Below, piece by piece: positions 1 through 64,000 of a stretch of 64,000 nucleotides of DNA. Location of the stretch: positions 7,817,501 through 7,881,500 of the forward strand of contig NC_089727.1 of NCBI RefSeq assembly GCF_035083965.1, written 5' to 3'. The notes under the pieces were generated by a model that did no database searches, was not told the DNA's origin, and was given only the letters and a program-made list of their open reading frames with translations. The translations under genes were made by a program, and so were the position numbers. Numbering within the stretch: position 1 is the stretch's first letter; every line of letters starts with the position of its first letter. Source of the DNA: Branchiostoma lanceolatum. Its lineage: Eukaryota > Chordata > Leptocardii > Amphioxiformes > Branchiostomatidae.

Positions 1-777
1 CTAACTAGCCCGGTACGGAGACTACACATTCAGGCGCCTTTTGATCGAAAGTATAAAATGTAATGTTAACGGTAGAGATTATGTAACGTTACTCATGATT
101 TATATCAACTTACATTGCAATGCCCATGACCGAGCGGTAAACGTTTTGTTAAGAAACTTTAAAACAATTCCAATACCTCATCTTATGTTATGCATTAAAC
201 TCACTGTGACTCCATACAGAAAATTCATTTATTTTTGCGAGGACACCGAGGAGTTTATTTCACGGAAGGAGAAGAAATTAGCCTAAGTGTCAGGCTAGAA
301 GAAATAAGGTTTTCGCTGTGTTTTACGTTCGCGGTGAACCAAATTATGAATGGAAGCACACATTCGTCATGATTTAATCTGAAAACGCGGCAATAAAACC
401 ACCGCGAATATTTCAAAATTCACAGAATCTCTAGCATCAGCAAATACGTTACAGGTACCACATTCTATGAGATAGGGGGTGCAAAGGGGTACCAGAAAAC
501 TCTGATCACGGACTTAGGGTCATGGCGAAAGAAAAAAACATTCCCAGAATGTTTGGTGTCTGGCGGCATGGAGTCATTTCAATTACACAACTTCTAACAG
601 AATATTATGAAGTCTTAACAAAGTGAGAAATTCCAGAATTTGATTACGAAGAAGATGTTACATTGCCACGGGTTTTGAGATGACTCCACTACCAGAATTT
701 CGAACTTGAAGAAAAAAGCGCGCGAAATATCATTTCCCGTCGTGCACCGGGTGCAGTGGGTGACAGTAAAATTCAAG

Positions 778-2783
778 ATGGAGACGGAGCTAGTAGACGT
801 CACCGGCACTTCCTCACGTAAACCCACGGTTATACGGCGGGGGGCGGCAGGTAAGGCCTTAAACGCACCTTCTACTATTAGAACACCGTAGAGGCTACCT
901 TCTGTCGCATTTTGGGCGTTTGTCTCCGCCAATTCGTTGTTTTTAAGCTGTATATATACTCGCTTCCGGGTTAGACCGTTGTCTTGGTCGAAATGATTTA
1001 GGATGTGGGGAGGGGGGCGTATTGACGTAAATAAACAACAACAACACTGACAACATTTCTAGCGGATTGTTTATATCGTGATAAAGCCAGTGACAATATA
1101 CACTGCTAGCTTAATTGATGCTGTGTAGAATTTGATAGCCATGGTGGACGGTAACTGTCTATTTTTGAACATCCTGTCAACTATGCAAGACCTTTTGTTT
1201 GCATTCGACGTAACACTCAAGTTTCAAAACAAATATGTATATAATCGTGATCTAGATAGAGCGAAGGTTGAACCTAAGTTTCCTGTCTGAATGGTATGGA
1301 GTTTTGGTATGGAACAGGATACGGGTTCATGATCAAAGATATTCGATCGATTTTCACAACAATGAATAAGTCATGTGATGGGTGGGAATCTATAAAAAGT
1401 CACCGGGTTCCGCCCACTAGTTAATAATGGCCTGTGGGAGCACGTTTTATACAATATCTGGGGCTGTGTGAATCTACAAGCAGATGTAAGGATCTGGCTC
1501 ATAAATAACAGTTTTCTTACAGTGATGATAAGTTCACGGACCGTGAAAACTGTGAACATTAAGTTACAGTGAAAAAAACAAGAATTACAGTTCTGTCCTA
1601 ATCTTACGTTGATTTTATCTGTATGTTTGTTTACAGGGCCAGGCCGTCCTGCCCCTACTGCCCCTGCCAGACCAGCCCCTGCACCACCACGGCCTGCTGC
1701 CAGGTGGCGTATCAAATTTCCTCATGTCTAAATGTGTAATATTTACACATGTTGACATTACATAAAGACAAGATTTTTTGATATCTATATAAACAGGCTT
1801 GTTGGATTTCGTGTCGTCATTTGATGAACAGACTACCAGTTCCCATAACAACAGCTCAAAACTTCAGTTTTTCCATTCAATTATGTAAAAAAACCAAGGG
1901 GTAACACTTGAATACCTGTTAGGAATTGCATATAATCTGTGATTTGAAGCTCTTGCTTTTATGTAAAGTCTGAAACTAAAAGGTTTTGTTTCCAAATACC
2001 GTATAGGACTTCGGTACCACAAAAAACAGAGTCTATAAAACAGGGTGAGTGCAAAACCATCATTTTGATAGATTTGTGACATTTTGTCTAAGCTACAACA
2101 AAACAATATGTTATTATCATTACAGATATTCCTGGGATTCTCTGTTTTATTTTTTAGTTCATTTTTCAAGCTCTGCTAATTTTTTTTCACTTTCATGTTT
2201 CAAATGATTCTTCCACATCTGGATCCAAGTTTTGTACTGCTATGATGGCTATTAACATAGACTTTGTATCAAAGAGTCATTTCTGGTAACATATCACAAG
2301 AAAGCTCTTAGCAGGTTTTCTCTGTGATTCACATATTAGGCCATATGACTATAAAGAAACTGTTCATGACACAAATTAAGCTTCTTACATATCTTTATTC
2401 ATCTTTACAATCAGATACAGCAGCAAAGCCAACAGTATTGTCCAGAAAACCAAGTATCCCTCCATCCAGTAAACCTAAACCTGCAGCAGGGAAACGGTAG
2501 GTATTGTACTACATTACTGTAAGTTTGCAGCCCCTTAATTTTTGGGCATGGTTAAAATCACTAGAGTTTACAGTATCTTTCAAAGTTTGTGGTTGAAACA
2601 AATTAAAGTAGCATCACAATAGTTTGAAGTGTTGAAGTCAGTGCAAAAATTCCAAACTCAAAAACACTGCAAATATTTCAAGATTTACCGTAGCTTTATT
2701 ATCTTACAATTTTGGTCAATTGCTTCATAGTCATATTTTAGAGCAGCAGGTGTAAAAAGTGAAGTATTGTTTTTGGCTTGTCT

Positions 2784-2840
<57 letters not shown>

Positions 2841-3076
2841 TATGTTTAGTGTGTGTGAGAGTATATGTGTATGTGTATGTGTGTGTGTTTATGTGATTTC
2901 CAATATAATACAGAGAGTAGCATTGCTATACTTTGTAGATCAGTGCTGCTATTTTTGTTTGACCGGAACAGTTGCAAAGCAATATGGGTAGAGGGTTGAA
3001 TCCTGCCATCTCTGATTGCCTTCTGTTAAATCACTATTGTCTTTTTTTTTCATGAAACTAGAAATCACTATAATGT

Positions 3077-3121
<45 letters not shown>

Positions 3122-6100
3122 TGTGTGTATGTTATGTGTGTGTGCATGTATGAGCATGTGTGTTTCTGTGATTTCCAATATAATACAGAAAGTACATGTA
3201 GCATTGCTATGTATTGTCGATAAGTGCTGCTAATTTGGTCTCTGGGATTAGGAAGGGTTGCACAGCAGTACTTTCTGCCATCTCTGATTGCCTTGTCAAT
3301 CTCTATTATTTGTGTTTTCAGGAAACTAGAAATCACGATAGTGTCGGCACAGCCCATGACGTCTAGCCAAATGACCGCCTTTAACACGGGTGGATCAGTG
3401 GCATCTTCGTCCTCTACTGGTACGATTCAACCCACACAGGAACAAGTCAACACTACCACCAAGAAGAAGTCCGCACCCCCGCCCAAACCCCCACCCCCAA
3501 CACGCCCTCCCCCACCTTCTCTTAAATCATCCACTGGAGGGAAACCAGGTGAGAAAACAATAGCCATTGTTAACTCAAAAGTGTCATATTTGCTATCTAT
3601 GCATAGGACAGAATGTTCAATCATGTATATAAGGGAAATACGTAAACTTAAAAGTGATGCTTTTCCTATGGCTATGATCTACTGGTATTCTTCTAATAAA
3701 TGATAAAGGATTGTGGTATTCACTCATAAATATACTTAATATTTGAATGTAAAAGTATGAATATATAACACTAAATAATTATACTTTTTGCAATGATACT
3801 TTTTGCATATTGCAATTTATTGAAATGTGTTTCGGGACAGATATCTATTAATCCTTTAGCACACATGGATACAACTGTGGTTGCACATGTCAAACATCTG
3901 TATTCTTTTGTTATAATAGCAACTGTGTGATTGTGTGTACATGTATGTAGTGTTGCAACAATTACACTTTTTATTACCAGCTTTCCTCTCTTGTCAGCTT
4001 GCCAGCAAATTTGTTGTGATATTTGTATCAAGTCGCTGTTGTTGTTGTTCTTTATTTGTCATTGTTGGCCGTCCTCTTTGGGAAATGTAGATGAAGGTTA
4101 GTACAGTGAGGAGCATTTCACCAAAAGCATGGAGTCTATTTAGAACTGCATCCATCCAGACTTTGTGTTTCCTCTGAATTTGAGATGGTAGACTGTGAGG
4201 CCACACCAATTTATTTCGTTGGTTCCCAGATTTTTGCAGGAAAATAATGGAGCAGGCGAGAAAAAGAAAAATAGCAAAAAATAAAAGACCCAAATGCTAC
4301 CACAGGAGCCAAACTTTAACATACCAGACTGGTTAATGTTTTAAACAAAACAATTGATTTTAAACTTATATTTTGTTGAATTGATAGATGGAAAGAACCT
4401 AAAGTTTAACATCTGCTAACACTAGTTCCACCAAGGTACATAACTCCGCCACCCTCCAAGATACGCCCAAACAGATCTCCAGCCCAACGTTCCCTATATT
4501 ACACTCCTGTATATCTAAATTGTGCATACCTGGCAGGTGCTGCACTAGAGATCTCTCAAACCCACTGTTTTTCAAAGTGGCGGATTTATGTTACCGGGGG
4601 GATTGATAATTTGTTGGAGGTTAAATGATGGTAGCAAAATATGAGCAATTTGGGGTTCATTCATATGCTACATGGTACATCAAATCAGAAAAACTGAAGC
4701 GCGGAATCTCAGAACCAAGAAATTGAATTGATATGGCCATAGTCTGAAACCTGTACGTGGTCAGAGAGGAATGTCAATATTTGTTTGCCTGCTCTCTCGG
4801 TCTATGGCATTCAACTTGTCTGTGCAGTGTTTGTTCCGTAGTTTGTTGTTGTTTACTGTTGACTGTGAGTCAACAGCATGATGTTGTTTGCTTGACTGAC
4901 ACTGTGGTACATCCCATGTACTCAAATGTCTTATATCCTTAAGTTGTATAGTGAAGCATCCCTGTTTTGTGCATCTAGTGTTTGCTCCCGAAATACAGAT
5001 TTAAAAAAAAATTCATTTAAAGAATGTTAAGCATGCACATACACATAGATATGAAATTAAGATTGCTTGTTTTTGCAATGTGAAATGGTATATGTTGGTG
5101 ATGTCAGTTTTCGGTGTTATAGATGATTTAATTTGTTCTTGGTTGTTATTTTTCTTAATCAATGCACACAATCCCCCCTCTAGGCCCTACAATTTTGAGA
5201 CCGAAGCCTGTGACCAAAGGCTCCAAACCTGCACGGCCCCCTCCTGCTAGTAAGAAGGTCCCCAAGGAGGTATGTTTATATCTATCAGATGGCCAGACCA
5301 CTTTGACCAATCAGGAGCCCCCATTTGAACTCGATTATGAGGTTGTAATATCAATGGCTAGCCGACAAGTGGTCTATCATTCTGCCAACGTACTGTTCCA
5401 AACAGCAAAACATGCATGACAATATTTCACAACATATTTTAACAACGATTACATTACATGCAGCATTGCAATTTTAATCCTCTACCATTTCAAAAATCTA
5501 TCATGATATTTCAAACATATTACAGTATAGATTGTTGAAAAGGACAATGGAAAGTTAAGGAAAAATACATCTACAACTAGTACAAATAATAACAATGAAT
5601 TACAATTTTTCAGTTCATTTACAATCATTTCTAGATTACATTGTGTTACTATAGCATTGCAATATCATTATTTAAAAAATGCTGCGATGATTTCCAGAAT
5701 CCACCCAGCTACAATGAAGTTCTGAAGGAGATTCACCAAGAGTCTCCCCAGACTGCACTACTCATGGCTGAACTTGGTCCAAACTTCACCATGACGCCGG
5801 CGCCCCAACCACAACCCCCCCGCCCTGCCACCTGGTCAACCTTCCCCCCAGAGGAACCCACTCAAACCGGCTGGGCGAGCTTCGACGAAACCGTCCCCAA
5901 AAGATCCGATCCCCCCTCTGTACCGCCTCCACCTCTTCCATCAACCAGGCCCAGAAAGGCGTACAAACATCCGGGAAAGACGTCAGCAGACTCCTCGCGG
6001 AGCGGATCCCCCGCCAATGAGATCGAGAATGTTGAGAACACAAAACCGCCCATACCGACGCAACGGCCGCTGTCTCTGGATAGCACATCATCGGAGTCGA

Positions 6101-6439
6101 GTACGGGGAAGGTCCCGCCGCCAGTTCCATCTACCAGACCGCAGAAGAGAGCCAGCATCAGTAGTGTTAGTAGCGCAGGGTCGGAGGTGTTAAGTTACGG
6201 GCTACCTGATGTCATACCAAAGGGTGGTAATGACGAGGAGACATCGGGAAGTGGAACAGAACAGAAAAAGGCTGTTCCTGGCACAAAGAAAAAGGCACCT
6301 CCAAGGGTTAGTGTCCTGATATACATAATATATCAACACTTTATTGTATTTTGTACTCTCCTCTTGGCTTTGAAACTATACGACATGCTGTATTCACATA
6401 TACTGAGAAGTGTATGTGTGCATGTGAATGTATCTGTGC

Positions 6440-6473
<34 letters not shown>

Positions 6474-9400
6474 ATGTGTGAGTGTGCATGTGAATGTGCA
6501 TGTGTATGTGTGTGTGTGTGTGTGTGTAATTTTTTGTGTATGCATGCCAATTAATGTGTGTGTGTGAATGTGTGTGTGTGTGCATGTGTGTGTGTATTTT
6601 TTGTGTGTGCATGGCAATTAATGTGTGTGTGTGTATGTGAATATGTAATTTTTGTGTGCATGCCGATTAATGTGTGTGTGTGTGTGTGTGTGTATGTGTG
6701 TAATTATTTTGTGTGCATGCCAATCAATTCCTGTCAATGACTGTGTTCTGAGAATGACATACACTTTTAACACCAATCTTGTATGTACATGTACATGTAC
6801 ATTTATAACTATAACAGCATGTGACATGTTTAGCTATGCATTCAGACATAACAACTGAAGTGATAATGTACATATTGCTTGTACTGTGTGATCTTTACCA
6901 TTACACACCTCCATCTTCACTAACAGCCCACCTCTGGGCCTACCCTGAAGAGAATGGGCTCTAATGCATCCCAAACTTCCAAGCCACGCATGGTGCACTC
7001 TTCTTCTGTGGTGAGTTCTTCAGCTATGGGTGCTTAAGTCTTTACTGCTACTTATGATGTGATGTCTGGTTTTTCAGGTTCGTTCAGTTTGGCCATGTTG
7101 ATTTGATTATATCAATGACATCCTCTGGGGATGCGAGTGTGGGAATAAAAAAAAGTTCAGCATAAAAAAAGTTGCTTTCATTATGAAATCTACATGGTCA
7201 GGAAGGTTTAACAAATTTTAAATAAACACACAGAGTATAATACTAACGTTATATGGTATACCGGATAAAAGATTCTTAATTTTTATTCTTTAACATCTTC
7301 TTCTTTTAATTTGGAATTGACTTTGGCATTCTATGATATTAGTATCCGTTTTCTGACATATTTGTTTGCAGTTTACAGCATATTTTTTCTCATTTTGCAG
7401 CCGCTTTATATGATTTACAGTATGGCTTAAAAACTTTGGGGGGGGGGGGGAATGAACCAAAATTGATGCACGCGCGTCTTCCATATAAAAAATTAACATG
7501 GCCTTAGTTCAGATGTATGCTTTTAAGTTTTAGTAGTTGTAAATACATGTATTTGTTCAATGAATAAAAGACATGCCTCGAGAGGATAAATGTAGGTACA
7601 GGTTGTGAATCGTATGACTTAACAAGCATATAACATAGATGTATACAGAAAGGTATAACCATTGACTTATGTCTTGTACTTAGTATTTATAACTAGTTAG
7701 AACTTAGATGAACATACAGAAGATACACATTTATTAGATGCTGTGTCTTATTTCAAGTTTAAACTTGCATATAACTTCTGTATGCATTGTATATTCTACA
7801 CATGTACAGTATATGTTTATGATCTCCAGGACTGGTTATCTATCTTTTACCTGTCTTCATTCAAGACATGACATAAAGAGAATGGTGCTATATTGGGTAT
7901 CTTTGATTGCAGGAGAGTTCCAGTAGTGTTTCATCTGGTAAACCGGACAGCGTGGGTGGGTCGGAGTGGAAGGCACCTCCACTTCCCAAGCGGCCTGGAC
8001 CTGGACACCCCCTCTTCCACTATCTGGTAAGTGTTCTTCTGTAGGACAATGAAGGTTAGACATCCAGGTAATAAGATGCGCCAAAAATAGTTACTCAAGC
8101 AACTGGATAAAATTTTCAATATTTTATCCAGTTGCTTGCCCTTCCAAACCTTTGTCTTATGTAGGAAGCACAGTGGGCTGAAAGTGAACTTAGTATGGCC
8201 AGAGGGGGACATAATCCCGGATTAAGTCTACCCCTTTTTCCCTATCTGAGCACTTTTAGCGTGAAATTTGGTGGACCATGGTCTAGAGTGAGTCCTTCAC
8301 ACCAATTCGGATAGTGAGTCAACCTTCAGTCATCAGTGAGTCCAGGTCATTAATCACCATAGCTGGAAGCAGACCCAGCACACAGATATAGGAAACTGCC
8401 TACCTCAGGGGTTCATCATGGGTATAAATCAATTAGACATGCTTGATAGCTGACTTCTCCCCCAAGGCCCAAGTCTAGAGTGTGTCAACCTTCAGTCACC
8501 AGTGAGTCCACTGGTCACTTATCACCATAGCTGGAAGCAGACCCAGCACACACTACACAGATAAAAACTTCTCCCCCAAGGCCCAAGTCTAGAGTGTGTC
8601 AACCTTCAGTCATCAGTGAGTCCAGGTCACTAATCACCATATGGGTATAAATCAATTAGACATGCATGGCCCAAGTCTGAAGACAAAACTACAGATTGGA
8701 GGCTGGTTCCTTCCAATTCCATTTTATGTTCAATTTGTTGTTCTCAAGTCTGCAGAATGAACTACACGTTGGAACAAAGGCTTTACTAGTTTCAACCTCC
8801 TTGCTAGTATATAGTACCTCACCCTTTGTAGAGCCATAATTATTGTTACTGCACTGATTCAACTGTGAATTGCTGGTACACATGAAAGTGATATAGATTT
8901 GAACACCATAAACATTTTTTTATTGATCAGCATACTGACATAGGGGGACATAGATGTTGCACTTGACCTGATGAGGACAGCAGATAGACCATGGTGATTA
9001 ATAGACAGCCTGATTATCGATTAAGAAAGCAGCCCTCCCAGAGGTCATCCCACTGACAGGGAGAGATTGTGTAACTTGGAAACTAAAACTTAGTTAGTTA
9101 GGTACAGTACATGTACGACAATGTAATAAGTGGTAAGAAATTCACCGCTGTAAAAAACAACAACTGGTGTTTGTGAGTTTTGGAAGAATACAATGCACTG
9201 AACCATCCATCATGGTGTAAACAGCCTATGTGGCTGGAGCTGGTGATCTCAATTACATGGTAAATCTGGCATAACTAATGCAGACACAACTCCAGCTACC
9301 CACAAGGGCACTCCATGGCCAGGCTCTGGGCTTTTGAGCTGGGTGACAGCTCTGATGGGTCTCAAGTGAGTCCAAGGGTGGAGCAGTTCAGTCATGGTCA

Positions 9401-12400
9401 TTAAGCTCTCCTCCCAGAGTGAGTCCATCTTAAGTTCACAGGACTCACTTTAGGAATACGGAGGGCCATGATCCACAATCAGTCTAAGGTTCGCTAGGGT
9501 GAGTAACTATTTTTGGCATGTTCTTCTGTAGAATTGTGGTATGACTGTCATTAAAGTTCATCATGTATATGTTAATAAGACCAATAAATAAATGAAGAGT
9601 AATTAACAATCAAGGTAATGATTGGAATCTCTCAGTTATTGTGCAGATAGGAGTCACAGTATTCCAAGATTCGAAAATGGTTTGGAACATTAGTGCAGAT
9701 GCTTTAGATAGTAGTTGCATGTTGTGGATTGTCTTGTTTCTTACAGATGTCTTGGGGAGAGGATGACACTCCTGGTCCAGGAGAAGACAATGTATGCTAA
9801 TCAATCTGTTCTTACAGAAGCTGTGGTGTATGGTGTTGGTGTTTTCACAATCGTTTGTGATAAGGGGTGTGGGTGGATGTTATATTTTTCTATAAGTTAG
9901 ACACCAGAAAAGTATGCAATTGCTTTTGGTGATATGGTGTCAAAGCTAATCTCCAAGCAGATGTTAAAGATTGTAAAACATCAGCTTAGAGATTATTTTC
10001 AAGCAATATCTCAGATGAAACAGTCACTGTACAATTACCAGAATGGTGTTTTCACTACACCTTGTTGTTATAAAGCAGTCCATTGTTTTTATTTTCACAT
10101 TTCCAGACTGTTTTTTTGCAAACAGATAGCACTTCTAACTGTAAAACTATTTTTAACTCTTTTACATTGCTGTTACTAACACCCCTTGAAAGTAATGGTT
10201 ACATCCTGTAGGCAGTTTGGTGAGCTTTAACCTTCTCCCCACTAAGTAGCCTGTTGGTACCAAATTTGTATGGATTACATGGTTAGGCAGCAGGGAGAAG
10301 GTTAAGTAGCATGGGTTGGAGAGTTACAAGTGTAGTGAATGTAAGCAAGGAGGTTGACTTTAAACCTTATTTTTTCCTCAGGCATGTGACGCACATGGGA
10401 TTGCTCAGTTTGACTATGAAGCCGCTCAAGATGACGAACTTTCCTTCAAAGTAAGTATAGTTTTCATGTTACTGTAAATCCACTTATTTGCATGGGGACT
10501 TTATTTCACGGTAGGAGGAAGAAGGAGGTTTTCTCTGTTTTTTAAGTTTGAGTTTGAAACGATTCCTATAATAGAGATGAATGTAGATTCTGTATAGTGT
10601 ATAGATTCTGTAATGATAAATTAAATATGGTATCATGATTTTGCCATGGAAAGCTAGGACACAGTGAAAACTAGTAAAATACAACCACTGCAAATATTTC
10701 AAAATTTACAGTATGCTACAGACTTTTTGTCAAATAAAATTTGAAAACTTAACGTATTAAAGGATGCTTGTTTTGCTTAATCTTTAGCAAATGGAAGTAG
10801 CCGTTTGGCCCGCAATTCCCTATTGGTTACAGAGTTAGGCAGCAGGGAGAAGGTTAGGCCAATTGTTCTGCAGTTTGATATTATGTTGTTTTTGATCCGG
10901 TTGTTATTCTGTATTCTATAGGCGGGAGATGCTATCCTCCTGATTGAGAGAGTGAATGCTGATTGGCTGTTAGGAAGGGTGGGGAGCACCAAGGGCCTTT
11001 GTCCTCAGAGCTTTGTCAAGGTCATCATCCCACTACCAGGGGATGCCCAGGTACTATTTCACTGGTTCAATGATTTTTGTAACCAATGTCAAATTGGTTG
11101 AACTACATTGTACTGGTAGTTAGCTAATGATTGGTGAAAAAGGCAGATCTTCAATTTGCAGTCAAAGACTAAGATTGAAGATAAGATGGTAGAAATCTGA
11201 AATTTGAGGCCAACGCCCCTATCATCCTCTCATACCAGTCCCGCCGCTTGTACGTTGTATAGCAAGCCAAGGACCCTCGTATACGGGCCTGCAATCTGCC
11301 ATTCTTGCTGCATTAGCGCTGGCCAGCCATGCAGAGGCTAGCCAGGAGCAACAATGCTATGGTCCGATGGATGTGTCCCAGGAAACTCTCAGAAACCCTA
11401 TCAGCAAAACAACTTAGAGCCAGATTAGGTGTACACAGTATTCAGGATATGATAAGATCCAGTTGTCTGCGTTGGTATGGACACCTTCAAAGAATGGACA
11501 GGGAGAGGTGGCCCAAGAAAATCCTTGACTTGACCGTGGAGGGCCGAAACCCTCGGGGACGACCACAAAAGAGGTGGATTGACAACATCAAGGAGGACTT
11601 CCACCACCTCAACCTACACAACGTGAGTCCGCAGGACAGAGGCACCTGGCGAGCGGCCATCAAGCTTCCCCATCCATCTGCAAGCACGTCAAACCCCCAG
11701 ATAAAAAGAAGACGTTAAACCGGATAGTGAGTGAGTGAGTGAGTTAGTCATCATGATCACCGGCCAATCATGTCACCACATAGTGTCAAGTGGCAACGTG
11801 ATTGGCTGGTAACTGGAGGGGGAATATCTGATTGGCTGATGCCTAATAGTAATACTGTGAGATACTTCATGTACGAGAAGCATGGATTGCAGGCTGTTGC
11901 ACCAGGGCCGTTGCTGACATACAACATGTACGTTGTGGGCCTTTTATATGTGTGAGTATGACCCCTACAGGCTCATTGCAGTCCTGGGAATCATCATGTA
12001 TACAAATGACGGCATATTGATGGTCTTGAAATGATTTCCCTCATGGCTCTTGTAGATTATAAGAACCATCCATTGATAGAACATTGTTGGACCCTAAATC
12101 TTACATTTTCTCCACAGGACGGCACGCCAGCTGCTCCTGGCAGTGGACCCAGGGCTGTCGCTCTCTACGATTTTGAACCAGGTCAGTGTCTTTTCCTCTG
12201 AGTGCTCCTTCATTTTTAGCATTGTGTTATTACAGTTTTCTTGTTATCTGTAAGAAATTATGAAATTGAGGCACTATTAATAAGTATTAAGACCAAGGAT
12301 GTTAAGCTCCTAGTTGGGACATTGCTATGGTTTAGCCCATTTCTTGTATTCAAGTAGTGGTAGTGCTACTGAATATAAATTTTTCTTTCATTAAGAAATA

Positions 12401-15400
12401 GACCGATCCTGTCGAACACCATATCAAACGAATAGAAGACCGATAGAACCCCCTGTTCTATTTAGCCCACCTCCGTCAAAAACAGCGTTGGCGGGGCAGA
12501 AATGGCACGTGTAAAGCAGGGTACGTATATCTGGGACAGGTTTTCCACTGTATTGGTTGAATGCATGCTCAGAACAAAAACGAATTTAAAAAGAAAATAG
12601 ATCGGGCACTCAAGGAGAGGAAGCTTGAACCACATGCTGACTTACTACAAAGTACGCTAGCGCAGAGTTTTGTATCTTCACTTACTGGTGTGTGAAACTG
12701 GTTAACTTGAAAGTGAACAGGGAAGTAAAAGGATGCATTTTAATTCTTAGTTACTAAATACCATGCAGCTGTTATGCATCCAGTCAATACAGTGGGAACC
12801 CTGTCACAGATATATGAACCCTGTTTTACACGTGCATCGCCTGCTTCTCAGAAACTGGGCGCTGATGCCCACCGACAAGGGAAAGCTATGCGGCGCATAC
12901 CGCTTTAACATTGACCGAAAACATTACGCTCTCACCGCAACTACACCTACCCCCTCCTTAAACAACTCCACCCGGTGGATACAGCCTTCAACAAAGAAGA
13001 CATAGCATTCTTATTTGGCCCGCTCTGAAAGGGTTTCAGTGCCACAAAAGCTAAACCGAAGTCAGTGGCATTATTTTCAACCTTGTCGCGGCGGCCATGT
13101 TTGGTCCGTCAAACCCTGTTTTTGACGGAGGTGTTCGAAATCGAACAGGGGGCGTGGCTTTGGGATCGGTCTATTGACGACAATAATACTGTATATTTAT
13201 TCATTTTAGTGGGGATTTGATTTCGCTGTAAAAGTGGAAAGGAAATTTTTGTGTTTTTAGAGTAAGTTCTTCAGCACAAAAACACAAGTTGGTGCAAAAA
13301 CTGCACACAAAATAACACAACAAACACTATAAGATATACCTTAAATTAATTTTTTGGGGGGGTAATTTTTATTTCATGCTTGGAATAGACAGAAGATTTT
13401 CACTGTGTTTTAACTTTGCCGCTGAAACAATTCTGTAGCACAAAAGCACATGTTTGTGCAAAAACTGTGAAAAAATAAAGCCACTGCAAACAGTTCATAA
13501 GATTAATCACCAATCCTCTGCAGGTCAATCTGATGACCTGGGCTTCAACAAGGGAGATACCATTTTCCTGTTAGGGAAGGTGGGTTCAGAGTGGTACCGA
13601 GGGAAGTGTGGTAAGAAGGAGGGGATGTTCCCAGCTACTTATGTCAACGTTGTGGAGGACCTTCCCTGGAAAGAACCAGCTCAAGAGAAGGCTGACACAA
13701 TCAGGTAAGGAGAATGTATTGTCCAAATAGCAGTTACTCAAGCAATTGGATATGATTATGCAGTATAACCACCCTTCAGTCAAGTTCAGTGTAACACACC
13801 AGCTTCTGTATCTATATCTGTATAGCCGGTATGACCACCTTTCAATGTAAGACACCAAATCATATCCAGTTGCTTGTCATGAGTAACTGCTTTTTAGCAT
13901 AATCTTATTACCTGGAAGTACCTTCATTGACAAAAATGTATTCTGTATCTGTGTTGCGGGTATAACCGCCCTTTAGTGTAGCACACCAGCTTCTGTATCT
14001 GTATAGCTTTCCAGCTTCTGTATTTGTATACTTAAGCCATTATAACGGTTGCTACCCTTCAGTGTAACACCAGCTTCTGGATTCTGTTTGCTGGTATAAC
14101 TGTCCTTTGGTGTAACACATCAGCTTTGCAGGCATGCAGTGCAGCGTCAGCTGGTTATACATTTAAACCTGGTCGGGTAACCACCTGGCACAGGCAACCA
14201 CCTCCAGTCACAAGCCACATAAAAAAAGTCTGGTCCACTTTTACATTTCATATAGTTAGCTCCACCCTGTCCCTAGCAACCACCTGTCTTCAACAACCAT
14301 TTCTTCAGTCCCTTGAGTGGTTGCTGACTCCAGGTTTGACTGTGTTATACCAAACAATCTGTCACACCAACCTTTGCAAATCTAGCTACAAGCATTGTTT
14401 AAAGCTATCTAGTGATGATGCCCTTACTGTACTTGGTTGCAATAAGTTCCACTCTACAATGGTTCTAGCAGAATACTAATTTTTTAACACATCAATCCTC
14501 AGGTGATAACTCTCGTACTTAAGTCATGACTACAATGTAATTTTTGTGAATGGCATTATCTGTAGACCCCAAAGCTGATACAGAATACATAGAAAAGAAA
14601 TTGATGAATACAGGTGTAGCAGGTCAGAATATACCCCTGGCCTAAATATACCCTGGTATTTTTTGGCCAGGGGCCTATGCTGGCCTGTTACATGTGCACC
14701 TGTAGCTAACCATTGTACTAATTTGTAGGCCTCATACAAACCATGGAAACCCCTGCCACTGTTGTCAGAAAGAATTGATTTGAAGCTACATGTATGTAAC
14801 CATATTGATACAAAACATATCAGTCTGCTGTACCACCAATTTTGGAATGTAGGCTTTTGTTCAAAACGTGACCTATACTTCACTTGTTTTCCAGTGTTTG
14901 AGACATACATTGTACATTGTCATCAAATTTATGTTTTACCTAAAATTGCAATGCTGTATTTCTTCACTAGGGGGCCTCACTGCAAGGCCAGATTTGATTT
15001 TGAAGGGGAGAGTGAAGGTGACCTCTCCTTTGAAGAGGGTGATGTCATCAGTCTTCTGGAGAGGGTCGGAGATGAATGGATGAAGGGAGAGCTGAAAGGG
15101 AAGGCTGGAATCTTCCCTCTGTCCTTTGTAGAGGTGGTGGAGAATCTACCTGTAGACACAGTCACTGCTACACCATCTGGTGATGGTAAGTTTGGGGGTT
15201 AACTTATTGACGGTTATCATGGAAGCTCATCTGTGTTGGTAGTAATTATAGTACAATGCTAAACTTTATTCCAACTAAAAGGTATACACGGATCAAATTT
15301 TCAACGCTCATTGAGAACTAGATTCCTTGAACACAAACGCTTCAGCTCGCAGTCGTCGGAAGGCTCTCAACACAAGTCAGAATACTGGACACTGAGCAGG

Positions 15401-18093
15401 ACTACTTTATGAGAAGTATAAAGGAGGCCATACATACCAGGGCACTCCAGCCATCACTCAACAGAGACAGTGGGCGTTATAAACTTCCTGGCACGTTTGA
15501 CCAATTGCTGGCGTCACATATCCGTAAAGTCACGTGTCAATAAGGTCACATGTCTGCAACTCTCACAAGTTTACGTTCGTAAGTAAAGTACATCATTGAT
15601 CCTGAAGGTGACAGTCTCCTGGTCGTTAAAAATTTGATCGGTGTAAACCTTTGCGTTGGAAGAAATTTTAGCATTGTACTATTATTGATGGTTAGATATC
15701 TTACACATAACATTAGTTACTGTAGAAATTTATTGAATTGACATGATCGCCATATCTTGTTGCACTGTAGTATATTACCTAATTGTAACATGAGGTGCTG
15801 GTATAGAGGTTTAGGTATAGGCTAGGTCCGGACCTGTACCTGAAGAATTTCACAAAGTAACCTGTGGTCTAGTTAAAAGAATGCTTATTTAGACGTCATC
15901 ATCAGGTGTCATATGCAAAGAATGCATGCTTTTAAGAGGATCTCCATCAAAGATTGTGCTGACTTTAAAAGCCTGTACAATGTTTTAATCTTTTTCTGGT
16001 GGTAACTTGAATTTCATCTTTGTAGTGTAGGGTTAACACGTTTTTTGTTACAAAATAAGTCACCAAGTTTTATTCTTGAGTGTAAACAGGTACAGTATCG
16101 GTATTTTGGACCTCTACCTAACTGATTTTCACTGTATGGATAATGTGTACCAGTATATGCAGCACTATATGTAGCATCGAGATATAATTAAGTAGATAGC
16201 TGGTTTCAGTTCAACTGTGTACTAGACTTCTTGTCCTAGTAGGAGTCATGTTTTCTATTGTCTTCATGTAGAATTCCTTTTTTTTCCAGGAGCCGTAGTG
16301 AATGTACTGTATGATTTTGAGGGAGAAAATAGTGATGAACTTTCTGTTAAGGTATTGTCATTTTTATATCATTGTCTCTTAACAGTATTTTCTATTTTGC
16401 TGTGACAATTCTTAATTTCTGTCAAATTTTACACTGAATCACTCAATATGTTTGTGTGTCCCTTTATTCTATTTCTACAAATCCATATTTTTTATCATAA
16501 AGTATACATTGGTAAGAATGTGCTTATATTCAACTCAATTTTTGTAGGCTGGTAAGAAGCTGAAAGTTCTGAGTATCGTCAGTGCTGATTGGCTGCTAGG
16601 AGAGGTGGACGGGAGGCAGGGCAGGTTCCCAGCATCCTTTGTGGACCACATTCCTTCCAATGTCCCAGCAGCCCCTGCAGAGCCATCAGGGAATGTGGTA
16701 ACCTACCTTCGAATTTTCTTTCCTTCTTGAAATCATGAAAACTGCACATGTTTGTTAACTCCATGTATGCAGGTTTTGTTTTTGGTGTATCTGTTTGTTT
16801 GTATGCTTGCATGTCCGTAGTTATTTGAATGCAGTCCAGTGGCTTGTTTCCATATGATAGTGGACACTGACAGGAAGTTAGGTCAAAGGTCCCAGAAAGG
16901 TCCCAGGAACCATTATCTAATTTCCTGTCTTTAAGTTCCTGCTATACATGTATGCATGCCAATTGCCTTATCAGAGGCAGTGGAGAAATGTATTAGACAA
17001 AAACAGTAAGAAATTCACAATAATGGATAAAACAAGAAATTCACTAAAAGTAGAAATATTTCATGGAGGTATGAGATCTTTGATTTCTTGTTGCTTATTC
17101 AAATTTCAATAATCACAATATGACCTTTTTTCCCCCTTTGTACAGACACAAGGTTCTTCCTACTACATTGCAAATTATGACTTTGTAGGCCAGAGTGAAG
17201 GGGAGCTGTCATTCAAGGCTGGGGACAGGATGTCCCTCATCAGTGAGCTGGATGCCGATTGGCTGACGGTGATGATTGACAGTAATGAGGGTGTGGTTCC
17301 CAGATCATATGTGGAGCCTGCAGGAGGAGGAGGGGGAGATGGTAGAGACTTGTTCATCGTTTTACCATGACCATGGTGCTTATTATTACGTGGTTGTGCA
17401 CTGTTTTTTTCACAGGCCATTACTCTCTTTATTAAAAATTGCAACAAGACAATACATAGTGGAATGCCACGCAGACAAGCTAATTCCTAATGATGCTAAT
17501 AACAATTTGTGTTTTTCTATGTATTTCAGGTGGTTCCAGGCCCAAAGCTTTAGTGCTGTATGACTTTGAGGCAGTGCAAGAGGAGGAACTATCACTGAAG
17601 GTCAACTTAACACCATTTAACACAGTCTTGTCTTTCTTGAATGTCTTCCTAATTCTTCCTTTAATGTGTCTAATGTGTTTTAAACGTATGGTAGAAATCC
17701 TCCTATTTGCAAGTAAATGTCTTCTATTAAAGCTTGCCGTACATCGACACTGCACACTGCAAATCTTGAAATATTCACAATATTTTCAAGCTTTCATTTT
17801 TCATGGTCACCTCAACACTATGAAGTCCTTCAATTTTATTGTACTGCTACTGTTGTTTCAATGGCGAACTCAAAAGATACAGCGAGCTCTTGATTTTTAT
17901 CATACTAAAAGATTTTGGTGGTACAAACGTAAACAAACTTACAGTATATTGTGTTTTGTTGTTTACATAACAGGAAGGAGAGGAGGTCTACCTGAAAGAA
18001 GTGTTCGATGATAATTGGCTGGTTGGAGAGGTCAAAGGTCGCGTGGGCAGGTTCCCTGTCGCCTTTGTCCAGATCATCACACCCTTACCCTGA
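778..18093 (+). CDS. SH3D19: SH3D19-like multi-SH3 adaptor protein (six SH3 domains)
   Basis: Coding exons: 778-850, 1637-1708, 2415-2496, 3322-3548, 5184-5269, 5698-6306, 6927-7010, 7913-8026, 9747-9791, 10382-10450, 10922-11050, 12118-12181, 13524-13704, 14971-15185, 16290-16351, 16548-16697, 17146-17341, 17530-17600, 17974-18093. They join in phase to 882 residues. Residues 1-460 are Pro/Ser/Lys-rich with many PxxP and RPxPP runs and a PPSY motif (NPPSYNEVL, exon 6) of the WW-binding type. Six SH3 domains follow at about 468-525, 542-603, 613-670, 686-742, 757-813 and 825-880, each with an ALYDF-like start, a W and a P-x-x-(F/Y)V end. SH3D19 family members are endocytic and signalling scaffolds that bind proline-rich partners; as I recall human SH3D19 has five SH3 domains, so six would be an extra. 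The start ATG at 778 gives METELVDV and a phase-1 donor that fits exon 2. For exon 2 the donor at 1708 is chosen because the better-looking one at 1703 breaks phase. A different multi-SH3 paralogue is possible. Confidence 0.8.
2789..2900. repeat. (TG)n microsatellite
   Basis: Long uninterrupted TG run with variant units at its 3' edge, in the intron after SH3D19 exon 3. Confidence 0.95.
3072..3165. repeat. (TG)n microsatellite, second copy with shared flank
   Basis: TG run followed by TGATTTCCAATATAATACAG, a flank that also follows the array at 2789-2900. The array and its flank were therefore duplicated together in this intron. Confidence 0.9.
4408..4609 (+). repeat. Dispersed repeat of about 200 bp, copy A
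   Basis: This segment is a close reverse-complement match of 45580-45755. Shared phrases include ACTCCTGTATATCTA, GTGCATACCTGG and GAGATCTCTCAAACC. Confidence 0.75.
6431..6720. repeat. TG microsatellite grading into a compound minisatellite
   Basis: Pure TG runs are followed by at least four units of AATTTTTTGTGTGCATGCCAATTAATG type joined by TG tracts, near 6529, 6596, 6646 and 6703. Intronic, between SH3D19 exons 6 and 7. Confidence 0.85.
8096..8138. repeat. Long hairpin, ATCCAGTTGCTTG family, copy 1
   Basis: CAAGCAACTGGATAAAAT and its perfect complement are separated by a 7-base loop. The same arm sequence recurs at 30864-30935 and, diverged, at 13730-13891. Confidence 0.8.
8281..8690. 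repeat. Imperfect tandem repeat, about 118-bp unit, three copies
   Basis: The phrases AGTCTAGAGTG, CAACCTTCAGTCA, TCAGTGAGTCCAGGTCA and AGCTGGAAGCAGACCCAGC recur at roughly 8281, 8463 and 8580. The array is internal to the TIR-bounded element at 8080-9517. Confidence 0.7.
10227..10305. mobile_element. 79-bp TTAACCTT MITE-like element, copy 1 (best ends)
   Basis: It starts TTAACCTTCTCCC and ends with the exact complement GGGAGAAGGTTAA, a 13-bp terminal inverted repeat. Related copies occur at 10781-10858, 19083-19154, 42742-42825, 43219-43297 and 43938-44016. Confidence 0.75.
10781..10858. mobile_element. TTAACCTT MITE-like element, copy 2
   Basis: It contains GTAGCCGTTTGG, CCCTATTGGTTACAGAGTTA and GGCAGCAGGGAGAAGGTTA, matching the copies at 42742 (inverted) and 43938. 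It lies just upstream of SH3D19 exon 11. Confidence 0.7.
11220..11750 (+). mobile_element. 3' end of a non-LTR retrotransposon (LINE) in an SH3D19 intron
   Basis: An open frame at 11329-11718 encodes the C-terminal tail typical of non-LTR reverse transcriptases: LRWYGHLQRM, then RGRPQKRWIDNI, then DRGTWRAAI. It ends in a short (GTGA)n run at about 11728-11748, like the simple-sequence 3' tail of many LINEs. An in-frame stop lies just upstream of 11329, so this is a 5'-truncated fragment. It sits in the intron between exons 11 and 12, in sense orientation. Confidence 0.75.
12397..13175. mobile_element. Non-autonomous DNA transposon candidate, 779 bp
   Basis: Perfect 12-bp inverted termini AATAGACCGATC (12397-12408) and its complement (13164-13175) bound the segment. 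Subterminal matches follow inside, including GTTCGA/TCGAAC blocks and CCTCCGTCAAAAACAG on both sides. The small open frame inside (12763-13005) resembles no transposase I know. It lies in the intron between SH3D19 exons 12 and 13. Confidence 0.6.
13730..13891. repeat. Diverged inverted repeat, ATCCAGTTGCTTG family, copy 2
   Basis: The left arm (GCAGTTACTCAAGCAATTGG) pairs with a right arm ending in GAGTAACTGC near 13891. After the right arm follows a flank (CTTATTACCTGG) shared with the other copies. The loop here is about 100 bp. Confidence 0.6.
13780..14125. repeat. Degenerate minisatellite, about 60-70 bp units
   Basis: The phrases GTGTAACACACCAGCTTCTG, TATCTGTATAGC and GGTATAACCGCCCTT recur about five times with drift. 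Intronic, after SH3D19 exon 13. Confidence 0.6.
15249..15681 (+). mobile_element. Penelope-like element remnant (GIY-YIG end) flanked by inverted arms
   Basis: Arms 15249-15306 and 15624-15681 are close inverted copies of each other, about 58 bp each. Between them a frame ending at 15541-15543 reads KEAIHTRALQPSLNRDSGRY and then KLPGTFDQLL, the C-terminal signature of the GIY-YIG endonuclease region of Penelope-like retroelements. The stretch just before the right arm (about 15600-15640) resembles the degraded hammerhead-type end of such elements. It lies in the intron between SH3D19 exons 14 and 15. Confidence 0.65.
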
Positions 18094-18147
18094 AAGTGGG
18101 CTGTCAATCATTTAAAGTCAAGAGCAGTTACGCCAATCAAGGGGCTA

Positions 18148-18345
18148 GGAGAAAATGGTCACCATAGACAGGTGTTCACTATGAATAGGACTTCTAAATG
18201 CTTAAGTCAATGGGAAAAAATTATCTAAGGGACCACCAAAAATGGCCCCCATGGCCAGGTGGTCCTTATGCAGAGGTAGTACTACTAGTACTAGTACAGG
18301 TTTGGCTGTATATGAAGATACTTGTTGACACAAATTGCAAGTATT
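18148..18345 (-). repeat. Dispersed repeat (GTCCCTTAGATA family), copy 1
   Basis: In reverse complement it reads GGTGGTCCCTTAGATAATTT and then CCCATTGACTTAAGCATTT, which matches 39060-39290 and 45065-45245. It sits in the probable 3'UTR of the SH3D19-like gene. Confidence 0.6.
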
Positions 18346-19082
18346 ACCAAAATAGTTCAACATATTTTTCCACTGCTTAAGAGCTACAATACAAACTATT
18401 GGGAGCCAGTCTCTCTTTATAAGCAAGCAGCATTTCAGGAATTTGAATGGTGTAATATTCCATACAAATTGTGCAAATGACGAGCATTTTCTCAAGCTGC
18501 AAAAGGCACAAAATGGCAAGGAACTGCTTTTTTTGGCATAAATTCTTGCCTAAGGTTTTTTTCCACTACAGGCAGGACTCTGAATGCTCGGCAAATATAA
18601 TCCAAGGGCCACAAAAGAAGTGGCGAAATAATGCAAAGTCCTTTAATGGAAAGGTGGTCACTAGTACAGGTTTGACCGTACATATTCTCAACAAAAGCAG
18701 CTCAAAAATATCATACAACAAGTGATATCTAGAAGTAAAAGATAAGTTGAATTGCTGATCCCTGTTTCCAAGCTTGGTATGGAAGAAACAAGAACTTCGG
18801 CTCCCGATAGATAATATGCTAGATTTCTGCTAAAAGATAGATAGGCAAAGGTGAATCAAATTAAAAGGCTAATACGTGTAGTTGAAACGTTGAAATGTTG
18901 CAAGCATGAGGCTGGAAGAAAGAGATGCGCTGAACCGAAAACTGCAAGCTGCAAACCTATTCCAGGTAGTGGGAGCATTGTATTTTCCGAAATATGCAAA
19001 CACATATGTGCATATATCACTATTCCAAGATAAGTGCAGTGACTCTCCTTACTCATTAGCAACGGGAGATCACTTTAATCTT

Positions 19083-19154
19083 GAACCAGCTATGGTAGCC
19101 ATTTGGCACCAGATTTGTATTGGTTAAGTGTTTAGTTAGCAGGGAAAAGGTTAA
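19083..19154. mobile_element. TTAACCTT MITE-like element, copy 3
   Basis: Diverged copy with GTAGCCATTTGGCACC, TATTGGTTAAG and AGCAGGGAAAAGGTTAA. Confidence 0.6.
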
Positions 19155-21896
19155 AAATAACTATTTTTTTTCAGCCAGCTACTGCCACTATACTATCTAT
19201 GCAAACAAGTCAGTGTAGCAAGTGCTGATGAAATTAAATGTAATGTTAAGAGTTCATGTTCAACTGAATGTTAACTCAACCATTGTCGCAATGGTCTCAT
19301 CTATAACGCAAGTGAAACATGCCAAACTTCATTGGTGCCATCTATCGATATCGTAGCAAGCTAAGAGAATATTAATCAAGAGCGTTGTGCAATGTATTAG
19401 TTATGAATATCGTATAAGGAACCTTACAGTGATGACTATTTGGTATGAAAGTGGTTCATGTATAACATAGTAATTATCAAGTTTGTTTCATTTATTTTGG
19501 GTGATTTCAGATCATGTTCAACATGTTGGTAGATACTGAAAGGATGGGAATATGTTGTCTGCCTCTTACTTGACTATCATCTCCTAAATACTATAATAAT
19601 GAGTTCTTATTCTGTCCATCTTATATCTGTTTAATGTGTAACCCTGCTCACAACTGTTAGCCATGAAAAAATGTTCAAATGTTCATCATACATCATTGAA
19701 ATATCCAGAATTTTTATTCAAGTAGACATATAGAAATGTATTGAAAAAGTTTATATCCAACACCAAAAGAGTTTGGATATATAGATCACCATGCGGATTT
19801 TCAACTGGCTTCTCCAGCTGAATCCTTTTTGGGTATCTCCCCCACTCTAGATGTCTGACTTGCACACAACCTTTCAAAAGTGTGACATGGGTCAAATTGG
19901 GCCTGAATTTCAGAGAGGGACACTTTTTGGCAACACCCAAGGGGTAGAGACTTAGGGGTAATATCGAATGAACTAAAGGCAGACAAGTATTTACTTGTTG
20001 CCCTAGCAGTGTAGCAGCCTGAATTCATCGAACATTTAATATCGTATTTGCATATTCATTAACTCTCCATAGATCATGTAGCAACACAAGTTATATTAAT
20101 TAGATTATTATGTTATTTGATGGGCTAGAATGATTGACATATGAGCAACTTCATGTATACCTCTACACGTCAAGACTAGTACTTGATTCTAATAACTTCT
20201 ATACAGGTAGCTTTTTAAAAGCATTTTGCAATACACTTAAGCATTTCCAAGTGATCATACACAGTAATCTAAACAGTGAATCATACATATTCATTATTCA
20301 TGATAATAATAGTTATGGTGCCTGGAAATGACATTGATCATGATAATAGTTGGATACTGTTTACTGTGTAACTAAGTAATAGTATATACAAGTATACTTT
20401 AAAAAATGTAGATGCAATTTTAGTTATATATCTAGTGTATGACAACAGCTCATCTCATATACAAGTTCCCACATATATGCATATTATCAATATGTAACAT
20501 TACTATTAATCATTTCATCACATACATAATAGATCCGCCTGATATTTCTATGCATATTAACCCACCTTTGTTTTTCATATCAATTGTATGCTGTGTGAAA
20601 AAAAGAGATTTTTGGTGAAATTTCACGTATTTATGAGTATAAGCTAGGGTATATTCTGTTCTATGCAACCTTTGACATAGTTTACTATGTGTGTATGCAC
20701 CACAATGTAGCTGGATTGCATTGTTGAATTTGTTCATATGGGCTTCCTATGTACTGCATTTAGTGTTTCTTAAAATCTATTTTGTTCAAATATATTGAAT
20801 TATTTATGCCCAAGATGGTTAGTCCTAGACATTGATATTGGTAATAGGATTAATATTTATGATATTTTCTTTGTTTTGTTTTGTCATTTTTATGTCACTA
20901 CTTTAAACCATATAATTTTCTTTGGAGGAAAGATGTAAATGATATGATAGCTATTTGAGGATCTGTTTTAGATAACATGTATTAGTATATTGGTGTTTGT
21001 TCCTATAAAAATACATTCTGATGGGAAGAACGTAACTTTAAGCAACAGTACTATAATCATTAGTAGTATAACAGTGCTGTAGCATGGATTTGAATAAAAC
21101 TTGCTGTGATGGACTGTATATTTGCATCCTTTGCTATGTTCCTTATAGGCGCCACGGCTAGACTATCTCAAATTGCGGGAATGTTGGACCAAACGTTTAT
21201 TAGACGTGGTACATGATCAACGACCACGAAACGCTACGTTGATTAAATGGCCACCACCAAATTATTACCTTTGCCAAGAAGTAGTGCTATGTACCTAAAC
21301 TCAGGTTCAGGTCCAGATTGAAGTTCAAGTCTGGACCTTAACCCAAGGCACATGTGTGCTAGAAATACTTTTTTTCTGTTACATTTAAAATTGCATGTTG
21401 GCATAAATTCTACATGCAATTTGAAAAACATTCATGAAAAATCATATACAGTCAGAACTAAACACAAACACAGCAATGTTTTCGTCTTTTTCCAGCGCAA
21501 ATTTCACGATCTATGGAAGATTTTAGATGGTTTAGAATAAAAGGATAAAATAAGCGAGAGATAGTTTTTGCAAGTCCAGAACTGGTTCCCGACATTTATG
21601 TTTTTTGGACCTGAACCTAAAAGTCTTTACAAGTAAAAGTTTTTATTTTATTCGCATATGTTTTTAGAGTATTAGGCAGGAAGAGATTGCTTATTTGAAG
21701 CCTTCTACTCAAAACATACAAAAAAGAGACATAATAACATACATAAAAACAGAATGGATCAAAGGAAAATGACAATAGACAATACAAGTTGGTATCTATC
21801 AATAAATGAATCTGCCTGTACAATGAATGTAAGTATGAACTAAATCGAATATATTACAGTTTTTTAAGTATGAGAGTGACGTACTCTACCGGTGTT

Positions 21897-22025
21897 TAGG
21901 TACGCAGCACTACCAAGAAGGTTATGCTTTTGGTGCCATTTGTCTGTGTGTGCATGCGTGTGTGGAACGTCCGGTTTTGATATCTCGTGTGGACATGTGG
22001 CTAGCACCTCCCCCCCCCCCCAATC
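21897..22025. repeat. Dispersed repeat (CAAGAAGGTT family), copy 3
   Basis: Starts CCAAGAAGGTTATGCTTTTG and later CGTCCGGTTTTGATATCTCG, paralleling both ends of 29520-29760 with the centre lost. It is followed by a C-run near 22011 and lies in the 3' flank of the TPR gene. Confidence 0.45.
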
Positions 22026-22139
22026 TTTTAGCCAAATTGACGATGAATGTTGTGGACGTTGCGGGCATACAGAACCCTCTCGATGTACTCAACTACTACT
22101 CTCTTATGATCGTCTGATTTATAAGTCGAGGGTTTTGAG

Positions 22140-24740
22140 TTAACGTAGCTCAGTAATCCCCGAATGTGTCGTTCTCTCATCATAGATAGCTTTCATCATT
22201 GTTTGTGACTGTTTGAAGTAGCTAATTGCTTTCTTCTGATCACCGAGTTCGCTCCAAGATGATCCCAGGCCTTTGAGTGACGCTGCAACGGATGGACGTG
22301 CCGTGTTGTCTCCATAGATAGTTTTCATCATCGTTAATGACTGTTCGTAGTAGCTAATTGCTTTTTTCGGATCGCCGACTTTACCCCAAGATGAACCAAG
22401 GTTGTGAAGTGACAGAGCAATATCTGAATGTGCTGTGTTTTCCCCATAGATAGTTTTCTCTATCGCTAATGACTCTTCGTAATAGATAATTGCTTTTTTC
22501 TGATCGCCGAGTCTACCCCAAAATGTACCAATGTTGTGAAGTGACTGAGCAATGTCCGGATGTGCTGTATTTTCTCCATAGATAGTTTTCTCTATCGTTA
22601 GTACCTCTTCGAAGTAGCCTATTGCCTTCTTTTGATCGCCGAGTTCACTCCAAGATGATCCCAGGGCCTGGAGCGATGCGGCAATGTCCGGATGTGCCGT
22701 GTTGTCTCCATAGATAGTTTTCTCTATCGTTAGTGCCTCTTCAAAGTAGCCTATTGCCTTCTTTTGATCACCGAGTTCACTCCAAGATGATCCCAGGCCG
22801 TGAAGTGACGCAGCAATAGATGGATTCGCCGTGTTGTCTCTATAGATGGTTCTCTTCATCGCTAATGACTCTTTGAAGTAGGTAATCGCTTTTTTCTGAT
22901 CGCCGAGTCTACCCCAAAATGTGCCAATGTTGTGAAGTGACTGAGCAATTTCAGAATGTGCCGTGTTTTCTCCATAGATAGTTTTCTTTATCGTGAGTAA
23001 CTGTTCAAAGCAGCTAATTGCCTTTCTATGATCACCTTGTCTACTCCAGGATAATCCCAGGTTGTGGAGTGTCATAGCAATGGAGGGATGTGCCGTGTTG
23101 TCCCCATAGATAGTTTTCTCCATCGTTAGTGAAAGTTCGTAGTAGCTAATTGCTTTCTTCTGATCGCCGAGTATACTCCAAGATGATCCCAGGTTGTGAA
23201 GTGACCAAGCAATAGCAGGATGTGCCGTGTTGTCTCCATAGATAGTTTTCATAATCGTTTGTGACTGTTTAAAGTAGCTGATTGCTTTCTTTTGATCGCC
23301 AATTTCACTCCAAGATATTCCCAGGCACAGGAGTGACTGAGCAATATCCGGATGTGCCTTGTTATCCCCATAGATAGTTTTCATCATCGTCAGTGACTTT
23401 TCATGGTACTTAGTTGCTTTTTTCTGGTCGCCGAGTTTACTCCAAGATGCTCCTAGATTGTAAAGTGATCGAGCAACATCAGGATGTGTCATATTGTCTC
23501 CATAAATGGCTATGTTCATCGTTAGAGACCGTTCAAAGTAGACAATTGCTTTTTTATGGTCGCCGAGGTAACCCCAAGATGTTCCCAGATTGTGAAGTGA
23601 GTCAGCGATGTCCGGATGTGCCGTGTTGTCTCCATAGATAGCTTTCCTCATCTTTAGTGACTCTTCGTAGTAGCTAATTGCTTTCTTCTGATCGCCAAGG
23701 TCACTCCAAGATGTTCCTAGGTTGTAAAGTGATCGAGCAATATCAGGATGTGCCCTGTTGTCTCCATAAATAGTTTTCTTCATCGTTAGTGACTGTTCAA
23801 AGTAGCTGATTGCACTTTTCCGGTTGCCGAGTTCACTCGAAGATGTTCCTAGATTATGAAGTGACTGAGCAATATACGAATATGCCGTGTTGCCTCCATA
23901 GGTAGTTTTCATCATCGCTATTGTCTGTTCGAAGTAGCTAATTGATCCCACGTTATGAAGTAACAGTGTAATGGCAGGATGTGACGCGTTGTCTCTACAG
24001 AGAGTTTTTATCATCGTCAGTGACTCTTCGTAGTAGCTAATTGCTTTCTTCTGGTTACCGAGTTCATTCCAAGAAGTTCCCAGGTCCTGGAGTAAAAGAG
24101 CAATGGCAGGATTTATCGTATTGTCTCCAAAAAAGATTTTGATCATCGATTGTGACTGTTCAAAGTAGCTAATTGCTTTCTTATGGTCGCCGAGTTTACT
24201 CCAAGATGTTCCAAGGTTGTGAAGAAACTTAGCAATGTCCGGATGTGCCGTATTGTCTCCATAGAGAGTCTTCATCATCGTTAGCGACTGTCCGAAGTAC
24301 CTTATTGCTTTCTTCTGATCACCGAGTTTACTCCAAGATGATCCCAGGTTGTTAAATGACCCAGCAATGTCCGGATGTGCCGTGTTGTCTCCATAAATTG
24401 TTTTCATCATTGTAAGTGACTGTTCATAGTAGCTAATTGCTTTCTTGAAATCGCCGAGTTCACTCCAAGATAATCCCAGATTGTGAAGTAACTGAGTAAT
24501 GCCCGGATGTGCCTTGTTATCTCCATAGATACTTTTCATCATCGTAAGTGACTGTTCGAAGTAGCTGATTGCTTTCTTCTGATCCCAGAGGTCACCCCAA
24601 GCTAACCCAATGCCTTGAAGTGTGTGAGCAATGTGTGGATGTGCCGTGTTGTCTCCATGGAGAGTCTTCAAAATCGTTAGTGACTGTTCCAAGTAACTAA
24701 TTGCTTTCTTCCCATCACTCTGTGATGTCCAGTATTCCCC
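22140..24740 (-). repeat. Tandem array of 132-bp coding repeats (20 TPR units)
   Basis: Each unit encodes a 44-residue TPR with the core W-x-x-L-G-D-Q-K-K-A-I-x-Y-(F/Y)-E-x-S-L-T and the spacer YGDNTAHPDIA. Units 16 and 17 (about 22560-22820) are almost identical in DNA as well as protein. Unit 7 (about 23850-23950) is short by 33 bp. The last unit ends at the stop codon. Confidence 0.9.
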
Positions 24741-27700
24741 CAATTCCCTCAACATTTGCGAACGTTTGATAGTGTCGCTACCAGCATCGTTTAATGCTGC
24801 TTCCAAATGACGTGTGGACGTCGATAACAATAGATTTTTTGCTATTCGTCCCAAACATTCATGAGAAGCATCATAGATGGTCGTTTTGAATAGCCCAGTC
24901 GACTGGACACGCAAACTATCTTTAACCATGGCTGGTATACACTTCTTTAAAGGGATAGCCCTGCAGTAGTATCTAAAAAGAATTTTTGTATCTGGAATAT
25001 AAAATACAGACCTCAGGATGGAGTCAGGCACTTCATGTGTTTCTGATTGATATTTCATTTGGGCAAGTGGGGACAGATTGTCTTTTTGTCCTCCGTTGGC
25101 CATATACGTTCTCAGCCGAAGTTCCACCGAGATGCTGGTTAGCACCTTAAGGTGTGTGGCATTCTCTTCCCCGATCTTTCCCAATTCCTTCAATCTATCT
25201 ATCACATCCCACGCACTGGATAGTGCAACATGACAGCACAAAGCTAGTAGCTCGATTGCTATGCCTGGAAAACGGTAGATGTCTTTCTTGACATTTAGCA
25301 GTTGCCCAGTGGGTTCAAGGTTGTGAAAATGGTCCCTGTCGTCATACAAGATTTGAATAGCAGACAGATGGGACTTGAAATGGGAGAGGAGGTCATCTGT
25401 GATGGTTTTCGACAGGCTTTCCCTATATTCGTCCACCAGTGCTTCTTCTCCTGCTAGAAAAACAAACCGCCTGAGGATGTCTGACAGGTGGTACCCTTCT
25501 GAAAGAGAAACGTCTAGCCGCTGAAACTTTGCCATTTCAGCAGGGGTCTGAATGAGGCTAACCCGAGGTTTGGTCTTAGTCTTGTCTCTTCCAAATGGAG
25601 TCTTACTTGCCCATGGCATGAAGCCGTCGAAGGCAAATCCACGCGGCGTGACGGAATCAAAGAACCAGTCCTTCTCTAGATTTTCTGACTGAAAATCGTT
25701 CAGGGACGGGATGGCCATGGCTGGGAGGATGGTCTCTCCGAGGTTGATGACTTTCAGGTGTAGGTAGTGTGTAAGGTTGAGGAAGTACCGCCGTGTGTCG
25801 TCATTGTCCTTCCCGTCTTCAATCAGAATGGCGAACTCCAGGTCAGAGTAGGGTGTGACCAGCTCTGTTGCCTGTGAGCCTAACCCGATGAAAGCGTACT
25901 TACAGGGAGGAGGGCCAAGTGCGACGATACATTCATCAACAAGATCCTGGATAAAATTTTGTCTGTCTTGGGCGACGGCCTTGAATAAAGCCTTGACGGC
26001 TTCAGCTCGCTCGACCTCGACTGTTTTCATAGATGGGTCGTCCTCGTCATATTGGTACGGATTGTGTCGCTGATCAATGGCTTCTAGTTGTGACTTTGTA
26101 CGGGCGCGCATGTCGTCTAACCGCTTCTTATGACGTATGGCTCGACCAGATGGAATGGACTTGCCGTCCACATTTGCTGTGTATCGGAGAAACCATTGCT
26201 CTATCTCGTACAGTATTTTAGTCACACACTGTTTATTTTTGTCTGTTCTGGCCATGGCTGCGTTGTACAGAGCTGCTGCCTGTGTGAAGTTCCTACCTTC
26301 TTTTGTTGCTTTGCCTCGCTGGACGTAGACGTCACCAAGTCTGCACAGACAGTCGGTCTCTTTAAGTCGGTCAGGTATGTTAGGATCTACAGGTATGCAG
26401 AAAATGAAAATGATGACATGTTTTGTTATCTAGATAGCCTGGATTGTGTCTGACTTATTACTCGACCCCCCCCTCCCCAATAGGAACTACCGGTGGACAG
26501 TGTGTTGTTGTTTACATCAGGCGTGTCAGGAGGCTCTATTTAGTGTAAATTGCGATGACTTCAGGAACTCAACACCATAAAGAAATCATTGTGCAAATAT
26601 GCTTTAGAAACAGGTTGCACGTGTCATTCCCATGAAGGTTTTGTTATGGACAATGTTTTCAATTTTGGAGCCAAAAAATGTTACATAATGGGCCCTTGTT
26701 GGTGCGATGTAACATCCGTCATTATAGAGGAAACGTACCGTGGATGAGTTTCAGAGCGGCTGCAAACTCATGTTCTGCTGAGTCCAGGTTCCCATCACCC
26801 AATGCCCGGTCCCCCGTTGTTAGGCACTTCTCGTACGATCTGAAAAGCGAGGTGTTTAATGTTCGGCTGATGTAGTTAACTCAAGACTAAACATGAGTTT
26901 CACGACCTCATACGTCCATGAAATATCAAGAGCTTTTGTAAATTTCTTTTGTTTTATCTTGTCTCATTGATGATGCAATCAAGGCTGAAACTAGTATTTA
27001 TGCTAATTTATTTCAATGATGGTCTTCCCTACCAAAATTATATACATTGCATGTGTGAACGTTCCTTTTGTACAGTAATCCCCCTTGAAACAATTTTAAC
27101 AAAAACGCCTTTGCAGTTCCAGAGCTAGCTGCTAGGGGACCCAAACCTACAGCACTTCTTCCTTACATAAGAAAAACAAGGACATGGCATGTCCTGGACA
27201 AAACATACAAAAACCGGAAGCTTTGCTGCAGTACCAAGGTAACACACAGAGGGGGGGGGGGGCAAAATTGAGACCTATCCAGTTCAGGGGGTAACTACAC
27301 AATTACATTGTAAAGGTTCACCAAGTGAAGAGTGCTAGGTGTACATATGCAGCATTTAAGACGGTACATCGAAGGAAGTAAAGGAGCCAGAGGAAATAAG
27401 TGCACATACCTGTAGTCTGGAGCGTGTTTGGGTGTCAGACTTAAAATGTAGTCACACGGTGACCTGCGAGATGACCAGATGGTTTTGGTATCTAACGTTA
27501 AACAACATTCATATGTGCCAAAGTGCATTTTAAAACGTCTTTGTGGAATAAAAAAACAAACTTTGCATATCTGTCGTAATGAAAGAAACCCTTTTTATTA
27601 TCGTACAATAATTGAAAACCAACCAATTGGCTGACAATTGTCTCGACTTGCAGAAGAATGTCAAGACGTGTTTTGTTTATGTGTCAGTGGCCTTCACCTT

Positions 27701-29269
27701 TGACATATTACCCACAATACATGTGCACACGTGTTAGTTGGAAAAAGGAATGTTTGATTTCTTCAATTCATAATTCATCATTAAGTTGAGACGGCTTGTC
27801 AACAACATAAAACAAAATCACCAATCCAGTGCTCACATGAACTGGTGACCATTTGCGTCACCGATGACGTCAGTGTTTGATGACGTAACTAGGAGGTCCC
27901 TTGACAGGTGTCCCCTTCGCTGTTGTTGTCGTTGTCTGAGCCTTGTACCCTTCAATTATACACATCAGAACAAGAGTCATTTTACACAACAATTCATGTT
28001 AGTTGAGTAAACAACATTATAAAGAACTATAAGTTTGTTTCAACGCAAATTCTAATCGAAAGTGAATGAACTTTGTCTCCATATGACTATAGCTATGAAG
28101 TATACTGCACTATGACTTTATTGTTAATAGTGAGACAATTAACAACATACGACATTGACAGATATGGCTCATGGTACTACAACCCTTGTACTACTGGACC
28201 CATCACATATAAGATGGGTATCATAGAGCCTGTCATGTGAGTCCCGTAACGATATATGTACGGATTGGGGGTATTTCTCAACTGAACGTATCAGACCGCA
28301 GCGAAACGCACTGGATACGGAAGTAGCTATGCCACAGTAGCGCAGAAAAAGTCAATAACACTAATTGATGAAATAAATTGCGTAAAAAAAACGTCAGCAG
28401 GACAAGGGTTTTAAGTCTGGAGATGAAATAATACCCGAGAAATGTTCTTTGCGTATGATCATGACCGCCAAGTTCCCCATTATTGCCTTCGATATACCCG
28501 TTAAAGTGTTTAAATTCTCACTTAAAACGCCAGATTCTATCATATAAAAATATATGAAACGTACCTTATTCCCCGTTCTTTTTAGGTCTGCTCTGATTTT
28601 TGCCGTGTACAATAAGCGGTGAATGAGTGCCACTGTGCCCTGTACCCTCTCACACCGTGTCAGTGCAGTGTTGTACAGAGCAGTGGCCTTGGTCAAACAT
28701 GGCGTGTCTCCAGTTTCTGTTCCTCTTTTCAGGAACACGTCACCGAAACTCTTGATCGCTTCCGTTTCCAACAAATTGTCCTCGTTTATGACACCTTCTA
28801 TCATTAACTTGGTATATTCAAGCAGCACAAAGTCTTTGTCATAGCCAGAAGTCAACCTTCGATGATCCAGGTGTGAAAACTTCTCAGATGTCTTGGCAGG
28901 CGAATACATTTTCTCGCCGTTGGTCTGGGGTTCATAATCATTAGGGAATGTTCCTCTTTTCCCTACTCGTAGTTTCTCTGCGTACAAGTAACGATTTTCG
29001 AGACTTTCTGCCATATCTTTGTCCTTACACCGGAGCAGTGCAGCCCTGTACAACAACATGGCCCTGTCGAACATTAGTCCGTCCTTGTCGAGTTGTCCCT
29101 TCTCTAAGTTGACGTCGCCGAGACTTTTCAGCACTTCCACTTCCACCGCCCTATCCATGTCAGCCATGGCGTCCACCAGGGCACGGAGGTAGTCCGTCTC
29201 CGTACGCACTAGTCCGAGTCTCCTGGCCTTGGCGTCGGCCTCCCGAAGCTTCTCACAGATTCTCAACAT
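22140..29269 (-). CDS. Giant TPR-repeat protein with nucleotidyltransferase-like domain
   Basis: Supported coding exons in transcript order: 29269-28565, a small exon ending at 27410 (start 27463 or 27491), 26839-26739 and 26386-22140. The last three join in phase; the join from the first exon does not, so one small exon is unresolved. The first exon begins MLRICEKLREAD at ATG 29269 and carries helical repeats of the SFGDVFLKRG and ALYNTALTRC type, echoed by LGDVYVQRGK and ALYNAAMART in the last exon. Next comes GLGSQATELVTPYSDLEF, which fits the G-S...D-x-E/D pattern of pol-beta-type nucleotidyltransferases; activity is not shown. The last about 865 residues are 20 TPR units of the kinesin-light-chain-like kind, 44 residues each (LGDQKKAISYFEQSLTMMKT). 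Unit 7 lacks 11 residues. Similar TPR scaffolds mediate protein contacts; the specific role is unknown. AATAAA signals (minus strand) lie near 21642-21652. Confidence 0.75.
27124..27275. repeat. Dispersed repeat with G-run, copy 1
   Basis: Blocks CAAACCTACAGCAC, TCTTCCTTACATAA, CAGTACCAAGGTAA, a run of about 13 G and CAAAATTGA recur in the same order at 34003-34160. It lies in an intron of the TPR gene. Confidence 0.6.
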
Positions 29270-29387
29270 TTTTAAAACTGAATGATTCTGTCAGGGAGAC
29301 CTTAGATCACAGGAGCTTGACTGCAAGCACCTCTTCTGCTTTCGGTGCTGTTGAGCTCGAGCCCCTATTACAGGGATTACTATATAT

Positions 29388-29400
29388 AGCAGTTGCTCGT
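29388..29400 (-). promoter_or_regulatory. Candidate TATA box of the TPR gene
   Basis: On the minus strand GCTATATATAG lies about 120 bp upstream of the ATG at 29269, a reasonable spacing for a short 5'UTR. No transcript evidence is available. Confidence 0.35.
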
Positions 29401-29519
29401 TACTTGTGCAATGTTGTGATTTCCTTTCTATTTCATGAAAGCTGCAACGTTAAAGTCACTTCCGGGTACGCGTCCCGGGTAGTGTTATACGGCCCACAGG
29501 ACGAATAATATATTTACCT

Positions 29520-29760
29520 TCGTCAAGAAGGTTGTGTTGTCGGTGTCGTTTGCATAGTTTGGTGTGCTTATGGTTGGGTTTGTTTGTAGACAGCATAACT
29601 CGAGAAGCTTTATGATAATTGATAGGTGGAAAGGTGTCGGCAAAACGAAGGTCAAGTTTGATAATGGGCCTTCTATTGGCATTCTACGGCACTGCAGGAG
29701 AACTTCCGGTTTTGATATCTTGTGTTCTCGACATGCCATGGTCGTGCTGAATGGTAGATA
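29520..29760. repeat. Dispersed repeat (CAAGAAGGTT family), copy 1
   Basis: Contains CAAGAAGGTTGTGTTGTCGG, AGGTGTCGGCAAAACGAAGG and CTTCCGGTTTTGATATCTTG. Related stretches occur at 21897-22025 and 32404-32545. It lies upstream of the TPR gene. Confidence 0.5.
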
Positions 29761-30863
29761 GCCATTGGAAGGTCTTGGAACAGAATGATAGATGTCTGTC
29801 ACGTGACTCATGTGGTACTGTTGAGCACTTTTTGACAAGAGTGATATTGTCAAACCTATATCATCAGGCTAGAAGTGGGAAGGCTGCATTAGATCAAATA
29901 TGGAAGCAGTTCATACTTGGTTACAAGCTTCACAACATCGAAAACAAATTGACCATATCAACCAATTGATACTGCTTGCATAATGCAAATACAGATATGT
30001 CACATATAAGGAGAACACTGTTTTATTGTTCGCAGATAAATGTACCTTGAGAACTTAGACAAACAATGGAATATGCTTCATATAGAACAGTGCTGTCAAC
30101 ATCATATAATTATGTTGATTGCTGTTTATTGCATTATTGATAGTGATGTATAATTAATAATAATAATAGTAATAATAATCAATGTTCTATGAACTATATG
30201 ACCATAGTTAATACGGATATGTGTAATAGACTATCGTAATCTTACCAATTAATTATCATACGTTGCTACATGTATTTTTAATATGTAAATAAAGTTCATG
30301 GCGAGCATGTGAAATTCAAAAAGATGAAATTTGGTATGTGGTTAGGTCTTGTCCTATTGAAGATGATTAGATTTTGATCTCCAAGCAGACGTACAGAGGC
30401 AAAATCGAGGTTCCGAGCAGCAAACCTTTCGCCTGCATTTAGAGTTCAAAGTAAACTATGCACAATGCTGCGACGACTTTGCCTCCATATCCTTGATCAT
30501 TACAACCCTGGGAAAAGTGTTCGTAGCAGGACTGTGAATGATTGTACATGTATATCCGTAGGGCAACTTACAGTGTTAACAGTCACTAGTTGTACCTGTA
30601 CTTTCTGCACAGAATGAACAATCAATTAGTTTTAAAATATATATATATATAGCAGACAGACTGCCAAAATGCTGACAGAAAAAGTTACCTGGTTGTATAA
30701 CGTTCCAAGAAAATCATTAGTATATTACTAATCTCAAACATATACCGCAGAACATACTAGAGTACAGCATCTTGTCTCAAAGAGACACCTTAGGAATGGT
30801 ATAATTATAGTACCCTCTTCTGCATCTTCTCCGATCCTCTTCTATAAAAGTAATACATTTTTG

Positions 30864-30935
30864 GCCCAAAATAGTTACAGCAACTGGATAAAATTGTGAA
30901 AATTTTATCCAGTTGCTTGAATTACTATTTTGGGC
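30864..30935. repeat. 72-bp hairpin, ATCCAGTTGCTTG family, copy 3
   Basis: The arms are about 33 bp around a 4-base loop, running from GCCCAAAATAG to its complement. The flank CTTATTACCTGGATGTCTAA is shared with the copy near 8055-8075 in the opposite sense. Confidence 0.75.
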
Positions 30936-31473
30936 TTATCTTATTACCTGGATGTCTAACATTCATCAGCATAATGCATTGGACCACAAGTTATGTACTA
31001 CTACTTTTTATAGTAATACTGCTTATTCTTACATCTTCTGATGATCTTCTAACACATAAACGTGAACCACTGATCTACAGTTTAAACACTAGCATACCTA
31101 TACAGCCACGGTTACACTTAAGCTGGCCATTTGACTAAATGTTATACCATTGCTATGTTTACTAAAACATTAAGCTTTGTGATTTAAAGAGACCCCAAAA
31201 TCACTTTTACACAAGCTTTTTTTACTATAATTTCTATAAAGTAGTTAGTTTGATTTTTTTCTACGGTTAAGATGTTTCTATGCACATCTGCAAGAAATTT
31301 TATTTTTAGCACTTAGTCTTTTCACCGAAAAGTATAATTCATTTTGAGAGGTATTCATAGTTTTATGCTTAACTTAGGATATCTGGACTGTTGAAATTGC
31401 CCAATTGCCATTAGTTTACAACTAATAATACAGCCAAATTCAAAGAATTTTGTCAAACACTTTTATGTCCTCA

Positions 31474-33958
31474 TTATTTGGACTTAGGAACAGGTTTTGC
31501 AATCTTTGAATTCTGGTAGTCTTCATGAACATATGCATGGTCGTGTGGAAGGTGTTTGAAATGCAAATCCCGGACGAAATACTTCATCACTACATCCTTT
31601 AACCCCTTGTCAATCACCATAACACAGAAGGTTATCATGCATGTATACTGGCTAAAGGCATTCTTCACGTGGTTTATGATGTGAGCCTTACACAAAGCCT
31701 CGTCCTTACAGTGTATGTCTATGTGATACACCCTGCCTCGGGGAGTCATGTAACTCCCCCCGAAGCTAAGACTCTTGGCGGCCGGTTTGGTCGAGTCGAC
31801 AAGGACGTAGCAGCCCGCTTTTACAAACTTCTGCATCTTGGATTCAGAAAGTTTGTGTGGATCCCAGTCAACAAAGACGAAGCCTTCAGACAGGACGGCA
31901 GCTGAGAAGGCGGGCGGCAGCAGGCGGTGGATGTCGGTAGGCCGGTAGGGGACGAGGGTGGGGAGGGAGATCTGGGCGGCAGTCAGTCGGTCCTTCACGG
32001 GGGCTGCGTCCCAGCAAAAGTACATGACATTCTAGAGAGACGAAGTAGGCATTGCGGGCGTCAACTGATGGAATGTGATTTCAGAAGAGGCTATTTGTAT
32101 TTCTATCCCCTAGTCTCAGCATTTATACCTCGGATGGGCTTTGACAGTCGTGCTACAAGGCACATTTCCAAGCTGATGCCGTGTCGGGTAGTTGACAGAC
32201 TGTTTTTGTTTTCTGTACTCAAATGTGAACCCTATATCGATGCTTTCAGGTTAAGGTTACAACTTGGACCCTACGTTTGTTTTGGAGACATTTTTGCATT
32301 AAAGCGTTCGATCTGAAAATATTATGAAAATTTCATGAATACATCCCCTTGAAAATTGATTTTGTTTTACCTCGATAACCCAATTAAGAAGCTGTGTCTA
32401 GATGTGTATCATATTTGGTAGGTGTCAGCAAAACAAGTTCGATGATGGACCTCCTGGTTGTTTTAAGTTGTCCTACAACTTTGGATTTCACATATATATC
32501 GTGTTATGGACATGCTGTGTTCATATGTTTTGTTGGTAGATAGTCATTATCAAATGCTAATTAGCTTAGTTGATTAATTAGGAAACTTTCTAAGTACGCT
32601 GCGTTCCATGGTAGGAATCCCAAACTTGTGACATGTGAAACCGATAACTGAATATCAATAGATAGGAATCATATGCCCATGAAGACTTATTTTGCGTATT
32701 CAAGGAGAAAATGCAGTTCGGTATAATTTCATATTGGTAAATGACGAAAATCTAATACTTTCGGCATTTGGAAGTGAAGGTGAACATCATAACGCAAACA
32801 TTATGCAAAGCAGGGCCTCGTTTATATAATTGATAAAGAAATACTACGATGGCCTTCGTTGCTAAAAGAAGACTTCATACTTGGAATAATTGGTGTTATT
32901 TGGTTAGAGAAGATGACCTGCTGATTATGCAAATTAATCAATGAGAAGCATTTAAAATACACCAGTCGTTATAATTTGGCGAAGCAAGCCTTGGGCGAAG
33001 GTATGAGGTCGTGGAACTATAGTTGTGACATGTGTCACTGACGTTGAGGTTATGCTACAATACATATTAGATCGATATGCAACTTAGGGCATACGTCGCC
33101 GAGGTCAAGTATATTTCTTGTTCGCGTTTGCACTCAAGCCCCAAAGAAACCCCGCTGCCGCTGACTGACGCATAACAGCACAGGTTAGTGTAAATAACAG
33201 GCCACGACATACTTACAATCACAGATTTCATCCTTATGGTAAAGTCTCTGTATTGGCGTTGCAGGTCCCGTCGCTCTGTTCCCCTCATTCCATGTAGTAC
33301 TTTTGGTGTCCGCCCTGAATTCTCCATAACTTTAGCCAAGGTGTAAAGCCACGTGGCCCACATAAATGTTTTGGAGAGTCTTTTGCCTTGCAAATTTTTA
33401 GCAATGCGCTCGGTTTTGCCAAACACGGTTCCCCCACCATCCTGCGAACACGACACCCTGAGGTAGACCTAGGAGGAACAAAATAGTCGTATAGAATTTT
33501 CCGTTCGAAATCACAGCTTGCGTCTGGTGATTTATACCTTACAAAATGATTTCCGTCATGTTCGTTTCTTGGTTGACAGGCCTTATGATAAAATCGGTTA
33601 GTAACGAGTTTCAGTCTGACTGTAAGCTTGGCAAATTTCACGCCATTTTCCAGGTTGTTCTTTCATCACCAGTTCATACAGACCCCCCCCCCGCATACAC
33701 ACACTTTCTTGTTGACCTTCCGAATACACTTTTTCATCTCTCCATTCCACAAAATCTTTACTGTGCACCCCTTACCACTTCTCCATCTACCTCCACAAGG
33801 GCAAACACCGTGTCGGGATCGTCCACATAGCCGTGAAACTTGGCCGGAAGGTAGTCGAAACCGTCCCGAAATGTGTCCGGAGACGCCACGTTCATGACGA
33901 CCTGGTAGTCATCGTGAGTTGCGTCTCTCACAGTCATCCGGGATCGCAGCTCTTCGTC
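31474..33958 (-). CDS. NAT16: NAT16-like GNAT N-acetyltransferase (histidine acetyltransferase family), partial model
   Basis: Exons in transcript order: 33958-33776 (61 codons), 33468-33217 (84 codons) and 32031-31474 (185 codons plus stop), all phase 0 with good splice sites. Exon A has MTVRDATHDDYQVVM and DGFDYLPAKFH, matching the GNAT start of the NAT16/fish histidine N-acetyltransferase family, which uses acetyl-CoA. Exon B (VYLRVSCSQDGGG, VFGKTERIAKNL) falls where the acetyl-CoA loop R/Q-x-x-G-x-G/A lies; here the usual RGRG is changed to DGGG. The long last exon (DWDPHKLSESKMQKFV, YHIDIHCKD) matches the family's C-terminal half. The beta-strand segment of about 18 residues normally between A and B was not found at 33469-33775. 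An AATAAA (minus) lies at 31299-31304. The true start may be the MTVRDA methionine or an exon further upstream. Confidence 0.65.
32404..32545. repeat. Dispersed repeat (CAAGAAGGTT family), copy 2
   Basis: TAGGTGTCAGCAAAACAAGT and then GATGATGGACCTCCT parallel the central part of 29520-29760. It lies in the intron before the last NAT16-like exon. Confidence 0.45.
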
Positions 33959-34002
33959 CTAAAACAGCAGCAACAAGACAGATTCAGAAAAAAACGCCCC
34001 CG

Positions 34003-34160
34003 CAAACCTACAACACGTCTTCCTTACATCACATGCTATCTGGCACCAAACATCAAGACCATAGCACGTCCAGGTCAAAAGATCCAAAAAACAGATGTTC
34101 TGCTTCAGTACCAACTGAAGGTAAAATACCAGGGGGGGGGGGTCAAAATTGACCTTGACC
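34003..34160. repeat. Dispersed repeat with G-run, copy 2
   Basis: Matches 27124-27275 block by block, including a run of about 10 G before TCAAAATTGA. It continues with TTGACCTTTGTC and other sequence not seen in copy 1. Confidence 0.6.
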
Positions 34161-34364
34161 TTTGTCTTGACAACACCTCCTCACATACCAAATGTCATCA
34201 TATTCCATCTACAGGTTCTTGAGTTATGCTGACTAAAACAAATCCGGAAACACAGACAGACAGACGAGCCAAAAACTATTTCTAGATTTCAAGTTCCAGG
34301 CCCCCATACTTGTGTCAACGATTGTTTTCTCATGAACCATGCAGTGTATTTCTAAGTTCTGCAG

Positions 34365-34430
34365 TCTATCACAGTCATCCGGGATAGCAGCTCTTTGGTC
34401 TAAAACAACAATAAGACAGCTTCAGAACTA
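34365..34430 (-). pseudogene. Decayed duplicate of a NAT16-like exon start
   Basis: The segment repeats the intron-exon border at about 33929-33985: the polypyrimidine tract and acceptor, then the start of exon A (SRMTV). In this copy the frame becomes KELLSRMTVIDCRT and stops at once. A local duplication with decay explains it; the intact copy is the one at 33958. Confidence 0.7.
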
Positions 34431-34678
34431 GAGTTACACGCTCCCATATTTGTGTCAACAATTATTTTCCCATCAACTATATATGCAATGCATGTTTCAG
34501 TTCTATTCTATTTTTGATAACGTTAACCTCTATTAGTATTACAGTTACATCGTTGACAAATACGAAATCAATAATTTGCCACAAATGTGTGTTAATATTT
34601 CCCATCGATTTTACAAGTGAGGTCGTTAATTGCGTAATTCATAGGTGAGAAATGAAAGGAAGAGGCGAGTCCCTTCTG

Positions 34679-34866
34679 TCTTAAGGGGAGCCCTGACCCT
34701 ATTTGCACAACATTTTCGACTTAGCCATAGTGGTTCAAAGTTACCAATACAGTCCCATAACGGTTTCGACAGCCTAAAACATGGCTAGTCATGACTGATA
34801 CAATTGCAAGGAAGGCGTTTGTTGCCTTTTAAAGTGGACTGCTGTTCACTGAGGGGAGGGGTCACC
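34679..34866. repeat. Long direct repeat, left copy (about 185 bp)
   Basis: Close match to 35867-36046: TTAAGGGGAGCCCTG, CCAATACAGTCCCATAACG, AACATGGCTAGTCATGACTG, GTGGACTGCTGTTCACTGAG. The LTR-like sequence begins immediately after this copy. Confidence 0.85.
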
Positions 34867-34869
34867 TTA

Positions 34870-35700
34870 TGTAAGAGTGGACAAAATAGAGCTGTAGGTT
34901 TATATTATTGGTGCGCAGTAACTGTTACCATTTTGTGCAAGCTGTAGCAGCATCTGTTTGTAATATGATTCTCCATCCCCAACAAAGTAATCAGTCAATT
35001 ATTGCGGTGCGATCATTGACATCATTGTCAACTATGTGTGAGTTTTTGATGAACTGAAGTACAAAGAGGTGTGATCCTCTGATGATCGGAGTAACAGGAA
35101 CATGTCCTGCAGTGTGTCTTGACCAGGTCTAGCCGTTCGTCTGAAGAGACAGAATAAAAAGCCAGGGTTGTGGAGTTGGGAGCACAGTTGAAGCCAGAGT
35201 GGAGTTGAGCGAGAGTAGAAAGAGTGTGTCCCAACTTTACTCCCGTGCGCGTGTGTACGACAATGCTGTGTCCTGTGTGTGTTCCTTAGTCTTGTAGCCA
35301 GTTCCTCGGCAGCATTCCAAAAGAACCGGACCGAAACATCGCCCTACTTACATTTGGCGACGAGGATGGGATGCTGCTTAACCACCATCTAGAGGGACAC
35401 TGCAGGACGGAAGACATGCCGGGACCGGGGGCCATGCTGGAGGATGCGCACGGGAGGGCAAGACGGTCGGTGCGACGCCAGTGACCAGGAGACCAGGGCA
35501 GGCGGCAACGATGCGAGGAGGCTGCACTGAGGCGTGCTGGATCAGGAGCCGAGGAAGAGATAAGACGGAGATCGGCGAGGACTGGACGGTACGGAGACAG
35601 CAGGGCCCGGGCCGTAAGGTGGGAAGAATGAACGTATGCCATGTACAGTCCAGCCGACCGTCTGTGCCAGAGTCTTGTTAGCAGATTCTGTTGGGAAAGT
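34870..35700 (+). mobile_element. Truncated Ty3/gypsy-type LTR retroelement remnant
   Basis: A possible 5' LTR runs 34870-35352, beginning TGTAAG and ending CTTACA. A TATA-like AATAAAAAGCC lies near 35150. Right after it, TTTGGCGACGAGGATGGG (from 35353) looks like the primer-binding region of many metazoan gypsy elements. About 350 bp of leader follows, with no gag, reverse transcriptase or second LTR visible. Confidence 0.5.
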
Positions 35701-35866
35701 TTTAGTTGGCTTTAGTTTTGTTAGGCAGAAGCTATGAGAAAATGGGCGATGTAATCTCCGGGGAAACCCAGACTTTCGGGGGTTTGGCTTCGGTCATTCC
35801 AAGGAGGTTTGATGTTGTTGTGTCTGGAGATAATTTGACAGAAATATCGCCCCACTGACACCAGTT

Positions 35867-36046
35867 TTAAGGGGAGCCCTGGCCCTATTTGCACGGCATT
35901 TTCCACTTAGCCACAGTGGTCCAAAGTAACCAATACAGTCCCATAACGATTTCGACGGCCTAAAACATGGCTAGTCATGACTGATACAAGGAAGGCGTTT
36001 GTTGTCTTTTAAAGTGGACTGCTGTTCACTGAGGGGAGGGTCACCG
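35867..36046. repeat. Long direct repeat, right copy (about 185 bp)
   Basis: Right-hand partner of 34679-34866, in the same orientation and about 1.19 kb away. No coding content. Confidence 0.85.
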
Positions 36047-36049
36047 AAC

Positions 36050-38580
36050 AGTAAGCCTATTTTGCAATAGCGTTACACAACCACTGTGGTTGAAATATGA
36101 TGCATTCAGCCACCAAAATTAGGTTAGACTTTCACGTCACTTGCCAAGGTTTTCTTGGTCTATACCCAGCTCTCACAGGACAAGATCGGGAACAGGAAAA
36201 GACGACGAGCACTCACCATTGCTGATCGAACCACCAGATCAAAATTATGATGAGGGACGTGTCACCTCAAGCTAAGGGTGTGGGAATGTTTTCATAGTGG
36301 TTGAGTGTCAGATCTATCAAGCGATTGGTTCAGTACATCCATAGGATTGCAACAAGGAGGTTTTATACAGATAAAACCTCCTTGATTGCAACAAGGCTGT
36401 CTGCCACCCCCCCCCCCCCCCAACACCCACTGTTCAACATATATTTAGAAAGGGAAAATAACGGATGTCACAGAAAATCATAAAAGAACAGTCGGTACTG
36501 GAGGAATGACAATCACAAATCTACGCTTCGCCGACGAAATCGACGGGCTTGTCGGTAAAGAAATGAGCTTGCCAACTTAGTGGAATGCCATGACAAAATC
36601 GACAGCAATAGCTGCATATACGGAATGGAAATAAGTGCAGAAAAAAAGTACATGTAATGGCAAATAACACCAATGACTTATAGACGGACATAAAAGTTAA
36701 AGGAATGAAATTGGAAACTGCCAGCCAATTCAAATACTTCACGACCTCGGTAGTTACAGATAAAGGGTCATAACCAGAGATCCTATAAAAAAAACATCAC
36801 AGACTACAGCTCCAGTGAATATGCTGTGGTAGTGGGTGTAGTCCCGAAGCCACAGACTTGTCCCGGTGGACTGCCGGATGCCAGGGGGCACCTATTCGGT
36901 GATCTCACGACAGCGTCTATTTGTCACAGGGTCCTGGGTTGATTTTAACTCCGAGTTAAAAAATCGTGGGATTTATACCGTAGTATACCCTATTAGAGCC
37001 TAATCTGCAGTCACGGTGAGTACCACTCCCATCCGGTGCGAGAAAAGTGGCTAAATCAAATTGCAAAATTGCCGTCTTTTCGGAAATGGGGGAATCGCAG
37101 AAGGCTAGCAAAGGGGTTTGGCTTTTTAGGCTAATTTAATTTTGTTCCCAATGATACGACTTTTTAAAAATTAAGAATGACAATATTTAAGACATTTCAT
37201 GAAGAAACCCATGGGATATAAGGTCATAAATTTAAGTCTCCTTTACAACTTGCCAACAGAGGTGGTCGAATTGTCTCGTTCTAAAGGGCTACCACGTCCA
37301 AATTTCAATTCTATTTTGCGAAGCAAGAAGACACATTGGAACAAATGCAACGATGTTTTGTCTGTTTGTCTATCAATAGTAATTGACAATAGAATTACTT
37401 TTGAGGCACTTATTAGCATAAAAAGGATTGATCTTGGACGCCGCTCGAGGAGCCCATGTAATACCATGTCCGTCCGCAAGAGCACTGCCTACATTCATGT
37501 ATACATCACGTACGTACGTTGTCAGTGAATTTAGGATATATGTGGACCTCATCCGTTTACCCTCATCAACTTCGGCCTTTTTGCTTAACCGTCCTTCTGC
37601 TTACATGGGGTAAGGGACTGCCAGAGAAGCCCGGCCGTCACTTAGGTCTTTCACCCCAACATCTGCTTGGAGACCTTATCCGATTTCCTATGACATCTTT
37701 CAAGCTTTTTACTTCATTGTTCATCTGCTTTTACAATAAACATCGGGACAACAGACCACAAAATGATATATCAAGGACATACGGTCATAACTACATCATT
37801 CCTCCTGATGAAAGAACAATGATAGATTTATTGTTTATCATGTGTTAAAGTGTTTTGCATGTTCACTTATTTTTCCAAGTATCGTCATCGTTTAGATTTA
37901 AGATATAACACATTTTTCTTACGCTTTTTCCTTTTTTTCGCGTGTGCTCACATCAATTTTGGGTTGTCCAGAAGATGTCATCCGCAACATCGAGTCAGTG
38001 TGCACTAATATGATCATACACCCCAGAAGACTTAACATGTGTAACAACAAATCAAGAATTTTATTGTACAAAGGATGGGATGAGGCAAAAGTAGATAGAC
38101 AGACTTATGTTAGCTGAATATGAGTTGTTTCTCACTGTTCATAAAATCTATGAACGTTTAATGCCATACAACACATGAAAAGTACAAGTGCACTATATCA
38201 ATGGGAGAAAAAAAGTGCAATTGGATAAGAATATACCATACAAAATACTTCTTTACACATCACTTAAAGAGAAACATATGGAAAAACCACCAAATATAAA
38301 AATATCACTTATGCAGCAACATCAATGCAGAAAATCATCAAATAAATCATTGCCCTTAAGCAAATCCATATAATCTTCCCGGAATATCTTCCAAAATGAT
38401 GTTTACCATCCCCATCTATTGGTCAAACTTCACCTCAATTCTTACACTGTAAACTTTCCCCAAACTGCGAGTGTAACTAATGGATTTTCAAGTTAGAAGG
38501 TCAAAAGGTAAAAGTGGTCCAATAGCCTTTTTGCCGCCGTAGAGGCAGTGGGTTGTTATTGACTGTGTCTAGGTTTCATG
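36050..38580. other. Intergenic stretch, no gene seen
   Basis: Open frames here (for example 37199-37528 and 37519-37848 on +) show no family motif, no coherent splice sites and no conserved composition. There is a C-run near 36410 and the palindrome at 36348-36386. I see no RNA gene. Confidence 0.5.
36348..36386. repeat. Short perfect palindrome (AAGGAGGTTTTA)
   Basis: CAAGGAGGTTTTA and its complement flank a short TACAGA loop. Similar AAGGAGGTT/AACCTCCTT pieces occur near 52180 and 57390-57720. Confidence 0.7.
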
Positions 38581-38660
38581 TCATTGCATGTCAGAGGATT
38601 CAAATCCAGGACCGCTATGTTCAGGTCCAAACACACTAACCATTACGCCAACACAGCACC
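38575..38660 (-). repeat. tRNA-derived SINE-like segment
   Basis: On the minus strand TGGCGTAATGG fits a pol III A box and GGATTTGAATCC fits a B box at tRNA-like spacing. No intact cloverleaf could be drawn, so a SINE or tRNA pseudogene is preferred over a working tRNA. Confidence 0.5.
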
Positions 38661-39059
38661 AGATAACATCTTTCAACTTGACCAAATGCTCTAAAACTAA
38701 ACATCAACGTTCTATAATCACAGTGAGTTCTTCCACTGTAGTTGCAGCACTCGGGCTATAGTTTTTGCAGCATATCTTGCATCTACTATATACAAACATA
38801 GCAGCATGGGAAATACTGAACAAGTATTTGTCTTTGCATGCAGCAGTATACAAGTAAACTTGTACATAAAAGAAAACATGTTTAAACTGACTGATCATAC
38901 CATTGATGCTTTTCCTTCATCAGATCTTGTGATTTCTCCACATGAATCTATGGTACATTAACAAGACACTAAATCATTCCTCTAGATCTTGTGCAACATA
39001 CACTGTAATTACTGTCTCCTATAGCTAGTTGAAAAGTTATTTGGAGTCAAATTTGTTCT

Positions 39060-39290
39060 GGTGACCATCTCTGCATTATGCCATAGCGGTCACTTTTTGA
39101 TCCCTTAGATTATTTTTGGCTACCGGTACCTTACTACTACAACCAAGTTAGCAGTCGCTTTTGGGTCCCTTAGATACTTTTTCCCATTGACCCAAGTCTC
39201 AAGAATATAGTGTCCACCTGTCTCTGTGACCAAGTTCCTTGAGTGGTTACCATACAAATGCATTTTTTGTCAACTTGGAGTCGACCCATG
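39060..39290 (+). repeat. Dispersed repeat (GTCCCTTAGATA family), copy 2
   Basis: Contains GGGTCCCTTAGATACTTTTT, CCCATTGACCCAAGTCTCAAG, GTGTCCACCTGTC and CCTTGAGTGGTTACCA, the same order of blocks as the other copies. It lies just downstream of the RRM gene stop. Confidence 0.6.
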
Positions 39291-39487
39291 GCTGTGCAAA
39301 GAAAACCCTAGGCCACTCAAGTAGCATTTTCTAGTAGAAAAATTCCAATTGAGTTGACCAAAGCTCCTCACACACAAATCCCTGAGTCGACTACAAAAAC
39401 TTGTGTGTAAATCGGGCCATAGACAGGTTTGATCGTATATCTGTATCTGTTACCTCTTATACTAGCTTGGGTATAGCTACCCATAGC

Positions 39488-42400
39488 TCAGGCTTTCCCA
39501 TCATGACTGGTGATGTTCTCCTCTACATTAACCTTGTTATCTTCTTTAATCTCTTCATCAACAACAACAACAACATTGGGTGGACCGACCTCACACCTTC
39601 CCAGCAACTCTTCTAACAACTGTAGGTTAGACTTAAAGGGTTGTACCGATATATGATCCTTGTGTTCTTGAGTTAATGCATCGTTCTCTTCAAACAGTGA
39701 TACAATTTCCTGCATTTGATTGCTAGACTTTATATCAGAGTGTCCATGGTCTAATTCTATCAGCTGTAAATCGTTAGGCGAATCTTGGTCAAGCTTGACC
39801 AGCTCTCCAACGGGACAGTTCATCAGGTGACCGACAGTTTTGTTGTCATCACTCTTATCAAACATGGATGATGGGAAGGCAGCTGGGACTGTGGTGCTGA
39901 GCATTGTGGGATATGGTGCACCAGGAACGGGGTACAGACATCGTGGTGATCGGTAGTGTCGCCTGGAAATGCATAAAACAGAATGGGACAAATTGAATAA
40001 TCATTTTACAACCAGGAAACAAGGATGAAAGATTATACAGTAAGAGAACATGTTTGTGGGGGCTTGATTTTGAAATGGGGAGAAAATGGAGTAGTGATTT
40101 TAAATTTGCAGTTATAGATAAGGAGAAGCCAGAACAAAACAAATCTAAGTGCACATTGAAGAGGTCATCGTGAAAACTGCAAACATACATGTACAACCAT
40201 TCCATCTTTTACAGTATATCTGGCAGAAATAAGATTGTTATGGTGTAGAACAAAAGAAACAGTTTCTGTGGTACCGTTTTGATTTTTCCCCTCAATGTAG
40301 CAACCTGGTGCTGAAATGCCATCCAAAGGGATTTTCCATGTACAAAAGAAAAGAACTGACTGAACACTTTCCTCTAAATCAACCAGTCTAATGCTTATCA
40401 TGAGATTAAAATGAGAGACGAAGTGTGTCCAATATTCAGATAAATCCACAGATAAATTGACCTTGATTGTGCTAATCTATGTATGCATTTAAGTTCCCGC
40501 TGATTCAATTTGGTGATTTAAGCTCATAGTTGAAACAATGGGATAAGCGGACAGGAGACAAAACAAACATTTTTGCTTTTGTCTTAATTTCACAGTGCAG
40601 AGCTCACCACAAAAAATGCTAAGTTAAAACTACAGCAAACTTAAATGCATTTATAGTAGACAAGATATAAAAACAAAGCTCTTAAGAAACAACCCATGAG
40701 AAGAATAGGGAGCATTGTCTTAGGGGCTCAGCGCAAGACCATAAATGGAAACTTAAGAACAGAAAGTTTAAAGTACAGTAAACTTGATGTTAGATGGCTT
40801 TACCTTGAAGTTGGGGACATCCTCCTGATAGGACTGGCAGATGGAGGTGACAGGAGTGCCATTGGTGACAGCTGTCCAGTACCTGCTACCCTCTTTGTGC
40901 ACAAATGAACCTTCCCTTCTTGTGATCCCACTGGCTCCTTAAGGTACGTGTTTCCTTTCTCACGACTATTGAAACTTAAAGAGGCTGAACTTGTATCTGA
41001 GGCTGGAGACATGACTCTGACATTCTCAGTAAGTTTAGCACCAGATGATTGCTTAAATGACACGAAGGGCTCTTTGCTTTCTTCACTGTTCGATTCTGTT
41101 GAATCACTCATTTTGGCAACGCTGTCATTGCTGTTTGAAGATGCTTGTAAAGTCACCGCAAGGGACTCAGATGCAAGACTGTCAGTCCCTGAGTCACTTT
41201 TTGTCAACGTTGATACGATATCCATGGAAGATGGTAAAGTCAGATGTGTAGTGTTATCTGTTTCAGAATGTGAGTTTGTTTGCTGCTGCTTTGAGTCAGG
41301 AGGTACACATGTAGGCAGTGGGTGTTGCTGATTCCTGTAGGTGGCTGGAGTGGATAGGTTATGATGTCGGGTGGCTCTTTGCTGGCGGAGGCTAAAAAGG
41401 AAAAACAAGATCAGTCTTTGAGATTTTGTTCATAATATGAACAAGTCGCCATGGCACGTGGTTTGGAAGATGTTGAGTTTGAACTTATGATGTTACAAAA
41501 CTGAAGGTTGCTTTGGTCTCACCTTTAGTTGTCTAGCAAAATCCTGCCAACCCTTAAGCCTTTTTTTATCAGTCGCTGGCGCGGGACATCTGAGTGATGA
41601 AATTCAAAGCAGACGTACTGTTTCACACTCGGTTAACAGATTAAGTCTGTGAAAAGTTTTGCTTCTTTGTAAATTTCATCAATAAAACTATTCTTGTTCT
41701 TGTACAATGTATATCTGTATAATGATGTTGAAAATACCAGTGTCCTAAATGTATCTTTAGTTTTGCATTGCCAAAATGTACTAGTCAGATAACTTGGCTG
41801 AACTCCAATTTTTTTTCGGACCAAAACAGGAAACAACATTTTTTCCTAGGCATCTACATTCCATTCTACAATACTTGTAGGTAGGAACAAACCACTCACA
41901 GTTCCCCCCTGCCTTCCTGTAGTGTGTACGCAGGACCCTCATCACCCACTGCCGGTGCAAGGTCCTCTGGGATATCATCCAGCCATGACAGCACCTCGTC
42001 AAAATCCACCACCAGTCGGTTAGCACAGAAACCTGCTCCTGGGGTGAGGAAACACATGGTATCTATGTATATAATAAAATGACGGATTTTGTATCATATA
42101 GTAATCCTTAATCGATTCGGTGTCAGAAGGATGCAGGACGGCTGAGATACAACGATTTACCGGTTTCAACCTTTTATTCAAAAGTCTTCATCAGAATGAA
42201 TGGTATTTCATGTACATTTGTATATGATAAAATGACAGATTTTGTATAATATAGTAAATTAGATCCTTACTTTCAGGTGTGAGTTATTGTCTTATCATCT
42301 GACAAATGAATACATTGGGCTTGAAATACCACATCCATATGCAGTTTAGTACTGTTAAAACTGGACCTGTACAGTGCAGTGCAGGTGAAACTTATTGAGT

Positions 42401-45400
42401 GCAGGTAATTTTAGATACTACCTGTGCCAGTTTCTTGAAATCATGCCCTGAAATGTGTAAGGTTAACTTAATATACATAGTCATGCATTCTCCTTGTAGT
42501 CCTCATATCTTGCAGCAGCTCCCCCTACCTACCTGGCTGGGGATCCTTGAGCTGCAGGAAGAACTCATTAGCGTACAACACGTGCTGACTGTGGAACCTT
42601 GAACACGACTGCCGCAGCGCCCACACCAGCTTCTTCTGCTCCGAGTTCTCCGTCTTCGGATAGTACCGTCCAACGGGCTTCTGCGTTACCAGGGAGTCTT
42701 CTGTAAAAGCGGGGATAAAGTACTTCAGTTTTTGAAAAGGATTAACCTTCTCCCTGCTGCCTAATTCTGTAATCAAAAGGGAATTGGGTGCCAAACGGCT
42801 ACTTCAGAATGATTAAGTTTAAGACTAAGAGTTTACCTGACACTGGCTCGGAACTGTTTCATAATTAAGATGTGGTTGAAACAGTGCAGATTTAGGTTTG
42901 CAAATTGCAATATGACTGGAAGATCAGATGCTCCAGAAAATGTAAATTAATGGACTTTGATTGAAAAATAATCAAATTTAGAATCAGTTTCTGTAGGAAG
43001 ATATATTCATACATACAAATGATAAGGCTAGCACAAATCATCTTCATAAGAATTACATGTAGATAGATGAGACAAACTGGTGGAATAGATTATACAATTA
43101 GACTTATATAATGAATAGTCATGTAAGTCTTAAAGCCCTTCAGAATACTTAGTACTTGAAGTGTTTTCCCACAAAGCTCTTTCATCCCATTGTACAATAT
43201 TGTTTAAAAAAGGTGAAATTGACCTTCTCCCTGCTACTAACTCTGTAACCAATAGGGATTGGGTGCTAAACAGCTACTGCAGATTGCTAAAGGTTAAAGA
43301 AATCTACCCATGCAGCATTCAGTAATTCCGTCAATAACACAGTGACGAGTCTGTCTTTTTACATTTTTTTTAGTCTTGGGGTACCTGGTGAAATTATGAG
43401 GGTAAACATTAAGTCTGCCGTTCTTGTATATTTCCTTACTCTGACTCCTGTCGTGTATGGGTTCATCGGCGATGTTAACCCTCAGAGCCCTGCCCCTCAC
43501 CTCCACACCTCTCATAGTCTCACAGGCCTGCACACAGCTGTCACGGTCATAGAAACGCACAAACCTGCAAGCACAGAAGAAACTCTGATACATCAATGAA
43601 GGTCAGACATCAAGTTGAAAAATTAAGTTAGAAAATAAATCAAGCTACCTGGATAAATTCTCATTTCCGACAACATCCATCATCTTTCATCAGCTGATTT
43701 CATCAGACACAATCTCAGTCACTGATGAATAACATGTAGTGGAATTGCTATCTGAAAGGTCTCTTTAGAAAATTTATCCAGTAACTGTTGCTTGATCTTA
43801 GTTAAAAAGTCAAGAATGCATTACTGGTACTTTTTTAATAGAGAACTGGTACTAGAAAGGTTTGCCAACAAGGTTATCTTCCACCTTTTAAATGGCAAAA
43901 TCATTATACCAAAACATGTCTGAATAGTATGTTGCCTTTTAACCTCTAGCAAACTGAAGTAACCATTTGGCACCCCATTTCCTATTGGTTTAGTTAGGCA
44001 TCAGGGAGAAGGTTAAGTTCATGAAAATTGAAACAGAGCAAGCCATTAGGATGATTTGCTAGAAAGTCACACTTAATGCAATTAATGGGGAGAACAGTAC
44101 TGTAGAAATGATGTGGAAGAAAAGTATGTAGGACAATTTACAACAATGCACTACTCACGCATATGTGTGCTCCATATCAGGTCTCCTATTGGCCAGCCAG
44201 ATGTCGTGTACCTCTCCGCAGGACGAGAACAGCCCAGCCAGCTCTCTCTGCGTGAAACAACAACACGACATTCATTATCTCATTGTGTACATGCAAAGGT
44301 GTAGTGCAGCTCACATATGAATTGTTGATTGACTTTTTTCGTTCTTCAGTCATACCTTGGTCATTACAAAAAATCATCAACTGAGCTGTTAGGTATGTTG
44401 AATTTCGAGTGCCAAAGACTAAAATCTTGTCATACTGTACTGCTATAACACTGCATTTTATTTCCTTCTTCATTTGCATTCTATCTTCCTTCCATTTGTA
44501 AATGACAGGTATTATTTCAATTCCCTTCCCATGCAAGTTAGCACAGATATCTATCTAATAAATCTAGGACAATTCAGAGTTGAAACTAAGAAACCTGGTT
44601 GCCAAAGTGCCCTAAGGCCAGAGACTAGCTCCTCTCTAAAATGTACTTCTATTGCACTAGAATATACAGGGCCCTAGAAACAGTCAGTAGGAAATTTTCC
44701 TCAAAAACAGATGAAGAAGCTATGAATATCCCACCTTGGTGACAGACAGTGATAGGTTCCCCACATACACAGAAGGCATGGTTTTCTTAGCGGCCAGGGA
44801 TTGGCTGTTCAGGTCCAGCGGCTGTCTCCCATATCTCCACTCCTGTGCTAGTCTTCCCCCATCACCTGGTGAACACAGTTATTTGTACCTGGTCCATTAA
44901 TTATACATACAGTACCAAACAGAAGTACATTTAGTTCCATTCGTATTGGTTTGTATGATTCAGAAGCTAGTCAATGTAACTTTGTAGATAAATGGATATA
45001 GAGAAGAATTTCTCCTCAAATTTAATTCTGTTTTGAAATCAATTGTACATGTACAATCAAACCTGTACAAGTGACCATTTATGCATAGAATGTAAGGACC
45101 ACCTGGCCAATGACTTTTTGATGGTCCCTTAGATAGTTTTCCGCATTGACAAAAGCATTAAGAATCCTGTCTATAATGACCACCTGTCAATATATGTACA
45201 TATGTACACCCAATTTTATCAGTCCCCTGAGTGGTCTTCCTAGGCTATTTTCACTATATACAGCAGCATGGAAACTTTAAATAGAATAACATTTAAGACT
45301 TTAATGTTACCATCATCGTCAGTGTCCAACTCTTCCCAGTCTCCCATTGGCTTGTTCAGTTGATTTAACACCTCTGCAAACCTCTGCCTTCTCCTGCTGT

Positions 45401-47099
45401 CTACATGCCCATCATCATACCTGGGGCACACCTGGTTAGAGGTTACGGCATCAAAACTACATCAATGAGCAAACCAGAAATGCTGAGAGATTATTTGAGT
45501 CATTGCTCAAAATACCACCTACATAATACAGGTTTGTGTTTGAATTGTGCAGGTATTTCCGATGTCTAGCCCTATTAACATCAATCCTCCGGTTACATAA
45601 ATCCGGTTTGAGAGATCTCTACTCCAGTGCAGCACTCCCCAGGTATGCACAGTCTAGATATACAGGAGTGTGTTATACTGGGGGACATTGGGTTGGACAT
45701 ATATTTTCAGGGTGATGGAATTATGTACCCTGGTGGAATTATGTTAGTAGATGTTATAATTCCTTGAAAATTTATCGTTGCAAGACAGATTTCTTGTATG
45801 AAATGACTATCAAAGATGAAGAATACCTTTTCTTCTGCAATAGTCCTAGCCTTCTCAGCAAACCCTTGTGACGACGCTGCATCCTTAATGTCGTACTCAC
45901 TGGTTCTCTCTAACTCAAGGTCAACTCCGTACACATTTAACAGACCCTGTAGCTGCTTGGACTGGTCTACATCCACCTTGGCTGTCATGAAGGGCAACAT
46001 TTAAAAAAAAAGGTAATCAGAGATGGCAAACTTCACACCCTTACCCAAACTGCTTTGTGGCCCTTCAAGACCCCCCTGAAAATAATTGGCACTGAGCATG
46101 TACATGTATGGTAGCATTGCATTGTATGAATTAGGAATTATACACATACACACACAGACATGCATACAAGCAAAAAATCATGTTTTCTGCTTCTTTGATT
46201 TGACTCTTTCATATTTTCATATTGTCTTTAATTTATTTTCAACATTAAAGGATCATGGTTCAGATCTGCTTTGAAATTCTGAATTTTCTGTTGATTTTGA
46301 CTTTTTTGCTGTAAGACAACATTTATGTCTAGAAGTCAGTTAACATTAAGTTATATAACGTTATTAAACTTAGTTCTTGGTGAGGAAATCCTTGGGAAAA
46401 CCGAAACCTCAATATGCTTAACATTCTGAATCATTGCTAAACTGCCAACACAACAAATCGGATAGGAACTAACCTAAATGTGATGTTTGTTAACGAAACT
46501 TTTGAGAGAATAGCATATTTTCCCTCTATACCGATTGGTTTTGCATCGTCGGGTAGATTTTTCTTGAATCACTTAATCAGACCAACTTGTCTAGAGTGTA
46601 ACGAATTTCACTAGAAAATCAACACAAATTCTCTGATGTTTAGGTCTCCAAAACGGAGCCAACTTTACTAACCAGGCAGTTTGCGGGAACAAAAAGTACA
46701 CAGCTCAAATCATACAAGGGTCAAAAACATTTTTCTTGAGCAAAATTTGTAACAATATAACGTTAACTGTTAATTTGTTTGACATAACGTTAACTTATTT
46801 TTCATTATATAACATGCATGGGAATGGGGAGGGCATTTGTCATCAACACTGTGCTGTAACGTAAAATTTTAAGAACGTTAATGACGTAAAAAAACATTCA
46901 CATGTCAGATTAAAAACTCAAACTCAATCAACGATTACAGTCTAACATTAGTTAACGACCTGGTCCGAATCTCGACATATTAGAAACTTGAAAATCAATT
47001 AAATTTCAAGGTCTAATTCTTACGGCCTCACGAGTTTAGCTGGAAATCAGCAATCGAAGACTGAGACGCTATAAAAAGAAAAAATAATGACTTACCCAT
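39488..47099 (-). CDS. RRM-containing protein, unrecognised family
   Basis: Ten coding exons in transcript order: 47099-47096 (ATG G), 45981-45827, 45431-45311, 44865-44735, 44247-44159, 43564-43440, 42700-42533, 42038-41900, 41391-40804, 39962-39488. All junctions are GT-AG and phases agree throughout, giving 664 residues. The start is MAKVDVDQSKQLQ. Residues about 55-95 are charged (NKPMGDWEELDTDDDG). One RRM covers about 125-205, with RNP2 VYVGNL and RNP1 YAFVRFYD. A conserved-looking globular stretch follows (KKLVWALRQSCSRF, DEVLSWLDDIPEDLAP) that I cannot assign; a Tudor-like fold, as in TDRD10-type RRM proteins, is only a guess. Residues about 310-506 are Ser/Thr-rich and probably disordered. 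The tail includes an acidic helix-like segment. RNA binding is inferred from the RRM alone. Donor 43440 (GTAAGG) was chosen over read-through because it keeps phase. Confidence 0.8.
42163..42194 (-). ncRNA. Hammerhead-like ribozyme core motif (candidate)
   Basis: On the minus strand CTGATGA is followed by a small hairpin (CTTTT-GAAT-AAAAG) and then GAAAC, the order of the conserved hammerhead core. The further stems and a cleavage site could not be drawn with certainty. It lies in the intron between RRM exons 7 and 8, in sense orientation, within what looks like a retroelement end. Confidence 0.35.
42742..42825. mobile_element. TTAACCTT MITE-like element, copy 4
   Basis: Inverted copy beginning TTAACCTTCTCCCTGCTGCC and ending GATTAA. 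It lies 42 bp upstream, in transcript sense, of exon 7 of the RRM gene, close to its acceptor. Confidence 0.7.
43219..43297. mobile_element. TTAACCTT MITE-like element, copy 5
   Basis: It carries ACCTTCTCCCTGCTACTAAC, TCTGTAACCAATAGGGATTG and a terminal AAGGTTAA. It lies in the intron between RRM exons 6 and 7. Confidence 0.7.
43938..44016. mobile_element. TTAACCTT MITE-like element, copy 6
   Basis: TTTTAACCTCTAGCAAACTG at one end and CAGGGAGAAGGTTAA at the other, in the same orientation as copy 2. It lies in the intron between RRM exons 5 and 6. Confidence 0.7.
45065..45245 (+). repeat. Dispersed repeat (GTCCCTTAGATA family), copy 3
   Basis: Contains GATGGTCCCTTAGATAGTTT, GCATTGACAAAAGCATTAAG, GACCACCTGTC and CCCTGAGTGGTC. 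It ends about 65 bp below RRM exon 3. Confidence 0.6.
45580..45755 (-). repeat. Dispersed repeat of about 200 bp, copy B
   Basis: It matches 4408-4609 in the opposite orientation and lies in the intron between exons 2 and 3 of the RRM gene. No coding frame is visible. Confidence 0.75.
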
Positions 47100-47729
47100 G
47101 TTGTCATTTAATGTCTGTATCCAGGAAATGAAATATTAAAGGTTTTTAAGACGAAATTCTTCTAGTTGTCTTCAGACGTCTTGATCGGGTTGATCACTTT
47201 TAAGAAGCCTCCTCCGGATCCGTTAAATGCAAACATGTTCTTGCAGCTTATTTTTGTTGAAAGAACCGATTATACAAACCAAGGTACAAACAGATTTTGT
47301 CTTGTATCGAACTACTTCCACATATTCCTGTATCTTTATCAAGAAGAGGAGGTAGAAATCTATAAACAGGACAAGCAAAGCTTTTGTTCCCCATCCGATC
47401 TGAATACTAGACTTGCGATTCGAATTTATGACTTGTCCTAGTGCAGGACCTGTCAAAAGCGCCACCTATTGTCCAGTTGCAGAACTGCACATATGACGTA
47501 CTTCAAGACGTTTCAACAGAGCAACTGGATTGGCGAAGATTTACATGACACACGTTGAGATCTAGCAGAAGAGAGAAACTTTTTTCTTTCAAAAATCTCA
47601 CTGCAACCACCAGTACCAGTAAAATTTTGACCTTCGTCAGCACCTTCCCGAGTACCCTCCAGATAAATTACAGCCAGGTCAGGTCTGCAGTGTCCAGTAT
47701 CGTGCCACTACTGCGGTGGCTTGTGATCA

Positions 47730-47995
47730 GGACCTATTACGCTCGTTCTCATTTAAATGTACACATTTTTTAATCTCCGTCACCGTAAGAAGTAAGACGT
47801 TCCTGGCATTAAGATATGACACATATAAGGTACCAAACTGCCGTTTTTAAAAGCTAGAAAAGTTTTAAGTCGTCATAAAAACTAGTTTGACATCTTATAT
47901 GTGGCATATCCTAATACCAGGAACGTCTTATTTCAATCGGTAACGTCGAGATTACAAAACGTGCACATTTAAATGAGAACGAATTATAGTCCTAT
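47730..47995. mobile_element. Fold-back (long palindromic) element, 266 bp
   Basis: Arms of about 105 bp are near-perfect inverted copies: GTTCTCATTTAAATGTACAC pairs with GTGCACATTTAAATGAGAAC, and AAGACGTTCCTGG with CCAGGAACGTCTT. The centre is a loop of about 30-50 bp. No coding content, which suits a MITE or fold-back transposon. Confidence 0.8.
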
Positions 47996-49950
47996 ACCAA
48001 TCAGTCACACAAGTGCCATATGCACGGAAGTAAATGTACGACTGCTTGTTTACTTAAACTTATCATCAACTTTTGAATAGAGTACAAAAGTACAAAAGCG
48101 TCTTAATTAACTTAGGGCACACTGTCTAAGGTAACACAAAATTGAAAGGTAACGTTAACGTTACATTGATTTCACGAAAACTTCTCGCAGCGGTTACCGG
48201 TTGTAACGCAGAGCGTGAAGGATTCATGAACTGCACATATTTTTAATGCATTTCTTACCATATGTTCTTAGGACTAATGTGTCCAAATTTCATTCATGAA
48301 ACTGACCACTCCCTGGTGACTAGCGGAGCGCCGTGAGTTTGAACGGCGGCGTAAAAAGGTGTCTTAAATCAGGGCCTTCCCCGTTAACAAATCATTTTAC
48401 GAACAATCATTGGACAAACGTCAACTGGGGCGATGTTTTATAAGAAATCTTAGGTTGATACCAAAATGACTTTTGCAATGTGGTTATACTTGTTTGTCAA
48501 TCACACAGCCGTAGCAACTTATTTTCCCCTTGCTTTAGGTCAGGAATTGACTTTGACTTCTTCATCCCATTGAAACCCATACATTGAAAATAGTGCCCTC
48601 AGAAAAATAGGGCGATGTTCAGAAATATCGGGCTGGTCTTGAAAATAATGTTCCTGGTGTGTTTGTGTATGTATGTATGTATGTATGTGTGTGTGTGTGT
48701 GTTTATGTGTGTGTGTTTATGTGTGTGTGTGTGTTTATGTGTGTGTGTGTTTATCACCCATTCTCCGTTAACGTGTGCAATTGGGGGTTGAAAAATGGTC
48801 AAAAAGTCTTCGTAAAGCTTACGTAATGGGCCTAACATATAGCTACTATTGTTCACTATCCCAAACAAGTTTTGGTAGGTGCTAGGACTTTGACTTTGAC
48901 TGACGTTACCAATGCCATGTGCTTATAGTTATTCGGATTCCCCCATGAAACAAGTGTTTTGAACCAATCTATTACCATTGGGAGTTAACCCCCAGTCTAT
49001 GAAAGCTGGCAAGTATCATTTTTGAACCTCAGCGAGAAAATATCACAGACTCGGCTTCCTAGATATGAAATGGTTTCCTGTGCACATGTGCCATCTGTTG
49101 ACGCTTTACAAGGTAAGAACAACGTCAGAACTTGGCCGCAGAGGTGCTACACAGACCGAGGCTGACCCATGATACACCCTCTGACTTGCAATCCTGATTA
49201 TTCTATTAACACGATGTATGTTCGATGACGTGTACCGTAATGGTAACGTAAGTCAAGGGGTAACGTAATATAAGTCAATTTGGCAATTACTTGGTGAAAA
49301 AAAATAAACCGTAGGGTTGCTGATTGAATTAGCGGCAGGTAAGTACTTACCTGGTTATGCCCTTCCTTGTAAAGGACAGGTTTAGGCTACTGCTTCTATT
49401 TCGAGCAGTAATAATGGTAACGTAAGCTTAATGAAAAAAAATGGCAAAACGCGTCTAGCTCTAACAAAGCAGTGATCCCTCCGACAATAGTTCGCAGTTG
49501 CCGCTGTAGTGTATTTGATAGTATACTACATACTGTGGCTGATTGAAACACATGAGCAATTCGGACAAATCAATCTCTTCTGACAGATTTTTATTCGTTC
49601 GTCTTCGTAACTTAAGTCAAAGTTAAAAACTTGCGACAGGCATAAATGGCACCTGGGCTTGAGATATGGTCCACCTGGACAAACTCCGCTGCTTGTTTCA
49701 TGTTAAACTCACCAGTAGGAATAAATCATTGATAAAATTCCGTTCAAGAAACGCGTTTTTCAACATGTAAATGCAGTGCGTAAAGTGCTTTTTGGATTTT
49801 CGACAGGTCATTTTCGACGGTTTCAAGCCATAACAACGTCCTTTACGGCCTAAAAATATTCTGCCATTACGGTAAAAGGTTACTATTCGTATTTCATATA
49901 TCTACTGGTGACATTAAACTACCAAAGTCGAAGGCAATGTGCGATTTAAC
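47996..49950. other. Intergenic stretch, no gene seen
   Basis: Apart from the microsatellite at 48682-48750 nothing with coding or RNA character is visible. The region is rich in ACGTTAAC-type words common across this genome segment. Confidence 0.5.
48682..48750. repeat. TG-rich microsatellite
   Basis: Alternating TG runs broken by TTTATG interruptions in the 47.1-51.0 kb intergenic spacer. Confidence 0.85.
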
Positions 49951-49951
49951 A

Positions 49952-49954
<3 letters not shown>

Positions 49955-50018
<64 letters not shown>
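49955..50018. repeat. (TG)n microsatellite, about 32 units
   Basis: Uninterrupted TG dinucleotides directly before the SINE-like element at 50038. Confidence 0.95.
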
Positions 50019-50023
<5 letters not shown>

Positions 50024-50037
50024 TTCATATGTTTATG

Positions 50038-50300
50038 TGGCATCGAATGGCTGAGTGGTCATGCTATTGGACACTGGCATTCTTGACTAGATGTTGTGTC
50101 CTTGGGAAAGGCACTTAACACGACTTTCCCCACTTTACCCAGGTGTAGAAATGGGTACCTGACTTCGGTTGGGGAGGTAAAAAGCACTGAAAGGAGAGGA
50201 ATGAGCTCAGCCTTCCAAAAACACAGTGGATTGACAGCCCACTGCCTCTACGGACTCAAAAAAGCTATGAGACTACCTTTACCTTTTAATCAATAAATAC
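50038..50300 (+). mobile_element. SINE candidate with conserved central domain
   Basis: Starts with a tRNA-like head (ATGGCTGAGTGGTCA fits an A box). A middle follows that I recognise from invertebrate SINEs (CTTGGGAAAGGCACTTAACA, then ACCCAGGTGTAGAAATGGGT). It ends in a CTTTACCTTTT-type simple tail. Confidence 0.6.
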
Positions 50301-51031
50301 CTTTACCTCTTGATATGTTAACTTCAATATATGCTGCAATTGTATAGGAAAGGACTCGCACCCACATACGATAATTTGATTGTCATCACTCTTTGATGTA
50401 CATTTTCTATATGTAACATTATTAAACTTGGGAGTTTTCCAACAACAGTTAATTGAAACCAATCTGGCAAGACAATAAACCATCCTTTTTTCCTGTTACA
50501 TGAATATGTCAATATCATAGATTACCTTTGTAGCTGATGCTATACAAGTTACCTTTCTTCTCTGGTCCTGTTGATACAAAAATAGAGCAATTTTAAAGGA
50601 CTGCCCATGGTGTTGAGACCGAAAAATTACGACAAAACATCCGTTAAGTTCCACACGGCCAAGTCGCAAGCAACAATTGTTCCAGCGAGCGAAAACCACA
50701 GTTCAAATCCTCCGATGATGTGGTCAGTCTGTTTCATTCTGGGGTGGAAATTTTTTTACATTGTCGTTATCCATTGCAGGGGTATCAATTGAAAGCTTTT
50801 CCGACAGTGTTCTGAATACGTAACTTAGTCTGTCAAGTCAATCTCCTTGATCAAGTTTGCATTTCTGGTGGTATTACTGATGTTGCATCTAGCATGTAAA
50901 ATCCTGGATATAGGCGAAGTAGCGTTAACGTTATGTTAAAATGTACAATGTTAAGTCATATTATGTTTCTTTAAGTGTTATGTGTTAAAATACAGTGGAA
51001 TGGAGAAGTTTTCACAACGTCTACATGTTCA

Positions 51032-51728
51032 TCAGTTCGTTGCCTTGATGAGATAGTAGGCTGTCTTGATCCACGGAAGGCTAAACCATTTTTCTTCTGA
51101 GCGATCCAGAGTTTCCACGAGGGTCATGTCATAATCACCTCCTGTGGAAGACAGATTACAAATTGTTTAGTATAATAAGTGATGCTATTTTTGGACAGTA
51201 GATGTGTGCACTTGTTTGATAGCCTGGGTACCATCCTCCGTTACTGCTGGCTCAATCTTTTTGCTTCTTCCAATATCAGTGCTCACCCACTAGAGATAGA
51301 AAGAGGCTGTTCTAAAAAGCTGTCAGTTCAGGAGAGACTGTGTAAATATTGTACAATGGATACAGTGGAAGACGAAATACATTTCATTTGTAGCTGCCCT
51401 CATTATGAGGATGAAAGAAACAAGCTTTTCGAAACAACCAAAACAATATTCCAGAGCTTTCACCAACTAACCAAAAAACTACATTCCCACTACAATCCCA
51501 AAACCAACTAATCATTAAAAACGTGGGACTTTTCATCAGCCACTGTCTTCAAAAAAGAAGTCAAACCCTCCAGTAATGTTGTATGTAGAAACATTAGCTA
51601 GATGCATAGAATAGACACTCGTTGCCATTGTTACCTTACTACTGTTTGTACCCTTGCAATTAGCCTACGGGCTACTTGTTCGACCCTTGTAATGTCAAAT
51701 GTATATAGACCTATGCAGTATTGTTTGT

Positions 51729-51799
<71 letters not shown>

Positions 51800-54700
51800 T
51801 ACACAAAAACAAACATACACACACACGAATGCACACACACACACACACACACCACACACATGTACACACACACACACATGCACACACACACACATGCACA
51901 CACACATTCCCATAATGTCCCTTTTAATTTACTAGTCCTCTTGTAATTGTGAGTAGTTTCAAACCCATACAAAGGGTACTAAGCTTCTAAGTGACTTATT
52001 CTCTTACTCACCAACAAGCTGTTTTAGCTCATCCTCCGGTACATTGTGGGGCGGACCTGAAATAGACATTTTGACAAATATTTACCCATTATAAACTTTA
52101 AGATGTTGACATGGCATCTTTCCAGATCTTATAGTGAGAAACGTAGCTACTTAAACATTTCATTTTATCAAGGCAAGGATAACCTCCTTGATTTCATGAA
52201 TATTAACCTGGGAACAAGCTCGTTCCTACTTGGGAACAAGCTGGGCTAATATACCTGGGAACAAGCTGGGGTCATAGTTCATAACTTCCATCAGACACCT
52301 CCCATCAGGCTTCAGTAGAGTCTTCATCAGCTGGATGTACCTGGGAGTGAGGTGATAACAGTATTTATTGACCAGCTGCATGGTTTATATCTGTCCACAC
52401 CAGCGGATGTCGGACGCTTGGCCCTTTACCAACTCGGTCCATAGCTAATCAGACCAACTCAGTCCAATGCCCTGGTCAACTCGGCACAATACCCTGACCA
52501 TAAGCCTGACCATAACCACAAGCCTGTTTTGGGTACATTTCTGCAGTGTTTTACAATTGTGATATTTCATTTCTAGCAGGACCAGAGAGACAAAAAAAAG
52601 ATATAGTAATGTATAGCACAAGTGGCAAAAGTAATCTATTAGCTGTATAGCAATGTAACCAGGGAAAAAATGACGGATTCAGTTCTTGAGAAATTGCAGC
52701 AAATGTGGCAGTGTCATCATCATGGTATATAGACGTTACATTTTGTGACAATAGAAATCAAGTTTCTTAATCTCCTTTAAAACACTCACTTTTCTCTATC
52801 AACTTCATTGATGGCCACGAATGCTCCCCTGTCCCATATGGCATCAAACTGACCCTTGACCGAACTATAGAACAGAAGTGAATCAAAGATGTCAGTGTCT
52901 GTTGTCTAGTCAATTGCCAGTGTTACCTCTAACATATGTGACCACTACCTGGGGTCATGGAAGATTTCATTCATAATCAAAGAGGAATCAATCTTTCTCA
53001 GACATCAGTGTCTAATGCATGGCGGCTGCAGACATGCATAGGGCTCGCCAGGTTGGTCTGCTCTCGGCATAGACCCTCCAGTCGGTTCTGGTGATCCCCA
53101 GCCCCTGGAGCGTGTTGAAGATCTGGTCATCCCATCTTCCTCTAGGGCGACCTCTAGGTCGCTTCCATAACGGGTTGGGTTCCGATGAAATCAGTTTGAT
53201 GGCGTCCTGAGTAGGAACCGCCCTGGACACGTGACCCAGGAAGATCATCTGTTGCTTGGTGATTTTACAGCTAACCGGTAATTGGTTAGTTCTGCAACAG
53301 ACTGTTTCGTTGGGAATGACGTCATCCCAACGGATGCCTTCAATCTTCCTCAAGCACAAAGAGGAAGATCTGTGAAATATAACTCCCAGTGATGGGCAAA
53401 ATCATTTTCTTTCATATACATGTATATAACTTGAAGCTCCAAGCCCCTATATACAAATGATCTTAACAATGACATAGAAATAACATTTCTTTTGCATGCA
53501 ATTTCAAATTGAAGACCCTAAGAGTGCTTCTGATCGCTGGCTACTATCCGTCTGACACCAGTTTCTGAAAGACCTGGTGAGAGTAGCATGTAGCAATACA
53601 AACCTGGTGAAGTTGAAGTAGTCACAAATATAGATGGAGATCCTCCCCTCCATTCCCTGTGGATTTTAGATCAACAAGGATTCTGTTAGAAAATAGCAAC
53701 AACTTACAGGATCTTCAAGTGCAAACCAAATTTTTATCTGCTTTTGGCTTTAGTATTATTCTTTTATACAGGTTTGAAAGCTCTTTTTACCGGTATTCGC
53801 TTCCAAAACATTTTCTAAAGTATAAGAGTACATCAATAACTACATCTTAAATTCTATTTGGTCTTCAATGCACTGATAAGGCCATGCTGACTTAGATGAT
53901 TATATGGGTGACATCCGTGTGTGCATCAATCTTCATCCATTTAAAAAACAGAACATGGTTATGACACGTGTCACGGTCATCGGGACTAGCCAAAACTATA
54001 TGCAAGGAACTGTCTAGGAAGGAAAAAAGGGGTAGGCAATGGAAAAGATGGGAGGATAAGATCAGGGAATGGACAGGCATGACACTTAGTCATTAGGAAA
54101 AACAGAAAACTGAGAAGGAGTAGAAAACAGGTAACAGATTTTCTGTGTTGCCCCAATGGTCAAATAGTTAGACTAAGAATAATCAAAATAAGAGTAGCAA
54201 CTAATCAAAAAGTACAATGTCATTTATGTAGGGAAAACACACATGTCAATGTTACGTATTCACACCTCACCTGGTAGAGTTTCCCGTTCACTGAAGGTTC
54301 ATCTGTTACTGTTGGCTGGATGGCAGCCTCCTGGAAAAACTGTCGTACACCATCCTCCACCCCCTCCACACCTACAATGGTATGTCCCTGGTCAGCAAGC
54401 CTGCAGGAAGGCACATTTGTAAAGATATAAAAGCAGTTATCCTCAACTGAGGTGAAGCATGACGTTTTCAAGTATATGTGTAGCTAGTTGTATTGCAAGT
54501 TGGCTTCGCTATGGCTCCCCTTTTTTTTAACCAATCACACGGGGACATTCCTACTCTTCTCAATAAGTGTGTTGGTTTCTTTTAGCTGAAGAGGTTTGCT
54601 GCTTGAGGATTTCGTCTGAAGCCCTCTCATACACAGGGCTGCCGGATTTACGTCACCATCTGAAATGTCAATAACACGTCTGAGCTGGTGTCAATCCTGG

Positions 54701-56367
54701 GATCAAACCCAAGCCCGTGGATCCACAGAATATGATCCATATTGTAAAACAGTGTGATTATTCGACAGCTTGTGCCACGAGGCCATGGGGGACATACTAG
54801 AAGACCCCTGGCAATACATGTGTATCAGTAGTGCAATGTGCTGTACTGCACTGTATTGGTTGTGCATATTGTTATTTGACTTTCAAGTTTCGTTGTTTTG
54901 TATTTCACTTATACAGTGTTGCTTGAGTTGCCCAGTGTTGAAAACTGTCGCTTTTCTCACAACATTGAATGCTGTGACTAAGAGTACTGGGTAAATGGCT
55001 TAATGCAACCAAAATGTAATACCCAGTGACATTTCAATGAGTTGTTTGGGACTGCATTCTTGACACGCTGCAGTGTAAAGTCAGAACCAGTCATTCTCAC
55101 CCTGGGGTAGGTGGCAGATGGTACACTGAAACGTCGGCTACCTGCTTGGTGCATGTACAGGTGTGTATTTAGTGCATGTGTATGTAATTTCCAGGGAAAC
55201 CAAGTGTCCTCTTGGTGTCTCCGGCAAAAGGAGGGCGTCTAATCTCTAATAGTCTGGTTACCTACCACTTCATGTCCACAGCTTTTCCACACAGCGGAAA
55301 AAGGAACTTCAGTCCAGACCTTCCACCTGTCAGCTGTTCCAGGTGCTTTGACAACATCCTGTCAGAACATCAAACAAAAGTTGATAAAAATCAGATACTA
55401 GTATACAATGTAATGTTGTATGTACATGGCTTCTTCTTGGTAATTCACTATCTACAATGTTATTCTTCTTGGTAATTCACCATCTAGAAAACCTCTAAAG
55501 GCGAGACGATATTTGCAAGCAAATATGGCTTATTTAACTTCATATGCCTTTTCACGTGAAAAGGAACTGCTGAAATGGACTCTTCCAGCACTGCTGCAGC
55601 ACTTTCATGTAAAGTGGACCAGTCCAAAAACACTTCCATTCAAAAATGGACTTTTGCATAATGACCCCAGCACATGGTGGAAAGCAGATGTTGAAAATTA
55701 AATTTTGGACTGGGGTGATTCTGAAAAAAAGTCAATTTTTTAGAGTAGGAGTGTATTTGGAATGGTCCATTATGAATTGGGGTGCCTCTGGAAGAGTTCA
55801 TTCTTGCAGGGAAAGCTTCATTTCAGACTGGAATGACTTTGCAATATTTGAACCCTTTAAGGGAGAAGTTATTTAGGAATGTTCCATTTTTGCAGAGATG
55901 TGATGTTGAACTTGAAGCAGTCTATTTTTGCATAAAAATGTGATATGGAGTGAAATATGCCGTATCTGCTTGCAAGTATTGCTTTTCTACTTTAGATTGA
56001 TTTCCTCCTCTAACATGAATTTAGTTTGGTAACGCTAAAACATAAAAGCTTTCACGCTGAGTACCAGTCAAAACTCCCCAAGATTTCTACTTCAGTTCTA
56101 ACACATTACCTACAGTACTTGTCTGTCCCTGCCTATTCACTCTCCAATATCAGCTATGATGCCTTGAGAGTCAGTGTATTATGATTGTGTCATTTGCAAA
56201 TGATTAAATGAATAACACAAACGCAATTGTTTGACTCACGGGTGGACATCATTTACATGGAACGGTGGATTCTTCCCAGCATCCTTTGATTTTTGCCAGC
56301 CCTTCTCCCATTGATGCAGCTTCACCACCCCCGGTTTTTCACTGGTAAATTCGTCCATAGCTGACAT
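51032..56367 (-). CDS. TPMT: Thiopurine S-methyltransferase-like enzyme
   Basis: Eight coding exons in transcript order: 56367-56240, 55358-55266, 54400-54271, 53656-53604, 52864-52790, 52340-52255, 52056-52012, 51141-51032. They join in phase to 239 residues, close to the size of vertebrate TPMT (about 245). TPMT is a cytosolic class I methyltransferase that moves a methyl group from S-adenosylmethionine to aromatic or heterocyclic thiols. Family marks seen are WEKGWQKSK near the start, the SAM-binding [20 protein letters not shown], then IVGVEGVE, FDAIWDRGA and the C-terminal WIKTAYYLIKA. The ATG at 56367 is followed by a second in-frame ATG three codons on. An acceptor (TTTTATAG) about 14 bp before the ATG implies a non-coding 5' exon. 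Introns carry LINE fragments and microsatellites. Thioether S-methyltransferase is a less likely relative. Confidence 0.85.
51230..51735 (+). mobile_element. LINE 3' fragment in TPMT intron 7
   Basis: The frame to 51511 reads HPLEIERG, ERLCKYC and VEDEIHFICSCPHYEDER, the Cys/His-containing tail found after the reverse transcriptase of some non-LTR elements. The downstream non-coding tail runs into the CA microsatellite. It is antisense to TPMT. Confidence 0.6.
51734..51908. repeat. (CA)n microsatellite with interruptions
   Basis: About 30 CA units followed by mixed CACACATGCACA and AAACATAC units, directly after the LINE fragment tail. Confidence 0.95.
53012..53359 (-). mobile_element. LINE reverse-transcriptase C-terminal fragment in TPMT intron 4
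   Basis: Open frame with MIFLGHVSRAVP, then KRPRGRPRGRWDDQIFNTL and TRTDWRVYAESRPTW, the usual end of a non-LTR reverse transcriptase polyprotein. No reverse transcriptase core is present. It is a different copy type from the fragment at 11329-11718 and lies in sense with TPMT. Confidence 0.75.
54650..54790 (-). repeat. tRNA-derived SINE-like segment
   Basis: On the minus strand GTGGCACAAGCTGTCG resembles an A box and GGGTTTGATCCC a B box. No clean cloverleaf. It lies in TPMT intron 2. Confidence 0.45.
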
Positions 56368-56869
56368 ATGTTGTTCCTATAAAATGAAGGCAATAATTAC
56401 TGCAGCATATGAAATATGTGAATTTTGGTAGGTGCGCCAACACATGTTTAAGTGTTTAATATTGAACTACGACCTTGATGATGTAACGTTAATCGCATAA
56501 GGGTCATGTGACCCACCCGTCACTCCGTTCCATCGAGTCCGCGGCCATGACACAACGTCCGTGTTCCCAATAAACATCTTGAAGTATCAGGCAGCATCCC
56601 CGAGTAGAGTCACTCTTTCGCGCCTCTTGGCTACTTACTGACGGTGGAACATTTACAGATATCAGTTATGAAAATGAAGGCCTCATTTGCATTATTAATG
56701 TGAGATATCACCATTCATAACTAATGTAACATGTTGATCATGTTAAATGTTGAATTCATTTGCATAATTTTTTATGCAATATAAAGTTATTGGAATTCTG
56801 CCAACGGAAAGAACTTCTATGCATGCAGTATATATTATCTTGGTGGAGAAGACTGTCAATTAAGATAAA

Positions 56870-57000
56870 ATAGCTAGTTACAGACTTATTTGCATAATTA
56901 ATGTCACGAGATAAAACAAGAAATTTACTGATTAAAGCTCTACTTATTTCATGGAGGTACATGTATAAGGTCTCCGAACTCTTCTTGCGGATTATATTAA
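56870..57000. repeat. Dispersed TTTGCATAATTA / TTCATGGAGGTA repeat end
   Basis: TTATTTGCATAATTAATG, then AAAACAAGAAATTTACT and ATTTCATGGAGGTACATG match 17015-17080 and 60350-60415. The repeat seems to be a family of at least three copies in the window. Confidence 0.5.
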
Positions 57001-58560
57001 GTTACACCTCGCGAGCTCGATGAAGACTCACCTACCGCACGTAACGAAAATTGTGATTGGATCAAACCTTAAAGTTAACCATTAAATGAGAAACCTTAGG
57101 AATACGTCAGTTGCGAAGGTTAACAACATCATTGGACGATCCCTGATCTGCCTAGTCATGATGAGTGGGAAGACGGGTCTGAACGATCACGACTGTTTGA
57201 AAAGAGGTTCTTTCATAATTGAACAAAAGCAGACAAATAAATTATACTCAAATTTTGCAGAGGAACTGGGAACAGGTTTATCTGTAGTAAATATCATTTT
57301 CCCTCACCTGTCCGTCACACGTGAACACTACAAAGTCAATCCGCGCGGCAGTCTAAACTCCAGCGATTTTCCGGACCGCTTGGTATAGGCAAGGAGGTTA
57401 TATACAGGTAGCGTCCTGACCTTTAACCTCTGGGCCGTAAACTGACACTTTGACCTCTTGAATAAACAAATCTGTTTCTGAAGTACGCATCGCTATTATA
57501 TTGTCATACCTGAATCTCCTACAACCGACAATGGCTATGATTTCGACAAAAGAAAATCAGGTAGAATAGAAAGTAAATTAATTGTATGTGCTGCAATCGC
57601 ATGGGTGGTTTTTGTTTAAAAGAAGGACGGATTGTGATTTGGAGCCCGTAGGTAGTTTAATTAGACCAAGGATGATTAGACCAAGGATATTCTATATAAT
57701 GTCCTTGATTAGACCAAACCTCCTTGATTAGACACTGAGATTTATATGACTAGACACAAGTTATGCAAATCACGACCTATTCTAATTGAAACGTATTTTT
57801 CGAAAGCTGCACAAAATGTTAACTTTGTTATCGAGTGAACTTAAGTATGTCGCCTTGTCATCAATATGCAGAGAGTGATGTGGTTACAAAAGGTAATACT
57901 CTCCAAGCTTTACGGCTTGTTTTTGACAGTTTATTTTTGGCGTTCTTATCGGTCTTTTTATTGGCTATTTTCAAACTTGTCCGGCGGACATAAAGAAAAC
58001 GAAACAAAATAGAGAACCCGACAAAAACGCCTATTATACATATCATATATATATAAAGCCGGCACCGAACCTCTGCTTGGAAAGTAACAAAAGCTACCCC
58101 TTATCGTAAATACATTTTTTTTACAAGCCCAGCCTGTAACTGCATCGCTCTACATAAAAGTTTCTTTCCAGCGCTTCGGCAAGCTTTCTGAGATTGTCGG
58201 ACACACTGTTGATGAAAATATCCTATCCGACAACGTCAAACAACTTCAAATTTCACATGGTTGTTCTCTTTACTGTGCTCATGCCAATTGTGAAATTATG
58301 CTAAACACGCAGAACTACATTATAGCAACTAAACGTTTTTAGTTATATGTGTTTCTCTTTTTTTCCTTTGTGGGAAGTTTGGTATTACGCATGATATTCC
58401 CATTATCAAGTAAAGGGTCACACATATAGGTAAGGTCGCCAACGTGCTTAAGAATACCCTCTTAAGAATTCTTAAGCGTATTACGGTGTCAACAGTGGAC
58501 ATTGACCTTTACGTTTCGGTACGTCACACAGGTGTGGTGATGTCATATCAGGAAGTGAGA
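57000..58560. other. Spacer between TPMT and the TRIM gene
   Basis: No coding signal is convincing; the frame at 57086-57388 lacks family motifs. Nested TTAGACCAAGGA/TCCTTGATTAGACC inverted pieces occur at 57650-57750. The two divergently oriented genes may share control sequence here, though no core promoter element stands out. Confidence 0.45.
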
Positions 58561-58570
58561 AGATACAGCA

Positions 58571-61561
58571 ATGGCGACCGCTTCTTTCACGGAGAAAGTC
58601 AGTGACGAATTCATCCAGTGTACGATCTGTTGCTACAACTTTAAGAACCCAAAGGTTCTTCCTTGCTTGCACACCTTCTGTGCACACTGCCTGCGGGAAT
58701 GGGTCCAGAAGAACGATGGCGACACATTTCCGTGTCCTATCTGTCGCGAGCCAGTTTCCCTGCCCCCAAATGGCGTCGAAGGTCTAAAGGACAACTTCTT
58801 CCTCGCTAACCTGGTGAAAGCCGTGTCCGAGGATAACAAGGTTCGCCACGGTCAAGATGGTCTCCTCTGTACCACATGTGAAGAGGGGAAGCCAGCTACA
58901 TCCAGGTGTTCGGAGTGTGCTGAGTTTCTGTGTGAGAGTTGTGAGTCTGCGCATCGTCTTCAGAGAGCTACCAAGGGTCACACCCTCTTCACGTTCGAGG
59001 AACTGAAGACAGGCAAATACGATGGCGTCTTCAGGACCAGGAAAGCTCCACCATGCTCCAAACACTCAGGAGAAATCTTGAAGCTCTACTGTAGGACCTG
59101 TGAGACGCCAATATGCAACGAATGCGCCTTGTTTGAACACAGGGACTCACAGCACGACTACACACGCATAGAAGAGGTGGCCACCGAGAAGAGAAACACA
59201 ATCTTAGATCTCACACCACAATCCCAGGCCCGAATGCAATTCATCCAAACTGAAGATGTTCAGAATCGCTTGAAGGAACAGCTTCAGATACATACAGAGG
59301 GGGCTCGTCAGAACGTCCACAAAACCGTGCAAACACTGATTGCACTAGTAAAGGAAGAGGGCGAACGGCTCCTTTCCTGTATTGATTCTGAGGAAACGAT
59401 GAGGAAGAAACAGATCGAGGCAGAGATAGAGGGAGCGCAGATCAGTCTAGCAAGCGCCAAGAGCACATGTGAGTTTGCAGAGACTCTAGCTCGGGAGGGA
59501 GGCGACTACGAAGTTGTATCTTTCTCACAAGATCTGACAACGAGACTGAACGACTTGAACAAACAACCTGCGGACACAGTGAACTTTGAACTGGCAAACA
59601 TCACCATTGATTACTCGGTTATGAGGCGCAAGTTAAGACAAAACACCCCGCCGCTCACCCAATACATCCTGACAAAGTCAACGGAGAGAGAACTAGCTTC
59701 TATTCTGAAACGTGAGTCGCAGAGTTGGACAAGCTCGAAGACAGGCCTTGGTCCCAAACAACAAACGGGGCGAGGAAATGTTGCACGTGGAAAGGCACCT
59801 GGTAAGTAGTAAGACACCTTTATACGAGCGTAATCATGTAATACAGGATATCATTAGTCTTGTTCCTTATTCTGAGACGTCATCTAGTAGTCATGTATGT
59901 ACCATTACCGACATAAAAATGGAAGTATTGATTTTGGTCTGCCTGTCTGTCTGTGTTTCCGGGCACCCCTTGTATTTGTTAGAAGTCGTCCAAAAATGAT
60001 AACTCAAAAAATTAAAAAGGAACAACAGATTTTTCCATGATCTTCCACATAGAGGTAGCTTAGACAAAGATGTATAGAATCAAACGCAAATTATGACTTA
60101 ATTTGCAAAATCAATGAGGAAATTAAACAATTCCAGTGGTTTCTATGATCGGACTTTAATAATGTTAGATATGTAATTTATGACAGCTGCAACATTAGTA
60201 GCTACCAAATACGCAAATGTGGGCCTAATTTGCATACTTTATGCAGAAGTGCCACAATTCATCGAAATAATAGTAAATAATGTGGCAAATGATAGTTATT
60301 TCATACATGTGAGTTAGTTAAAGTATGCTTAACTATGAATATATCATGTAAAGAATTTAGCTATTTGCATAATTAGAATTTCATGGGGGAATTAATATGA
60401 GGTCTCCAGACCCGTTCTCAGATAAGAATTTAGGTAACCGTAAACAACTGTATATAACTTTTTCTTTAAATTTGCGAGGCATTGCAAGTGCACCAAAGAA
60501 TGCTGAGGTTGTGCCAACATGTATTCAACTAACTAAATTCGATTTTTTTTCCAATTAGTTTTGATGTAGTAATTTCAATGAAAGATTTTCACTAGCATCT
60601 GTAAACCTTCTTTAGTGACATTATCCCGAATCACTACATTGCATTATACTCTTCCAAATCAAATATCAGTAAAGATATCATCACCGACAACGTTCGTAAA
60701 CAATTACTCTGTCTGGAAAGCTTCCATGGGACTACGCTTTTGCGTTTTTGAATCTTTGAACTTAGACACTTGAGGGCCCAGAGTAATTATGTAATTCTTA
60801 CAACTCTTACAGCCTCAGTCTACCCAGGTCCAACCCAGACATACGCTGCAAGTTCTTCCTATGTCCCGCGAGGAACGCCAACACCCTACTATCCCTACCA
60901 TCATCCTACTCCGAACTACTATAGTAGTGATTCGTCACCTGCAGCTGAAGTATCAAGGAATGGACAACCCGTGACCCATTCAGAAGGAAGACCAAGGTCT
61001 GGTGGCACATACAAACTGGCTGATATGCCTGATGAGGAGGAGGAAGATGTCATCAACAACAGCAGGAATGGGACCATAGTTACAGTAGAACAGCCTGTAG
61101 AGCCAGACATATTATCTTACATCATCAAAGTCCACAGTTCAAAAATCATTGCCATAGCCGAGAGACATAGGGTCACTTTTAGCCTCCATGAAGAAAAGAC
61201 AGTGGTGTATTTCAAAGGGATGAAGAAGAATGCAGAAGATGCACTTGAAGATTTCATCACTTTGTACCAGGGTCTGTTCAGCAAACTCAAGTCTATTCCT
61301 TTTGACACAAATATGCATTACGTCAAATCAGATGTCTGTCAATATGCTGTAGAATGTGTGCAGGAATCGCACCCATCTGTGTTCATTAAAAACACAGCTG
61401 GAAACGTAGTATTCATCGGCGATGAGTCCGAGGTTCGCTCTGCAAGAGCACAAATCTGTTCCATATTGAAGATTTCTGAGTCAAGGAGAAGAAAATCCCA
61501 CACAGGCAGTATACCAACGAAAGGAAACAACAAATGTTCACGATATTCCGCATATAGGTAG
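58571..61561 (+). CDS. TRIM-type RING/B-box protein with KH-like C-terminus
   Basis: Two coding exons, 58571-59801 and 60813-61561, join in phase 1 to 659 residues; an unspliced read would stop after GKAPGK. The RING is complete: C17, C20, C32, H34, C37, C40, C55, C58 (C3HC4), the E3 ubiquitin-ligase signature. Two B-boxes follow at about 97-135 (CTTCEEGKPATSRC) and 159-196 (CSKHSGEILKLYCRTC), then a helical coiled-coil-like region at about 225-330. A low-complexity Tyr/Pro linker (YYPYHHPTPNYY) and an acidic run (DEEEEDV) lead to residues about 506-632. These resemble the paired KH-like modules of DTX3L/PARP14-type proteins (SYIIKVHSSKIIAIAERHRV, then VFIKNTAGNVVFIG). Usual TRIM C-termini (NHL, SPRY, filamin) are absent. 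AATAAA lies at 61982-61987. Confidence 0.85.
60030..60415. repeat. Dispersed repeat in the TRIM intron
   Basis: Its left part (AGGTAGCTTAGACAAAGATG, then AATCAAACGCAAA) matches the end of the TRIM coding exon and 3'UTR at about 61520-61610. Its right end (TTTGCATAATTA, TTCATGGGGGAATTAATATG) matches 17015-17080 and 56870-57000. Confidence 0.65.
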
Positions 61562-62543
61562 CTTATAATAGACAAAGACGTATACAATGAAATGCAAACC
61601 ACACAAATTAGGAACCAGAATTAGGAAGAATGCGAAAAGAGACTGGACAAGGCTCAGATTTATTCACTCCATTATAAATGGAATAATTGCATTAGCCATT
61701 ATCGCATATTCCTGATATTTGCATGATATAATGCCAACTGGAAAAACGGTTGAACATGTCAAAGTCACTTACTCGTATTTATCGTGTGCAAATGTCATTC
61801 AAATGTAAACGTGTATGGATAGTTTCTATGGTAAGACAACACAATAGGATTGGTTGTAAGTTGTCCTTTGTGTTTTGTAAAACCCATAGTGACTCCATTG
61901 TCATTTGTTGTGATAGGATACAGAAGAATAGAATTGCCATTTTTTCACTAAGTTTGCCATCCTTTGCACTCAACATGTGTAAATAAATGATATGCTTATG
62001 AATTCAATATGTTTCATTTTGTATAGCATGGGAGTGAGTGAATTTGAAACAAAGTGTATGTGTTTCCTTCAAGTGCCATCCTGAAACAAGAAGCAAATCT
62101 TGTGTGAAGACTAAAAAACAAAGTTTTACTTTAATTTCTGAAACGTATTTGTTGGTTAACCTCCTTGGTGAGTGTTATACTAGAAATATTTTCTTCATTT
62201 AAGAAAAACAAGAATTGAACTCTTAATATAAGAATTAACACACAAAAACTTTGCAGAGGCTTTCTTGATTTTTCTAGAATTCTTTCACACAAGAAAATCT
62301 TTCCACAAGAGAAAACAAGAAAAATCATTTTTGGTAGTGTTTGCCAAGATGTGGATTTGATCACAATTGTACGTACAATATACAATGTACTTCATCAGAT
62401 GTAGCTATCAAATCAAATATAAAACGCTTCTAAAACTATTGTTTGAATACAGCTATTGTACCGATACCACAGCAAGTCCCTTAGTATATAGCCTTCTAAG
62501 AAGGGTCTACAAGTCGGGCTTTTAATTCTGAAGGCATATCACT

Positions 62544-62549
62544 TTTATT
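62544..62549 (-). terminator. Polyadenylation signal of the luciferase-like gene
   Basis: AATAAA on the minus strand about 95 bp after the stop at 62644, a normal distance. Confidence 0.5.
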
Positions 62550-62643
62550 GCGCCCCAGTTTCTTGCGTCAGAAAAAAGCCTGACTTGTAGAGGCTACTGA
62601 GGTGGCTACAAGTCACAGGTGTCATGGCCCAGCATCTGAGCGC

Positions 62644-63063
62644 TCAAGCAATGAAGTCGTTGATGGCCCGCCCTATCTCCTGGGGTGAGTCTTCTTGCAG
62701 GAAGTGCAGTCCCTTGACTGTCACGGTCTTCACGTTCGGTAGTGCCTCTGCCTCGCCCTTCAGCGCGCCGCTGAACCAACCCGGATCGGCGTGGACGTAC
62801 AGCTTAGGGATCCTGGTTTCCTCCAGCCACTTCCCGTACGCCCGCACTATCCGGATCACGTCCTCAGGACCGTCGCCCATGACAGGGATCTCTCGAGGAA
62901 ACGTCAGCGTGGGACGGCGGGACTCGCCGGGCTCCAGGTAGGGCGCGCGGTAGGCGTTCATCTCGTCTTCCGTCAGCTTGCGGAGGATGGAAGTGGGTAT
63001 GAGACGCTCCACAAAGAAATTCTTCTTCAGGACCATCTCTTCTCCGCCGGGACTTCTCAAAGC
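62644..63063 (-). CDS. Renilla-luciferase-like / haloalkane dehalogenase, last exon
   Basis: A 140-codon phase-0 exon opens after a CACCAG acceptor at 63064-63066 and ends with TGA at 62644-62646. It aligns by eye with the C-terminal part of Renilla luciferase and bacterial haloalkane dehalogenases (alpha/beta hydrolases): EEMVLKKNFFVERLIPTSIL, RRPTLTFPREIP, HADPGWFSGAL and KGLHFLQEDSPQEIG. The His in GLHF fits the catalytic-triad histidine; the nucleophile Asp and the Glu would be in earlier exons beyond the window. Family enzymes cleave carbon-halogen bonds; the sea-pansy relative oxidises coelenterazine to give light. Which activity this one has cannot be told. G+C-rich codon use sets it apart from its surroundings but is ordinary for exons here. 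Confidence 0.85.
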   Translation of the reverse strand, partial: ALRSPGGEEMVLKKNFFVERLIPTSILRKLTEDEMNAYRAPYLEPGESRRPTLTFPREIPVMGDGPEDVIRIVRAYGKWLEETRIPKLYVHADPGWFSGALKGEAEALPNVKTVTVKGLHFLQEDSPQEIGRAINDFIA

Positions 63064-63108
63064 CTGGTGACGTAGAAAAAAACAAGATACCGTATTTTCT
63101 TGCACCCC

Positions 63109-63304
63109 AATAGACCCCTCTTGCCAGTTACGGTGGCCATTTTGAATTTCTTGGGGTCAGCTTTAGGGTCATGCAACAAAACGAGGCTTCAGTTGAGTGT
63201 TCCTTACTATAAGCCAGGTGTGTATTACAATATAGGTGAACTATGCCATCTTTGGTGACCCAGGGAAATTCAAAATGGCCACCGTCACTGGCAAGATGTC
63301 TATT
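63109..63304. mobile_element. MITE-like element with about 45-bp inverted ends
   Basis: AATAGACCCCTCTTGCCAGT at the left end pairs with the complement of the right end, and both arms continue with CGGTGGCCATTTTGAATTTC. The 100-bp centre has no frame. It lies within the intron upstream of the luciferase-like last exon. Confidence 0.75.
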
Positions 63305-64000
63305 AAAGTAATACTTGAACCCCTGATTCAGGTCTTTAGTTCAGACAAATTTGCAGAGCTGAAACGTGAAATGCAAAAACTCAAATAAAGTATACGCATC
63401 CTTTCTCCACTGATCTTGAACACATTTTGAACCAGATAAATTCAAATTAAAGGTGTTTCTTCTCTTTTCTCCAGATAATATTGTTTAGATCAAGCCTTCT
63501 ACATAATGCCATTGCTTAGATTCATTAAAGATTCTCTTGTTTACCATGCCAGCATCGTCTCTGCAAACTTGTGAATTGACAAAAGTCTCAAATTGCCAGA
63601 TACTGAGCCATGCATTGTTGCACAGCTGGGTTACTAGCTTGTTTGAGGTCCTCTTGCAATTTGCCCTGGCAATAACCTCAAATAAAGTACCAATGTGGGC
63701 GATGACTTTTGATGCCTTTTGGAGTTTGAGAAGCTTAAAAAGTGCGTACTTTATTCCAGAAAGTATGGTGCAAGAAAAAGGAGAAAATTGACTTAACCTT
63801 CAGTTAAAGTAAGCCAGTCTCAAGCCAAACTGGAAGAAAATGACCAGCAAGCAGTAGAGGATGGCAGAAGCATACTAACCGTAAAGAGCAGAGCAAAAGT
63901 GGCAGAAGCAGCATCCTGTTGGGTCTGGCTAAAAAGCAAGCTTGTCAGCACATGGAAGATCAACCATGACCTGCCAACCAGAAAGTGCACTGACAAAGGG
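63305..64000. other. Window edge, no exon identified
   Basis: The rest of the luciferase-like gene should lie upstream in this direction, yet no second exon with catalytic Asp or Glu motifs is visible before the edge. Confidence 0.4.

Follow-up and report, generated by a model that had tools for sequence, protein, structure and literature searches.

A gene of two exons, predicted on the plus strand at 58571-59801 and 60813-61561 of the window (the whole 64-kb stretch of DNA that was analysed), encodes a putative TRIM protein of 659 aa. In the reading that we favour, to which we give about an even chance, the C-terminal recognition region of this protein consists of tandem KH-like modules resembling the pair of DTX3L, by which it would dock on partner proteins.

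Exon 1 begins with the ATG at 58571 and encodes residues 1-410 and the first base of codon 411. Pfam analysis of this exon revealed zf-B_box (1.7e-14) and zf-RING_UBOX (4.9e-9), and a check of the zinc-binding positions showed 24/24 ligands in the RING and the B-boxes, eight in each domain. The RING finger, of the C3HC4 type, comprises residues 17-58 (58619-58744; ligands C17, C20, C32, H34, C37, C40, C55 and C58), and its last cysteine is directly followed by R59, where active RINGs have their linchpin arginine. As in TRIM/RBCC proteins, the B-boxes come after the RING: B-box 1 at residues 100-137 (58868-58981; C100, C103, C113, C116, C121, C124, H128 and H137) and B-box 2 at residues 162-195 (59054-59155; C162, H165, C174, C177, C182, C185, H190 and H195). 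The coiled coil expected at residues 211-380 (59201-59710) is putative, as 125/300 shuffles equalled the observed heptad periodicity in a simple test. The preliminary description, which had placed a RING, two B-boxes and a coiled coil in one exon, was thus correct for the RING and both B-boxes, while the coiled coil was not confirmed. Among solved chains, to which this ranking is confined, TRIM3 and TRIM2 came first by sequence, followed by TIF1-beta and TRIM56. Marin assigned TRIM56, TRIM45 and class VII to subfamily C (PMC3503706), and TRIM2 and TRIM3 are listed as members of class VII (PMC9732051).

Exon 2 (60813-61561, stop codon at 61559-61561) encodes a linker, two KH-like modules and a basic C-terminus. 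The linker (residues 411-505; 60813-61096) is rich in Pro, Tyr, Ser and Thr, carries an acidic patch and is probably disordered. It is followed by the candidate KH-like module 1 (residues 507-570; 61100-61291), by module 2, which may be KH-like or another alpha/beta domain (residues 571-632; 61292-61477), and by the basic C-terminus (residues 633-659; 61478-61558) with a net charge of +7. Pfam searches were carried out with three spans of 131, 248 and 269 aa that contain both modules, and with the modules singly (69 and 70 aa). KH_DUF2096_C (1.8e-4 on module 1) and KH_DTX3L were the top two families on 4/4 spans containing module 1. On the three longer spans KH_DTX3L was aligned at profile positions 7-125 or 8-125 of 128 and therefore covered both modules, with its second half falling on module 2. 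Scores were below the curated cut-offs for both KH_DTX3L (20.9 vs 27.4 bits) and KH_DUF2096_C (21.6 vs 24.6 bits), and no KH family appeared among the Pfam matches of module 2 alone. None of ten controls (nine shuffles and one reversal of the 131-aa tail) matched a KH family; three of them matched other Pfam families, at 0.0088 or worse. Weaker non-KH matches of the tail, such as CobW_C_DAAF9 (0.021) and TRA-1_regulated (0.038, with module 2 alone), were taken as chance. A PDB sequence search with the tail at E 10 yielded nothing; in viral contigs eight pattern matches to the tail were obtained, of which none was confirmed as a relative, and in phages there were none.

Structure prediction of the tail, which had been set beforehand as a check, gave a divided answer. 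One AlphaFold model of the two modules together (pLDDT about 60) showed two alpha/beta modules whose nearest solved folds were KH domains; those of MEX-3C were nearest to module 1, and the neighbours of module 2 were mixed. Foldseek superpositions of this model were poor overall, and KH1-KH2 of KHNYN appeared at rank 40 (E 0.27). When module 1 was modelled alone, likewise at a pLDDT of about 60, a different, non-KH topology was obtained, with no KH-titled chain among the best 50 Foldseek rows, so that type I KH topology was seen in the pair model and not in the single-module model. A KH-like tail of the DTX3L type is therefore supported, as two KH-like Pfam families ranked on top, 0/10 controls matched KH and the pair model was KH-like; it is not proven, given the sub-cut-off Pfam scores, the pLDDT of 60, the poor superpositions and the non-KH model of the single module. 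Of the two short alpha/beta modules of DTX3L/PARP14 type that had been described initially, the pair is backed by one low-confidence model and by the Pfam profiles, while module 2 by itself showed no KH family.

When the tail was aligned by eye to what we take to be the type I KH pattern, the position of the GXXG loop fell at residues 516-519 (61127-61138), where the protein reads KVHS (K516-V-H-S519). No GXXG was found in the tail, and in the whole protein G..G occurs only at residues 68 and 94. The net charge is +1 for module 1 and -2 for module 2. Without GXXG, the tail is unlikely to read single-stranded RNA in the canonical manner. For DTX3L, PARP9 and PARP14, KH-like domains lacking GXXG are described as mediating protein-protein contacts (PMC11080071), and one KH-like domain of DTX3L is reported to drive oligomerisation (PMC10955461; also PMC11251020 and PMC13224862). 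Because the tail lacks GXXG as these domains do, protein docking would be likelier than canonical RNA binding, and the RNA-linked role that had first been suggested is weakened. The main rival to docking is RNA guidance of the MEX-3C kind, in which the KH pair and the basic C-terminus would bind RNA and the RING would ubiquitylate proteins on that RNA. In its favour, the two-module model comes nearest in fold to the KH domains of MEX-3C, a KH and RING E3 (PMC6194269), nucleic-acid binding has been proposed for some KH domains of PARP14 (PMC13224862, PMC10450202), and the positive charges of module 1 and of the C-terminus would suit RNA. Against it stand the KVHS in place of GXXG, the negative charge of module 2 and a basic C-terminus that lies partly inside a repeat shared with the intron; likeness of fold, moreover, is no proof of function. 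We regard RNA guidance as conceivable but doubtful.

The two exons are joined by a predicted phase-1 intron (59802-60812, GTAAGT...TTACAG), deduced from splice-site sequence and reading frame, with the donor CACCTG/GTAAGT at 59801 and the acceptor CTCTTACAG/CC at the intron end 60812. The predicted junction 59801/60813 is exactly in frame, bearing out the earlier proposal that the second exon joins in phase, and an AATAAA poly(A)-like signal is located 3′ of the stop codon (61982-61987). The open frame of exon 2 comprises 269 codons. Among 40 windows simulated by a first-order Markov model with the dinucleotide statistics of the real one, a frame this long arose once, so length by itself is only moderate evidence of coding. 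A codon score trained on the neighbouring TPR reading frame gave -0.060 bits/codon for exon 2, more than in either of its other frames; the mean of non-coding segments was -0.249 (sd 0.076). As proof of coding this score is weak, because some sampled non-coding segments exceeded exon 2 (maximum -0.004) and the known frame of exon 1 was not picked out (0.009, with 0.027 in another frame). When the 64-kb window was searched by tblastn for a further copy of either exon, nothing beyond weak matches was obtained (E 0.63 or worse). Retention of the intron would terminate the protein at Gly-Lys, just past the donor, so that a tail-less form is possible. This in-frame stop, together with ATTAAA signals at 60011 and 60122, the indistinct codon score of exon 2 and the view that TRIMs without a further domain arose by domain loss (PMC3503706), would also agree with two exons that do not form one gene, exon 1 being a tail-less TRIM and exon 2 part of another transcript or a relic. 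Good donor and acceptor sites with matching phases, and a long open frame that runs from the acceptor and, after some 95 residues, reaches the KH-like matches, argue against such a separation, which we consider improbable.

A direct repeat of about 80 bp was detected on the plus strand, with one copy in the intron (60016-60090) and another at 61520-61598, comprising the last 13 codons, the stop codon and the start of the 3′ UTR. The copies are 78% identical (blastn about 1e-10; 0/200 shuffles). A short repeat may hence be the origin of the last residues of the protein, which are best left out of the KH region. The idea that the intron contains a degenerate further copy of the tail exon, prompted by the shared repeat, was rejected, since similarity ends at the repeat edges (168/200 shuffles were as high upstream and 95/200 downstream); for the same reason a short dispersed element or a small duplication is likelier. 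Just downstream of the TRIM gene, the minus strand at 62647-63156 carries what is probably the last exon of a hydrolase of the haloalkane dehalogenase/Renilla luciferase type, encoding its C-terminal part (PDB matches AncHLD-RLuc, 6.1e-64, as the best, and 4brz haloalkane dehalogenase, 3.1e-49; no Pfam match at 0.001). Elsewhere in the window, an open frame of 1429 codons on the minus strand (22143-26429) combines a DUF294-type nucleotidyltransferase match (1.8e-6) with a long TPR array, a Hisat_C match (histidine N-acetyltransferase C-terminal domain, 5.1e-30) lies at 31477-32031 on the minus strand, and an SH3 domain exon (2.6e-14) at 14729-15199 on the plus strand.

That the tail might be an alpha/beta domain pair other than KH, similar to the profiles by chance, would suit the sub-threshold Pfam scores, the weak Foldseek matches, the model of module 1 alone and the mixed neighbours of module 2, but two separate KH-like families leading on every span with module 1, one of them extending across both modules, controls free of KH matches and a KH-like pair model argue against it, and we consider it improbable. 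Taken together, the initial observation was partly confirmed and its interpretation partly supported.

In the favoured docking mechanism, the RING would recruit a charged E2, as its intact ligands and R59 suggest, and the B-boxes and the putative coiled coil would make the ligase multivalent. The KH-like pair, carried on a flexible linker, would bind a partner or substrate protein by KH-to-KH contacts, by analogy with DTX3L, PARP9 and PARP14; other KH-bearing immune proteins would be the likeliest partners. The gene probably originated by exon shuffling, a TRIM exon having been joined to a KH-like exon across the phase-1 intron. It would be a long shot to propose further that a device like DTX3L evolved independently in a chordate lineage, with a TRIM ligase fused to a KH-like pair that docks onto PARP14-type KH arrays, so that TRIM multimerisation and ubiquitylation are coupled to ADP-ribosylation immunity in one protein. 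TRIM tails largely decide the targets of the ligase. A tail of KH-like type would add one more mode of recognition to SPRY, NHL, MATH and others. It would also mean that the KH-like docking modules of the interferon-induced PARP14/PARP9/DTX3L complex reached a RING ligase by a second route, and it would provide a compact test case for KH-like pairs without GXXG as general protein-docking modules in immunity.

DTX3L is a Deltex E3 that partners PARP9 and PARP14 in the interferon response. Like DTX3L, whose side of the comparison is described in PMC11080071, the present protein would be a RING E3 whose paired KH-like domains lack GXXG, and it is the Pfam KH_DTX3L profile that covers both modules, below its cut-off. 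DTX3L differs in consisting of an RRM and five KH-like domains followed by RING-DTC (PMC13224862, PMC11080071), whereas here the RING is N-terminal with two B-boxes, and neither the Deltex C-terminal domain (DTC) nor an RRM was found in the Pfam tables of this protein. With TRIM2, TRIM3 and TRIM56, which are among its best PDB sequence matches, it shares the RING and two B-boxes. TRIM2 and TRIM3 carry filamin-NHL, whereas the tail here is putatively KH-like and Pfam matched neither NHL nor filamin in exon 2. MEX-3C, an E3 that also has two KH domains and whose fold, among solved ones, came closest to module 1 in the pair model, has to our knowledge no B-boxes. Its KH domains are N-terminal, its RING is C-terminal and it binds RNA (PMC6194269). 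PARP14 and PARP9 likewise have KH-like modules lacking GXXG at their C-terminal sites (PMC11080071); unlike them, the present protein showed no ART, macro or WWE domain in its Pfam tables.

The phrase 'KH domain' is absent from the main text of the Marin survey, which covers Branchiostoma floridae (PMC3503706), and a zebrafish/pufferfish TRIM survey does not have it either. No TRIM-KH protein was described among the matches listed (e.g. the best 15 of 1,050) in the mostly open-access literature on amphioxus TRIMs, on TRIM and KH, and on DTX3L, including portions of PMC3137616, PMC11788884 and PMC2394772. Ligase chassis and module type are each familiar, but their combination was not found described, and the protein is read as a domain combination new to the TRIM family. 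A comparable gain of a tail in one lineage is reported for subfamily C TRIMs that occur only in Branchiostoma and carry two MATH domains (PMC3503706), although the tail there is MATH and here KH-like. Proteins of oysters that combine KH, RRM, macro and ART domains are reported to resemble PARP14, and TRIM fusions to TRADD-N are described as well, suggesting that immune modules recombine freely in marine animals (PMC8195603). In the ZAP antiviral complex, where the KH region of KHNYN is described as important for complex formation, a KH protein acts with a TRIM, TRIM25, the two being separate proteins (PMC11685948). Because KHNYN and TRIM25 already cooperate in this way, a fusion of TRIM and KH in a single protein would make sense.
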